Positions 1 through 45,664 of a stretch of DNA of 45,664 bases are shown here, piece by piece (positions within the stretch are counted from its first letter, which is position 1; every line of letters starts with the position of its first letter). Both the position numbers and the translations under genes were made by a program. A model generated the notes under the pieces. That model was not told the origin of the DNA and made no database searches. It saw only the letters and a list, made by a program, of their open reading frames with translations. The stretch covers positions 1 to 45,664 of the forward strand of contig JAMPXC010000026.1 in NCBI GenBank assembly GCA_023701385.1, in the 5' to 3' direction. This DNA is from Pseudobdellovibrio sp. GTDB taxonomy: Bacteria; Bdellovibrionota; Bdellovibrionia; Bdellovibrionales; Bdellovibrionaceae.

Positions 1-548
1 ATTTTATCAACCACGTCCATACCTTCAATAACTTCACCGAATACAGCGTAGCCGTAGCGATCTTCTGATTTGTGGTCTAAACGTTGGTTATCAACCACGT
101 TGATAAAGAACTGAGCTGTTGCTGAGTTGATATCGTTTGTGCGAGCCATAGCGATTGTACCACGTAAGTTTGATAAACCGTTTTTAGCTTCGTTTGTGAT
201 AGGTGGAAATAAAGTCGCTTTTTCTTTTAAGTCAGAGGTGTGACCGCCACCTTGAATCATGAAATCTTTGATCACGCGGTGAAAAATAGTTTTATCGTAG
301 AATTTTTTATTAACGTATTTTAAGAAATTTTCTGAGCTGACCGGCGCTTTTTCCGGATTTAATTTAACTTTGATTTTACCTAAAGATGTATCGATTGTAA
401 CAACCGGAGCAGCTGCTACTTTAGCTGTAGCCGATGCTTCTTTAGCGTGAGTTTTGAATGACCAAGTCATTAAAACGAATGCTAATAAATAGATCCAAAC
501 AATAACATTAACTTGCGAATTTTTGGCTTTCACCACTTGTGTTTTCAT
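1..548 (-). CDS. Cyclophilin-type peptidyl-prolyl cis-trans isomerase, C-terminus cut by window edge
   Basis: Catalyses cis-trans isomerisation of X-Pro bonds. The ATG at 548-546 opens a frame that runs off the left edge after about 182 residues. Family motifs are clear: [13 protein letters not shown], then AMAR, then [10 protein letters not shown], the usual order of a bacterial cyclophilin. The N-terminus has a basic stretch followed by a hydrophobic segment ([14 protein letters not shown]) that reads as a signal peptide or membrane anchor. The enzyme therefore probably works in the periplasm. It lies 60 bp downstream of tolB on the same strand, so it may be the last gene of the tol transcript and help fold envelope proteins. 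The missing end contains only the last part of the barrel. Confidence 0.93.
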
Positions 549-574
549 AGGTTTTTTATACCTGAAGTGGCTCT

Positions 575-591
575 GGGATCGTCAAGATCCC
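575..591 (-). terminator. Short perfect hairpin between tolB and the cyclophilin gene
   Basis: GGGATC, loop GTCAA, GATCCC forms a perfect 6-bp stem in the 60-bp gap. No U-tract follows on either strand, so it may be a processing or attenuating hairpin rather than a true terminator. Confidence 0.25.
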
Positions 592-608
592 ATTAGGAGT
601 GCTTATTT

Positions 609-1973
609 TTACTCCAGATTGTTCGACCATTTAGGCTTAAAATAGTTATAAGAATCCTGAGTGACACGGCGTTCTTCATTTCCGTCTACGCTCGATACAA
701 AAATCTGAAATGAGCCTGTGCGATTGCTCGTAAAAACCACAAATCTTCCGTCAGGAGAAAAGCTCGGATCCTCGTTACTTGCACGTTTTCCGTTCGGTTT
801 TGTCGCTGTTGTAATACGACGTAAATTCGTTCCATCAGCATCCATTACGAAAATATCAAAGTAGTTTTCGATCTGGCTTGCGAACGCGATTTTTTTACCA
901 TCTGGAGACCATGTTGGTGTTGAGTTGTATTTACCTTGGAAGGTTAAACGTTTCACACCAGTACCATCAGAATTCATCACGTAGATAGAAGGAGCTCCAC
1001 CGCGGTCAGATGAAAACGCGATTTTAGAACCATCATCAGAAACCGCCGCTTCAACGTTCATGGCACCTGATGGGCCTTTTGTTAAGCGGGTAACGATGTC
1101 GCCTTTAAGATCTAATTTGTATAAATCCGGCGAACCACCTTGCGAAATCGTTAAGTAAATGTTTTTTCCGTCTGGAGAATAACTTCCACCTTGATTTAAA
1201 CCGTTACGGTTAGAAATGATCGAACGTTTTCCAGAACCTAATTCGTGTTGGAATAACGTTAAGTTCATTTGTGCAGAACCTACACGGCGTGTGTAGATTG
1301 AGTATAATAATTTTTTACCATCTGGTGACCAGTTTGGTGCAATCGCTACGCTGCGATCGCGTGTGACCATATCTTGATCGCTGCCATCCCAGTTCATTGT
1401 GATCACTTCTTTGTAACCTGTACGATCTGTTGTGGCTACGATCTTAGATAAGAACACACCACGATGGCCTGTTAATGCTTCTAAAACATCATTGGCTAAA
1501 GTGTGACCGATTTGTGCTGTATTTGTTGATTTGGCAGAATACTTTTTACCAACGATCGTTTTTTGTTCGCTGACTTGATAAAGATACATTTCAACAGAAA
1601 TATCACTGCCGACTAAAGCAAACGAAGAGCGAATTAAAAATTCGGCACCGATTGTTTTCCAAGTGTCGAATTTAAATCCTTTAGCATCTAAGTTTTTTGA
1701 TTTGATCGAAGTTGTGGTTGTGTCTTCTAAAAAAGCACCAGATTGCATGATATTAAAGTATGTCGATAACTCTAAATCTTTCATTGCTGTGTTGTGAATC
1801 TGTGCTGCTAGTTTTACGTGGTTACCAGTTTTAGAAGCGTTTAACTGATTCATCACCGGAAAAGCTAAAGTGCTTTTTTTAGCTTGGGCATCGCCTACTT
1901 TGATATACGCGTTTTGCGCAAACGCCATTGAAGAAAATAAAACTAAAAATAAAGAAATGAATTTTTTCATCAT
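609..1973 (-). CDS. tolB: Tol-Pal system periplasmic beta-propeller protein TolB
   Basis: TolB is the periplasmic partner of the Tol energised complex, needed for outer-membrane constriction and lipoprotein (Pal) recycling. The 454-residue product starts with a signal peptide (MMKKFISLFLVLFSSMAFA|QN). An N-terminal alpha/beta domain follows to about residue 170. Then comes a propeller built from repeated WSPDGKK / SDDGSKIAFSSDRGG / FSPDGRFVVFTSNR blades, typical of TolB. Length matches the family (about 430-450). Two ATGs are adjacent at 1973 and 1970; the AAAGGA upstream fits the second slightly better. It is preceded by the TonB/TolA-like gene after 25 bp, giving the order tolQ-tolR-tolA-tolB-ppi. 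Pal is not in the visible sequence. Confidence 0.96.
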   Translation of the reverse strand: MMKKFISLFLVLFSSMAFAQNAYIKVGDAQAKKSTLAFPVMNQLNASKTGNHVKLAAQIHNTAMKDLELSTYFNIMQSGAFLEDTTTTSIKSKNLDAKGFKFDTWKTIGAEFLIRSSFALVGSDISVEMYLYQVSEQKTIVGKKYSAKSTNTAQIGHTLANDVLEALTGHRGVFLSKIVATTDRTGYKEVITMNWDGSDQDMVTRDRSVAIAPNWSPDGKKLLYSIYTRRVGSAQMNLTLFQHELGSGKRSIISNRNGLNQGGSYSPDGKNIYLTISQGGSPDLYKLDLKGDIVTRLTKGPSGAMNVEAAVSDDGSKIAFSSDRGGAPSIYVMNSDGTGVKRLTFQGKYNSTPTWSPDGKKIAFASQIENYFDIFVMDADGTNLRRITTATKPNGKRASNEDPSFSPDGRFVVFTSNRTGSFQIFVSSVDGNEERRVTQDSYNYFKPKWSNNLE

Positions 1974-1998
1974 TAAATCCTTTGCTAGCAGCTATTAC

Positions 1999-2793
1999 TC
2001 ACTCTGGAAAGCCAAATAAAACGCCATCTTCGCTGAAAATTTCCGTGAACTTGTCCGGAACTTTAGGAAATGGCGAAGCTTTATCAATAGCTTGAATACA
2101 ATAATCATCATAGGTAGGGTTTCCAGACGATTGCACGATTTTTTTATCGATAACTCGACCATCTGGGTGAATTTTAACTAACACTTTTGTTTTTAAAGGT
2201 TTACCGATCAAAAACTGCGGCAGTGCCCAGTTTCTTTTGATGACAGTATCTAACTGCACCAGGTAATTTTCAGATTGGATTTTATCAAGACCAGTTGGTG
2301 AAGTGCCTTTAGAAAGTACGCGACCTTTTAAAACTTTTGCAGCCGCATCAGCAGACTTTTCGTTTTGAACTTGCTGACGAATTTTATCAATCGCTGACAT
2401 TTTTTTAAGTTTTTCTAAAGCTTCTTTTTGTTTTTGCTTTGATTTATTTAAACTAACGGCATCGTTATCTGGCTTAGCTTTTGAATCTGGTTTAGCCTGA
2501 GCTTTGGGCTCTGGCGGCTTTTTTTCTTCGGGCTTAGCTTCTACTTTGGGTTCTGGCTTTTTCTCTTCAGGTTTGGTTTCAACAACGGGCTCAGGTTGTT
2601 TTTCAATTTTTTCAGGCAAGTCGTTAGATTTTTGTGCGGGATTATACTTTTCAGGTAAGCCCACCATATCTACGCGAATGGCTTCAGATAAGTTTAATTG
2701 CGGCTTCGTAAAAAACGAAACCTTGATGATCATAAAAACGATCAGCAAAGCATGTGCAATTAAAGAAATGTAAACACCACGATGAGCCGCCAA
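1999..2793 (-). CDS. tolA: TolA/TonB-family energy transducer
   Basis: This protein links the inner-membrane TolQR motor to the periplasm and outer membrane. One N-terminal membrane helix (about residues 8-28) is followed by a Pro-Glu-Lys/Ala-Lys-rich spacer (about 65-150). A globular C-terminal domain with a TonB/TolA-like pattern ends the protein (RNWALPQFLIGKPL, VKIHPDGRVID, YDDYCIQAIDKASPFPK). The start is TTG at 2793-2791. It is well supported by an AAGGAG ribosome site 9 nt upstream that overlaps the tolR stop codon, implying translational coupling. TolA is favoured over TonB because of the tolQ-tolR-tolB context. The K/E/P-rich linker is TonB-like, so the name is by position. Confidence 0.88.
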   Translation of the reverse strand: MAAHRGVYISLIAHALLIVFMIIKVSFFTKPQLNLSEAIRVDMVGLPEKYNPAQKSNDLPEKIEKQPEPVVETKPEEKKPEPKVEAKPEEKKPPEPKAQAKPDSKAKPDNDAVSLNKSKQKQKEALEKLKKMSAIDKIRQQVQNEKSADAAAKVLKGRVLSKGTSPTGLDKIQSENYLVQLDTVIKRNWALPQFLIGKPLKTKVLVKIHPDGRVIDKKIVQSSGNPTYDDYCIQAIDKASPFPKVPDKFTEIFSEDGVLFGFPE

Positions 2794-2798
2794 AAAAA

Positions 2799-3215
2799 TT
2801 ACTCCTTAGGAATAGTGATTAAGCTTAAGTTGTAAATGCCCGCAGCGCGAGCTTCGCCCATCACTTCAGCGACAATGCCGTAATCAACTTTTTTATCAGC
2901 TTGAATATAGATTTGTTTATTTTTCTTATGTTCAAAAATAGCTTTAAGCTTGGCTTTTAAATTTTCCATCGGCACTTGTGTGTTGGCGATTTTAATTTTA
3001 CCGCCCACCTCAATCGTCAGTACAAATGGATCTTCATTAAGCTCAACACCAGCTGACGAAGTTTTCGGAAGATTCACATCAATCCCTTGCTGCATCATCG
3101 GTGCCGTGACCATAAAGATCACAAGTAAAACTAACATCACATCCACAAACGGGGTGACATTGATTTCACTCATCGCCATTTTAGAACTTTTGTTTCCGCC
3201 CGTGCCCATTCCCAT
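2799..3215 (-). CDS. tolR: Biopolymer transport protein TolR/ExbD
   Basis: TolR/ExbD pairs with TolQ/ExbB to form the proton-driven motor. The 138-residue protein has the hallmark MSEINVTPFVDVMLVLLVIFMV, where the Asp in FVDVMLVLL is the essential proton-carrying residue of the single membrane helix. The periplasmic domain (VDVNLPKTSSA..., IYIQADKKVDYG..., YNLSLITIPKE) follows the ExbD pattern. It begins 5 bp after the tolQ stop with an AAAGG site inside the tolQ end. Its own stop overlaps the ribosome site of the next gene, so the three genes look translationally coupled. Confidence 0.95.
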   Translation of the reverse strand: MGMGTGGNKSSKMAMSEINVTPFVDVMLVLLVIFMVTAPMMQQGIDVNLPKTSSAGVELNEDPFVLTIEVGGKIKIANTQVPMENLKAKLKAIFEHKKNKQIYIQADKKVDYGIVAEVMGEARAAGIYNLSLITIPKE

Positions 3216-3220
3216 AAAAA

Positions 3221-4012
3221 TTAACCTTTAAAGAAATTGCGTTTTACGATGTTTAAGAAATCAGAGCTGAAATTATTTAAATGAGTTTCTTCACGTTTAA
3301 TTTCAGTGATGAAGTGATTGTAAATCATTACTGCAGGAATCGCTGCCGCTAGGCCGATCGCCGTTGTAATTAAGGCTTCAGAAATACCCGGAGCAACAGC
3401 GGCTAAACTAGCTGAACCGGTTTGGCCGATCATTTGGAATGAACTCATAATACCCCAGACAGTTCCGAATAAACCGATGAAAGGGCCTGTTGAACCCGTT
3501 GAAGCTAAAACTGTTAAGCGGGATTCAAGATGTTCAACTTCGTTTTCAATCGCTTTTCTCATCGCGCGTTCTAGGTTATCAAGACCTGCAAGTAATGGTG
3601 GCTCAGTTTCGCTACCGATATTTTTATTTAACATCGGTGATTCGGCTATTTTTTTCATTTCAGCATAAGCGGCTTTAAACACGCGGGCGTGTGATGAAGC
3701 CTTAAAAGTATCGATTTTTTCATTTAATTCATCAAGTGAACTTGTTTTCCAAAAAACATTATCAAACGCTTTGTTGGCTGCCTGAACTTGCTTAAGGTCC
3801 TGGTATTTGTTCCAAGCAATACCCCAGCACATAATTGAAAGCGAAACTAGAATCATGATCACCGCTTGAACCAGAAGGCTTGCGTGCATAATTGATTCAA
3901 GAGCACCCATTTTTACCGCGACGTTTGTCGAGGTCTGAGTTTGGGCCACAACTGTTTCAACAGATAAAAAAAGTGATACAATGATGAAGAGTAAAGAATT
4001 GATTTTTTTCAT
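3221..4012 (-). CDS. tolQ: TolQ/ExbB proton channel subunit with N-terminal signal-peptide-like extension
   Basis: TolQ is the inner-membrane stator protein of the Tol complex. The MotA/TolQ/ExbB domain is clear: MHASLLVQAVIMILVSLSIMCW as first helix, then RLTVLASTGSTGPFIGLFGTVWGIMSSF, then APGISEALITTAIGLAAAIPAVMIYNHF. At 263 residues it is longer than typical TolQ (about 230). The extra 34 residues read as a signal peptide (MKKINSLLFIIVSLFLSVETVVAQ). No good ribosome site precedes the ATG at 4012. The in-frame ATG at residue 35 would give a conventional TolQ but also lacks a clear site, so the start is not settled. The gene is divergent from the transglycosylase gene, with only 12 bp between start codons. 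Confidence 0.93.
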   Translation of the reverse strand: MKKINSLLFIIVSLFLSVETVVAQTQTSTNVAVKMGALESIMHASLLVQAVIMILVSLSIMCWGIAWNKYQDLKQVQAANKAFDNVFWKTSSLDELNEKIDTFKASSHARVFKAAYAEMKKIAESPMLNKNIGSETEPPLLAGLDNLERAMRKAIENEVEHLESRLTVLASTGSTGPFIGLFGTVWGIMSSFQMIGQTGSASLAAVAPGISEALITTAIGLAAAIPAVMIYNHFITEIKREETHLNNFSSDFLNIVKRNFFKG

Positions 4013-4024
4013 GAGGATATTTTA

Positions 4025-5152
4025 GTGAAGTTTAAAGGTGCAAGCAACTTGAATCACAAATTAATTGCTCTGTTGTTGAGTTTGTTTTTTTTGATTCAGT
4101 GTGTTCAAAAATCAGTAGACCGTGCACCAAGCTCAGTTCCTCTCTCAAAAGCACCATCATCTTCATCGGTAAAACCTGAGTTCGAAATTTGTCACTCTCG
4201 CAGTAAACTTTACTTAGAAGATCAAATTTTAAGAATGCCTGCTGAGTATGTGGCTGATCACTCTGAGGATTGGGATAAAAAAATTCCGATTCAGTGTATT
4301 CAATTTGCGCAAAAGAACTTTAAAGGAAGCTTCGCTTACTGTAATAACGAAGATGAAAAACCAAAAGTTGGAGCCGCTCGTCCTTGTTTAACTGAAAACT
4401 ACACGCGTCTTGTTTACAATGCCTATCATGATGTAAAAGATTGCTTTAATTTAGATCCGAAAAATTCATTCTTACAAATCATGATTGAAAGTGGTTTTCA
4501 CATCAATGCGATTAACCGCACAGGGTTTGATGCCGGTGTTGCGCAGATGACGAAAAACGGCATGTTACGTGTGACTGAACGAGACCTGGTTGAAAAAACT
4601 CGTCGTGTGCTTTTAGAAAGTAACAGCCCAAGCTGCCAGCGTATCGCAAGCACTGTGGGTAAATTAGATGTTGATGCGTTTTCAATTAATAAACGCTGTT
4701 CGATGATGTCATTACCAGAAAACCCTTATCGCGGATTTTTGCTGCATTACTTACATGCTTTACGCGATCAGATTTTCTTTAAACAGCAGCTCGTAAAACT
4801 GCGTCCAGAAATCGAATCTATTTTAACTCCGCAAATGGTCGAACAGTTTGTTTACTTTGCTTATAATCGTGGAATCACTGGCACTTTACGTTTGATTGAT
4901 GGCTATTACAAAAACCGCAAAGCCGTAGGCCAAGTAGTTAAATCTTCTGATTTTGTAACTTGGCAAAATTTAAGCGACATTCGTTCGACAATGCGCCGCG
5001 AGCCCGCGATGCGCGAGCAATTAAAAAAATCTAAAATTAAAAAATTATCTTTTATGGAATACGCGATTATTCAAAACCAACCGTATATGGCTAACATGGC
5101 CGAAGCGCGTGATATGGTTAAACGCTATATGCAAAATCGCTGTATTGAATAA
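4025..5152 (+). CDS. Lytic transglycosylase-like (SLT fold) exported protein
   Basis: Probably cleaves peptidoglycan glycan strands. The core carries IMIESGFHINAINRTGFDAGVAQM, matching the SLT pattern (ESxFxxxAxSxxGAxGLxQ) with E155 as likely catalytic acid. A later FVYFAYNRGITGTL resembles the AYN motif of the same fold. The N-terminus is hydrophobic and ends ...FFLIQC, a lipobox-like site with an unusual Gln before Cys; it may be a lipoprotein or simply exported. Eight further cysteines suggest periplasmic disulphides. The start is GTG at 4025, chosen because GAGG lies 8 nt upstream. A TTG at 4049 preceded by AAAGGTG is the alternative. It is divergent from tolQ and convergent with the next minus-strand gene, which fits cell-wall remodelling beside Tol but does not prove a link. 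Confidence 0.78.
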   Translation: MKFKGASNLNHKLIALLLSLFFLIQCVQKSVDRAPSSVPLSKAPSSSSVKPEFEICHSRSKLYLEDQILRMPAEYVADHSEDWDKKIPIQCIQFAQKNFKGSFAYCNNEDEKPKVGAARPCLTENYTRLVYNAYHDVKDCFNLDPKNSFLQIMIESGFHINAINRTGFDAGVAQMTKNGMLRVTERDLVEKTRRVLLESNSPSCQRIASTVGKLDVDAFSINKRCSMMSLPENPYRGFLLHYLHALRDQIFFKQQLVKLRPEIESILTPQMVEQFVYFAYNRGITGTLRLIDGYYKNRKAVGQVVKSSDFVTWQNLSDIRSTMRREPAMREQLKKSKIKKLSFMEYAIIQNQPYMANMAEARDMVKRYMQNRCIE

Positions 5153-5160
5153 CACAAAAA

Positions 5161-5925
5161 CTATTCTTGAATAATAATTCCCAATGGATTTAGCTTTCTT
5201 GCTTCGTCAACTTCAGCAGCTGAAATAGGGCCAACAATCGTTTTTTTGAAACGGCGTTTAAGTTCGCTTTGCAGAGTCTCTGAATAGAATGGTTGTTTGT
5301 AGTAAGTTAGTGGATAAATCAAAACATCAGCACGCATAGTGGCCGCTTCAATTAATCCTAAAGACTCCATAGCTTTAAGCTTTAAAATTTCTGGTTGAGA
5401 TGTGCCATATAAAAAAGTGGGCTGAAGTTCTTTGATTGATTTAGCTAATACTTCGTAAGGTGTTGTCACGATAAAGTTTTCACCTTTTTCAAGGCCTAAA
5501 GCTTTGACCGTGTCGGTGAAAATTAAATGTCCGGCAATTGCATTTTCAACTAAGTTAAAAATAATTCTGCGTTTTTGTAACTGGTCTTTAAATTTATCTA
5601 AAGGTAAAACATCTTTTTCAACTTCAGCAAAAAGTTTATTACGAACATCTTTCGTGTGATCAATAGTTTGGTCAACGTTTGTGGCGACGATTACGACTTT
5701 TTGATCTTTCGTGTTAGCGATATCTAAATAAATATTATCGTTGGTGTTCATCAACACCTGTTCAACTTGGGCAAACTGCGGCTTTTTAAAAATTAAAACT
5801 TCAGATGTTTCGTAAAACGGGTGTTTGTAATCAGAGTAGGGCTGTGAAAGGCCCCAAAATTTCACGGTAAAAAATGTAACTGTACAAACAAATAGCGAAG
5901 CTAAGATAGCTTGAATAATTCTCAT
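5161..5925 (-). CDS. Membrane-anchored GDPD-like protein with altered catalytic residues
   Basis: One N-terminal helix (MRIIQAILASLFVCTVTFF) anchors a periplasmic domain. Its pattern IYLDIANTKDQKVVIV...VDQTIDHTKDV...LPLDKFK...RRIIFNLVEN resembles glycerophosphodiester phosphodiesterases, where the usual strings are IELDVxxTKDGxxVVxHDxxLDRTT and later xxNIExK. Here the metal-binding Glu of ELD is Tyr and the HD pair is Ala-Thr, so activity is doubtful. The similarity is by eye. The start is ATG 5925, 10 bp after the upstream lipoprotein gene's stop. A longer TTG-initiated frame to 5961 would overlap that gene and is less likely. It is probably co-transcribed with the lipoprotein gene at 5936-7174. 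Confidence 0.6.
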   Translation of the reverse strand: MRIIQAILASLFVCTVTFFTVKFWGLSQPYSDYKHPFYETSEVLIFKKPQFAQVEQVLMNTNDNIYLDIANTKDQKVVIVATNVDQTIDHTKDVRNKLFAEVEKDVLPLDKFKDQLQKRRIIFNLVENAIAGHLIFTDTVKALGLEKGENFIVTTPYEVLAKSIKELQPTFLYGTSQPEILKLKAMESLGLIEAATMRADVLIYPLTYYKQPFYSETLQSELKRRFKKTIVGPISAAEVDEARKLNPLGIIIQE

Positions 5926-5935
5926 AGCGAGCAAT

Positions 5936-7174
5936 CTATTCAGGGTTCCAGATAAACTCAACCTGATTATTTTCTGCGCCGAGCGTTTTATGGTAGCCTG
6001 AATTGTATTTAGGTTTAGTTTTGGCTAAGTTTTCATCAATGTATTCAATGTTACTCGGTAAAAAGCGGATCATGCGATAAGTTTTGCGAAGCTCTTCCTG
6101 GTTTCGATCCGATTTTTTAATCTCTCGATTAACATACTTTTTAAACGTTTCAGCCTTGTCATAAAGCCAAAGCATTCCACCCAGTGTAAGATACGCTATA
6201 GGCTCTGCAGCTCGTCCAAGCTTAACTACAGCATACAAGCCACTAATTCCTACGAGAACAGCGCCAGTGTAAAGAGTCATGGCTACCGCAAATTTTGCAG
6301 TTTGTTTTGTCATTTTTGTCGTCGAATGTCCAAGAGCTTCACCCATGTAGTGAGTTTTAATTAATGAATTGCGAATTTTTGTATTACGATTTTGATGCCA
6401 CTCATACCAATTACGTGTTGAAAATAAAATACCATCGTTTTTGTTTTTTGGTTCTAATGTGTATGCAAATGCCATGCTGAGACCACTATCAGACCAGTTT
6501 GGTTTTGGTCCAACGCCAGTTAAAACTAAAGTCACCTTTCTGTTGTGGTCTTCAATGGCCCGCGTGATGGATTTATCTCCACTAAGCTCCATGGCTTTTC
6601 TTAAATCAACATCAGCATGATCACGATTGCCGATGGCTTCCCACAGTGAAGCAAGCCAGATGCGAATGGCTGGGTCATCAAAAGTTGTTTCTTTTCCTTC
6701 GGGATTATTCGCTAAATATTCAACAGCGCGTTTAAGTTCAACATATGCAGAATCGCGATTGCCAGCATCTAAATACAGCATCGATAAAAATAAATGCAGC
6801 GAAATAATTTCGTGCTCTGAAGGAATATAACCATCTTCACTTTCGCCAACTAAAAAAACCGAAGCTTCATGCGAGATACTGACAAATTTTCTTTTTTCGA
6901 TTTGATCTGAAAGTTTTTGTACAACTTGAATATCTTCTGGGGTGAACTTTTCTTTGTCGGTCCAAAATTTAATCCACGCTTTTTCAAAAGTGGTGATAAA
7001 TCCATTTTCTTCTTTATCGGGAAAAGTTAATAAAGCTTCGTTTGCATTTTTTTGGCCTAGCGCCTGATAAACAGGATTGTATTCGCTATCCCTAATCAAA
7101 GTTTTGTTCGCACAAGAGACGGCAAACAAACAACTAAGAGCCAATAAGAAAAGTTTTAATCTGAACAATTTCAT
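5936..7174 (-). CDS. TPR-like outer-membrane lipoprotein (COG3014-like)
   Basis: This is a 412-residue lipoprotein: the signal peptide ends in LFAVSC (Cys21). The N-terminal half is helical with TPR-like stretches (FLSMLYLDAGNRDSAYVELKRA and IWLASLWEAIGNRDHADVDL). A beta-rich stretch with VTLVLTGVGPKP follows, then a hydrophobic segment near residues 290-340, and a polar tail. The layout resembles uncharacterised COG3014 lipoproteins, recognised only by general pattern. The gene is divergent from the iscR-suf operon, 233 bp away, and precedes the GDPD-like gene by 10 bp. Its function is unknown; a scaffold role in the envelope is a reasonable guess from the TPR-like repeats. Confidence 0.75.
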   Translation of the reverse strand: MKLFRLKLFLLALSCLFAVSCANKTLIRDSEYNPVYQALGQKNANEALLTFPDKEENGFITTFEKAWIKFWTDKEKFTPEDIQVVQKLSDQIEKRKFVSISHEASVFLVGESEDGYIPSEHEIISLHLFLSMLYLDAGNRDSAYVELKRAVEYLANNPEGKETTFDDPAIRIWLASLWEAIGNRDHADVDLRKAMELSGDKSITRAIEDHNRKVTLVLTGVGPKPNWSDSGLSMAFAYTLEPKNKNDGILFSTRNWYEWHQNRNTKIRNSLIKTHYMGEALGHSTTKMTKQTAKFAVAMTLYTGAVLVGISGLYAVVKLGRAAEPIAYLTLGGMLWLYDKAETFKKYVNREIKKSDRNQEELRKTYRMIRFLPSNIEYIDENLAKTKPKYNSGYHKTLGAENNQVEFIWNPE

Positions 7175-7286
7175 AGCTGAGAACGACTATAGACCGCTTT
7201 TACCGATAAGAAAACAGCCTGAAGTTTTAGGGTGTGCCTTATTTGCCATAGCTAATAATTTCAATAACTTAGCTCTGTTTAAAGTC

Positions 7287-7301
7287 CGACTAAATTAGTC
7301 G
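7287..7301. promoter_or_regulatory. IscR type-1-like operator, upstream site
   Basis: CGACTAAATTAGTCG is a perfect 7-bp inverted repeat with one central base. With its flanks (TC before, CC after) it agrees at about 19 of 25 positions with the E. coli IscR type-1 consensus ATASYYGACTRWWWYAGTCRRSTAT. It lies 121 bp before the iscR-like gene and just upstream of the candidate -35 element. Confidence 0.82.
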
Positions 7302-7311
7302 CCTTTTTCAT

Positions 7312-7339
7312 TTGCCTTTCAATTAAATCGGCGTATAAA
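7312..7339 (+). promoter_or_regulatory. Candidate sigma70-type promoter of the iscR-suf operon
   Basis: TTGCCT (7312-7317), 16-bp spacer, TATAAA (7334-7339). The two IscR-like palindromes sit on either side, one just upstream of the -35 and one about 20 bp downstream of the -10. Found by pattern only. Confidence 0.5.
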
Positions 7340-7360
7340 TGGACCCGTAATCACAATATC

Positions 7361-7375
7361 CGACTAATTTTGTCG
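7361..7375. promoter_or_regulatory. IscR type-1-like operator, downstream site
   Basis: CGACTAATTTTGTCG, a near-perfect copy of the upstream site with one mismatch between arms. With flanks it matches about 21 of 25 positions of the E. coli IscR type-1 consensus. It is 74 bp from the first copy, both copies are followed by CCTTTT, and it lies between the candidate -10 and the gene start. Bound holo-repressor there should block transcription. Confidence 0.85.
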
Positions 7376-7407
7376 CCTTTTGTTTAGAAGGGCTTGTTTA
7401 GGGTTTT

Positions 7408-7821
7408 ATGAAGCTTAATAAAAAAGTTGAATACGCTTTAATGGCGTTAAAACATTTTTCTGAATTAGATCATCAAGAAGGAACTGTTCAATCCACAGTT
7501 TCTGCGAAGGATATTGCTGAAGCTAATCATTCTCCCGCTGAAGTTACAGCACGCGTGTTACAAACTTTAAGTTCACACGGCATTTTAAAAGCGGAATATG
7601 GTCTTCACGGTGGTTACCGTTTAGTTAAAGATTTAGCGAAAGTTTCTGTTTACGATTTAGTAAATATCATCGAAGGCTCAACGGATTTAGCAAAATGTAT
7701 TTCTGATAAAGAATGCGATCTCTTAAAAAAATGCAAGATTGTATCGCCTGTCGAAAATTTAAATAAAAAAGTTCAAAACTTTTACAAATCGATTTCTGTA
7801 GAAGAGGTCTTCCATGTCTAA
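7408..7821 (+). CDS. iscR: Rrf2-family [2Fe-2S] transcriptional regulator, IscR-like
   Basis: Senses Fe-S status and controls the downstream suf genes. At 137 residues it has the winged-helix N-terminus typical of Rrf2 proteins ([14 protein letters not shown], later [18 protein letters not shown]). The cluster motif is C97-x5-C103-x5-C109, the same spacing as the three IscR cysteines. Two palindromes matching the IscR type-1 site lie just upstream, so autoregulation and control of suf by the holo form are well supported. It starts at ATG 7408 after an AGGG-containing leader. Its last 8 bp overlap sufB. The symbol iscR is used for similarity; it may be named sufR or simply rrf2 in this group. 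Confidence 0.92.
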
Positions 7822-9265
7822 TAAAACTGAATCTGCTTCTTACGAATATAAATACGGTTTTACGACAGATATCGAAATGGAAACGGTACCAAAAGGTCTT
7901 TCTGAAGATATCTTACGTTTAATTTCTGCGAAGAAAAATGAACCTGAGTGGGTTTTAAATTATCGTTTAAAAGCGTACCGTCATTGGTTAACGTTAACTG
8001 AGCCTGCGCAAAGTGAAAACAAATGGGCCCAAGTGAATTATCCACCAATTGATTTTCAAGATTTAACTTACTACGCGGCTCCGAAAAATAAACCGGATGC
8101 TAAAAAATCAATGGATGAAATTGATCCTGAGCTTATTAAAACTTTCGAGCGCTTAGGTATTCCGTTACAAGAGCAAAAACGTATCTCTGGCGTTGCCATG
8201 GACGTGGTTTTTGACTCAGTTTCGATTGCGACAACTCACAATGAAGAATTGGAAAAAGTGGGAGTCATCTTTTGCTCTATTTCTGAAGCGATTAAAACTC
8301 ATCCTGAATTAGTAGAAAAATATTTCGGTTCAGTAGTTCCGTTAACTGATAACTACTACGCAGCTTTAAATGCAGCGGTTTTCTCAGACGGAAGTTTCGT
8401 GTACATTCCAAAAGGTGTGCGTTGTCCGATCGATTTATCGACGTATTTCCGTATTAACGCTAAAGAAACAGGTCAGTTTGAAAGAACATTGATCGTGGCT
8501 GATGAAGGTAGTTTCGTAAATTACCTTGAAGGTTGTACGGCGCCTCAACGCGATGAAAACCAACTTCACTCAGCGATTGTAGAATTAGTCGCGTTAGATA
8601 ATGCTGAAATTAAATATTCAACAGTGCAAAACTGGTACACGGGCGATAAAGAAGGTAAAGGCGGAATTTACAACTTCGTAACTAAACGTGGTATCTGCAA
8701 AGGTAAAAATTCAAAAATTTCTTGGACACAAGTTGAATCAGGTTCAGCGATCACTTGGAAATATCCATCTGTGATTTTACAAGGTGATAACTCTGAAGGA
8801 GCTTTCTACTCTGTCGCTTTAACTCATGATTATATGCAGGCTGATACCGGAACTAAAATGATCCATATCGGTAAAAATACAAAGAGCACGATTATTTCTA
8901 AAGGTATTTCAGCGGGGCATTCATCAAATGCGTACCGTGGTTTAGTAAAAATCATGCCGTCAGCAGAAAATGCACGTAACTACTCGCAATGTGATTCTAT
9001 GCTTGTAGGTGATAGATCAAGTGCGCACACGTTTCCGTATATTGAAGTCAAAAATAATACCGCAGTTCTAGAGCACGAAGCGACAACTTCACGTATTTCT
9101 GAAGATCAACTTTTTTATCTTCAGTCGCGTGGACTAAATACAGAAAAATCTATTTCAATGCTTGTAAATGGTTTCTGTAAAGAGGTGTTTAAGGAATTAC
9201 CTCTTGAATTCTCGGTTGAAGCCGTAAAATTAATTGAAATGAAATTAGAAAACTCAGTGGGATAG
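7814..9265 (+). CDS. sufB: Fe-S cluster assembly scaffold subunit SufB
   Basis: Core of the SufBCD scaffold that builds Fe-S clusters. It is 483 residues, close to E. coli SufB (495). It shows the family strings [65 protein letters not shown] and [13 protein letters not shown]. The C-terminal [11 protein letters not shown] and [13 protein letters not shown] are the region that contacts SufC and SufD. The start overlaps the end of iscR by 8 bp and has AGAGG 7 nt upstream. sufC follows after 3 bp. Confidence 0.97.
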
Positions 9266-9268
9266 CTT

Positions 9269-10024
9269 ATGAACATGTTAGAAGTAAAAAATTTAAAAGC
9301 TAAAGTAGACGAAAAAGAAATCTTAAAAGGTTTAAACTTAACAGTTAAGCCAGGCGAAGTGCATGCGATCATGGGACCAAACGGTGCTGGCAAATCGACA
9401 CTTTCTAAAATCTTAGCGGGGCATCCGGCGTACGAAGTGACGGCTGGCGAAATCAAATACGATATCAACTTCTCAATGCAAAATCTTTTAGAGCTAACTC
9501 CAGATGTTCGCGCTAAAGAAGGTATCTTTTTAGGTTTTCAATACCCAGTTGAAGTTCCGGGTGTAAGTAACTTCACATTCCTTCACACAGCTTTTAACTC
9601 AATCTTAGAACATCAAGGTTCTGAAGCGATGTCTGAAGGCGACTTCCGTGAATTTTTGTACCAAAAAATGAAATTAGTTTCGATGAAGCCAGAATACTTA
9701 GAGCGTCCAGTGAATGTAGGCTTCTCGGGTGGTGAGAAAAAGCGTAACGAAATTCTTCAAATGGCTGTTTTATCGCCGCGTTTAGCACTACTGGATGAAA
9801 CAGATTCTGGTCTTGATATCGATGCTTTAAGAATTGTGGCAGAAGGTGTGAATAAACTTCGTTCAAAAGATAAAGCGATCATCTTAGTCACTCACTACCA
9901 ACGTTTATTAGATTATATCAAACCTGATTTCGTTCACGTTCTTGCTGATGGCAAAATCGTACAGACAGGTGATGCAAGTTTAGCTCTAGAATTAGAGAAA
10001 AAAGGCTACGACTGGTTAGTATAA
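9269..10024 (+). CDS. sufC: Fe-S assembly ATPase SufC
   Basis: ABC-type ATPase that drives conformational change of the SufBCD complex. Walker A is GPNGAGKST (near residue 35), the signature is FSGGEKKRNEI, and Walker B with downstream residues is LALLDETDSGLDIDAL, a variant characteristic of SufC. The switch His is in VTHYQRLL. Length 251 matches the family. The start could be ATG 9269 or the ATG two codons later. Its stop TAA shares a base with the sufD start (TAATG), so translation of the pair is coupled. Confidence 0.97.
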   Translation: MNMLEVKNLKAKVDEKEILKGLNLTVKPGEVHAIMGPNGAGKSTLSKILAGHPAYEVTAGEIKYDINFSMQNLLELTPDVRAKEGIFLGFQYPVEVPGVSNFTFLHTAFNSILEHQGSEAMSEGDFREFLYQKMKLVSMKPEYLERPVNVGFSGGEKKRNEILQMAVLSPRLALLDETDSGLDIDALRIVAEGVNKLRSKDKAIILVTHYQRLLDYIKPDFVHVLADGKIVQTGDASLALELEKKGYDWLV

Positions 10025-11289
10025 TGTTAGATCAAAATATTTATAACCAATTTAAACTTAAGTATCCTTTAGAAAGTCTAAAGGCTGCTGGCTTACGTGA
10101 AAAAGCGTTTCAGGCTTTTGCGGCGCAAGGTTTTCCGACAAAAAAAGAAGAAGCGTGGAAATTCACGTCTTTATCTGAAGCCAAAGCCATCGACTGGAAT
10201 ATTGCTTTAGAAGAATCAATGTTAAGCCATGATGAAATGGTTTATGTTTCTAAGCAGCTATCTTCTGATTTTTACAACATAGTTTTCGTTAACGGCTTTT
10301 TAAATAAAACGTTATCTGATTCTGATGTGCCTGTTGAATTTAAAGATCTTGAAGAAACAGATTTTAACGTAGCCAATGACTTTCCAGATTTAAAATTAAT
10401 CAATTTATCTCGTGGTTTTAGTTTTCAAAAAGCGGTGATCAGCGTTGATAAAAAATCGCAATTAGATAAACCACTGCAAATGGTTCACGTAGTATCTGCT
10501 AAAACTTCAACAATGGTTCAATCTATTGTGCAAGTGAACGTAGCGGATAACTGTGAATTAAAGTTAATCCAACACACGTTAGGTTTAACATCACAACTAA
10601 ATAACCAACATGCGTTTAATGCTGATTTGCAAATCAATATCGGTAAAGCGGCCAATGTTAAATTTGCGAACTTACAAAATGCGAATACCAGAGATTTTTC
10701 TTTTGGCCGTATTCAGTTTTCGTTATCACAAGATAGCCAGCTAACAAGCTTAGACTTAGCTTTAGGTTCAAAAACATCTCGGCATTATTTAGCCACTGAG
10801 TTTACGGCTGAAAATGCAAATGCGGGAGTTTATGGTTTAACTTTATTGGCTGATGAACAACACTGTGACCAATACACTTATGTGCATCATAAGATTGGTC
10901 ATAACAATTCAGCTCAACACTATAAATCAATTTTAACAGACAAAGCGCAATCTGTTTTTCGCGGCCGTGTTCGTATCGAACAAGACGCACAGAAAGCGAA
11001 TTCTGAACAATTAAATAATAACTTACTCATTTCTAAAGCGGCGCAAGCGACAAGTATTCCGCAGTTAGAAATCTATGCTGACGACGTCAAAGCCGGGCAC
11101 GGATCAACTGTAGGACAACTTAATAAAGACGAAATTTTCTATTTCTTAAGCCGTGGTATTAGCGAAAAGAAAGCTGTGCAGTTATTAACGCACGGTTTTG
11201 CTAAAGAGTTAGTTTATAAACTTGAAAATGAAGTGATGGAAAATTTTGTTTTCCAAACTTTAGAAAGCAAATTGAACGAGATTTTCTGA
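10024..11289 (+). CDS. sufD: Fe-S assembly scaffold subunit SufD
   Basis: Partner of SufB in the scaffold complex and paralogous to it. The 421 residues include the N-terminal KKEEAWKFTSLSEAKAIDW typical of SufD, a central beta-helix region, and the C-terminal DDVKAGHGSTVGQLNKDEIF with FYFLSRGIS and HGFAKELV, the SufD counterpart of the SufB end. The His in KAGHGS corresponds to the conserved SufD histidine implicated in cluster assembly. It overlaps sufC by 1 bp and sufS by 1 bp (TGATG). Confidence 0.95.
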   Translation: MLDQNIYNQFKLKYPLESLKAAGLREKAFQAFAAQGFPTKKEEAWKFTSLSEAKAIDWNIALEESMLSHDEMVYVSKQLSSDFYNIVFVNGFLNKTLSDSDVPVEFKDLEETDFNVANDFPDLKLINLSRGFSFQKAVISVDKKSQLDKPLQMVHVVSAKTSTMVQSIVQVNVADNCELKLIQHTLGLTSQLNNQHAFNADLQINIGKAANVKFANLQNANTRDFSFGRIQFSLSQDSQLTSLDLALGSKTSRHYLATEFTAENANAGVYGLTLLADEQHCDQYTYVHHKIGHNNSAQHYKSILTDKAQSVFRGRVRIEQDAQKANSEQLNNNLLISKAAQATSIPQLEIYADDVKAGHGSTVGQLNKDEIFYFLSRGISEKKAVQLLTHGFAKELVYKLENEVMENFVFQTLESKLNEIF

Positions 11290-12506
11290 TGTACGACGTA
11301 AATGAAGTTCGCAAACAGTTTAAATCTTTACGCCAAATGGTCAATGGTTACCCGTTGGTGTATTTAGATAGCGTTAATACAACTTTAAAGCCTGAACGAG
11401 TCGTTCAACGTATTGAAAAGTTTTATGCTGAAGAAGCCTCAAACGTGCACCGTGGTTCACACTTTTTAAGTGACCAGGCGACAAAGTATTTTGAAAGCGC
11501 ACGTCAAACGATTCAAAAGTTTATTGGTGCGGCTCACACTGAAGAAGTTCTTTTCACAAAAGGAACAACAGAAGGTATTAACTTAGTGGCATCTACTTAC
11601 GGCATGACGTTTATCAACGAAGGTGACGAGATTGTTATCACTGAGTTAGAACATCATGCGAACTTAGTGCCTTGGCAAATCGTCGCTGAAACGAAAAAAG
11701 CTAAATTAAAATACATTACTGTAAATGCTGACGGTTCAATTGATGAAGCTTCGATAGAACAAGTGATTACGCCAAAAACAAAACTTGTAGCGTTTTCAGG
11801 TTGTTCTAATATTTTAGGTACAATTACTCCGTATAAAAAAATTATCGCTAAGGCTAAATCAGTTGGTGCGGTAACACTTTTAGATGCAGCTCAGTTAGTC
11901 ACGCAAAAAGCGCTTAATGTTGTGGATTTAGATGTGGATTTCTTGGTTTTCTCGGCCCACAAGCTATTTGGTCCTTACGGTTTTGGCGTATTGTACGGCA
12001 AAAAAGAATTATTATTAAAAATGCCTCCGTACCAATTTGGTGGAAGCATGATCAGCGAAGTTCGTTATGAAAAAACAACTTTTAATGATCTGCCATTTAA
12101 ATTCGAAGCGGGCACTCCGCATATTGAAGGTGCTTTGGCCTTAGCTGAAGCCATTGATTTCTTTAATCAATACGACATCAAAGATGTTTTTACGCACGAA
12201 CAAGAGCTGTTACAATTAGCGACTAAAAAATTAAAAGAAATTCCTGAAATTCAAATTTTTGGTGAAGCTAAAGAAAAAGCGGCGATTTTAAGTTTCAACT
12301 TAAAAGGTGTACATCACGCCGACGTAGGTCAGATCCTAGATAAAATGGGAATTGCCGTGCGCATTGGTCACCACTGTACGCAACCGTTGCTTCGTAAATT
12401 CGGCTTAACGGGAACAGTGCGCGCCTCATTTTCAATTTATAACAACACAGAAGACGTAGAACGACTAGTCCTTGCCGTTGAAAAGGCAAAAAGGATGTTA
12501 TTATGA
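11289..12506 (+). CDS. sufS: Cysteine desulfurase SufS
   Basis: PLP enzyme that takes sulphur from L-cysteine and holds it as a persulphide. It is 405 residues. The PLP lysine is K225 in FSAHKLFGPYGFG and the active-site cysteine is C363 in RIGHHCTQPLL, within one residue of the E. coli SufS numbering. SNVHRGSHFLSDQATKYFE and ELEHHANLVPWQ are further type II desulfurase strings. SufS enzymes are normally stimulated by SufE or SufU; neither is seen in this window. It overlaps nfu by 4 bp (ATGA). Confidence 0.96.
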   Translation: MYDVNEVRKQFKSLRQMVNGYPLVYLDSVNTTLKPERVVQRIEKFYAEEASNVHRGSHFLSDQATKYFESARQTIQKFIGAAHTEEVLFTKGTTEGINLVASTYGMTFINEGDEIVITELEHHANLVPWQIVAETKKAKLKYITVNADGSIDEASIEQVITPKTKLVAFSGCSNILGTITPYKKIIAKAKSVGAVTLLDAAQLVTQKALNVVDLDVDFLVFSAHKLFGPYGFGVLYGKKELLLKMPPYQFGGSMISEVRYEKTTFNDLPFKFEAGTPHIEGALALAEAIDFFNQYDIKDVFTHEQELLQLATKKLKEIPEIQIFGEAKEKAAILSFNLKGVHHADVGQILDKMGIAVRIGHHCTQPLLRKFGLTGTVRASFSIYNNTEDVERLVLAVEKAKRMLL

Positions 12507-13072
12507 CCCAAGCACAAAGCAGTGAAGTATTAATCCGTGTTCAAGAAACGCCAAACCCAGCGGCCTGGAAATTTATCTTAGACCGCCCAGTTTTAACCGA
12601 GGGTAAAGCGACGTATTCAAATATCCAAGAAGCTGAGCATAACAACTTAGCCCGTTCGTTATTTCAAATTCCCGGTGTTAAACAGGTGCATTACTTTCAA
12701 AACGTAATCACAGTGACTCACCAATTTGATGTAGAACCAGAAGAAATCAAACAACAGGTTTGTTCTGTGATTCAAACACGCATGCCGGTGCACAATCCAA
12801 ATCAAACGATTGTAGATGAGAAAAAATTAGCGCGCCAAAATTTATCTCCTGAGCAGCAAAAGATTGAAGAAATATTAGACCGTACGATTCGCCCAGGCCT
12901 TCAAGGTGATGGCGGTGATATCGAAGTTGTTAAATTTGAAGATAATAAGGTCTATGTGATGTACCAAGGAGCCTGCGGCACCTGCCCAAGCTCAACAACT
13001 GGTACATTGATGGCTATTGAAGGTATTCTTAAAGAAGAGTACGACCCGGCTATCGAAGTTATTCCGGTGTAG
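12503..13072 (+). CDS. Nfu-type Fe-S carrier with N-terminal Nfu_N domain
   Basis: Likely delivers [4Fe-4S] clusters from the SUF scaffold to client enzymes. Two domains are visible. Residues about 8-95 form an Nfu_N-like domain (RVQETPNPAAWKFILDRPVL). Residues about 118-189 form the NifU C-terminal domain (RPGLQGDGGDIEVV then GACGTCPSSTTGTL), with cluster ligands C158 and C161 spaced CxxC. This architecture is like mitochondrial NFU1 and differs from E. coli NfuA, whose N-terminal domain is A-type. It is the last gene of the suf operon and overlaps sufS by 4 bp. An A-type carrier (SufA) is absent here, so Nfu may take that role. Confidence 0.93.
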   Translation: MTQAQSSEVLIRVQETPNPAAWKFILDRPVLTEGKATYSNIQEAEHNNLARSLFQIPGVKQVHYFQNVITVTHQFDVEPEEIKQQVCSVIQTRMPVHNPNQTIVDEKKLARQNLSPEQQKIEEILDRTIRPGLQGDGGDIEVVKFEDNKVYVMYQGACGTCPSSTTGTLMAIEGILKEEYDPAIEVIPV

Positions 13073-13084
13073 CTTATAAGCTAC
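13069..13084. terminator. Perfect 16-bp palindrome between convergent nfu and the envelope operon
   Basis: GTAGCTTATAAGCTAC can fold as a 6-bp stem with a TATA loop. It includes the nfu stop codon and touches the stop of the convergent gene. No U-tract follows, so function as a bidirectional terminator is only possible. Confidence 0.35.
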
Positions 13085-13701
13085 TACCTAATAATTTTGT
13101 CTTTACGAAATTTTTCGCTCAGGGTTTTTTTGTTATTCAATTTTTGAAGTTTTCCAGACAGGCTATTTTGTTTAGCCTGTTCTTCGGCCAAGGCCGCCTG
13201 TTGCACCACATACTCAAATGAATCTTCGGGGCGTGAAGAAATAATCACGTCACGACGAACCTGGTGGCCCGATAAATCTCCATTTAAATTAAGACTTACA
13301 TGTGATTGCCATTCTTTAGAGTAGTTCTGTACGCGTAATTCAAAAACTTTCGACTGGCCTTGGGTTAAAGGTTCTAAAATACCATCAAGATTTTGAGAAG
13401 TGGTAACTTCTTTACCCAAGATCCATTGGTAATTTAAAGCGCTTGGAATATCTCTTAAAGCTGTAATACGCACTTGCACAAGCGAAGTACCTTCTTTTTT
13501 ATCGGCTAAAGAAACATTTTCGATTTTAATATCGATGTAATCATAAGAAGCCTGGTCAACACCCAATTTTGTTAATGGAATTGAAGCTGTGTTACGCGTA
13601 GAAACTTCGTATTCGGTGTGCATCACGCGAGTGATGCCGTAACCAAAAGTGATTCCGAGAAGTGAAACGCAGATTGTTTTTAATACGACGTACTTGGACA
13701 T
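13084..13701 (-). CDS. Small envelope partner protein b of duplicated metalloprotease module
   Basis: Function unknown. The 205-residue product has an N-terminal helix (about residues 4-25) that reads as an uncleaved anchor or signal peptide. It is a paralogue of the product of 15747-16232. Shared strings are PLTK near the start, ALNYQW.LG versus PLNYEWKLG with a following LxGxxE, and SFEYVVQQ versus SFEKIVQE near the end. The middle is beta-rich and may be an immunoglobulin-like fold. The last 35 residues are Lys-rich and absent in the paralogue. It overlaps the upstream metalloprotease gene by 22 bp, so the two are probably translated together. It is the last gene of a four-gene minus-strand operon. 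Confidence 0.8.
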   Translation of the reverse strand: MSKYVVLKTICVSLLGITFGYGITRVMHTEYEVSTRNTASIPLTKLGVDQASYDYIDIKIENVSLADKKEGTSLVQVRITALRDIPSALNYQWILGKEVTTSQNLDGILEPLTQGQSKVFELRVQNYSKEWQSHVSLNLNGDLSGHQVRRDVIISSRPEDSFEYVVQQAALAEEQAKQNSLSGKLQKLNNKKTLSEKFRKDKIIR

Positions 13702-15737
13702 AATTGTGCTCCATTTTGATCAGTCAATTTGTAGACGCAGCTACTTGAACTTGAAATTGCGGTTGGATTAGATGAATAACCACGAACGTTGAGTAGGTAA
13801 TAGCCTGTGCCTAAACCACTTAAACTAATAGACTCAGAGTTTCCGGAGCTAGAAGAGCGCATGATCATGCTTGAATCTGTAGCCAGATCTTTTGAAAATG
13901 AAGTACAAGCTCCTGTGCTGCTGTTAAAACTTCCGCAGTCTTCATTGTAGTAATAACCGCTGCTTAAAACAACTAAGTCTAAATCAACTGTACATGAACT
14001 ATCTGGAACTAAGCGAATTTCAGTCGTAGTACCTAAATCAGCTTTTCTGATGGTAAAGAAATGGTTCGTGTAACGTTGATCGCTATAATAACCATAAGTG
14101 TTGGCCGTAGAGCGTGGTTGTAAAACATTTCGGTCACAGCTTGAAGTTGTTGTTAGCTTTATTCCATAACCAGGCCATGCATTAGCTGGAACAGTTCCTG
14201 ATGATGTCGAAGTTACTGATGCTGTATAAGATGTCGATCCAACCATATGAAGCGACTCATCGGCTGTCATAATCGTTGTCATACTCGCAGAAAAGCTATT
14301 GCTATTAGCTGCATAAACCTTGGCAAAGAATTTAGCTGAACTACTAAACGGAGAAGTGACATAGCCCATGCCGTTACTTGTGCGTCCTAACGCTGTCCAA
14401 TATTTATCAAAGGTAACGCCACCACCGCAATTGGCCGAGCAAGTGTTAGTTCCTTTAAATAGTCCGCGAGCAATCGAAGCTTCTCTGAAATGACTTTCGC
14501 CAGGAAAGTTGGTGTAATCAACATTATCGTGATCAGCGCCGATACCAGAACCGTCGCCTAATTTATTAAGGCGCATAAGAATTAATTGGTTATTCGTTGG
14601 TGATCCACTTTCTAAATAACCGACAGTGTCGTGGTAAAAAAGCCATTCGCCGTTTGGTAGTGTCGTTGCATGGTTTGGATTAATTTTAGCGGCATTGTTT
14701 TTTACAATATGTGCGCCCATAAAATTACCGAAGCCTTCAGACCAAGCTAAACGAGCATCAATGCGGTATTGGGCAAAGTGCATTCCCCCAGGGGAATCTG
14801 CACGCCCGCAAACATTTTCGATATGATGACCTATTTCATGAAGAATGACGGCATCATCCCAGTGATCAGTATCTGCAATTTGCACGTTACCGTTTTGACC
14901 ACCGCTGATGTACAATTCATTATCTTCACGTAAATAAAAAGAAAGAATCGTGCTAGTACCCGGATAAACATATTCATAAGGGTTAAAACCAGCTTTCCAG
15001 TACATGTCTAAACGTGTACTTAAACAGCTCACATCAAGGTTGCTGGTATTACTTGTACTATTTAAGTATTCAAACGCTGTGACCCAGTCGTTGTAGATAT
15101 TAAAAGCGGCACCTTCAATTTTACTTGAAGCAGCTTCATTGGCCTGAGCCACTAAATTAATAGCTGTATTTGTAAAACCAAAACCATTCGAAATATAAGG
15201 TCCTGAAACTTTATAGACAGAATTTGAATAAATATCTTCCTTAACAGCGGCTGATAATGTTGAACTTACCGGTTTTCCTGCAGAGGCAAACGTGTAGTTC
15301 GCGCGCGATAAAACCTCAATCGTAAAAGTTCCTGCATCGTTTGGTAAAAGCAATGACGATGTGCCATCAAGAGCGCGAAGTTCACCTAAAGCATTGGTTG
15401 TACCGCATTGAATAATTGCGCCGCTGCTGTTAAGAACGCGAATTTCAGCATACTTAATTGGAAGGGCAGTAGAGATAACCGCGCCAGTTGCGGCCGCTGT
15501 CATTGTATTACTTGGGTTATCAATTAGGACATTTAGACCACGGCGACGAAATTTAGCCGTACCGGAAACGACAACACCCGGGCTATATGAAGTCGATGTA
15601 GAGCAAAAAGAAATTTCAGCTTGGCTTTCAGGTGTTCCGCTGTTGACGTTGCCGTCAATTAAACTGGTACCACCACAGGCGGTAAGCACAGTTAAAAGAA
15701 ACGATAAAATAAAAAACTTAAAGGTCGTTAGGTTCAC
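13680..15737 (-). CDS. HExxH...E metalloprotease-like lipoprotein B
   Basis: Predicted zinc peptidase on the outer membrane. The start GTG 15737 has AGGA 7 nt upstream. The signal peptide ends in a lipobox (LTAC, Cys21). Residues about 45-170 look like a carboxypeptidase-regulatory/CnaB-like beta domain. The catalytic domain carries H300-E301-I-G-H304, and E334 in LAWSEGFGNF sits 30 residues after the second His, the layout of a gluzincin. Near residues 540-685 a jelly-roll segment (DLDLVVLSSGYYYNEDC..., GYYLLNVRGYSS) resembles a bacterial pre-peptidase C-terminal (PPC) domain. It is closely related to the product of 16220-18439 through FNIYN, STRLDMYWKAGFNPYEY and ISGGQNG. No MEROPS family could be assigned by eye. 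Confidence 0.82.
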   Translation of the reverse strand: MNLTTFKFFILSFLLTVLTACGGTSLIDGNVNSGTPESQAEISFCSTSTSYSPGVVVSGTAKFRRRGLNVLIDNPSNTMTAAATGAVISTALPIKYAEIRVLNSSGAIIQCGTTNALGELRALDGTSSLLLPNDAGTFTIEVLSRANYTFASAGKPVSSTLSAAVKEDIYSNSVYKVSGPYISNGFGFTNTAINLVAQANEAASSKIEGAAFNIYNDWVTAFEYLNSTSNTSNLDVSCLSTRLDMYWKAGFNPYEYVYPGTSTILSFYLREDNELYISGGQNGNVQIADTDHWDDAVILHEIGHHIENVCGRADSPGGMHFAQYRIDARLAWSEGFGNFMGAHIVKNNAAKINPNHATTLPNGEWLFYHDTVGYLESGSPTNNQLILMRLNKLGDGSGIGADHDNVDYTNFPGESHFREASIARGLFKGTNTCSANCGGGVTFDKYWTALGRTSNGMGYVTSPFSSSAKFFAKVYAANSNSFSASMTTIMTADESLHMVGSTSYTASVTSTSSGTVPANAWPGYGIKLTTTSSCDRNVLQPRSTANTYGYYSDQRYTNHFFTIRKADLGTTTEIRLVPDSSCTVDLDLVVLSSGYYYNEDCGSFNSSTGACTSFSKDLATDSSMIMRSSSSGNSESISLSGLGTGYYLLNVRGYSSNPTAISSSSSCVYKLTDQNGAQLCPSTSY

Positions 15738-15746
15738 ATCAACATC

Positions 15747-16232
15747 CTATTGATTACTTTTTTTATAAAGTTCAACTTCTTGAACAATTTTTTCGAAAGA
15801 CTTGTCTGTGGAATTAATAATGCCATCAGCAAAAGCTCGTTTTTGCGGATTCGTTCCTAAAATTTCAAAGCGAACAAATCGCGCCACATCACCATTGAAG
15901 CCTGTTACATTTAATTCAATTTCTAACGGCGTATCTTTTTGCATCTTTTCGATCTGGCCTTTAAGGTTGCCATCACTTACGCTTACGCCTTCACCTAATT
16001 TCCATTCGTAATTTAACGGAAAATCATAATCATACTGTGTTTCAACACGGGCGATCAGTTTAGAAGTTTCACCTTTTTCAACTTTAAATTTTAATTGAAT
16101 CGTGCGCTCAACAACGCCACGGTAAGTAAATTTTGTGAGAGGTACGTTTGATAAACCGTGTTTGTTTTGCGGTTGATCTTCGTAACAGCTGGTCAGCAAA
16201 GATAAAAATAAAACTAAAATTATTGCGGGCAT
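15747..16232 (-). CDS. Small lipoprotein partner a of duplicated metalloprotease module
   Basis: A 161-residue lipoprotein: the signal peptide MPAIILVLFLSLLTSC ends in a canonical lipobox. The rest is beta-rich and lysine/glutamate-rich, with no catalytic motif. It is a paralogue of the product of 13084-13701 (PLTK, NYEWKLGEG, GQIEKM, SFEKIVQEVE), which is membrane-anchored instead of lipidated. It overlaps the upstream metalloprotease gene by 13 bp, with GGGG just before its ATG, and ends 9 bp before the start of the second protease. The repeated gene order protease-partner-protease-partner implies that each small protein works with the protease before it, for instance as inhibitor, chaperone or scaffold. 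Confidence 0.82.
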   Translation of the reverse strand: MPAIILVLFLSLLTSCYEDQPQNKHGLSNVPLTKFTYRGVVERTIQLKFKVEKGETSKLIARVETQYDYDFPLNYEWKLGEGVSVSDGNLKGQIEKMQKDTPLEIELNVTGFNGDVARFVRFEILGTNPQKRAFADGIINSTDKSFEKIVQEVELYKKSNQ

Positions 16233-18439
16233 AAGGTCCCCAGATTGCTAGACATTGAATACTTATAAGCCGTGGCATTGCTTAAACTTTTGCTTGGCGT
16301 AAAGGCGCGGATATTCAGCATGTATTTTTTTGTTGGATCAAGCTTGATCGCCAGATTAGAAATTGTTTTTGCGTAGCTTGTATTTAGCGTTGAGGCTGCA
16401 GCGCGATTTGAGGCAATAACCCAAGCATTCGTTGTGCGAGAAGGAACATAATTGTTCGTGGGGCAACTGCCATCTTCATTTTCAGTCGTGTCACATGAAT
16501 AATCGCCGTTAAAACGGTAACCTTCTTCATAGATAATTAAATCATGATCGGTACTTGTTCCGCTCAGACGTTCGAAAGTGACAGAGATTGAATTTAATCC
16601 GACAAGTGTGCTTGGATCTAACATATAGAAGTGATTTGAATATCGTTGATCGGAATTGACGCCAGTAAATCCTGGATCATCACTGCGTGGAAGTATCACT
16701 GTTGGCTTAGAGCAAGCAGCTTGCACTAACTTATGACCAACTGGCACCCAGTTTAAGTGTGTTGTACCGCTGACATCTTGGGTGTATTTAAGGCCCGTAG
16801 ATCCGATATTGTTATCAGAAAATAATTGTAAGGCTTCAGCATCAGCAACGCCTTTAACAGAAGCTGACCAAGTGGCTGGGGTAATAAGAGTTTTTAAATT
16901 TTCTAAAAATTGATTTGATGAAGAGAAGTGATTTGTTGCATCACCCATTCCGCCTTGGGCATCAAAAGACTGCCACATAGAATCGAAAGTCACGGTGCTT
17001 GAGGCGAATACGGCGCTTCCGCATGATGAACAAACTGAGGCAGAAGGTGTCGACATTTTAAATAGAGCGCGTGTAATTGCTCCTTCGCGGAAATGACCTT
17101 CGCCTGGATATAATGTTGGATTAACTTGGTCAAAGGCCACTCCAAAATAAGGAGCTATTTGCCATTCGCCAGGTGCTGTTCCTGGTTTTTTAAGATCCAT
17201 CATAAAGCCGGTACCGTTACCTACGTTCTGTACTGAATCAGAAAAGCCAATAGAGTTAAATAAAAAGCTCCAACTTAAATCACCGGTTGTGCCAGTGGAA
17301 AGTTTTGTCGCTAATTCTGGATTTATAAAATTTTGTCGTGTGTTTGTGACAACGGCTGCAAGATAGTTGGCCCAAGCTTCGTGCCAAACAAGACGGCCAT
17401 CCATGCGTACGATAATGGAGTGAGTTCCGCCTGGAGTATCGAAGCGGCCGCATTGGTCTTCAATAAAGTGACCCATTTCATGGATCGAAGCAAAGTCATC
17501 AAAATGATCGGTGTTCGATAAACTGATATCGCCAAGCTGACCGCCCGTAATAAAGAAGCTGTCAGTATCTGATTTATAAAAAGAGGTGTTATCTAAAGTT
17601 TGTGGATCAGAGCCTGGGTATTCATACTGAACAGGGTTGAAGCCTGCTTTCCAATACATGCTGAATTTAGTCGATAAACAAGTTAGCTCAGCATTAGATA
17701 TTCCGCCTACATTCAATTTTTCATCTAAGTAAGTGTAAGCCTGGATAAAGTTATTATAGATATTAAAGGCGCCGCCTTTGATAGCCTCATCTTCTGTTTG
17801 GCGGGCGTAGGCGATTAACTCGATCGGTGTAGTGGCAACACCATCAGAAGTAAATGTGTCTTCAATATAATAAACTTTATTTGTGTAGGGATCTTCTTTT
17901 ACAGAAGCGTTAGCGACGAAATTTTTATTCGGCATGACCTTGTTCGCACGCGCATACACACGGATGATGTAAGATTGCGGGGTATCAGGAATTGTTAAAG
18001 TGGTACCTGATACGCTCGTGAGGTTACCACTAAAATCAGTTCTTCCGCATTGTACAAGCTGTTTGGTGCCTTCTGTGTAAATTGCAACTTCAGCATAAGG
18101 AATTGGAAGTGCATCCGCGATAGGATCACTTAAGATCATGTTTTTAATTTTGTTATCGACGATCACAGGTTCAGTCGTCCGTTTAAAAAATACGGCTTGT
18201 GCAGAAACATTGATTGAATCAGTGTAAGTAAAAGGTGTTGTACACTCAGGAACTTCAACTGAAGTTGAAAGAAACTCCTGAGCTTCAGAACTTAAACGTG
18301 GTCCACAACTTTGGGTAAAAGCTGCAAACATAAATAAGATAGTTAAAGTTAAAATCCTGCTCGTAAAGACCACAAATACATATCGGTCAAATAGAGGTAA
18401 AGATGAGTGAAAATGGTCCAGTTTCTCAGGATGAGACAC
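16220..18439 (-). CDS. HExxH...E metalloprotease-like lipoprotein A
   Basis: Paralogue of the product of 13680-15737 and first gene of the operon. Zinc motif H320-E321-M-G-H324 with E354 in LVWHEAWANYL, again 30 residues after the second His. An N-terminal beta domain (ALPIPYAEVAIYTEGTKQ...) and a C-terminal jelly-roll domain (HDLIIYEEGYRFNGDYSC..., KKYMLNIRAF) flank the catalytic part. A lipobox-like TQSC lies at about residue 45. That is deep for a signal peptide, so the true start may be the GTG at 18373, giving a normal 24-residue leader. Neither start has a clear ribosome site. Cysteine pairs near the active site (DQCGR, SVCSSCGS) suggest disulphides. Substrate unknown. Confidence 0.82.
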   Translation of the reverse strand: MSHPEKLDHFHSSLPLFDRYVFVVFTSRILTLTILFMFAAFTQSCGPRLSSEAQEFLSTSVEVPECTTPFTYTDSINVSAQAVFFKRTTEPVIVDNKIKNMILSDPIADALPIPYAEVAIYTEGTKQLVQCGRTDFSGNLTSVSGTTLTIPDTPQSYIIRVYARANKVMPNKNFVANASVKEDPYTNKVYYIEDTFTSDGVATTPIELIAYARQTEDEAIKGGAFNIYNNFIQAYTYLDEKLNVGGISNAELTCLSTKFSMYWKAGFNPVQYEYPGSDPQTLDNTSFYKSDTDSFFITGGQLGDISLSNTDHFDDFASIHEMGHFIEDQCGRFDTPGGTHSIIVRMDGRLVWHEAWANYLAAVVTNTRQNFINPELATKLSTGTTGDLSWSFLFNSIGFSDSVQNVGNGTGFMMDLKKPGTAPGEWQIAPYFGVAFDQVNPTLYPGEGHFREGAITRALFKMSTPSASVCSSCGSAVFASSTVTFDSMWQSFDAQGGMGDATNHFSSSNQFLENLKTLITPATWSASVKGVADAEALQLFSDNNIGSTGLKYTQDVSGTTHLNWVPVGHKLVQAACSKPTVILPRSDDPGFTGVNSDQRYSNHFYMLDPSTLVGLNSISVTFERLSGTSTDHDLIIYEEGYRFNGDYSCDTTENEDGSCPTNNYVPSRTTNAWVIASNRAAASTLNTSYAKTISNLAIKLDPTKKYMLNIRAFTPSKSLSNATAYKYSMSSNLGTLCPQ

Positions 18440-18724
18440 CGTTATCGGCGTTTATTTTTCGACTATGGAAAGACTGTGGAAAAGCGATCAAGACCTAAGC
18501 CGGAAAAAAGGCAAAAAAAAAGGCTCGAAGACCACTCTGAAACATAAACCTCTTTTCGCTAAGTGGGTTTCCATTTAACAACTTTAGGCTTCTCACTACG
18601 AGGTGAGCTTGCACACCATTGTCAGGGACAGATCCCGTATAATAAGCTTGTAAGGTTTATTTTCGATGAGTTTTACGTCAGCGAACCCCCAGCTCTAATA
18701 ATAGCAAAAAACCTAAAAAAGTCC
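18440..18724. other. Non-coding interval between the metalloprotease operon and a small membrane protein gene
   Basis: About 285 bp. It must contain the minus-strand promoter of the metalloprotease operon, and on that strand a run of nine T lies at about 18511-18519. A weak 5-bp inverted repeat (CTCAC/GTGAG) lies near 18594-18609. An open frame from GTG 18563 crosses it on the plus strand but shows no protein-like pattern until about 18725. I see no RNA gene in it. Confidence 0.5.
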
Positions 18725-19000
18725 ATGAATCAGGACCCGCTGGCAAAAAATAAAACTACAGAAACGCAAAAAATAGCCCGATGGGTTGGCATGGTTTCTC
18801 AGATTGATTTTTATTTCCCATTTTTTGTTTTCTTTTATGGTCTGGTGCTTACTTTTGTGCTTGAAATTCCATTTTTTTTAAAATTGGCACAAGAGAAAAT
18901 GCCTGAATACCACGCCCAGTTTGAGAGACACCGCCAATTAGCCGTAATATCGCTCTATGTTGGCGGTCTTTGGTCATTGCAAAATCTATGGTTTTCTTGA
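18725..19000 (+). CDS. Small membrane protein of unknown function
   Basis: 91 residues from ATG 18725. A polar N-terminus (MNQDPLAKNKTTETQ) is followed by a long hydrophobic segment (IDFYFPFFVFFYGLVLTFVLEIPFFL, one or two helices). Then comes a charged stretch and a weak second hydrophobic region near the C-terminus. No ribosome site is obvious. The open frame continues upstream to a GTG at 18563, but that extension looks non-coding. It ends 12 bp before xseA on the same strand. I do not recognise a family; it could be co-transcribed with xseA. Confidence 0.5.
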   Translation: MNQDPLAKNKTTETQKIARWVGMVSQIDFYFPFFVFFYGLVLTFVLEIPFFLKLAQEKMPEYHAQFERHRQLAVISLYVGGLWSLQNLWFS

Positions 19001-19012
19001 TAAATTTCTTGC

Positions 19013-20371
19013 ATGTCGCAAGAGGTAAATCCCACTACAAGTTCTTCTACAAATAGCACTGCAGCACCGCAAATCTTTTCTGTTGAACAGGTAAATGGCT
19101 TTTTGCGTGGCCTGATCGAAGAAAATGTTGGCACTGTTTGGATCAAAGGTGAAATTTCGAATTTCAAACCGCACTCTTCGGGACATTTTTACTTCTCATT
19201 AAAAGATTCAAAAGCGCAAATCAGTGCGATGATGTTTCGTGGTTATAATTCTAAATTAAAATTTAAACCACATGATGGTCTTGAAGTGATCGTGCGCGGT
19301 AAAATTACCGTTTATGAACCACGCGGAACTTATTCAATTGCCTGTGAAATGATGGAGCCTGTGGGCGCCGGTGCTTTACAAAAACAATTTGAACAACTGC
19401 GTGATAAATTAAAAGCTGAAGGTTTGTTTGATCCAGCCAGAAAACAACCTATTCCAACGTATCCAAAAACTGTAGCTATCGTGACTTCTCCGACAGGAGC
19501 GGCGATTCAAGATATTTTAAATATCATGAACCGCCGTGCACGTGGTGTTCAGGTGATTATTGTTCCTGCGGTTGTGCAAGGGGCCGCAGCAGCACCTTCA
19601 TTAGTTGATGGGTTTAAAAAAGCTGAATTATTAAAACCAGATGTGATTATCATCGGCCGCGGTGGTGGATCTATTGAAGATATGTGGTGTTTTAACGACG
19701 AAACGTTAGCCCGCACAATCGCTGCAAGTCAAATTCCTGTGATTTCAGCTGTGGGGCATGAAATTGATTTTACAATTTGTGATTTCGTCGCTGACCTTCG
19801 CGCACCGACACCTTCTGCTGCGGCAGAGTTAGTTGCAAAAAGCTCGCATGAAATTATTCAAAAATTAGAGCAGCTGCAAAGATTACTTCGCTTAGCGATT
19901 GGTCGTCGTTTACAACACAAACAACAATCATTGTTATTACAAGCTAAACGTTTAGTAGATCCAAAAAAGAAGTTACAAGATTTGTTTGTGCGCAATGATG
20001 ATTTGTATTCGCGCTTAGAGTTAGCGATGACAAATTATTTATCGCATTCTCGTCGTGATGTGCAGTTGTTACGTTCACGTTTAGTTTCACCTAAGCAAGT
20101 TATTGAGATTAAAAAAGTATCGTTACAACAACGTCAGCAAAAATTAAGCAACAGTCTTACAAAGAATCTAACCCAATTTAAGTTTCGCGTAGAAAGTGCG
20201 ATGGCGTTGTTAGATTCTTTAAGCCCGCTTAAAGTGGTTGATCGCGGTTATAGTATTGCTTTAAGAGGCAATGACGTTGTGAAGTCAGTGAAACAAGTGA
20301 AAGTTGGTGACCTGCTTTCGGTTAAAGTATCTGACGGTATTATTGAAACAGAAGTTAAAAGTATTAAATAG
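19013..20371 (+). CDS. xseA: Exodeoxyribonuclease VII large subunit
   Basis: Catalytic subunit of exonuclease VII, which degrades single-stranded DNA. It is 452 residues. An N-terminal OB fold (VWIKGEISNFKPHSSGHFYF, LKDSKAQISAMMFR) is followed by the nuclease domain with VAIVTSPTGAAIQDILNI, DVIIIGRGGGSIEDMWCFND and ISAVGHEIDFTICDFVADLRAPTPSAAAEL, all diagnostic. A long helical region and the C-terminal DRGYSIALR follow. xseB begins 9 bp downstream, as expected for a two-subunit enzyme. The N-terminus has a Ser/Thr-rich extension of about 15 residues. Confidence 0.97.
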   Translation: MSQEVNPTTSSSTNSTAAPQIFSVEQVNGFLRGLIEENVGTVWIKGEISNFKPHSSGHFYFSLKDSKAQISAMMFRGYNSKLKFKPHDGLEVIVRGKITVYEPRGTYSIACEMMEPVGAGALQKQFEQLRDKLKAEGLFDPARKQPIPTYPKTVAIVTSPTGAAIQDILNIMNRRARGVQVIIVPAVVQGAAAAPSLVDGFKKAELLKPDVIIIGRGGGSIEDMWCFNDETLARTIAASQIPVISAVGHEIDFTICDFVADLRAPTPSAAAELVAKSSHEIIQKLEQLQRLLRLAIGRRLQHKQQSLLLQAKRLVDPKKKLQDLFVRNDDLYSRLELAMTNYLSHSRRDVQLLRSRLVSPKQVIEIKKVSLQQRQQKLSNSLTKNLTQFKFRVESAMALLDSLSPLKVVDRGYSIALRGNDVVKSVKQVKVGDLLSVKVSDGIIETEVKSIK

Positions 20372-20380
20372 AGGTAGAAG

Positions 20381-20605
20381 ATGGATTTCGAGAAAAAATT
20401 AAATCGTTTAGAAGAGATCGTACAAAAAATGGAAAAAGGAGAATTATCTTTAGATGAATCTCTGAAATTATTTGAAGAAGGTGTTAAACTTTCTCGTGAT
20501 TGCCACGGTCAATTAACAAACGCTGAAGCGCAAGTTAAAAAACTAGTTTCTGTAGATGATAAAGGTAACGCTGTTACTGAAAACTTTTCTGCTGACGAAA
20601 AATAA
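20381..20605 (+). CDS. xseB: Exodeoxyribonuclease VII small subunit
   Basis: 74 residues, the usual XseB size. The family string FEKKLNRLEEIVQKMEKGELSLDESLKLFEEG is present almost to consensus, followed by LSRDCHGQLTNAEAQVKKL. It binds along the helical stalk of XseA. The ATG follows AGAGGTAGAAG. It lies between xseA and ispA, the common order in proteobacteria. Confidence 0.95.
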   Translation: MDFEKKLNRLEEIVQKMEKGELSLDESLKLFEEGVKLSRDCHGQLTNAEAQVKKLVSVDDKGNAVTENFSADEK

Positions 20606-20611
20606 TTAACG

Positions 20612-21469
20612 ATGACTCCGGCGCTTTTGCAGTTACAAACCCAGTTTATTGCTGAATTTGATCAGTACGCTGCAAATTCGTTAAAACAGCTTTCATTAAA
20701 ATTACCCGAAGTGAAAGTTTTATGGGAAAGTTTAAATTATTCTTTCGAATCGGGCGGAAAACGTTTTCGCCCGTTTTTAACGTCTCTGGTTGTGAATGCT
20801 TACAGCCAATCACAAAATTATCTTCCTTTTGCATTAGCGACTGAAATGATTCACACCTATTCATTAATTCACGATGATTTGCCGTGTATGGATAACGACG
20901 ATTTCAGACGGGGCAAATCCACAAATCATAAAGTGTTCGGTGAAGATATCGCACTTTTAGCGGGTGATGCGTTTTTAACGCAAAGTTTGTCTTTATTAGC
21001 TTATGAATACGCTGAAAATCCAAAGCTAGCTGTCGATTTAATTAAATTACTTACTACTAAAGCTGGGGCTCTTGGTATGATCGGTGGCCAAGTGCTGGAT
21101 ATGAAAAGCACCTCTGATATTACATTGTCACAATTAGAGCTGATGCACAGACTAAAAACCGGAGCTTTAATTGAAGCTTCAGTTATGGGTGGAGCTTTTA
21201 TCTGCGAAGCAACCGCTGAAGAAGCTGATGCTTTTGCTAACTACGCCCAAGCCACTGGATTAGCCTTTCAAATTAAAGATGATATTTTAGATGCTGGCGA
21301 AAAAGACCAAGATTTCAAAAGTTTTATTAATCTTTTAGGAATGGATAAAACAAAAGCCGAATTGCAAAAGCAAGTCGACATTTCGTTACAGGCTTTAAGC
21401 GCTTTGGAGCATTTAAATACTCAGCCGTTAAAAGACCTCGTGATCTATAATCAGACCAGAAACAAATAA
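20612..21469 (+). CDS. ispA: Polyprenyl diphosphate (farnesyl/geranylgeranyl) synthase
   Basis: Condenses isopentenyl diphosphate with allylic diphosphates to supply quinones and undecaprenyl carriers. The first Asp-rich motif is DDLPCMDNDDFRRGKSTNH and the second is FQIKDDILD. ESGGKRFRPFL near residue 45 and LLAGDAFLTQS are further markers. At 285 residues it is slightly shorter than typical IspA. The two extra residues in the first motif place it in the bacterial FPP-synthase class, but chain length cannot be read safely. It starts 6 bp after xseB and shares one base with the tlyA start. Confidence 0.93.
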   Translation: MTPALLQLQTQFIAEFDQYAANSLKQLSLKLPEVKVLWESLNYSFESGGKRFRPFLTSLVVNAYSQSQNYLPFALATEMIHTYSLIHDDLPCMDNDDFRRGKSTNHKVFGEDIALLAGDAFLTQSLSLLAYEYAENPKLAVDLIKLLTTKAGALGMIGGQVLDMKSTSDITLSQLELMHRLKTGALIEASVMGGAFICEATAEEADAFANYAQATGLAFQIKDDILDAGEKDQDFKSFINLLGMDKTKAELQKQVDISLQALSALEHLNTQPLKDLVIYNQTRNK

Positions 21470-22206
21470 TGCGTTTAGATCTATTTCTTGTTCAGCATAA
21501 AAATATTGAATCGCGCACAAAAGCGCAGGATTTAATCGTCCAAGGATTAGTTCTTTTTAAAAATAAAGTTTTAACAAAGCCAAGCTTTGATGTGACTGAA
21601 GAAATGTATTCAGACATCACAATTCTAGAAAACAATTTAAGCCAGTATGTTTCGCGTGCGGGTTTTAAACTGGCGGGAGCCCTAGATCATGTTAAACAAA
21701 ACGTTGAAGGTTTAAAGATTTTAGACGTAGGCCAATCAACCGGTGGTTTTACCGATGCACTTTTACAGCGCGGGGTAAAACAAGTGATTGGGCTTGATGT
21801 GGGCACAGCCCAGTTACATGACAAAATCAAAAACGATTCGCGTGTAACCTTTTACGAAAACTTAAATGTAAAAGATATCGCTTCACATGCTTTAGCGAAA
21901 GAAACTTTCGATGGTATTGTGTGTGATGTTTCATTTATTTCCCTGACGAAGGTCGTTGCTTTTTTGGAACCGCTTCTTAAGACAAAAGGCTTCTTTTTAC
22001 TCCTTGTAAAGCCTCAGTTCGAATGTGGCCCACAAGCGCTTGATAAAAATGGTATTGTCAGTGATCCTGAAGTCTATAAAACCATCCAATCTGATATCAC
22101 TTCATTGTGCGAAAAAGTCTTTCATGCGAAATCTATTTTCTTTGAAAGCTCAATTACCGGAAAAGATGGCAACAAGGAGTTTTTCATCTATGGAAAAAAA
22201 GAATAA
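21469..22206 (+). CDS. tlyA: TlyA-family rRNA 2'-O-methyltransferase (S4 + FtsJ-like domains)
   Basis: Methylates ribosomal RNA ribose and in some bacteria affects capreomycin sensitivity and membrane activity. Residues 1-60 form an S4 RNA-binding domain (MRLDLFLVQHKNIESRTKAQ). The rest is a Rossmann methyltransferase with LDVGQSTGGFTDALLQRG as SAM site. The K-D-K-E residues expected of FtsJ-like enzymes appear in SRAGFK, CDVSFIS, LVKPQFE and GNKEFF. Gln replaces the usual Ala in the SAM loop (GQSTGG). It starts at the ispA stop and overlaps the next lipoprotein gene by 17 bp. Confidence 0.92.
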   Translation: MRLDLFLVQHKNIESRTKAQDLIVQGLVLFKNKVLTKPSFDVTEEMYSDITILENNLSQYVSRAGFKLAGALDHVKQNVEGLKILDVGQSTGGFTDALLQRGVKQVIGLDVGTAQLHDKIKNDSRVTFYENLNVKDIASHALAKETFDGIVCDVSFISLTKVVAFLEPLLKTKGFFLLLVKPQFECGPQALDKNGIVSDPEVYKTIQSDITSLCEKVFHAKSIFFESSITGKDGNKEFFIYGKKE

Positions 22207-23155
22207 TTTTTATCTTTTATTAGTTCCGTTTTTATTTTTTGCCAGCTGTCAGTCGTTAATGCGCAGATCACAACCGCAAAAACCATTTACTCCGCAAGTT
22301 GTTGTTTCTGGAACAACAACGACGACAACTCAGCAAACAACGACTACGACAACAACAACTTCGACGCCAGCTGTAAGTGCGACAACACCTGCGATTGTGA
22401 CTCCGCAAATCATCACACCGCAATTTCAAACAGGAGCCGTCAAGGGGTTACCGAAATTTGGGATTATTTTTTCTGCCGGCGGTGCCAAAGCTTGGGCTCA
22501 TGTGGGTGTATTAAAAGAAATGCAAAAATTTAAATTTCCGGTGATCAGCGTTGCAGGTATTGAATGGGGTTCTGTTGTCGCAGCTACCTTTGCGCAAAAC
22601 GCTTCAGTGAACGAAGTCGAATGGGAATTATCAAAATTTAAAGATATCGATGACTGGCAAGAATTTGTTCAGGCCGCTTTTGCGCGCAAAAGCACTTTAG
22701 ATTTTAAAATGCCGTTTGTATGCCCTTCGGTAAATTTAAAAACTAAAACAAGCTATATGCTCAATCGCGGCCAAGTGGATCAATTTATCCCATTTTGTAT
22801 TCCGTCGGCGGGGATTATTAAACCTTACGGCAACAGCGTAGCTAACTTAACAGACTTAAATTTAACGGTTCAGCATCTTAAAGCCACAGGTGTTAATAAA
22901 ATCATTCTGATTAATGTGATTGCTGGAAAAAATGACTCAGCGATTATAAAATCAATGGATTCAGCTGAAAATCAGATCTGGGGCCAATTTGCAGCCTCAT
23001 TAACGAAGAAAACGCATGGTATTGATGAAGTGATTGAGATTGATCTGGGCGATTACGATATCGATGATTTTGATAAACGACGCGATATTATGGTCAAAGG
23101 CTCTGAATTAGGATACAGTCAGGTTAAGAAAATCGCCGATAAATATAGGCTTTAA
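22190..23155 (+). CDS. Patatin-like lipoprotein lacking the catalytic serine (probable pseudoenzyme)
   Basis: ATG 22190 is chosen because AAGGAG lies 10 nt upstream and a lipoprotein signal peptide (FYLLLVPFLFFASC) follows. A threonine-rich linker of about 45 residues leads to a patatin/RssA-like domain. The oxyanion-loop region is FSAGGAKAWAHVGVLKEM (S95 onward) and matches the family GGGARGxAHIGVL. Where active enzymes have AGTSIG with the nucleophilic Ser, this protein has AGIEWG with E125. The Asp of the usual DGG/A motif is also missing (PSAGIIKPYG). Hydrolase activity is therefore unlikely. It overlaps tlyA by 17 bp and precedes pepP. Confidence 0.82.
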   Translation: MEKKNNFYLLLVPFLFFASCQSLMRRSQPQKPFTPQVVVSGTTTTTTQQTTTTTTTTSTPAVSATTPAIVTPQIITPQFQTGAVKGLPKFGIIFSAGGAKAWAHVGVLKEMQKFKFPVISVAGIEWGSVVAATFAQNASVNEVEWELSKFKDIDDWQEFVQAAFARKSTLDFKMPFVCPSVNLKTKTSYMLNRGQVDQFIPFCIPSAGIIKPYGNSVANLTDLNLTVQHLKATGVNKIILINVIAGKNDSAIIKSMDSAENQIWGQFAASLTKKTHGIDEVIEIDLGDYDIDDFDKRRDIMVKGSELGYSQVKKIADKYRL

Positions 23156-23164
23156 AAGGTAAGT

Positions 23165-23179
23165 AAAGCCGCAGGCTTT
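23165..23179. repeat. Perfect inverted repeat with 3-nt loop before pepP
   Basis: AAAGCC, loop GCA, GGCTTT, located between the patatin-like gene and pepP, just before the pepP ribosome site GAAGGA. No U-tract follows. It has the same NNNGCC-NNN-GGCNNN design as hairpins at 31531-31545 and 41301-41315. Confidence 0.5.
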
Positions 23180-23191
23180 CGAAGGAATATC

Positions 23192-24532
23192 ATGGCTATT
23201 AGCAAAGCGACTCGTAAGTCGACAGAAAACGCAGAAATTTTCAAACGCCGCCGTCAAAAAGTGATGGCCGGTCTTAAAGATGCCGCTTTATTAGTGGCGG
23301 CTCATCCTGAGCACGTAAGAAATGACGATGTTCATTATCCATACCGTCAAGATTCAAATATGTATTACTTAACTGGTTTTGAAGAGCCAGAATCTTTCTT
23401 ATTGCTTCGCCCAGGTAAAACACCTGAGACGGTGATGTTCGTGCGTCAAAAAAACGTTGAGCGCGAAACTTGGGATGGATTCCGCTTTGGACCAGAAGGT
23501 ACAAAAAAAGAATTTTTAATTGATGAAGTTTACCCGATCGAGCAGTTTGAAGCTAAGGCCGTAGAACTATTAAAAGGCTACGAAGATTTATATTACCGTT
23601 TATATAAAAACCCAGAAGCCGATCACCGTGTACAAACTATTTTATTAAATTTAAAACGCGCACATGGCAGATCTGGTTACGGTTTATTAACAATCAAAGA
23701 TGCAGACACTTTCTTAGGTGAATACCGTTTACGTAAAAATGAAGATGATTTACGTAATCAACGTATCGCTTGTGAAATTTCAGCAAAAGCTCACATCGAA
23801 GCGATGAAATTTACTCGCCCAGGTGTGACTGAGCGCCAAGTGCAAGCTGTGTTATCACACGCTTTCTACGCGAATGGTTCAGGCCGTGAAGGTTATAACT
23901 TTATCGTGGCCAGCGGTAATAACGCGACAACTTTACATTACAACTTCAACGATCAGGTCTGCGAAAATGGTGAATTACTATTAATCGATGCTGGCGCTGA
24001 AATGAATTTCTACTCTGGCGATATCACAAGAACATTTCCTGTGAATGGTCGTTTTACACCGATTCAGAAAAAGGTTTATGAAGGTGTATTAAAAATCCAA
24101 AAAGAAATCATCGATTATGTTAAACCAGGTATTTACTTTAAAGATTTACACGCCATGGGAGAAAGCCGCCTAACAGATCTAATGATCGAGTTATCGTTAG
24201 TGCGCGGTCGTAAAGAAGATATCATGAAAGCGAACGAACACCGTAAGTACTATCCACATGGCATTGGCCACTGGTTAGGTATGGATGTTCATGATGCTGG
24301 TCTTTACATGATTAAAGGTGAACCCCGTCCGATCGAAGCGGGCATGATGTTTACAATCGAGCCAGGTTTATACATTCCAGCCAATGATATGACAGCCCCA
24401 GAAGAATTACGCGGCATTGGTATTCGTATCGAAGATAATATTCTTGTGACTGAAAGAGGCTCTGAAAACTTAACGGCCTTAGTGCCTAAAGAAGTTGATG
24501 AGATCGAAAAATTAATGGCTTCTACAAGATAA
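23192..24532 (+). CDS. pepP: Xaa-Pro aminopeptidase (aminopeptidase P, M24B)
   Basis: Removes N-terminal residues next to proline. The 446-residue protein has the creatinase-type N-terminal domain (DSNMYYLTGFEEPESFLLLRPG) and the pita-bread catalytic domain. Metal ligands are visible in LLIDAGAEMNFYSGDITRTFP (two Asp), HGIGHWLGMDVHDAG (His), FTIEPGLYIP (Glu) and GIRIEDNILVT (Glu), the complete five-ligand set. No signal peptide, so cytoplasmic. The ATG has GAAGGA upstream. Confidence 0.95.
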   Translation: MAISKATRKSTENAEIFKRRRQKVMAGLKDAALLVAAHPEHVRNDDVHYPYRQDSNMYYLTGFEEPESFLLLRPGKTPETVMFVRQKNVERETWDGFRFGPEGTKKEFLIDEVYPIEQFEAKAVELLKGYEDLYYRLYKNPEADHRVQTILLNLKRAHGRSGYGLLTIKDADTFLGEYRLRKNEDDLRNQRIACEISAKAHIEAMKFTRPGVTERQVQAVLSHAFYANGSGREGYNFIVASGNNATTLHYNFNDQVCENGELLLIDAGAEMNFYSGDITRTFPVNGRFTPIQKKVYEGVLKIQKEIIDYVKPGIYFKDLHAMGESRLTDLMIELSLVRGRKEDIMKANEHRKYYPHGIGHWLGMDVHDAGLYMIKGEPRPIEAGMMFTIEPGLYIPANDMTAPEELRGIGIRIEDNILVTERGSENLTALVPKEVDEIEKLMASTR

Positions 24533-24536
24533 TAAA

Positions 24537-24559
24537 AAAGCGAGATTTACTCTCGCTTT
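24537..24559 (-). terminator. Intrinsic terminator serving the minus-strand HAD operon, overlapping its last gene
   Basis: AAAGCGAGA, 5-nt loop, TCTCGCTTT, a perfect 9-bp stem. On the minus strand it is followed by TTTTTTATTAT, a good U-tract. On the plus strand no U-tract follows, so it ends the minus-strand genes better than pepP. The stop codon of 24547-24963 lies inside the hairpin. Confidence 0.8.
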
Positions 24560-24963
24560 GGTTCTTCTAAATTAATACTGTCTTCTTTAATAAGGGCTTG
24601 AGTTTTCAAGTCCTTAAATTTTATCTGAAGAATCAACGGCGAACTTTCATCTGTATCTTCGCTGAATAACTGAACCTGCATATAAAAATTTGAATTTTCA
24701 TCTAAAGGAATTTTTAAAGCTTTAATATCTTCGATGTCTTTTTGATAACGTTTCGTGAACGTTTCAATTTCTACGCGTGAAGGTTTTTTATATTTTAAAA
24801 TGTGTTTTTTAACCTGTAGGGCCCGCGTGTAAACTTCTTTATGCATTTTATCAGCGGCCATTTCTTTTTTAAAACGTGTGTAAACCAATAATGCAATCGC
24901 CACGCTGATAAAAACAATACAAAGATTTTTAATAAGATTAAGCACGCTGATTCCTTTCCTCAT
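24547..24963 (-). CDS. Small single-pass membrane protein of unknown function
   Basis: 139 residues from ATG 24963. A longer frame to 25062 lies mostly inside the HAD gene and lacks protein features. One transmembrane helix (LIKNLCIVFISVAIALLVY) is followed by a charged, mostly helical region, then a beta-rich end (FYMQVQLFSE..., PLILQIKFKDL). The start overlaps the last 18 bp of the HAD hydrolase gene, so the two are probably co-translated. I recognise no family. The protein probably sits in the inner membrane with its C-terminal domain in the periplasm. Confidence 0.65.
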   Translation of the reverse strand: MRKGISVLNLIKNLCIVFISVAIALLVYTRFKKEMAADKMHKEVYTRALQVKKHILKYKKPSRVEIETFTKRYQKDIEDIKALKIPLDENSNFYMQVQLFSEDTDESSPLILQIKFKDLKTQALIKEDSINLEEPKRE

Positions 24964-24979
24964 GCCTTTGGCGTATTTT

Positions 24980-25729
24980 TTAGATAAAACGGTGATGCAT
25001 CCAGTTTTTTTCTTTAGCTGCAATAGCCAGCTCTTGCTCAGTTTTAAATAAACGATCATCACGAGAAGCCGCGCTTACCGCTAAACGTAAATGAGTTGCA
25101 TTATCTAATAACTCGTAATCACCCATCGTATTGCCGCTGGCAAAAAATGGATGCGTCTTTTTTGTGTGAGCGAGTAGTGCTTCAACTTTTCCAGTGCGGT
25201 AAGTGATTGGTAATACTGGAGTTTCAGAAATGATTCCGTTATTAACGATAGTTTCAACCCCAATTACATTCTCGGCACCTAAACCCAGTGCCATCGCACC
25301 TGGTTCAACAGCCCATTTAATCGAAGCAGTTACGATATAAATTTGTACACCGTGATTTTTAAGTAAATCGATTAAACGTTGTTGTTCAGTAAAGATCGGA
25401 TTGGGTCTGATCGCTTCAAAGGCCTCTTGCGCCCACTTGCGCACTTGCTCTAAAGATTTACCTTGGTTGATTTGGGCTAACCACACATAAGCTGAACGCG
25501 GATCATTGTTGATCTTTTTCATTTCAAGGTAGTGTTCAAACGGATTCTCCGGAAGAGGCACCTGTTTTTGATCAATTTGATAATGAAAGAAGTTTTCGCC
25601 CAAATCGGTATCCCAAAGAGTACCGTCAGCATCAAAAGCTGCAATAAGTGGCTTTTGCGCATTTTTTAACTCGGCAATTGTTTTTTCGATCTGGGTCCAA
25701 AATTCGGAAGGATATGGTTTGTAATTCAC
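24980..25729 (-). CDS. HAD-superfamily phosphatase (SerB-like)
   Basis: HAD motif I is FDADGTLWDTD, with nucleophilic Asp and general acid Asp two residues later. Motif II is around IYIVTASIKW. Motif III/IV is around FASGNTMGDYELL, with the GDxxxD-type acidic pair typical of phosphoserine-phosphatase-like members. A helical cap lies between motifs I and II. The start is taken as GTG 25729, with AGAGG about 12 nt upstream. A longer frame to 25858 would run across the divergent GNAT gene and is rejected. Substrate unknown; a small phosphorylated metabolite is likely. Confidence 0.8.
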   Translation of the reverse strand: MNYKPYPSEFWTQIEKTIAELKNAQKPLIAAFDADGTLWDTDLGENFFHYQIDQKQVPLPENPFEHYLEMKKINNDPRSAYVWLAQINQGKSLEQVRKWAQEAFEAIRPNPIFTEQQRLIDLLKNHGVQIYIVTASIKWAVEPGAMALGLGAENVIGVETIVNNGIISETPVLPITYRTGKVEALLAHTKKTHPFFASGNTMGDYELLDNATHLRLAVSAASRDDRLFKTEQELAIAAKEKNWMHHRFI

Positions 25730-25782
25730 ACATTGATGGTACCTCTGGTTAGGACTTGGCTCTACTAAAAAATTAAGTTCAA

Positions 25783-25798
25783 ATAGACAAATGTCTAT
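25783..25798. promoter_or_regulatory. Perfect 16-bp palindrome centred on the GNAT start codon
   Basis: ATAGACA-AA-TGTCTAT; the A of the ATG at 25791 is the second spacer base. It lies in the 61-bp divergent region between the HAD and GNAT genes. A weak promoter-like pair (TTGGCT 25756-25761, TCAAAT 25779-25784) would place the transcript start at or near the ATG. The palindrome could therefore be an operator on the start point. Confidence 0.45.
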
Positions 25799-26243
25799 AA
25801 AGTACCGCATTGCCCAAATTGAAGATGTTCCAGCTGTGTACCAGTTTGCAGAAGACAAACTGCGTGTTGAGTTTCCTGACGAGATGGAACTGATGATGCA
25901 GGTATGGAATTCACGTTTTCGTAAAGAAGCTTTAGAGCATTACCTAAAAATGGGGTGGAGTTTTATCGCTTACGATGAAAACAATAAACTTCAGGGCTTT
26001 TTCTTGGGCCAGCCATTTTTATTTTTTCAAGGTCATACACAAACTCTTTGGGTTGAGATGATCACAGCCAGCGATTTTAAAATTGAAGCCGAGCTTGCTG
26101 AAATTGCAATTAAACTTTCACGCGATAAACATTTGCAAAAAGTGGTTTTACCAAAATCGGTAGAAACATTACATTTTGAAAATACCGCGGTTAAGTTTCA
26201 AAAATGGTCTGATGAATGTGTTTGGGTAAAAACAACAAAGTAG
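25791..26243 (+). CDS. GNAT-like acetyltransferase
   Basis: 150 residues. The N-terminus YRIAQIEDVPAVYQFAED and the central WSFIAYDENNKLQGFFLGQPFLF follow the GNAT pattern (beta1-alpha1, then beta4 with the substrate strand). The canonical Q/RxxGxG/A acetyl-CoA loop is not obvious, so cofactor binding is uncertain. There is no ribosome site before the ATG, and a perfect palindrome covers the start. It is followed after 21 bp by glpD on the same strand and is divergent from the HAD gene. Confidence 0.62.
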   Translation: MSIKYRIAQIEDVPAVYQFAEDKLRVEFPDEMELMMQVWNSRFRKEALEHYLKMGWSFIAYDENNKLQGFFLGQPFLFFQGHTQTLWVEMITASDFKIEAELAEIAIKLSRDKHLQKVVLPKSVETLHFENTAVKFQKWSDECVWVKTTK

Positions 26244-26264
26244 AGAGTCATTAAGCAGGGAAGC

Positions 26265-27878
26265 ATGAAAGATTTTTCTTATAAAACTAGAGCCATCAAC
26301 CTTCAAAGACTAGAATCAGAAAATTTTGATTTACTCATTTTAGGCGGCGGTATTACTGGGGCTGGTGTAGCCAGAGACGCGGCAGCCCGTGGTTTAAAAG
26401 TGGGATTAATCGAGGGTAGTGATTACGCTTTTGGTACATCATCTCGTTCAAGTAAGTTAATTCACGGTGGTATTCGTTATTTGGAAAATAAAGAATTTCA
26501 CTTAGTGTTTGAAGCTTTAAATGAAAGAACTAAGTTATTTCATATCGCTCCACATTTAGTACACCCATTGCGCTTTATGATTCCATTATTTTCAGATAGC
26601 CGTGTGGGAATGTTTAAAATGGGATTAGGCATGTGGTTATACGATGCTTTATCTTTATTTCAAACTCCTGAGGTGCACGAGCGTTTAAATTCAAATGAAA
26701 CTTTAGATCGTATGCCGATAGTAAAAGGCGATACACTTCAGGGTTCATTTATTTATTCAGATGCGTACATGGATGACGATCGTTTAGTGCATGAAACACT
26801 TCGCTCTGCCAACGAGCATGGCGCAGTTTGTGTGAACTACGTAACGGCCGATAAATCTGAATTCGGTGAAGATGGAAAAATCAAATCCATTATCGCGACT
26901 GATTTAGTGAGAAATAAAAAAATCAAAATTTCAGCTAAACATGTGATTTGTTCGGTAGGCCCATGGACCGATATCGTAGGCCACAAAGTAGTGAACGACT
27001 GGAAAGATATTCTACGTCCGACAAAAGGTATTCACTTAACATTAGCCAAAGATCGTTTACCGTTAACTTCAGCCGTAGTGATGGCAGCACAAGAATCAAG
27101 CCGTATCGTGTTTGCAATTCCTCGTCATGAAATGGTGATCATCGGAACAACTGACACTGATTTTAAAGGTAATCCGACAGATGCAGCAGTTACTCCTGAA
27201 GATGTTGAGTATTTATTAAATATTACGAACCAATATTTTCCAGGCGCCAAATTACAAGCGTCAGACATCGTTTCAAGTTATGTAGGTGTAAGACCATTAG
27301 TCAAAGACGAAGCTTCCAGTGAAGGTAAAACCAGCCGTGAGCACACGATTATGTCAGATGAACGTGGATTTACTTTTGTAGCCGGAGGAAAATACACGAC
27401 ATACAGATTAATGGCCGAACAAATCGTTGATCGCGCTTTAAAATCATTTCCGTTTGAAGTTCGTGCTTCACTTAAACGTTGTCAGACCAATGAATCATTA
27501 AATGAATACACAACACCTGATGCGTATCACGAAGCCATGCAAACAGCGCAGGGCACATTACAAAAGCAGTTAGCTGAACGTTACGGTAAAGAAAACTTAG
27601 TGATCTTAGAAAAATACGGCTATACAGATAAAATCTGGTGTTTAGAAGCGTATCAAGCGATTCACACAACGATGTGTATGAATTTAATTGATTTTTACAC
27701 GCGTCGTGTTCCATTATTCTTAGCAGATAAAGAACATGGGCTACAATTCTTAGATGATGTGGCTGAAGTGTTTAGATCAGAATTAGGTTTGTCAGACGCT
27801 GCCATTAGTCAGCAGAAGCAAGATCTTAAACACTACGTTTCAACGGTGTTGAAATGGAAAAGTTTTTTTGCCAAGTAG
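26265..27878 (+). CDS. glpD: Aerobic glycerol-3-phosphate dehydrogenase
   Basis: FAD enzyme that oxidises glycerol-3-phosphate to dihydroxyacetone phosphate at the membrane. The 537 residues begin with the FAD-binding Rossmann motif DLLILGGGITGAGVARDAAARG. SSRSSKLIHGGIRYLE is diagnostic of GlpD. FTFVAGGKYTTYRLMAEQIVD closes the FAD domain, and a helical C-terminal DAO_C domain follows. The ATG is preceded by CAGGGAAGC. In a lipid-consuming bacterium this enzyme would feed phospholipid-derived glycerol into glycolysis. Its last 46 bp overlap the transposase gene on the other strand. Confidence 0.95.
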   Translation: MKDFSYKTRAINLQRLESENFDLLILGGGITGAGVARDAAARGLKVGLIEGSDYAFGTSSRSSKLIHGGIRYLENKEFHLVFEALNERTKLFHIAPHLVHPLRFMIPLFSDSRVGMFKMGLGMWLYDALSLFQTPEVHERLNSNETLDRMPIVKGDTLQGSFIYSDAYMDDDRLVHETLRSANEHGAVCVNYVTADKSEFGEDGKIKSIIATDLVRNKKIKISAKHVICSVGPWTDIVGHKVVNDWKDILRPTKGIHLTLAKDRLPLTSAVVMAAQESSRIVFAIPRHEMVIIGTTDTDFKGNPTDAAVTPEDVEYLLNITNQYFPGAKLQASDIVSSYVGVRPLVKDEASSEGKTSREHTIMSDERGFTFVAGGKYTTYRLMAEQIVDRALKSFPFEVRASLKRCQTNESLNEYTTPDAYHEAMQTAQGTLQKQLAERYGKENLVILEKYGYTDKIWCLEAYQAIHTTMCMNLIDFYTRRVPLFLADKEHGLQFLDDVAEVFRSELGLSDAAISQQKQDLKHYVSTVLKWKSFFAK

Positions 27879-28369
27879 TTATTCAGCCAATTTAAAATTT
27901 TGAGTGGATTTTGTGTTACGCAGAGGGGATCAATCACGGGTGTGAGAATTTCTCCTTTGCCTAATAACCCATGTAGCGAACTAAAGCGGTAATCTTCACA
28001 CTTGTGAACCATTTTAGCTTCGACAGGGTTACGGTAAATATACTTATAACAATTTAGAAATTGCGCCATATTTTCAATGGGTTCGACCAGCGATTCTTCG
28101 CCGGATGGAATTTTTAATTCCTTTAATAAGGCTTCAGTAAAATAATTTTCATTATGCTTCGCAGATTTAAATAATAAATGTACATGTGATGACATCATTA
28201 CAAAGGCCTGTAGTTCAACTTTGTGACGATCGGCAAGTTTTCTAAGGTGATAATTTAAAAGTAGCCAGTCTAATTCGGGAAACAGAGGATGAGTCGAGAA
28301 AGAAAAGTTTAAATGAAAGTACTCTGTCGTATCTTTTTTAAATTTTATTCTTTTATGAAGGGCTGTCAT
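27833..28369 (-). CDS. IS200/REP-associated (RAYT-like) Y1 transposase
   Basis: 178-residue HUH single-strand transposase. The HUH motif is in AFVMMSSHVHLLF (residues about 57-69). YKYIYRNPVEAKMVHKCEDYRFSSLHGLLG is the downstream stretch typical of RAYT proteins. A basic N-terminus is followed by the beta strand YFHLNFSF. It appears complete and single-copy in this window. Its 3' end overlaps glpD by 46 bp, and no obvious element ends flank it, which is more like a domesticated RAYT than a recent IS. A 7-bp-stem palindrome lies 67 bp upstream. Confidence 0.85.
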   Translation of the reverse strand: MTALHKRIKFKKDTTEYFHLNFSFSTHPLFPELDWLLLNYHLRKLADRHKVELQAFVMMSSHVHLLFKSAKHNENYFTEALLKELKIPSGEESLVEPIENMAQFLNCYKYIYRNPVEAKMVHKCEDYRFSSLHGLLGKGEILTPVIDPLCVTQNPLKILNWLNNYLAKKLFHFNTVET

Positions 28370-28435
28370 GATGACAGGTGAAGCAATATTGATATCAACG
28401 TAAAAAGAAATTAGCGAGTAAAGGTGATAAAGTAA

Positions 28436-28452
28436 TTTCCGGATTCCGGAAA
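28436..28452. repeat. Perfect inverted repeat with 3-nt loop near the RAYT-like gene
   Basis: TTTCCGG, loop ATT, CCGGAAA, immediately before the 12-bp terminator. It could be a REP-like substrate of the neighbouring transposase, but no second copy was seen in the window. Confidence 0.4.
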
Positions 28453-28455
28453 ATA

Positions 28456-28483
28456 AAAAAGGGAGATCGAAATCTCCCTTTTT
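28456..28483 (-). terminator. Intrinsic terminator of sodB
   Basis: AAAAAGGGAGAT, loop CGAA, ATCTCCCTTTTT: a perfect 12-bp stem ending in a U-tract on both strands. It lies 5 bp after the sodB stop on the minus strand. Confidence 0.9.
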
Positions 28484-28488
28484 ACTTT

Positions 28489-29109
28489 TTAAACCATTGT
28501 TTTAGTTAAATCGCGAACTTTTTTAGACGCGAAGTTTTCATTAACGAAATTCCAGTTGATGTGGTTCCAGAAAGTCTCAAGATATTTTTGACGTAAGTTT
28601 CTGTAATCAACGTAGTAAGCGTGTTCCCAAACGTCAGCTGTTAAGATTGGCGTTGGGCCATTGTTAGTGAATGGAACTGCTGCATTTGAAGTAGAAACTA
28701 AAGATAATTTTCCTGAAGCTTCTACACATAACCAGATCCAGCCAGAACCGAAAGTTTTAACACCGCCATCAACGAATTTAGCTTTTAACTCGTCCATTGA
28801 ACCGAAGTCTTTTGTGATTTGAGCTGCTAATTCAGCTGAAGGTTGGCCACCTTGACCAGCTGGAGACATACCAAACCAGAAAAACGTGTGATTCCAGATT
28901 TGAGCTGCATTGTTAAAGATGCCGCCTGAAGATGATAAAACGATTTCTTCTAAAGATTTACCTTTTAAAGAAGCATCTGTTTCGATGAACTTGTTTAAGT
29001 TCACGATGTACGCATTGTGGTGCTTATCGTAGTGATAAGTCATTTGCTCTTCGTTAAATAATGGAGCTAAGCCTGTTTTTGCGTACGGTAATTGAGGTAA
29101 TTTAAACAT
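28489..29109 (-). CDS. sodB: Superoxide dismutase, Fe type
   Basis: Dismutates superoxide. The 206 residues start MFKLPQLPYAKTGLAPLF. Metal ligands lie in YHYDKHHNAYIVNLNKF (His), WNHTFFWFGMSP (His) and DVWEHAYYVDY (Asp and His). The Gln in FNNAAQIWNHTFFW is in the N-terminal half position typical of iron enzymes. GGVKTFGSGWIWL is conserved. ATG 29109 is chosen because AAAGGA lies 9 nt upstream; the longer frame to 29133 is unsupported. No signal peptide, so cytoplasmic. A strong terminator follows directly. Confidence 0.95.
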   Translation of the reverse strand: MFKLPQLPYAKTGLAPLFNEEQMTYHYDKHHNAYIVNLNKFIETDASLKGKSLEEIVLSSSGGIFNNAAQIWNHTFFWFGMSPAGQGGQPSAELAAQITKDFGSMDELKAKFVDGGVKTFGSGWIWLCVEASGKLSLVSTSNAAVPFTNNGPTPILTADVWEHAYYVDYRNLRQKYLETFWNHINWNFVNENFASKKVRDLTKTMV

Positions 29110-29187
29110 TTTTTGTTGTCCTTTCACGCGCAACTTCGCGTATTAAAAATAAGCGGGAGATAAATTCTCCCACCTTAAAGACAGTGT

Positions 29188-30510
29188 CTATTGACAGAAT
29201 CTAGAGTCCATTGGGACTCCGTTAAGCATATTACGTACAAATGTCGGCAGAGTAAACGCCGCACTATGTAGATCTTCGTTATAGTAGTTAAGCTGTTGTG
29301 AATTCACAAACTGAGCGGCCTGAGCTGCTTTAAAATCTTTTACAGGGTGATATTGACCCTTGATGCCCATCTGAAGTGACCACATACCAGACGGGTAAGT
29401 TGGTTGGTGGAACAACATCGTGTGAACTTGATTTTGTCCAAAAACAGATTTTAAGCAGTTATTTAACTCAACAAAAGTTTTTGAGTGGAACATTGGTGAT
29501 TCACCTTGTGTCACTAAAATGCCATTTGGTTTTAACGCCTTCATGCAGTTCGTGTAAAATTCTTTTGTGAATAAACCTTCTGCTGGACCTGCTGGATCAG
29601 AACCATCAACCACGATTAAATCGTAAGATTCTGGTTTTGCTTCAGCCGCGTACTTAATACCGTCGCCGATGATTAAGTCTAATTTTGGATTAGAAAATTC
29701 ACGCGCGATTTGTGGTAAATGTAATTTAGAAGCGCGGATAACAGCTTCATCAATTTCAACCATCGTGATTTTTTCAACAGTGTTGTATTTGAATAATTCA
29801 CGGATAGTACCGCCGTCACCGCCACCGATAACTAAAATATTTTTTAACGGGCCTGCTACAGATTGGAAAGCCTGAGCCGCAGGGTGGGCAATCATTTCGT
29901 GATAGTGGTGTTCGTCACGCTCAGTGCACATAACCATATCGTCGATCGCTAACATTTTACCGTAAGCGCAAGAATCTAAAATACGAACGCGTTGGAATTC
30001 AGAACGCTCGTCGAATAAGATTTCGCCAGTGTAACGTAAAGATAAAGCTTGGTTTTCATCTTTATCAGTGAACCAAACGTTACGGCTGATTTTGTAACCT
30101 TTAGACGGATCATAGTTTTCAGCATCGTTTGGCTTAACTTGTAATGAATCACCTTTTTTAATAACTTGAGTTGAACCACGGTTCATTTCTAAAGCCGAAT
30201 AGTTAGCGCCAAATGCACTTCTTAAAAATTCAAAAGATACCCAAGGATCAACTGAACCACCGCAAGTAAATAAATCTACGGCTGCGTAGTTGTATTCAGG
30301 CCAAGTGTGAATGGCTAAATGCGATTCCTGGATGACCACAACACCAGAAACTCCGTACGGAGAAAAGTGGTGGAATGTCGAGTTGATTACGGTAGCACCT
30401 GCAGTTTGTGCCGCTTTAACCATAGCTTGTTCAATCGCTCCAACGTCATTTAAGATGTCGCCTTTGCAGTTTGTGAACTCAACTAAAATATGACTTCCTA
30501 GTGCCTTCAT
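29188..30510 (-). CDS. Fused S-adenosylmethionine decarboxylase / spermidine synthase
   Basis: One 440-residue chain carries both enzymes needed to turn putrescine into spermidine. Residues 1 to about 125 are a class 1B AdoMet decarboxylase. Self-cleavage and pyruvoyl formation should occur at E62|S63 in [15 protein letters not shown]68 and C83 (DLFTCGG) are the other processing and catalytic residues, and all three numbers match the Thermotoga enzyme. From about 150, the aminopropyltransferase has [43 protein letters not shown] and [15 protein letters not shown]. After cleavage the synthase would stay on the alpha chain. Such fusions are known but uncommon. Confidence 0.93.
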
Positions 30511-30591
30511 ACCTTTGAAATCCTCTTCTGAAACAGGGTTTATTTTTAGAGGTTGAAACTAAGGCCTAGGGGGGGTTAGGGCAAGCCTTTT

Positions 30592-31518
30592 TTAGAATTT
30601 TTTTCTGATCTCGAATGAATGATGAATTTTTTGGTCAAAGCAGTCTTGGGGAATCGTTTTTTCAGTCGTATTTTTGATATTAAAAGCCGCTTCCAGAGCT
30701 GGATCTAGCTTAAATTTGCGCTTGTTAGTCGAGAAATATAAAACGCCGTCCGGTTTTAAAAATTTCATCGATTGTTCGACAATAAATTTTTGGTCTTTTT
30801 CGACCTCAAAATCTTCTTTCATGTCTTTTGAATTTGAGAATGTCGGAGGATCTAAAAATACCATATCAAAAGAATGCCCATAATCTGGCCACTCACAGGC
30901 TGTTTTTAAAAATTCCATCGCATTTTGTTCGACGAAGCGGTGCTGATTAGGGTCGATGTTGTTTAATTCAAAGTTATCTTTGCCCCAGTTCAGGTAATTT
31001 TTGGACATATCAACACTGACGGTTTGTGCTCCGGCTTTTGCGGCCATTAAAGACACGGTGCAAGTGTAAGAAAAAAGATTTAATAATTTTTTTCCCTTCG
31101 CGTTTTTTAAGAAAAAATAGCGCATCGGGCGGTGATCGATAAATAATCCGGTATCTAAATAATCCCAAAGATTTACTAAAACGGAAACGCCATTTTCAAG
31201 AACGGGAAAACGGCGGTTCGTGGCTTCTAGTTTATTGTATTGGTTGGCGCCTTTTTGTTTTTCGCGCTTTTTTAAAATCACTTTATCAGAAGGGCACTGT
31301 AAAACTTCTTCGACAGCTTTTGTGACTTCAAGATCTTTATTTTTGCCTTGATCGATTAATTCAGTCTTATCGTAAATCACGCAATAATCTTTGTAGATAT
31401 CGATTAAAAACGGAAATTCTGGAATATCTTTATCGTAAAGACGGTAAGCTTCGATTTTGTTTTTTTCAGCCCACGGCTTTAGTTTCTTAAGGTTCTTTTC
31501 CAGACGATTTCGTATCAT
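30592..31518 (-). CDS. RlmK/RlmI-like 23S rRNA methyltransferase
   Basis: 308-residue class I SAM methyltransferase. SAM-site strings are KLLNLFSYTCTVSLMAAKAGA and VSVDMSKNYLNWGKDNFELN. The catalytic-type motif is DMVFLDPPTFSNSKDM. FIDHRPMRYFFLKNAKGKK precedes the domain, as in the C-terminal half of E. coli RlmKL and in RlmI. The N-terminal THUMP/RlmL half is absent, so RlmK (m7G2069) is the closest guess. It stands alone, with 81 bp to speDE downstream. Confidence 0.82.
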   Translation of the reverse strand: MIRNRLEKNLKKLKPWAEKNKIEAYRLYDKDIPEFPFLIDIYKDYCVIYDKTELIDQGKNKDLEVTKAVEEVLQCPSDKVILKKREKQKGANQYNKLEATNRRFPVLENGVSVLVNLWDYLDTGLFIDHRPMRYFFLKNAKGKKLLNLFSYTCTVSLMAAKAGAQTVSVDMSKNYLNWGKDNFELNNIDPNQHRFVEQNAMEFLKTACEWPDYGHSFDMVFLDPPTFSNSKDMKEDFEVEKDQKFIVEQSMKFLKPDGVLYFSTNKRKFKLDPALEAAFNIKNTTEKTIPQDCFDQKIHHSFEIRKKF

Positions 31519-31743
31519 AGCTTTCTCTGATCAGCCTTCGGCTGACCTTTTTCTAAAGGGCCGACTTCGTCGTCCTCGTGTGTGAAATTCTTTTAGAGTG
31601 TTATAAACGAAATATGAATAAAACACTCCAAAATTGTCACCCTGGGTAAGTTTTACTGCCTAAAAAACTACTAGGTCTCTTATAGGGCCGGTTGTGATAG
31701 TAAAACCTGTCGTTTTAAGAGTAATTTTTCGTGGGGGATATGA
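31519..31743. promoter_or_regulatory. Intergenic region with several inverted repeats upstream of a repeat lipoprotein
   Basis: It holds a triloop palindrome at 31531-31545 (TCAGCC-TTC-GGCTGA, then CCTTTTTC). A 7-bp inverted repeat GAGTGTT (31596-31602) / AACACTC (31622-31628) flanks TATAAA. An 8-bp inverted repeat GTTTTACT (31650-31657) / AGTAAAAC (31699-31706) also lies here. GGGGGAT just before the 31744 start is its ribosome site. Which repeats matter is unknown. Confidence 0.45.
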
Positions 31744-32967
31744 ATGAAAAAGCTTTCAAAAGCCGTATTTACGATGATGGTTATTTTCGGGGCCGCTTAT
31801 ATATTAGCAGCTTCTGGTTGCGCTGGTTCAAGCGGTAACGATGGAAAAAACGTATCAGCTCCAGTTAATCCAAATGGTAATAACGGTGGCAACGGTCAAG
31901 ATGACATCGTTTTAGAACCACTAAAACCAAATCAAGTGCGTGAATGTACTGATAATGAATTTGCTCAGTTAGTTTCTTGGAGAAACGCTGTTGATAAAGC
32001 GAATGGAGAAATTGATACGGCTAAAGGTAAACAATCACAAGGCGCCGTTCAAGCCAGCTTAACAGCTATTAAAGCTTGTGACAGCCGTTTATCTTATCAC
32101 AAAGCTGAGCCGTGCAAGAAAACGAAAAAAACAATCGCTGGAACAGATGTTAGAGTTTACGATGCTTTCTTAATTAAACGTGATTGTGCAAAAGTAGATG
32201 GTTATTTAACTAAACATAATCTTCGCCCTGAACCAGGCGTTACACCGGCTCCGGTTAATCCAACGCCAAATCCACAACCACTACCGGTAGATCCTGTTGA
32301 TCCGCCAGTGATTGATAACGGTAATCAAGGTCCAATGTCTGCTTGTTCACAAGATGAATTTTCAAGATTATCTGAGTGGGCTTCAGCACAAGACCGCGCC
32401 AATAAATCAATCGCTAAACTTGGTTCGCAAGATAGCTGGAAATACGACGAGCAAGCCATCACAAATTCAGCTTTAGCTGTTAAACAATGTGAATCGTTAA
32501 TGAAATACCACGGTTCTCGTCCATGCGAAAAGAACATCAAACAAGACGATGGTTCTACAATTAAACGTCAATACACTCGTGAAACGTTAGGCGATCGTTG
32601 CAATACATCTCGTAAATACTTCTACGAGTACGTGCAAAATAAAACGACTTTGGTTTTTCCGAACGCTGACCTATTTGTTGATTTAAGCCGTTTTGCCCAA
32701 CAACGTTTTGAAGCACAATCATTTGCTTCTTTAGGCAATTGTGTAGTTGAAAACAGAACTGACAGCGCTATTGATTACTCGGGCCGTAAAGCTTTAGTGA
32801 CTGAAACGCGTGGTTTTGAACAAAAGATGTTGGTGTTAATCACAGCTGAAGGTTTAAAAATTGATTGTTACGGTTTAGATATCGACGGCGCGTTTAGCAA
32901 AACAGAAATCGTTCGTGTTTTAAAAGCTGAAGGCACTGATATTCGTTTAGAGTATCGTTTAAAATAA
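31744..32967 (+). CDS. Lipoprotein with two copies of a four-cysteine helical domain
   Basis: The signal peptide ends at a lipobox (ILAASGC, Cys26 as lipid site). A Gly/Asn-rich spacer leads to domain 1 (residues about 66-160), a Pro-rich linker (161-190), domain 2 (about 199-290) and a beta-rich tail. The two domains are homologous: C68-C112-C124-C148 against C201-C249-C261-C286. They share EFxxLxxW, DxANxxI, and SYHKAEPC versus KYHGSRPC. The cysteine spacing suggests two disulphides per domain. I recognise no known family. It is convergent with the LysR gene with no spacing at all (stops adjacent). Confidence 0.75.
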   Translation: MKKLSKAVFTMMVIFGAAYILAASGCAGSSGNDGKNVSAPVNPNGNNGGNGQDDIVLEPLKPNQVRECTDNEFAQLVSWRNAVDKANGEIDTAKGKQSQGAVQASLTAIKACDSRLSYHKAEPCKKTKKTIAGTDVRVYDAFLIKRDCAKVDGYLTKHNLRPEPGVTPAPVNPTPNPQPLPVDPVDPPVIDNGNQGPMSACSQDEFSRLSEWASAQDRANKSIAKLGSQDSWKYDEQAITNSALAVKQCESLMKYHGSRPCEKNIKQDDGSTIKRQYTRETLGDRCNTSRKYFYEYVQNKTTLVFPNADLFVDLSRFAQQRFEAQSFASLGNCVVENRTDSAIDYSGRKALVTETRGFEQKMLVLITAEGLKIDCYGLDIDGAFSKTEIVRVLKAEGTDIRLEYRLK

Positions 32968-33831
32968 TTAGCTAATGGCTTTAATAATCGCTTTAAAATA
33001 CTCCGGCATTTCAGGACGGTAGTACCAAGCTAAAGCAATTTTATAATCGAAAAACTGATCAGGGGAGATATCAACGATCTCCCCTTTTTTTATGGCGTCT
33101 TTGGCAAAGTCTTCGGCTAGTACAGAATAGCCTACACCCATCTCAATCATTGATAACAACGCGTCCGTGTTATTCGCATAATGGCGGTTAGGTTGCGCTT
33201 TATTTTTTAAGCGGTACTTTTCTAAATACTGATAAGTCATGCGATCTGATGGATCGAAATCAATAATGGCTTCGTTTTCTACTACATCTAGGAGCTTACG
33301 TTTTTTCCACGCTTTAGGAACGTAGAGTTTAAAACGTTCAGCGCGCAAAATGCGTGAATCCATTTCTTTGGTCACTTCTTGATGTTCAAGAATAGCTAAA
33401 TCACATTGGCCTGTTTTAAGCTTTTCTTGATTTTCAATACCGTCGGACAAATCAAATCTGAATCTGACTTTAGGGTATTTGGCTTTTTGAGAAAGTAAGT
33501 TGGGAATGACCCGAGATCGCAAAATGCTTGATGGTCCCGAGATGCCGATTTCAATGATGTGTTCAAAAGATGCCTTTTGAATCTTTGAAAGGGTCATTCC
33601 CTCATTTTCTAAACTAAGCTTAACGTACTGAAGAAGAGATTCTCCCTCTGTCGTTAATTTCATGCCCTTCCTTGATCTTATAAACAGCGTTGTTTCAAGC
33701 TGCTTCTCTAAAGACCTAATTCGTTGGGTTACTCCCGTCTGAGTAATCCCTAAAATGTGCGAGGCTTCTTGAACCGTGCCCTTTTGAACAACTGCCCAAA
33801 AAGCCTCTAGGGTGGGGCTGAGTAAACTCAT
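32968..33831 (-). CDS. LysR-family transcriptional regulator
   Basis: 287 residues. N-terminal winged helix with TLEAFWAVVQKGTVQEASHILGITQTGVTQRIRSLEKQLETTLFIR, close to the LysR HTH consensus, then a periplasmic-binding-protein-like effector domain (EIGISGPSSILRSRVIPNLL, CDLAILEH). It is divergent from the secreted protein gene at 33987, the usual arrangement for a LysR target. An inverted repeat lies directly upstream of its start. The effector is unknown. Confidence 0.92.
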   Translation of the reverse strand: MSLLSPTLEAFWAVVQKGTVQEASHILGITQTGVTQRIRSLEKQLETTLFIRSRKGMKLTTEGESLLQYVKLSLENEGMTLSKIQKASFEHIIEIGISGPSSILRSRVIPNLLSQKAKYPKVRFRFDLSDGIENQEKLKTGQCDLAILEHQEVTKEMDSRILRAERFKLYVPKAWKKRKLLDVVENEAIIDFDPSDRMTYQYLEKYRLKNKAQPNRHYANNTDALLSMIEMGVGYSVLAEDFAKDAIKKGEIVDISPDQFFDYKIALAWYYRPEMPEYFKAIIKAIS

Positions 33832-33838
33832 TTAAAAT

Positions 33839-33859
33839 CATAATAAACTCAAAATTATG
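33839..33859. promoter_or_regulatory. Inverted repeat upstream of the LysR gene, candidate LysR site
   Basis: CATAAT-N9-ATTATG, a perfect 6-bp repeat starting 8 bp before the LysR start codon. The strict T-N11-A spacing is not met, so LysR binding is only a guess. Position suits autorepression. Confidence 0.35.
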
Positions 33860-33986
33860 AATTATACAAATACTTTGTTTTTTTCTAGAGTGCGCAGCAA
33901 CAGAGTTATCAACACTTGCCGTGTGGAAAACTTTTGTAAGTCGTGCTGAAAGCGCGCAACGAAACTAAAAAATGAAAGGACAAATT

Positions 33987-34541
33987 ATGAAAAACGATTT
34001 TTTAAAATTAATGATTTTCGGATTTTTATCGGTCGGCTTGAAAACCGCTGCTGGAGCACAAGAGAAGCCTGTTGATAAACCTGTGAAGTACGGCGAAAAG
34101 TATTCATGCGCAGTAAAAACTGCTGATGAAAAAAATTATTTACTAGATATAGTGTGGTCTGCTGAGCCAAGCAAAATTTCTACAACGCCAAAATGGGTTG
34201 AGAAGTTAACGTATGTTCTGACTGAAAATTCTCAGATCATCGATCAGAATAATTTTTCTGATGCGATCGTAGGTAATAGCAAGGCTGATCTAACATTTGG
34301 TTCTAATAAATATGTGTTTGCAGGAGATTCGAGCTTTGATTCAAGAGTGGGAACAAACTCACATTCGGTAAACATTGAAATCAAGAAATCATATGACAAT
34401 AACGCTAAAACAGTTTTGAATATCGTGAGCTTTAAGGCTAGCCATATCTTTGACCGTTACTATGGGGGCATACAAGAAAAGACTATTGAACTGGCTATCG
34501 TAAGTTCAGAATGTTCAATTAGCCCCGCAGACAAAGACTAG
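33987..34541 (+). CDS. Secreted protein of unknown function, divergent from LysR gene
   Basis: 184 residues from ATG 33987, chosen because AAAGGA lies about 8 nt upstream; an ATG at 33972 would put that site inside the gene. The signal peptide is about 22 residues and cleaves after AGA|QEK. The mature protein is beta-rich (KYSCAVKTADEKNYLLDIVW, KYVFAGDSSFDSR) with a Cys pair, one near each end of the mature protein, that could be disulphide-linked. It resembles the many small periplasmic proteins of predatory bacteria, with no family recognised. It is followed after 33 bp by the DUF2817 peptidase. Confidence 0.7.
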   Translation: MKNDFLKLMIFGFLSVGLKTAAGAQEKPVDKPVKYGEKYSCAVKTADEKNYLLDIVWSAEPSKISTTPKWVEKLTYVLTENSQIIDQNNFSDAIVGNSKADLTFGSNKYVFAGDSSFDSRVGTNSHSVNIEIKKSYDNNAKTVLNIVSFKASHIFDRYYGGIQEKTIELAIVSSECSISPADKD

Positions 34542-34563
34542 ACAAAGCTTTAGGGTTGTTGCT

Positions 34564-34626
34564 CTAATAGGCGTATGAAAAAAATAATTTTAATACTTCC
34601 GTTATTTTTTGGTCTACGCCTATTAG
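34564..34626 (+). promoter_or_regulatory. Long hairpin enclosing the start of the DUF2817 peptidase gene
   Basis: Outer arms CTAATAGGCGTA (34564-34575) and TACGCCTATTAG (34615-34626) are perfect 12-bp complements. Inner arms AAAAAATAA (34579-34587) and TTATTTTTT (34602-34610) add 9 bp, leaving a 14-nt apical loop. The AGG before the start and the A of the ATG at 34575 lie in the outer stem, and the rest of the ATG in the small internal loop. In mRNA this should hide the translation start. Confidence 0.7.
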
Positions 34627-35744
34627 CCGCAGATTTTAATGACTACTTCAAAAATACTTTTGACGAAGCCGACCAAGCTTTTGATCAGTCTTTTGAAACA
34701 GTTAAAAAGTTACAGCCGCTAGCTCAAAAGCATGAATTTACTTTCGAGCAAGGCACGATTAAGTCGATTTACTGGCCGGCGAAGAAGAAAACCGACAAGC
34801 TATTAGTTCTTTTTTCAGGAACTCACGGTATCGAAGCTTTCGTAGGGTCTTCAGTTCAGCGTTGGTTAGTTGACCAGCCTTATGTGCAAAACCGCGAAGA
34901 CGTAAATATCTTAATGGTTCACGGGTTTAACGTTTATGGGTTTAAAAATAAACGCCGTGTGAACGAAAATAATATCGATTTAAACCGTAACTTTGTAACA
35001 GACCGTTCAACTTGGCAAAGTGACGATAGCGGTTACAAAAAACTAAACGACTATTTAAATCCTACTGACGAGGCCACTTACGGTTTTTGGGCGAATGCCA
35101 AATTTATGTGTAATGCCGTAAATAAAATGGTTCGTCATGGTTTAGAAAACTTAAGAAATGCGATTCTTCGCGGGCAGTACACTTATCCACAAGGTTTATA
35201 TTACGGTGGTAATATGATCGCTAGACAGTGGGATCTTTTAAATGAATTGATTGATAAGTATGTCGCTGGTCACGCTAAAGTTTTCGTGATCGATCTGCAC
35301 ACAGGCTACGGTAAGCGCGGTAAATTACATCTTTTAGCTAACGGCAAAAAAGAGGGTAATCCGCTAATTGAAATTTTCACTGAACAGAATGAAATCGACT
35401 ACGGATCAGATGAAAAGTTTTATTCGATCCAAGGTGAAATGTTGACGTTCTTCATTCATGAAATTAACTACAAATTAAAAGATAAAGCGCCTAAATCAGT
35501 GGGAATCACTTTTGAATACGGAACTTTAGACAGCCAAAAGACAACGGGTTCAATTGAGTCGCTTCGTCGTATGGTTTTTGAAAATCAAAACTTCTGGCAT
35601 CCCGCACAAGATGCAGAAGATGCAGAAAAAATTAAAAATGATTTTCAAGAGATGTTTTTTCCGTCTGATCGTGAATGGCGTAAAACCATTTTAGATCAGA
35701 CCGAAGAAAAAACGAAAAAGATTCTTGATTGGTTATCTAAGTAA
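34575..35744 (+). CDS. Exported DUF2817 / M14-like metallopeptidase
   Basis: 389 residues with a signal peptide (MKKIILILPLFFGLRLLAA|DF). The zinc-binding pattern of M14-like enzymes is visible: HGIE in VLFSGTHGIEAFVGS (His and Glu), ENNIDLNRNF, the third ligand His in VFVIDLHTGYG, and a catalytic-type Glu in GITFEYGT. This fits the DUF2817 branch of carboxypeptidase/deacylase-like proteins. The likely role is trimming peptides or peptidoglycan-derived peptides in the periplasm or outside. The start region is buried in a strong hairpin. It is convergent with the S9 peptidase, stops adjacent. Confidence 0.85.
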   Translation: MKKIILILPLFFGLRLLAADFNDYFKNTFDEADQAFDQSFETVKKLQPLAQKHEFTFEQGTIKSIYWPAKKKTDKLLVLFSGTHGIEAFVGSSVQRWLVDQPYVQNREDVNILMVHGFNVYGFKNKRRVNENNIDLNRNFVTDRSTWQSDDSGYKKLNDYLNPTDEATYGFWANAKFMCNAVNKMVRHGLENLRNAILRGQYTYPQGLYYGGNMIARQWDLLNELIDKYVAGHAKVFVIDLHTGYGKRGKLHLLANGKKEGNPLIEIFTEQNEIDYGSDEKFYSIQGEMLTFFIHEINYKLKDKAPKSVGITFEYGTLDSQKTTGSIESLRRMVFENQNFWHPAQDAEDAEKIKNDFQEMFFPSDREWRKTILDQTEEKTKKILDWLSK

Positions 35745-37877
35745 TTATTTTTTTGGCGTATTTAATTTCTGAAATAAGTACGTGTATTCCATACCTAGCA
35801 TAGTCGCATACTCTTTTAAGTTTGCGGCTCTGCCGTGGCCCCCATCGATATTTTCATAATATATCACCGGGTAACCCATTTGTTTAAGACGCGCCACCAT
35901 TTGGCGGGCATGGGCTGGATGAACGCGGTCATCTTTAGTGCTCGTAATAAAGAAAGCTTCTGGGTATTTTACATTCTTTTTAATATTGTGAAGCGGAGAA
36001 TACTTCATTAACACTTTACGATCAGCCGGAACATCAGGGTTACCGTATTCGGCTTGCCAGCTGGCACCTGCTAATAATTTATTAAAACGAATCATGTTTG
36101 CTAGCGGTACTTCACTGACAACAGCGCCATACAAATCAGGTCGCTGGGTTAACATCACACTTGTTAGTAAACCTCCGTTTGATCCACCCATGATTCCCAG
36201 ATGTTGAGGAGAAGTAATTTTTCTTTTAATTAAATCTTCACTGACGGCAATGAAATCATCGAAAGCTTTTTGGCGGTTGGCTCCAAGAGCCGCCTTGTGC
36301 CATAACGGACCATATTCACCACCACCACGAATATTTGCTAACACATAAACATTTCCACGCGATAACCAAACTTTTCCTGGTACGCCTAAATAGTAAGGCG
36401 TCATAGCCGCTTCAAAACCGCCGTAACCGTATTGAAGTACGGGGTTTTTACCGTCGTATTTTAAATTTTTCGAGTGAACAATAAAGTACGGAATTAAAGT
36501 GCCGTCTTTACTTTTTACTTTAAACTGCTGCGAAGTAAAATTTTTCGCATTGAATCGTTCCGGCGAAGCTTGGATAAATTTAAGTTTTAATTTCGCGTCC
36601 TGGGCTGAATCTGTGTAATACACCTGAGTCGGTGTTAAAAAATCTGTGTAACTGAAATAAGTTTTATTCGAATACGGATCAATCGCAAAAATAGACCAGT
36701 TACCATTGTTGTGTGCACTTAACCCATGAACGAATTTGCCAATCACCCAGCGGTTATCGACACGATCAACCGGAATCATCGTGCGTTTAACATCACGTAA
36801 AGCCGCGATCCATAGTTGATCTCTATTTTTTGTTGTGCTTTGTAGAACTTCAGTTTCGCTAGGTAAAAAAACAATTTCTGGGTCTTTAATGTTTTGCAAA
36901 GAGAATAGCGGAAACGATAACAACGTGCCTGGTGGAACTGTTTTGCCATTTACTGTGTAATCAGATTTTACGGTAAATAAAACTTGATCTTTAAAGATTG
37001 TTCTTACTTCGGCATCGTTAGGAATTGGAATTTTGACTAATTTTTGTGTCGCTAAGTCGGCTAAATAGTAAACTTCGTATTCATAGAACGAAATCGATTT
37101 AGAAACGATAAAATGCATTTTATCTTGGTCGGCCACCATCCAGCTGTCGATGCTGACATAGTCTTTGGGTACATCGGCGATAAAAGTGGCCTCTGCTAAT
37201 TTTTGCCCACGTTTAATAAATTTTAAAATTTGAGGGTAACCTGAGTTTGTTAGCTTTTTAGGGTCAGTTGCGTCTGTCCAAAGCAGTGTGTTTGCGTCAT
37301 ACCATTCGAACTGACTTTTCGATTCTGGAAAATGAAAGCCATTTTTAACAAATTCTTTTTTTCCTAAGTCATATTCGCGGGCCGTGATCGCATCTTTTCC
37401 GCCGTTCGATAAAAAGACCAAGCACATACGGTCATTTTTTTTGTAGCAGGTAAGACTTTTCCAAACCCAGTTTTTATTTTCTGCTTTAGCGATCTCATCA
37501 AGGTCAAAAACAACTTCCCAGTTATTTTTATGGGCATTGAAATCAGCAACTGAAATTCTTTTTAACTGGCCGCGCACATGCACTTGGTCTTGCCAATATT
37601 GGTACAGTTGGTTGTCGTGAAAATAGATCGATGGAAGTTTATCTTTGGCTGTTACGACATTTAGAATTTCTGTTTCGATGACTGGAAATAACGGATCAGT
37701 TTTAAGGCGCGCCACAGACAGAACATTTTCTACTTCGGCGAAACTGCGTACTTGTGGCGATTCGATTTCTTCAAGATAACTTAAGTCTTTTGATAACGGA
37801 TCTGATGGTGCGTTTGATTTAAGAGAGCAAGAATTGATTGTAAGAGCACAAAAAAATAAAGCTATGATATTTTTCAT
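35745..37877 (-). CDS. Prolyl oligopeptidase-family serine peptidase (S9A), lipoprotein
   Basis: 710 residues. A short lipoprotein signal peptide ends in TINSC (Cys17). A seven-blade propeller-like N-terminal domain occupies about 60-430, then the alpha/beta-hydrolase domain. The nucleophile is in GIMGGSNGGLLTSV, the Asp in TSTKDDRVHPAHA and the His in NIDGGHGRAA, so the triad is complete. PVLQYGYGGFEAAMTPYY is typical of S9A enzymes. Lipidation puts it on the membrane surface, where it would cut short proline-containing peptides. The ATG is inside a terminator-like hairpin and has no ribosome site. Confidence 0.93.
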   Translation of the reverse strand: MKNIIALFFCALTINSCSLKSNAPSDPLSKDLSYLEEIESPQVRSFAEVENVLSVARLKTDPLFPVIETEILNVVTAKDKLPSIYFHDNQLYQYWQDQVHVRGQLKRISVADFNAHKNNWEVVFDLDEIAKAENKNWVWKSLTCYKKNDRMCLVFLSNGGKDAITAREYDLGKKEFVKNGFHFPESKSQFEWYDANTLLWTDATDPKKLTNSGYPQILKFIKRGQKLAEATFIADVPKDYVSIDSWMVADQDKMHFIVSKSISFYEYEVYYLADLATQKLVKIPIPNDAEVRTIFKDQVLFTVKSDYTVNGKTVPPGTLLSFPLFSLQNIKDPEIVFLPSETEVLQSTTKNRDQLWIAALRDVKRTMIPVDRVDNRWVIGKFVHGLSAHNNGNWSIFAIDPYSNKTYFSYTDFLTPTQVYYTDSAQDAKLKLKFIQASPERFNAKNFTSQQFKVKSKDGTLIPYFIVHSKNLKYDGKNPVLQYGYGGFEAAMTPYYLGVPGKVWLSRGNVYVLANIRGGGEYGPLWHKAALGANRQKAFDDFIAVSEDLIKRKITSPQHLGIMGGSNGGLLTSVMLTQRPDLYGAVVSEVPLANMIRFNKLLAGASWQAEYGNPDVPADRKVLMKYSPLHNIKKNVKYPEAFFITSTKDDRVHPAHARQMVARLKQMGYPVIYYENIDGGHGRAANLKEYATMLGMEYTYLFQKLNTPKK

Positions 37878-37886
37878 AGCTTTATT
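37855..37886 (-). terminator. Terminator-like hairpin overlapping the S9 peptidase start codon
   Basis: Arms AATAAAGCTATGA and TCATAGCTTTATT are perfect 13-bp complements around a 6-nt loop. On the minus strand a U-run follows, so it fits an intrinsic terminator for the nitroreductase gene. The ATG (37877-37875) lies in the first arm and the U-run encodes Phe-Phe of the signal peptide. It may also regulate translation. Confidence 0.72.
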
Positions 37887-37911
37887 TTAAGGATTTAAAT
37901 TTTTAAAACAA
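37884..37911 (-). promoter_or_regulatory. Candidate promoter of the S9 peptidase gene
   Basis: On the minus strand: TTGTTT (37911-37906), 16-bp spacer, TAAAAT (37889-37884). The expected start point falls at about 37877, the first base of the ATG, which would make a leaderless mRNA and explain the missing ribosome site. Confidence 0.4.
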
Positions 37912-37924
37912 TGTCTTATTTGGT

Positions 37925-38575
37925 TTATCTGTAATCAAAAACATCAGACGCCGGAAAGCGTACTTTTTTCGAATGTTGGTACTTATCATCAGCTGCTCTG
38001 TAGCCACAAGCTACAGCGGCAATTGTTTTCCAGCCAGAACCTTCAAGATTTAAAACTTTGTCGTAACCAGCTTGATCAATACCTTCCATTGGAAGAGTGT
38101 CGATTTCCATCATCGCTGCTGTCGTCAAAATTGAACCCATAGCGATGTATGTTTGGCGTTGCGCCCACCATTTGATTGTTTCGAATCTAGGACCTTTTAA
38201 AAGATCTCCTACCATCACGCTTTTAAATTTTTCTAAAGCAGATGGATCAACACCGCGAGATTTAGCTGTTTCAGCCACAAATTTATCAATGTGAGCTTCG
38301 TCTAATTGTTCTTTGTAAGTTAAAACTACAAAGTGAGAAGCTTGAGTGACCGGCGTTTGGCCGTAAGAGGCATCCTGAAGTTTTTGTCTTAACTCAGGAT
38401 TTTGGACAACGATAAATTTCCAAGGCTGTAAACCGTAAGACGAAGCCGATAAACGAAACGACTCAGTTAAGATATTCCAGTCTTGTTCACGGATAACTTT
38501 CGTGGGGTCAAACTTTTTACAAGCGTAACGCCAGTTCAGTTGTTTATGAATAATTTCGTTATCTACCGGTGACAT
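37925..38575 (-). CDS. Nitroreductase-family NAD(P)H oxidoreductase (NfsB-like)
   Basis: 216-residue FMN enzyme of the nitroreductase fold. WRYACKKFDPTKV at the N-terminus, SFRLSASSYGLQPWKFIVVQNPELRQKL (FMN contacts), AALGS-like YIAMGSILTTAAMMEIDTLPMEGID, and the C-terminal VACGYRAADDKYQHSKKVRFP match NfsB/YfkO-type enzymes. It probably reduces quinones or nitro compounds. It starts 3 bp after the downstream-facing neighbour's stop, so both may be co-transcribed. Confidence 0.92.
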   Translation of the reverse strand: MSPVDNEIIHKQLNWRYACKKFDPTKVIREQDWNILTESFRLSASSYGLQPWKFIVVQNPELRQKLQDASYGQTPVTQASHFVVLTYKEQLDEAHIDKFVAETAKSRGVDPSALEKFKSVMVGDLLKGPRFETIKWWAQRQTYIAMGSILTTAAMMEIDTLPMEGIDQAGYDKVLNLEGSGWKTIAAVACGYRAADDKYQHSKKVRFPASDVFDYR

Positions 38576-38577
38576 GA

Positions 38578-39174
38578 TTACTTCACTTCGAATTCAGAAA
38601 ATGCGAAAGCCGATTTAGTAAACATTGATTCTTGATCGCTGTTTGAAGCAGCTACACGCCAGAAGTATTTAACACCAGCTTCTAAGCCTTTCACTTCGAA
38701 TGAAGTTCCTGCAACAAATTTGTCTTCAGCAACATACATTGAACGGTTGTTAAAACCAGCATCTTTTGAAACTTGCACGTGGTAAGTTTTAGCACCTTCA
38801 GAGGCAGCCCACTCAAGTTTCACAGCTTCACCAGAAACTTTAGCTAAAAATTTTGGTGATTCTAATTTTACTTTTGCTGGAACAGCTCTTTTAACTGCAT
38901 CAGTTTGTTTTTCAGGAAAAATAGCTGCTACTTGTTCTTGGCGCTTGTGGCTCCAGTCGTAGTTAGCGCCATAACCAGCTTTTTTACCATGACCAGCTTC
39001 AGCGTGCGCTCCGTGAGCAGCGCCAGCCGTGTGACCTTCAGCTGCGCAATCTTTGCCTGCTTCTTCTTTCGAGCATGAAGCTACAGCGTCAGCTTTGTGT
39101 GCTTCTTCAGCTACTGAATTTAAATTGAAACCTAAAACTAATAAAAATGCCGCTAAGGCTACTAAAATTTTCAT
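38578..39174 (-). CDS. Periplasmic protein with His/Ala-rich segment and fibronectin type III-like domain
   Basis: 198 residues from ATG 39174; GAGGAG about 7 nt upstream fixes this start over a longer frame. The signal peptide is about 24 residues (LLVLGFNLNSVAEE). Residues about 30-65 are rich in His, Ala, Gly and Glu with two Cys (HTAGAAHGAHAEAGHGKK), possibly metal-binding. The C-terminal 95 residues have the fibronectin type III pattern (VKLEWAASEGAKTYHVQVS, GTSFEVKGLEAGVKYFWRVAA). Function unknown; a role in metal handling or surface binding is a guess. Confidence 0.75.
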   Translation of the reverse strand: MKILVALAAFLLVLGFNLNSVAEEAHKADAVASCSKEEAGKDCAAEGHTAGAAHGAHAEAGHGKKAGYGANYDWSHKRQEQVAAIFPEKQTDAVKRAVPAKVKLESPKFLAKVSGEAVKLEWAASEGAKTYHVQVSKDAGFNNRSMYVAEDKFVAGTSFEVKGLEAGVKYFWRVAASNSDQESMFTKSAFAFSEFEVK

Positions 39175-39294
39175 GCGGATCTCCTCAAAAATCGCGATAA
39201 ACAAACAGAATGATTTAATTTAATGCCATTGGGGCTTCGGAGCAAGATTTCCCTAAGCTGATTACATGTTTTTCGGCTGCGCCAAAATAGACTC

Positions 39295-39324
39295 TTGCAT
39301 TTACGAGGTGCCCAATGCTACAAA
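39295..39324 (+). promoter_or_regulatory. Candidate promoter of rnpB
   Basis: TTGCAT (39295-39300), 18-bp spacer, TACAAA (39319-39324). The predicted start at about 39331 agrees with the 5' arm of the RNase P P1 helix. Confidence 0.5.
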
Positions 39325-39331
39325 TCTCAGC

Positions 39332-39745
39332 AAGGTTTTGCAGATGATCGCGTGCGGTGTAAACCGTACGAGGAAAGTCCGAGCTTCGCAGAGCAGCGCC
39401 TGGGGTAACGCCCCTCCATCGTAAGGTGAGGAACAGTGGAACAGAGAGAATGTCCGGGGCATTGAGCCTGATTTCGGGAACGGGAGAAATCGGGGGAGCC
39501 GCTGGAGTGAAAACAGCCAAACTCGTGCGCGAAGCAAGATCAAATAGGGAATCCCACTAGCAATAGTGGTTCTTGGTGGAGATTTCGGTTTCCATACAGA
39601 GAATAAGCTCTGCTCGAGTGAAGATTCCGGGTACGATCGCTTGAGCCCCTCAGTAATGTTGGGCCTAGAGGAATGATTATCGAACTGTGTGGACAATGTG
39701 GGAGAAAACACAGGGAACAGAACTCGGCTTATCGCAAAACCGACC
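39332..39745 (+). ncRNA. rnpB: RNase P RNA (bacterial class A)
   Basis: Catalytic RNA that matures tRNA 5' ends. The conserved 5' block GAGGAAAGTCCGAGCTTCG begins at about 39370. GGGGTAACGCCCC and the purine-rich GGAACAGAGAG follow. The 3' block ACAGAACTCGGCTTAT lies near 39717-39732 and completes P4. The P1 helix can be drawn from GGTTTTGC (39334-39341) and GCAAAACC (39734-39741), which sets the ends and a length of about 410 nt. A T-run at 39750-39756 after P1 may terminate transcription. Apparent open frames antisense to it are spurious. Confidence 0.93.
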
Positions 39746-39757
39746 CATCTTTTTTTC

Positions 39758-40780
39758 TTAAACTTTCTTTTTGCCAAGAACGAAAAGTTCGCGGCCTTCA
39801 CGGCGTGGAAGTGATTTTCTCCAGCGACCCCAGAATAAGAACTGAAAACTGTCTTTAAGTAGTTCGCGGATTTCCCATTCGCTGCTGCCGTAAGGTGGGC
39901 CCGCGCGTTTTAACATCGCAAAAAACACGGCAATCAATTGACCTTCTTCATGAAGAAGTCTGCGCCATAGTTTAACCATTTCTTTTCGGCGTTTAGGGTC
40001 AATCGCGCAAAAGCACGTGTGTTCAATGATCACGTCGAAGGTGCCATTCCAATCGTGCGGCAGAGTGAAAATATCTTGCCGCAGAAAAGTGATATTTTCC
40101 ATGTGGCCGTATAATTTTTTAGCCTGCGCAATAGCGCCCGCCGAAAAATCGACAGCGGTTACAACGTGCCCAGCTTCGGCAAATAGGGCAGCATCATGGC
40201 CAGAACCACAGCCTAAAACAAGAATGCGGCATTTAGGTAATTTTAAACGCGGAAGCATATCTTTAAAGGCAGGAGCAGGTTCACCTAAGTCCCAACCAGG
40301 ATTACCTTCGTTGTAAATATTAGTCCAAAACTGCGAGTCTTCTAAATTTGCATTTTCAAAATAATAATCAGGAGTATCAACTCTGATTCCATTTAACGTG
40401 AAGCTTTCGTCATCGAATTCATCGCAGGCATCAAAAAGTTGTTCTTGCGCTTTTTCAGTTAAACGAAAAGGCGCGTGCGTTGTTGTTAAACCACAGATGC
40501 GGTCAAACGGATCAAGGCTGAATTTTTTAAGATCACATTCAAAGGTAAGCTGCTGTTGCGTTTCAACAAAAACTCTATCACCTTGCGCTACCAGCTTGTG
40601 GCCAAGGAGCGGGTGATCAAAAGCTTCAACGATGAATTTTGTTTTTTCAAACGATGTTTCAAGAGTGAAACTGTTGTTTAAACGAAGATTGCGAAGCAGA
40701 GCCTGTGCGATTTCGCCATCGGGAACTGCCTTTTCATTTTCAGACAATTCGCCGTGTTCGTTAATCGTCAAATAATTCAT
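39758..40780 (-). CDS. TPMT-like SAM-dependent methyltransferase with extra N-terminal domain
   Basis: 340 residues. The C-terminal 210 residues resemble thiopurine-methyltransferase-like enzymes: WTNIYNEGNPGWDLGEPAPAF, then the SAM motif ILVLGCGSGHDAALFAEAGH and VTAVDFSAGAIAQAK, and FDVIIEHTCFCAIDPKRR. The first 120 residues are a separate domain with GHKLVAQGDRVFVETQ and an FDDESFTLNGI segment that I do not recognise. The substrate may be a small thiol or metalloid compound by family analogy only. It is convergent with rnpB; the stop is next to the rnpB T-run. Confidence 0.8.
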   Translation of the reverse strand: MNYLTINEHGELSENEKAVPDGEIAQALLRNLRLNNSFTLETSFEKTKFIVEAFDHPLLGHKLVAQGDRVFVETQQQLTFECDLKKFSLDPFDRICGLTTTHAPFRLTEKAQEQLFDACDEFDDESFTLNGIRVDTPDYYFENANLEDSQFWTNIYNEGNPGWDLGEPAPAFKDMLPRLKLPKCRILVLGCGSGHDAALFAEAGHVVTAVDFSAGAIAQAKKLYGHMENITFLRQDIFTLPHDWNGTFDVIIEHTCFCAIDPKRRKEMVKLWRRLLHEEGQLIAVFFAMLKRAGPPYGSSEWEIRELLKDSFQFLFWGRWRKSLPRREGRELFVLGKKKV

Positions 40781-40786
40781 TTCTAA

Positions 40787-41266
40787 CTAGTGGCTTTCTG
40801 CCGGGGCTGAAGCAGCCGGAGTTGTTTCAGTTGCAGGAGTCGCTGGAGTTTCTTCAGTCGATGTTGTGCCATCAGAAGAAATTGTTGTGCCTTCTTTAAA
40901 TTCTAAAGCTTGTGAGCCCGCGTTTACAGATTGTAAAACCCATTTTTGAACATTTGGATCTTCTGATAAAGCTTTTGTTAAAACCGCTTCGCCAGAGATT
41001 GTTTGAGTTGTGCTATCAGCTTCATCGTACTGGTAAGAAAAATGAGCTTTCACTTTGTTGTCTTCTAATTTTTCTGTATACATTTTATTTAAACGGAAAT
41101 TGGCCATAGTAGGCACTTTGGCCTTAACGCTCTCCTCAATAAGGATCGTTAATTTGCTTTGAATCCCAGCATGAATGTCTGTGCCCATTTGCGACGGTGA
41201 GTTAAAAAGGCACCAAGTCCAAATAAAAGCTGAAACGAATAAAACAAAGCTGAAAATTTTGATCAT
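40787..41266 (-). CDS. Membrane-anchored protein with Ala/Thr/Pro-rich tail
   Basis: 159 residues from ATG 41266 (TAGGAA 9 nt upstream). One N-terminal helix (FSFVLFVSAFIWTWCLF) is followed by a domain with VKAHFSYQYDEADSTTQTISGEAVL, then a low-complexity tail (TPATETTPAASAPAESH). The protein is probably in the periplasm, held by the helix. No family recognised. It precedes the methyltransferase gene by 6 bp, so they may share a transcript. Confidence 0.7.
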   Translation of the reverse strand: MIKIFSFVLFVSAFIWTWCLFNSPSQMGTDIHAGIQSKLTILIEESVKAKVPTMANFRLNKMYTEKLEDNKVKAHFSYQYDEADSTTQTISGEAVLTKALSEDPNVQKWVLQSVNAGSQALEFKEGTTISSDGTTSTEETPATPATETTPAASAPAESH

Positions 41267-41300
41267 AGTTGAAGTTCCTATCATGCCCTTTAGAATAAGG

Positions 41301-41330
41301 TCTGCCGGAGGCAGAGCAAGTTGTATACAA
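41301..41330. repeat. Triloop palindrome and 10-bp palindrome in a divergent intergenic region
   Basis: TCTGCC-GGA-GGCAGA at 41301-41315 and TTGTATACAA at 41321-41330, between the minus-strand gene at 40787 and the plus-strand hotdog gene at 41367. Either could be an operator. Confidence 0.45.
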
Positions 41331-41366
41331 GTAAACTTCACCATGTTAGTGTCGGGCAATCAAGCT

Positions 41367-41909
41367 ATGAAAAAGAAATTAGTCGGAAATTTACAGGCGA
41401 ATTATGTCGATAAAATCAGAGGCTTCAAACTCTGGAGCGACCTTCATACGCCCGCATTGCTTAAGCCTGCTTTAAGCTATGCGTTAGACTGGCTTTCGCC
41501 TGAACTTTTAGGCACTGGCTTTGTAATTACCGAAGCTGGTGATGAAAGCATCAAGGCTAAAGTGCCTTTTCATAAAACAAATTGCGATTTTCATAATCAA
41601 ATTCACGCAGGCCTTGTGGTTAACGCCGGCCTTGAAGTGGTCAGCACTTACATTGCTAAACATTGGGCAAAAAATCTGTGGGAGATCAAAAGCTACCAGA
41701 TTGAGCTTAATAAAAATTTGAAATGGGATAAAGACCTTAATTTGCAATTTTTTTGCAGTGAACAAGACATGGATAAGCTGATTTTGTCGCTACAAAAAAA
41801 TGATCAGGTTTCTTTTGAGGGAACTGTTTTTATCTCGATGAAAAATTCAAACCAATCTGATTCTTTAAAATTAAAACTAAATATTATTAAACTTAAGCTT
41901 CTAGCTTAA
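41367..41909 (+). CDS. Hotdog-fold thioesterase-like protein (DUF4442-like)
   Basis: 180 residues from ATG 41367; an ATG at 41343 adds eight residues. The stretch [25 protein letters not shown] resembles the hotdog-fold core (HN-x-HAGAL-x-x-x-E). The preceding [21 protein letters not shown] fits the first strands. Substrate may be an acyl-CoA, in keeping with the acyl-CoA carboxylase and hydratase genes directly downstream. Gene context and fold are the only evidence. An 8-bp-stem hairpin overlaps its stop. Confidence 0.62.
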
Positions 41910-41910
41910 G
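41892..41910. repeat. Perfect 8-bp inverted repeat with 3-nt loop at a gene junction
   Basis: CTTAAGCT-TCT-AGCTTAAG spans the stop codon of the hotdog gene and ends 24 bp before the likely start of the carboxylase gene. No U-tract follows; it may affect coupling or processing. Confidence 0.5.
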
Positions 41911-41934
41911 ACCTTCGTGAACCAAGAGGATACT

Positions 41935-43539
41935 GTGATTCTAGAATCTAGCGTGCAAAACCAGTCAGAAGATTTTAAAAAAAATTATAAACAAATGATG
42001 TCGACAGTTGAAAGTTGGAGATCGCGTGTAGCCAAAATTAAATTAGGTGGCGGTGAAGAGGCTTTAAAAAAGCATAAATCACGTGGCAAATTAACAGCGC
42101 GTGAACGTGTTGAAGCTTTACTTGATCAAGGCACTGCGTTTTTAGAATTTTCGACTTTAGCAGCCTACGGTATGTACGATGACCAAGCTCCAGCAGCTGG
42201 TGTAATCACGGGAATCGGTGTGATCGAAGGCGTTGAATGTATGATCGTTGCCAACGATGCCACTGTTAAAGGTGGAACATATTTTCCGATGACTGTAAAA
42301 AAACACTTACGCGCACAAGAAGTGGCTTTAGAAAATGGTCTTCCATGTATTTACTTAGTTGATAGCGGTGGCGCGTTCTTGCCACTGCAATCAGAAGTGT
42401 TTCCAGATCGCGATCACTTCGGAAGAATTTTCTACAACCAAGCTCGTATGTCAGCTCGTAACATTCCACAAATTTCAGTAGTTATGGGTTCGTGTACAGC
42501 TGGTGGCGCGTACGTTCCGTCAATGTCAGATGAAAACGTGATCGTAAAAGATAACGGCACAATTTTCTTAGGTGGACCTCCCTTAGTAAAAGCCGCAACG
42601 GGTGAAGTTGTTGATGCGCAAGAACTTGGTGGCGCAAACACACACTGTCAAATTTCAGGTGTAACTGATCACTTTGCTGAAGATGACAATCATGCGATTG
42701 AAATTACGCGTTCAATTGTAAGACACTTAAATCACAAACGTGTGATGACATTAAAAACTCAACCAGTAGAAGAACCGTTATTTGATGCGAAAGAACTTTA
42801 CGGTATCTTGCCAGCAGATTCGCGTATTCCATTTGATGTGCGTGAAGTGATTGCCAGAATCGTTGATGGTTCTAAGTTTCATGAATTTAAACCTTTATTC
42901 GGTAATACGTTAGTTACAGGTTTTGCTCATATCTGGGGAATGCCGGTTGGAATTATTGCGAATAACGGCGTACTTTTCAGCGAGTCAGCACAAAAAGCCG
43001 CTCACTTTATTGAACTTTGTGAACAACGTGAAGTGCCGTTGATCTTCTTACAAAATATCACAGGCTTTATGGTTGGTAAAAAATACGAACAAGAAGGTAT
43101 TGCTAAACATGGCGCTAAAATGGTTATGGCCGTTTCAAATGCGCGTGTTCCAAAATTCACGGTTGTCATCGGTGGATCATACGGTGCCGGAAACTACGGT
43201 ATGTGCGGCCGTGCTTACCAACCACGTCAAATGTGGATGTGGCCAAATGCGCGTATTTCTGTAATGGGTGGCGAACAAGCTGCTAACGTTTTATTAACTG
43301 TTAAACTTGATCAGATGGCCGCTAAAGGCCAAAGCATGAATTTACGTGAACAAGAAGATTTCAAAAAACCGACTCTTGATAAATACGATTATGAATCTTC
43401 AGCGTACTTCTCAACAGCACGCATTTGGGATGATGGTATTATTGATCCAGTAGATACACGTCGCGTGTTAGCATTAGGAATTTCAGCAAGCTTAAATGCT
43501 GACTGGGGTCCGAAACAACAGGGCGTATTTAGAATGTAG
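41935..43539 (+). CDS. Acyl-CoA carboxylase beta subunit, methylcrotonyl-CoA carboxylase type
   Basis: Carboxyltransferase half of a biotin enzyme, most likely 3-methylcrotonyl-CoA carboxylase of leucine breakdown (MccB/LiuB). Hallmarks include [68 protein letters not shown] and [20 protein letters not shown], followed by [20 protein letters not shown] 41935 is preferred since AGAGG lies 5 nt upstream; GTG 41917 is the alternative. The biotin-carboxylase/BCCP alpha subunit is not in the window. The enoyl-CoA hydratase gene follows after 25 bp, matching liu clusters. Confidence 0.92.
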
Positions 43540-43564
43540 GCATAGCCTAACAGGATGTAATGCG

Positions 43565-44335
43565 ATGAAGAATATTACGATCACTTCAGATAGCCAAGAT
43601 AGCAGCCTTAAAATTGTTGAGCTTAATAAGCCTGAACTTAAAAACGCTTTTAATCCAGAGATGATCTCTGAAATTACCGAAGCGTTTAAACAATTGTCAC
43701 AAGATAAATCAGTTCGTGCGGTTATTTTAAAAGGTGCGGGTACAGCGTTTTGTGCGGGTGCTGATTTAAACTGGATGAAGTCGATGGTGGATTTTTCTTT
43801 TGAACAAAACATCAAAGATTCAGAGAAACTTTGGGAAATGTTTGAAGCCATTGCGTTCTGTGAAGCGCCGGTGATCGGTTTAGTTCATGGCGCGGCCTTC
43901 GGTGGCGCTTTAGGATTAATCGCAGCCTGTGATTATGTGGTTGCTGATGAAGCGACAAAGTATTGCTTTAGCGAAGTAAGACTTGGTTTATCTCCAGCGG
44001 TGATTTCATCGTTCATCTTAAGAAAATGTGCTGACGCTCATGTGCGTCCGTATATGTTAAACGCTGAAGTTTTTGATTCAGTAGCGGCTCAACGTATGGG
44101 CTTAGTTCATATCATTAAAAACACGACAGATGGTTTAACTGAAGCGAGAAAATTTTCTGCCTTAGGTGCAGAAGCGACTCGTGAAACGAAAAAATTATTA
44201 AACAATATTGAAAAATCTAAGAGTGAAAAATCTTGGGCCGAGCAAAAAAAGCTTACGACAACTGTGATCAGCGAACGCAGAATGTCTAAAGAAGGCCAAG
44301 AGCGTCTAAAAGGATTTTTAAACAAATCAAAATAG
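43565..44335 (+). CDS. Enoyl-CoA hydratase/isomerase, probable methylglutaconyl-CoA hydratase
   Basis: Crotonase-fold enzyme, 256 residues. AVILKGAGTAFCAGADLNWM holds the oxyanion hole and CoA site. VIGLVHGAAFGGALGLIAACDYVVA is the second oxyanion segment, and FSEVRLGLSPAVISSF has the Glu expected of active hydratases. The ADLNWMKSM string is typical of LiuC-type enzymes, which convert methylglutaconyl-CoA to HMG-CoA after the MCC step. ATG 43565 has AGGA about 10 nt upstream; the frame extends upstream into the carboxylase gene but that part is not used. Confidence 0.9.
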   Translation: MKNITITSDSQDSSLKIVELNKPELKNAFNPEMISEITEAFKQLSQDKSVRAVILKGAGTAFCAGADLNWMKSMVDFSFEQNIKDSEKLWEMFEAIAFCEAPVIGLVHGAAFGGALGLIAACDYVVADEATKYCFSEVRLGLSPAVISSFILRKCADAHVRPYMLNAEVFDSVAAQRMGLVHIIKNTTDGLTEARKFSALGAEATRETKKLLNNIEKSKSEKSWAEQKKLTTTVISERRMSKEGQERLKGFLNKSK

Positions 44336-44386
44336 AATTTTCATTGGCGTAAGGCTTGCTGCTTTTTTGTTAAAAGGAGTTGCCCA

Positions 44387-44680
44387 ATGAAACAAACAAC
44401 AATGCGAAGCTTTATGGGAAAATATTCCAATAAAATTCCCAAAGAAGGCGAATTCACAAAAAAAATTGAAGACTATACGGCCAAAGTGCCCTCTGTAAGC
44501 TATCTAGCGTTAGCTCTAGGAAGCTTGGCTGTTTCTGCGGGACTTGCCGCTTTTACTCGCCGTAGAGGCTTAGCTAATTTTGTCGGGCTTTGGGGACCGA
44601 GTTTTTTACTAATGGGTATTTATAATAAGTTAGTAAAACTTGAAGGCCATGATTCGATTGATCATGCGCGCATGCACTAA
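44387..44680 (+). CDS. Small two-helix membrane protein of unknown function
   Basis: 97 residues, with AAGGAG 8 nt upstream. Two hydrophobic segments (VSYLALALGSLAVSAGLAAF and VGLWGPSFLLMGIYNKLV) are separated by a basic TRRRG turn. The N-terminus is basic and may lie in the cytoplasm. No family recognised. Its last 4 bp overlap the end of the convergent DUF72 gene. Confidence 0.7.
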   Translation: MKQTTMRSFMGKYSNKIPKEGEFTKKIEDYTAKVPSVSYLALALGSLAVSAGLAAFTRRRGLANFVGLWGPSFLLMGIYNKLVKLEGHDSIDHARMH

Positions 44681-45510
44681 GCTTTCAGCAAGCGCGAAAG
44701 TGTCCTTGCATTATCTGGTGCTTTCACTTTGTCAGTATTGTCAAAGTAGACAAACACTTCGCGCTTTTTTCTCCACGCCGATAATTTTTTCGCCCATTTG
44801 TTAATGGTTTTTTTATCATAGCCACTCTCGTATAATTTATCTTTGCCGTGTAAACGACAGTACATAAAATCAGAAGTTAGTTCTTCGAAATAAGGCCAGG
44901 TTCCTTCAGCGTCAGCGACAGCCAATGCCACGTTATATTTTTTTAACAGCGTGATAAATTTTTTATCTTTAAACGAATCGTTTCTGACTTCCATAGCGTG
45001 ATGAAGCGGGCGGTTCTTATCAATTTTTAAAGAGACATCAGCGCCTTTTCTCCAATGACGGTACTTAGTAGATTTTGCTAATTTTACAGCTTCAGAAAAA
45101 TCCCGCGGTAAAAATTTTAAAAACTTTTCTAACTTTTCAAAATCAAATTTCATGCGCGGAGGTAACTGCCAAAGAATCGGTCCCAATTTTTCTTTTAATT
45201 CTAAAATTCCTGAACGAAAAAAATTAACCACGCCTTCTTCAGCATTTTTTAATAATTTAATATGCGTGATATAGCGATGTGCTTTCACTGAAAAAATAAA
45301 ATTATCAGGGGTTTCTTCGTACCAGTGTTTAAAAATTTTCGGCTTTTGCAAAGAGTAGAAAGTGCCATTGATTTCAATGGTATTTAAAGCGCGACTGGCA
45401 AAATGCAGTTCGTTTTTTTGAGCTAAATCTTCAGGATAAAAAGTGCCCCGCCAAGGTTCGTAGTTCCATCCCGAAATTCCGATATGTGTGTGCTCTTGCG
45501 TTTTAGCCAT
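44677..45510 (-). CDS. DUF72 (YecE-family) protein
   Basis: 277 residues of TIM-barrel DUF72. Diagnostic strings are HIGISGWNYEPWRGTFYPEDL, ALNTIEINGTFYSLQKPK, FIFSVKAHRYITHIKLL, LGPILWQLPPRMKFD and the C-terminal VFVYFDNTDKVKAPDNARTL. Its biochemical role is unknown; members are widespread and often sit next to metal- or repair-related genes. The ATG at 45510 has no strong ribosome site. Confidence 0.92.
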   Translation of the reverse strand: MAKTQEHTHIGISGWNYEPWRGTFYPEDLAQKNELHFASRALNTIEINGTFYSLQKPKIFKHWYEETPDNFIFSVKAHRYITHIKLLKNAEEGVVNFFRSGILELKEKLGPILWQLPPRMKFDFEKLEKFLKFLPRDFSEAVKLAKSTKYRHWRKGADVSLKIDKNRPLHHAMEVRNDSFKDKKFITLLKKYNVALAVADAEGTWPYFEELTSDFMYCRLHGKDKLYESGYDKKTINKWAKKLSAWRKKREVFVYFDNTDKVKAPDNARTLSRLLKA

Positions 45511-45588
45511 GATTTAACATAATTTTGCAACACTGGTGCCGTAATGTCTGGCCGTGGGCTTGCTATGACACATACACACGGGGGAACT

Positions 45589-45664
45589 ATGCTTAATTCT
45601 AAAACCACTTTAGCTGTAATGACCGTTATTTTGACTTATAGCCTATCTTCACAGGCTGTGCTTG
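45589..45664 (+). CDS. Start of a secreted protein, cut by right window edge
   Basis: ATG 45589 has GGGGGA 4 nt upstream and opens a frame with a signal-peptide-like sequence: basic start, then TTLAVMTVILTYSLSSQAV. Only about 25 residues are visible, so nothing can be said on function. Confidence 0.6.
   Translation, partial: MLNSKTTLAVMTVILTYSLSSQAVL

Follow-up and report, generated by a model that had tools for sequence, protein, structure and literature searches.

A hairpin around the start codon of an S9 peptidase gene, with a candidate promoter at its foot, as a possible guard against read-through in Pseudobdellovibrio sp.

An S9 peptidase gene starts inside a perfect 15-bp hairpin, with a promoter-like site at the hairpin foot, in the window (the whole analysed stretch of 45,664 nucleotides from Pseudobdellovibrio sp.). 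Judged from the sequence, the chances are about even that the hairpin protects the S9 gene against read-through, whereas RNA from the gene's own promoter escapes the stem. Folding revealed the hairpin AAAATAAAGCTATGA-AAAATA-TCATAGCTTTATTTT at 37853-37888 of the minus strand, with the 5' arm at 37888-37874, the loop at 37873-37868 and the 3' arm at 37867-37853. The sequence-only reading had described 13 bp with a U-run; the structure is real and longer than claimed. Its minimum free energy is -16.3 kcal/mol (z -6.4 to -6.8), and none of 200 shuffles was equally good. The ATG of the S9 gene (37877-37875) sits in the 5' arm close to the loop, confirming that the start codon lies within the hairpin. 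As in intrinsic terminators, a T run follows the stem: seven T (37856-37850, minus strand) cover the stem base and the positions beyond it, making a candidate 3' end of the nitroreductase RNA. The run codes for Phe-Phe of the signal peptide (codons 8-9), as had been read, and for the first T of Cys10. The stem has G-C at three of its 15 pairs, the remainder being mostly A-T. This is at the low end for terminators of the sister species Bdellovibrio sp. qaytius (G013), where 5/65 have three or fewer, and termination may therefore be inefficient.

The S9 gene (35745-37877, minus strand) encodes a prolyl-oligopeptidase-type protein of 710 residues counted from the ATG at 37877 (PF00326, E 1.9e-45; PF02897, E 1.6e-23), with a lipoprotein signal peptide (MKNIIALFFCALTINSC). 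Upstream of the lipobox the frame contains no further ATG, GTG or TTG, and the start at 37877 is therefore firm. The 17 nt preceding this ATG contain no Shine-Dalgarno sequence, an absence of little weight since a crude test found a 4-base Shine-Dalgarno sequence in only about 40-48% of the window and G013 genes. A nitroreductase gene (37925-38575, minus strand; PF00881, E 4.4e-22) ends 47 nt before the S9 ATG on the same strand and is a possible source of read-through RNA. Another gene (38578-39204, minus strand), for an exported protein with a weak fn3 match (24.8 bits, cut-off 25.0), precedes the nitroreductase gene by 2 nt, probably in one operon with it. Scanning of the nitroreductase-S9 gap yielded no terminator besides the start hairpin. 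At the gathering score, Rfam matched only two RNAs in the whole window and nothing at the hairpin: RNase P RNA (39332-39747, plus strand; RF00010, 187.6 bits) and 6S RNA (18516-18692, minus strand; RF00013, 65.7 bits). The ORFs at 39215-39801 (minus strand), mostly antisense to the RNase P RNA, are probably not genes.

The minus strand reads TTGTTT-N16-TAAAAT-AAAGCT-ATGAAAAATATCATAGCTTTATTTTTTTGTGC across this region. The -10-like TAAAAT (37884-37889) lies at the 5' foot of the hairpin, and the -35-like TTGTTT (37906-37911) is placed 16 nt before it. The predicted transcription start, from the position of the -10 only, is the A of the S9 ATG (37877). The site matches the consensus at 8/12 positions with a weak -35 (3/6), too weak to be detected by a simple promoter scan. 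Comparison nevertheless supports the promoter proposed earlier: its geometry is kept in G013, and S9 orthologs have counterparts at the hairpin foot. Given a -10 placed six bases ahead of the ATG and the absence of a Shine-Dalgarno sequence, the S9 gene's own message would likely be leaderless. Folding of the start region gave -18.3 kcal/mol for the read-through RNA vs -2.5 kcal/mol for RNA beginning at the ATG, and the predicted unpaired probability of the AUG in the read-through RNA is 0.00. A start codon paired in this way and a candidate promoter at the 5' foot are both features of a start region of the T4 gene e type.

We propose that read-through RNA from the nitroreductase gene, having both arms, would fold the stem, and the T run would then promote its termination. 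Read-through RNA that continued past the T run would keep its AUG trapped in the stem. Transcription from the S9 promoter, whose -10-like site lies at the hairpin foot, would begin at or beside the A of the ATG; the resulting RNA would not contain the 5' arm, could not form the stem and would be translated without a leader. We infer the two RNA ends, the block on translation and leaderless initiation from sequence and folding.

One close relative of the window genome (G000), namely G013, has the identical gene order and retains the full stem at 71% DNA identity. Two stem positions changed, each from A-U to G-U, and the 3' arm is identical. Codons 4-12 of the S9 gene are all identical between the two genomes, compared with 58% of residue-conserved codons gene-wide. 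The nitroreductase-S9 gap is 20 nt in G013 vs 47 nt in the window, a 27-nt difference, so that the -35 regions do not align. The pattern TTGNNN-N16-TARAAT is nevertheless found six bases before the ATG in both, as TTGTTT/TAAAAT in the window and TTGAAT/TAGAAT in G013. The sister species also keeps the overlap noticed in the window between hairpin, start codon and promoter exit. Among three other g1 genomes (G001, G008 and G009), no comparable hairpin was found at the S9 start; the contig of a fourth, G012, breaks off within the S9 ortholog. In G001 (L005 880-1092), the nitroreductase gene is followed by a small hydrophobic ORF of 70 aa, whose ATG likewise lies in a terminator-like hairpin (AGATGATGGGCTTCAGCCTATCATCT-TTATT).

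Strong hairpins touching the ATG were found in 11/18 S9 orthologs of genus g6, probably Bdellovibrio, with sequences unlike that of the window. Their ends fall between about -5 and +5 relative to the start codon; the 3' arm usually contains the Shine-Dalgarno sequence, and a T run is mostly missing. The stems fall into several unrelated sequence groups, which MAFFT aligned poorly because of unequal stem lengths; comparison of G051 with G062 shows two pairs in which both bases differ. The g6 orthologs are preceded by genes of several unrelated families and the hairpin is kept regardless, indicating that it belongs to the S9 gene. Across 14 genomes, the promoter-like scores at the foot add up to 101.5 vs 61.5 ± 10.6 for shuffles (0/500 reached the observed value); G052 and G054 have no foot promoter. 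These promoter-like sites of the S9 orthologs place the predicted transcription start within the 5' arm. For the S9 ortholog of B. bacteriovorus HD100, whose ATG is at about 3,377,471 on the minus strand, the start would be expected near 3,377,494, about 23 nt before the ATG. The window hairpin spans -11 to +24 and the g6 hairpins about -34 to +1, with no stem sequence in common, and the comparison thus does not support common descent. Since the g6 hairpin is linked to S9, mostly has no U-run and hides the ribosome site, the theme shared by the window and g6 would be a block on translation of read-through RNA. The g6 stem would cover the ribosome site, whereas that of the window and G013 would cover the AUG itself and add a T run.

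A simpler explanation is that the hairpin is an ordinary intrinsic terminator serving the nitroreductase operon, overlapping S9 because the gap is short, with the hiding of the start irrelevant. We consider this possible but unlikely. It agrees with the T7 run after the stem, 36 nt past the nitroreductase stop, with the hairpin being the sole terminator in the gap, and with another terminator-like hairpin after the same nitroreductase gene in G001. In a first survey of about 1,500 genes, moreover, start-touching hairpins were found almost only behind co-directional genes (20/312, gaps of 15-130 nt) and never behind divergent genes (0/496), several of the g6 stretches having been picked around the S9 gene. 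A plain terminator does not, however, account for a g6 hairpin that accompanies S9 behind unrelated genes, covers the Shine-Dalgarno sequence and is mostly not followed by a T run, and the window stem is poor in G-C. The earlier label "nitroreductase terminator" therefore covers only part of the picture.

A genome-wide class of start hairpins was not supported by a held-out scan on stretches of eight genomes (3/173 vs 0/210, p 0.09), and the three hits resemble mis-called starts or ordinary terminators. The claim is therefore restricted to particular genes. Enrichment of a -10 at the foot among all hits (p 2.5e-4) depends largely on the recurring S9 and ATTKEEV orthologs. The E. coli control showed start-touching hairpins at 0/51 genes by annotation and 1/47 by ORF calling; the ymfT gene of prophage e14 (L203 3024-3224) has a 15-bp hairpin across its start region. 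A G013 helicase gene with TATAAT at the foot and its start inside a hairpin was rejected, as the layout is not conserved in G000, where the upstream sequence differs. A conserved start hairpin (L209 2339-2390, minus strand) was found in G000 and G013 at the gene for a 287-aa exported protein (G000:C57), with the FliA-like -10 GACGATAA at its foot; the FliA motif of attack-phase promoters in HD100 has been reported as TTAAG-N16-CCGATA (PMC3627812). A family of small exported proteins in g6 (L177 9630-10040, minus strand; orthologs L179-L202) shows the layout of a start hairpin with a foot promoter in most species. Its conserved layout, TTGAAG ... TGTAAACTGGTCTCC-loop-GGAGACCAG-ATG, may represent either an RNA hairpin or an operator.

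Less probable than a plain terminator is a regulated operon switch, in which S9 is co-transcribed with the nitroreductase gene and a signal such as heat, a protein or upstream ribosomes opens the hairpin. The co-directional genes, the short gap and the strong start-hiding stem of the orthologs are consistent with it. The recurrent promoter-like site at the foot, on the other hand, means that the main RNA would be without the 5' arm; the hairpin has no Rfam match, and the stem sequence is kept only as far as the sister species. A DNA palindrome bound by a regulator at the promoter is improbable. The dyad does span the -10 to the start, and the 137-aa ATTKEEV-type family shows rather little variation in its arms CTGGTCTCC/GGAGACCAG, but the S9 arms vary by species group with pairing kept, which fits RNA pairing better. 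A chance meeting of an A-rich start region with T-rich signal-peptide codons, suggested by the mostly A-T stem and by the T-rich codons that signal peptides yield, is very improbable given the shuffles, the stem kept in G013 and the rarity with which shuffled gene starts attain the hairpin's score.

In compact genomes, adjacent genes must be kept from leaking into one another. Under the read-through guard that we favour, a hairpin with a -10 at its foot would let a gene take only its own messages and would spare a separate terminator and promoter region. A fuller version is tentative and rather doubtful: a 40-base stretch would combine promoter exit, terminator of the upstream gene, AUG lock for read-through RNA and start of a leaderless signal-peptide gene, and start hairpins with a promoter at the foot would have evolved repeatedly in Bdellovibrio relatives at selected chromosomal genes. 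No precedent for a chromosomal read-through guard was found in the open-access literature, and the merging of these four functions in one stretch would be new.

Compared with known systems, the S9 start shares individual features with several of them. Leaderless mRNAs number 119 in Zymomonas mobilis (PMC7566282). The S9 gene resembles them in its predicted start at the A of the ATG and in having no Shine-Dalgarno sequence, while its leaderless status, unlike theirs, is predicted only. Similar to intrinsic terminators, the S9 hairpin has an A-rich flank and a T run shortly past a stop codon, but it is poor in G-C pairs and encloses the start codon of the following gene. IS10/Tn10 is protected from outside transcription by a hairpin unique to read-through RNA, which blocks translation. 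The proposed S9 hairpin would likewise form only in read-through RNA; S9, however, is an ordinary cell gene, with no mobile element found or implied. In the lysozyme gene e of phage T4, long early RNAs fold the Shine-Dalgarno sequence or AUG into a stem, whereas late promoters located around its 5' strand give translatable RNA; start hairpins also occur at soc, 49 and I-TevI (PMC3014915). As in gene e, the S9 start would be paired in upstream RNA and the putative promoter lies at the 5' strand of the stem. In contrast to gene e, S9 is a chromosomal bacterial gene with a candidate sigma70-type promoter, its hairpin also has a T run, and its own RNA is predicted to be leaderless. The precedents cited here come from phages and mobile elements, and a conserved example at an ordinary gene of a bacterium would widen the principle.
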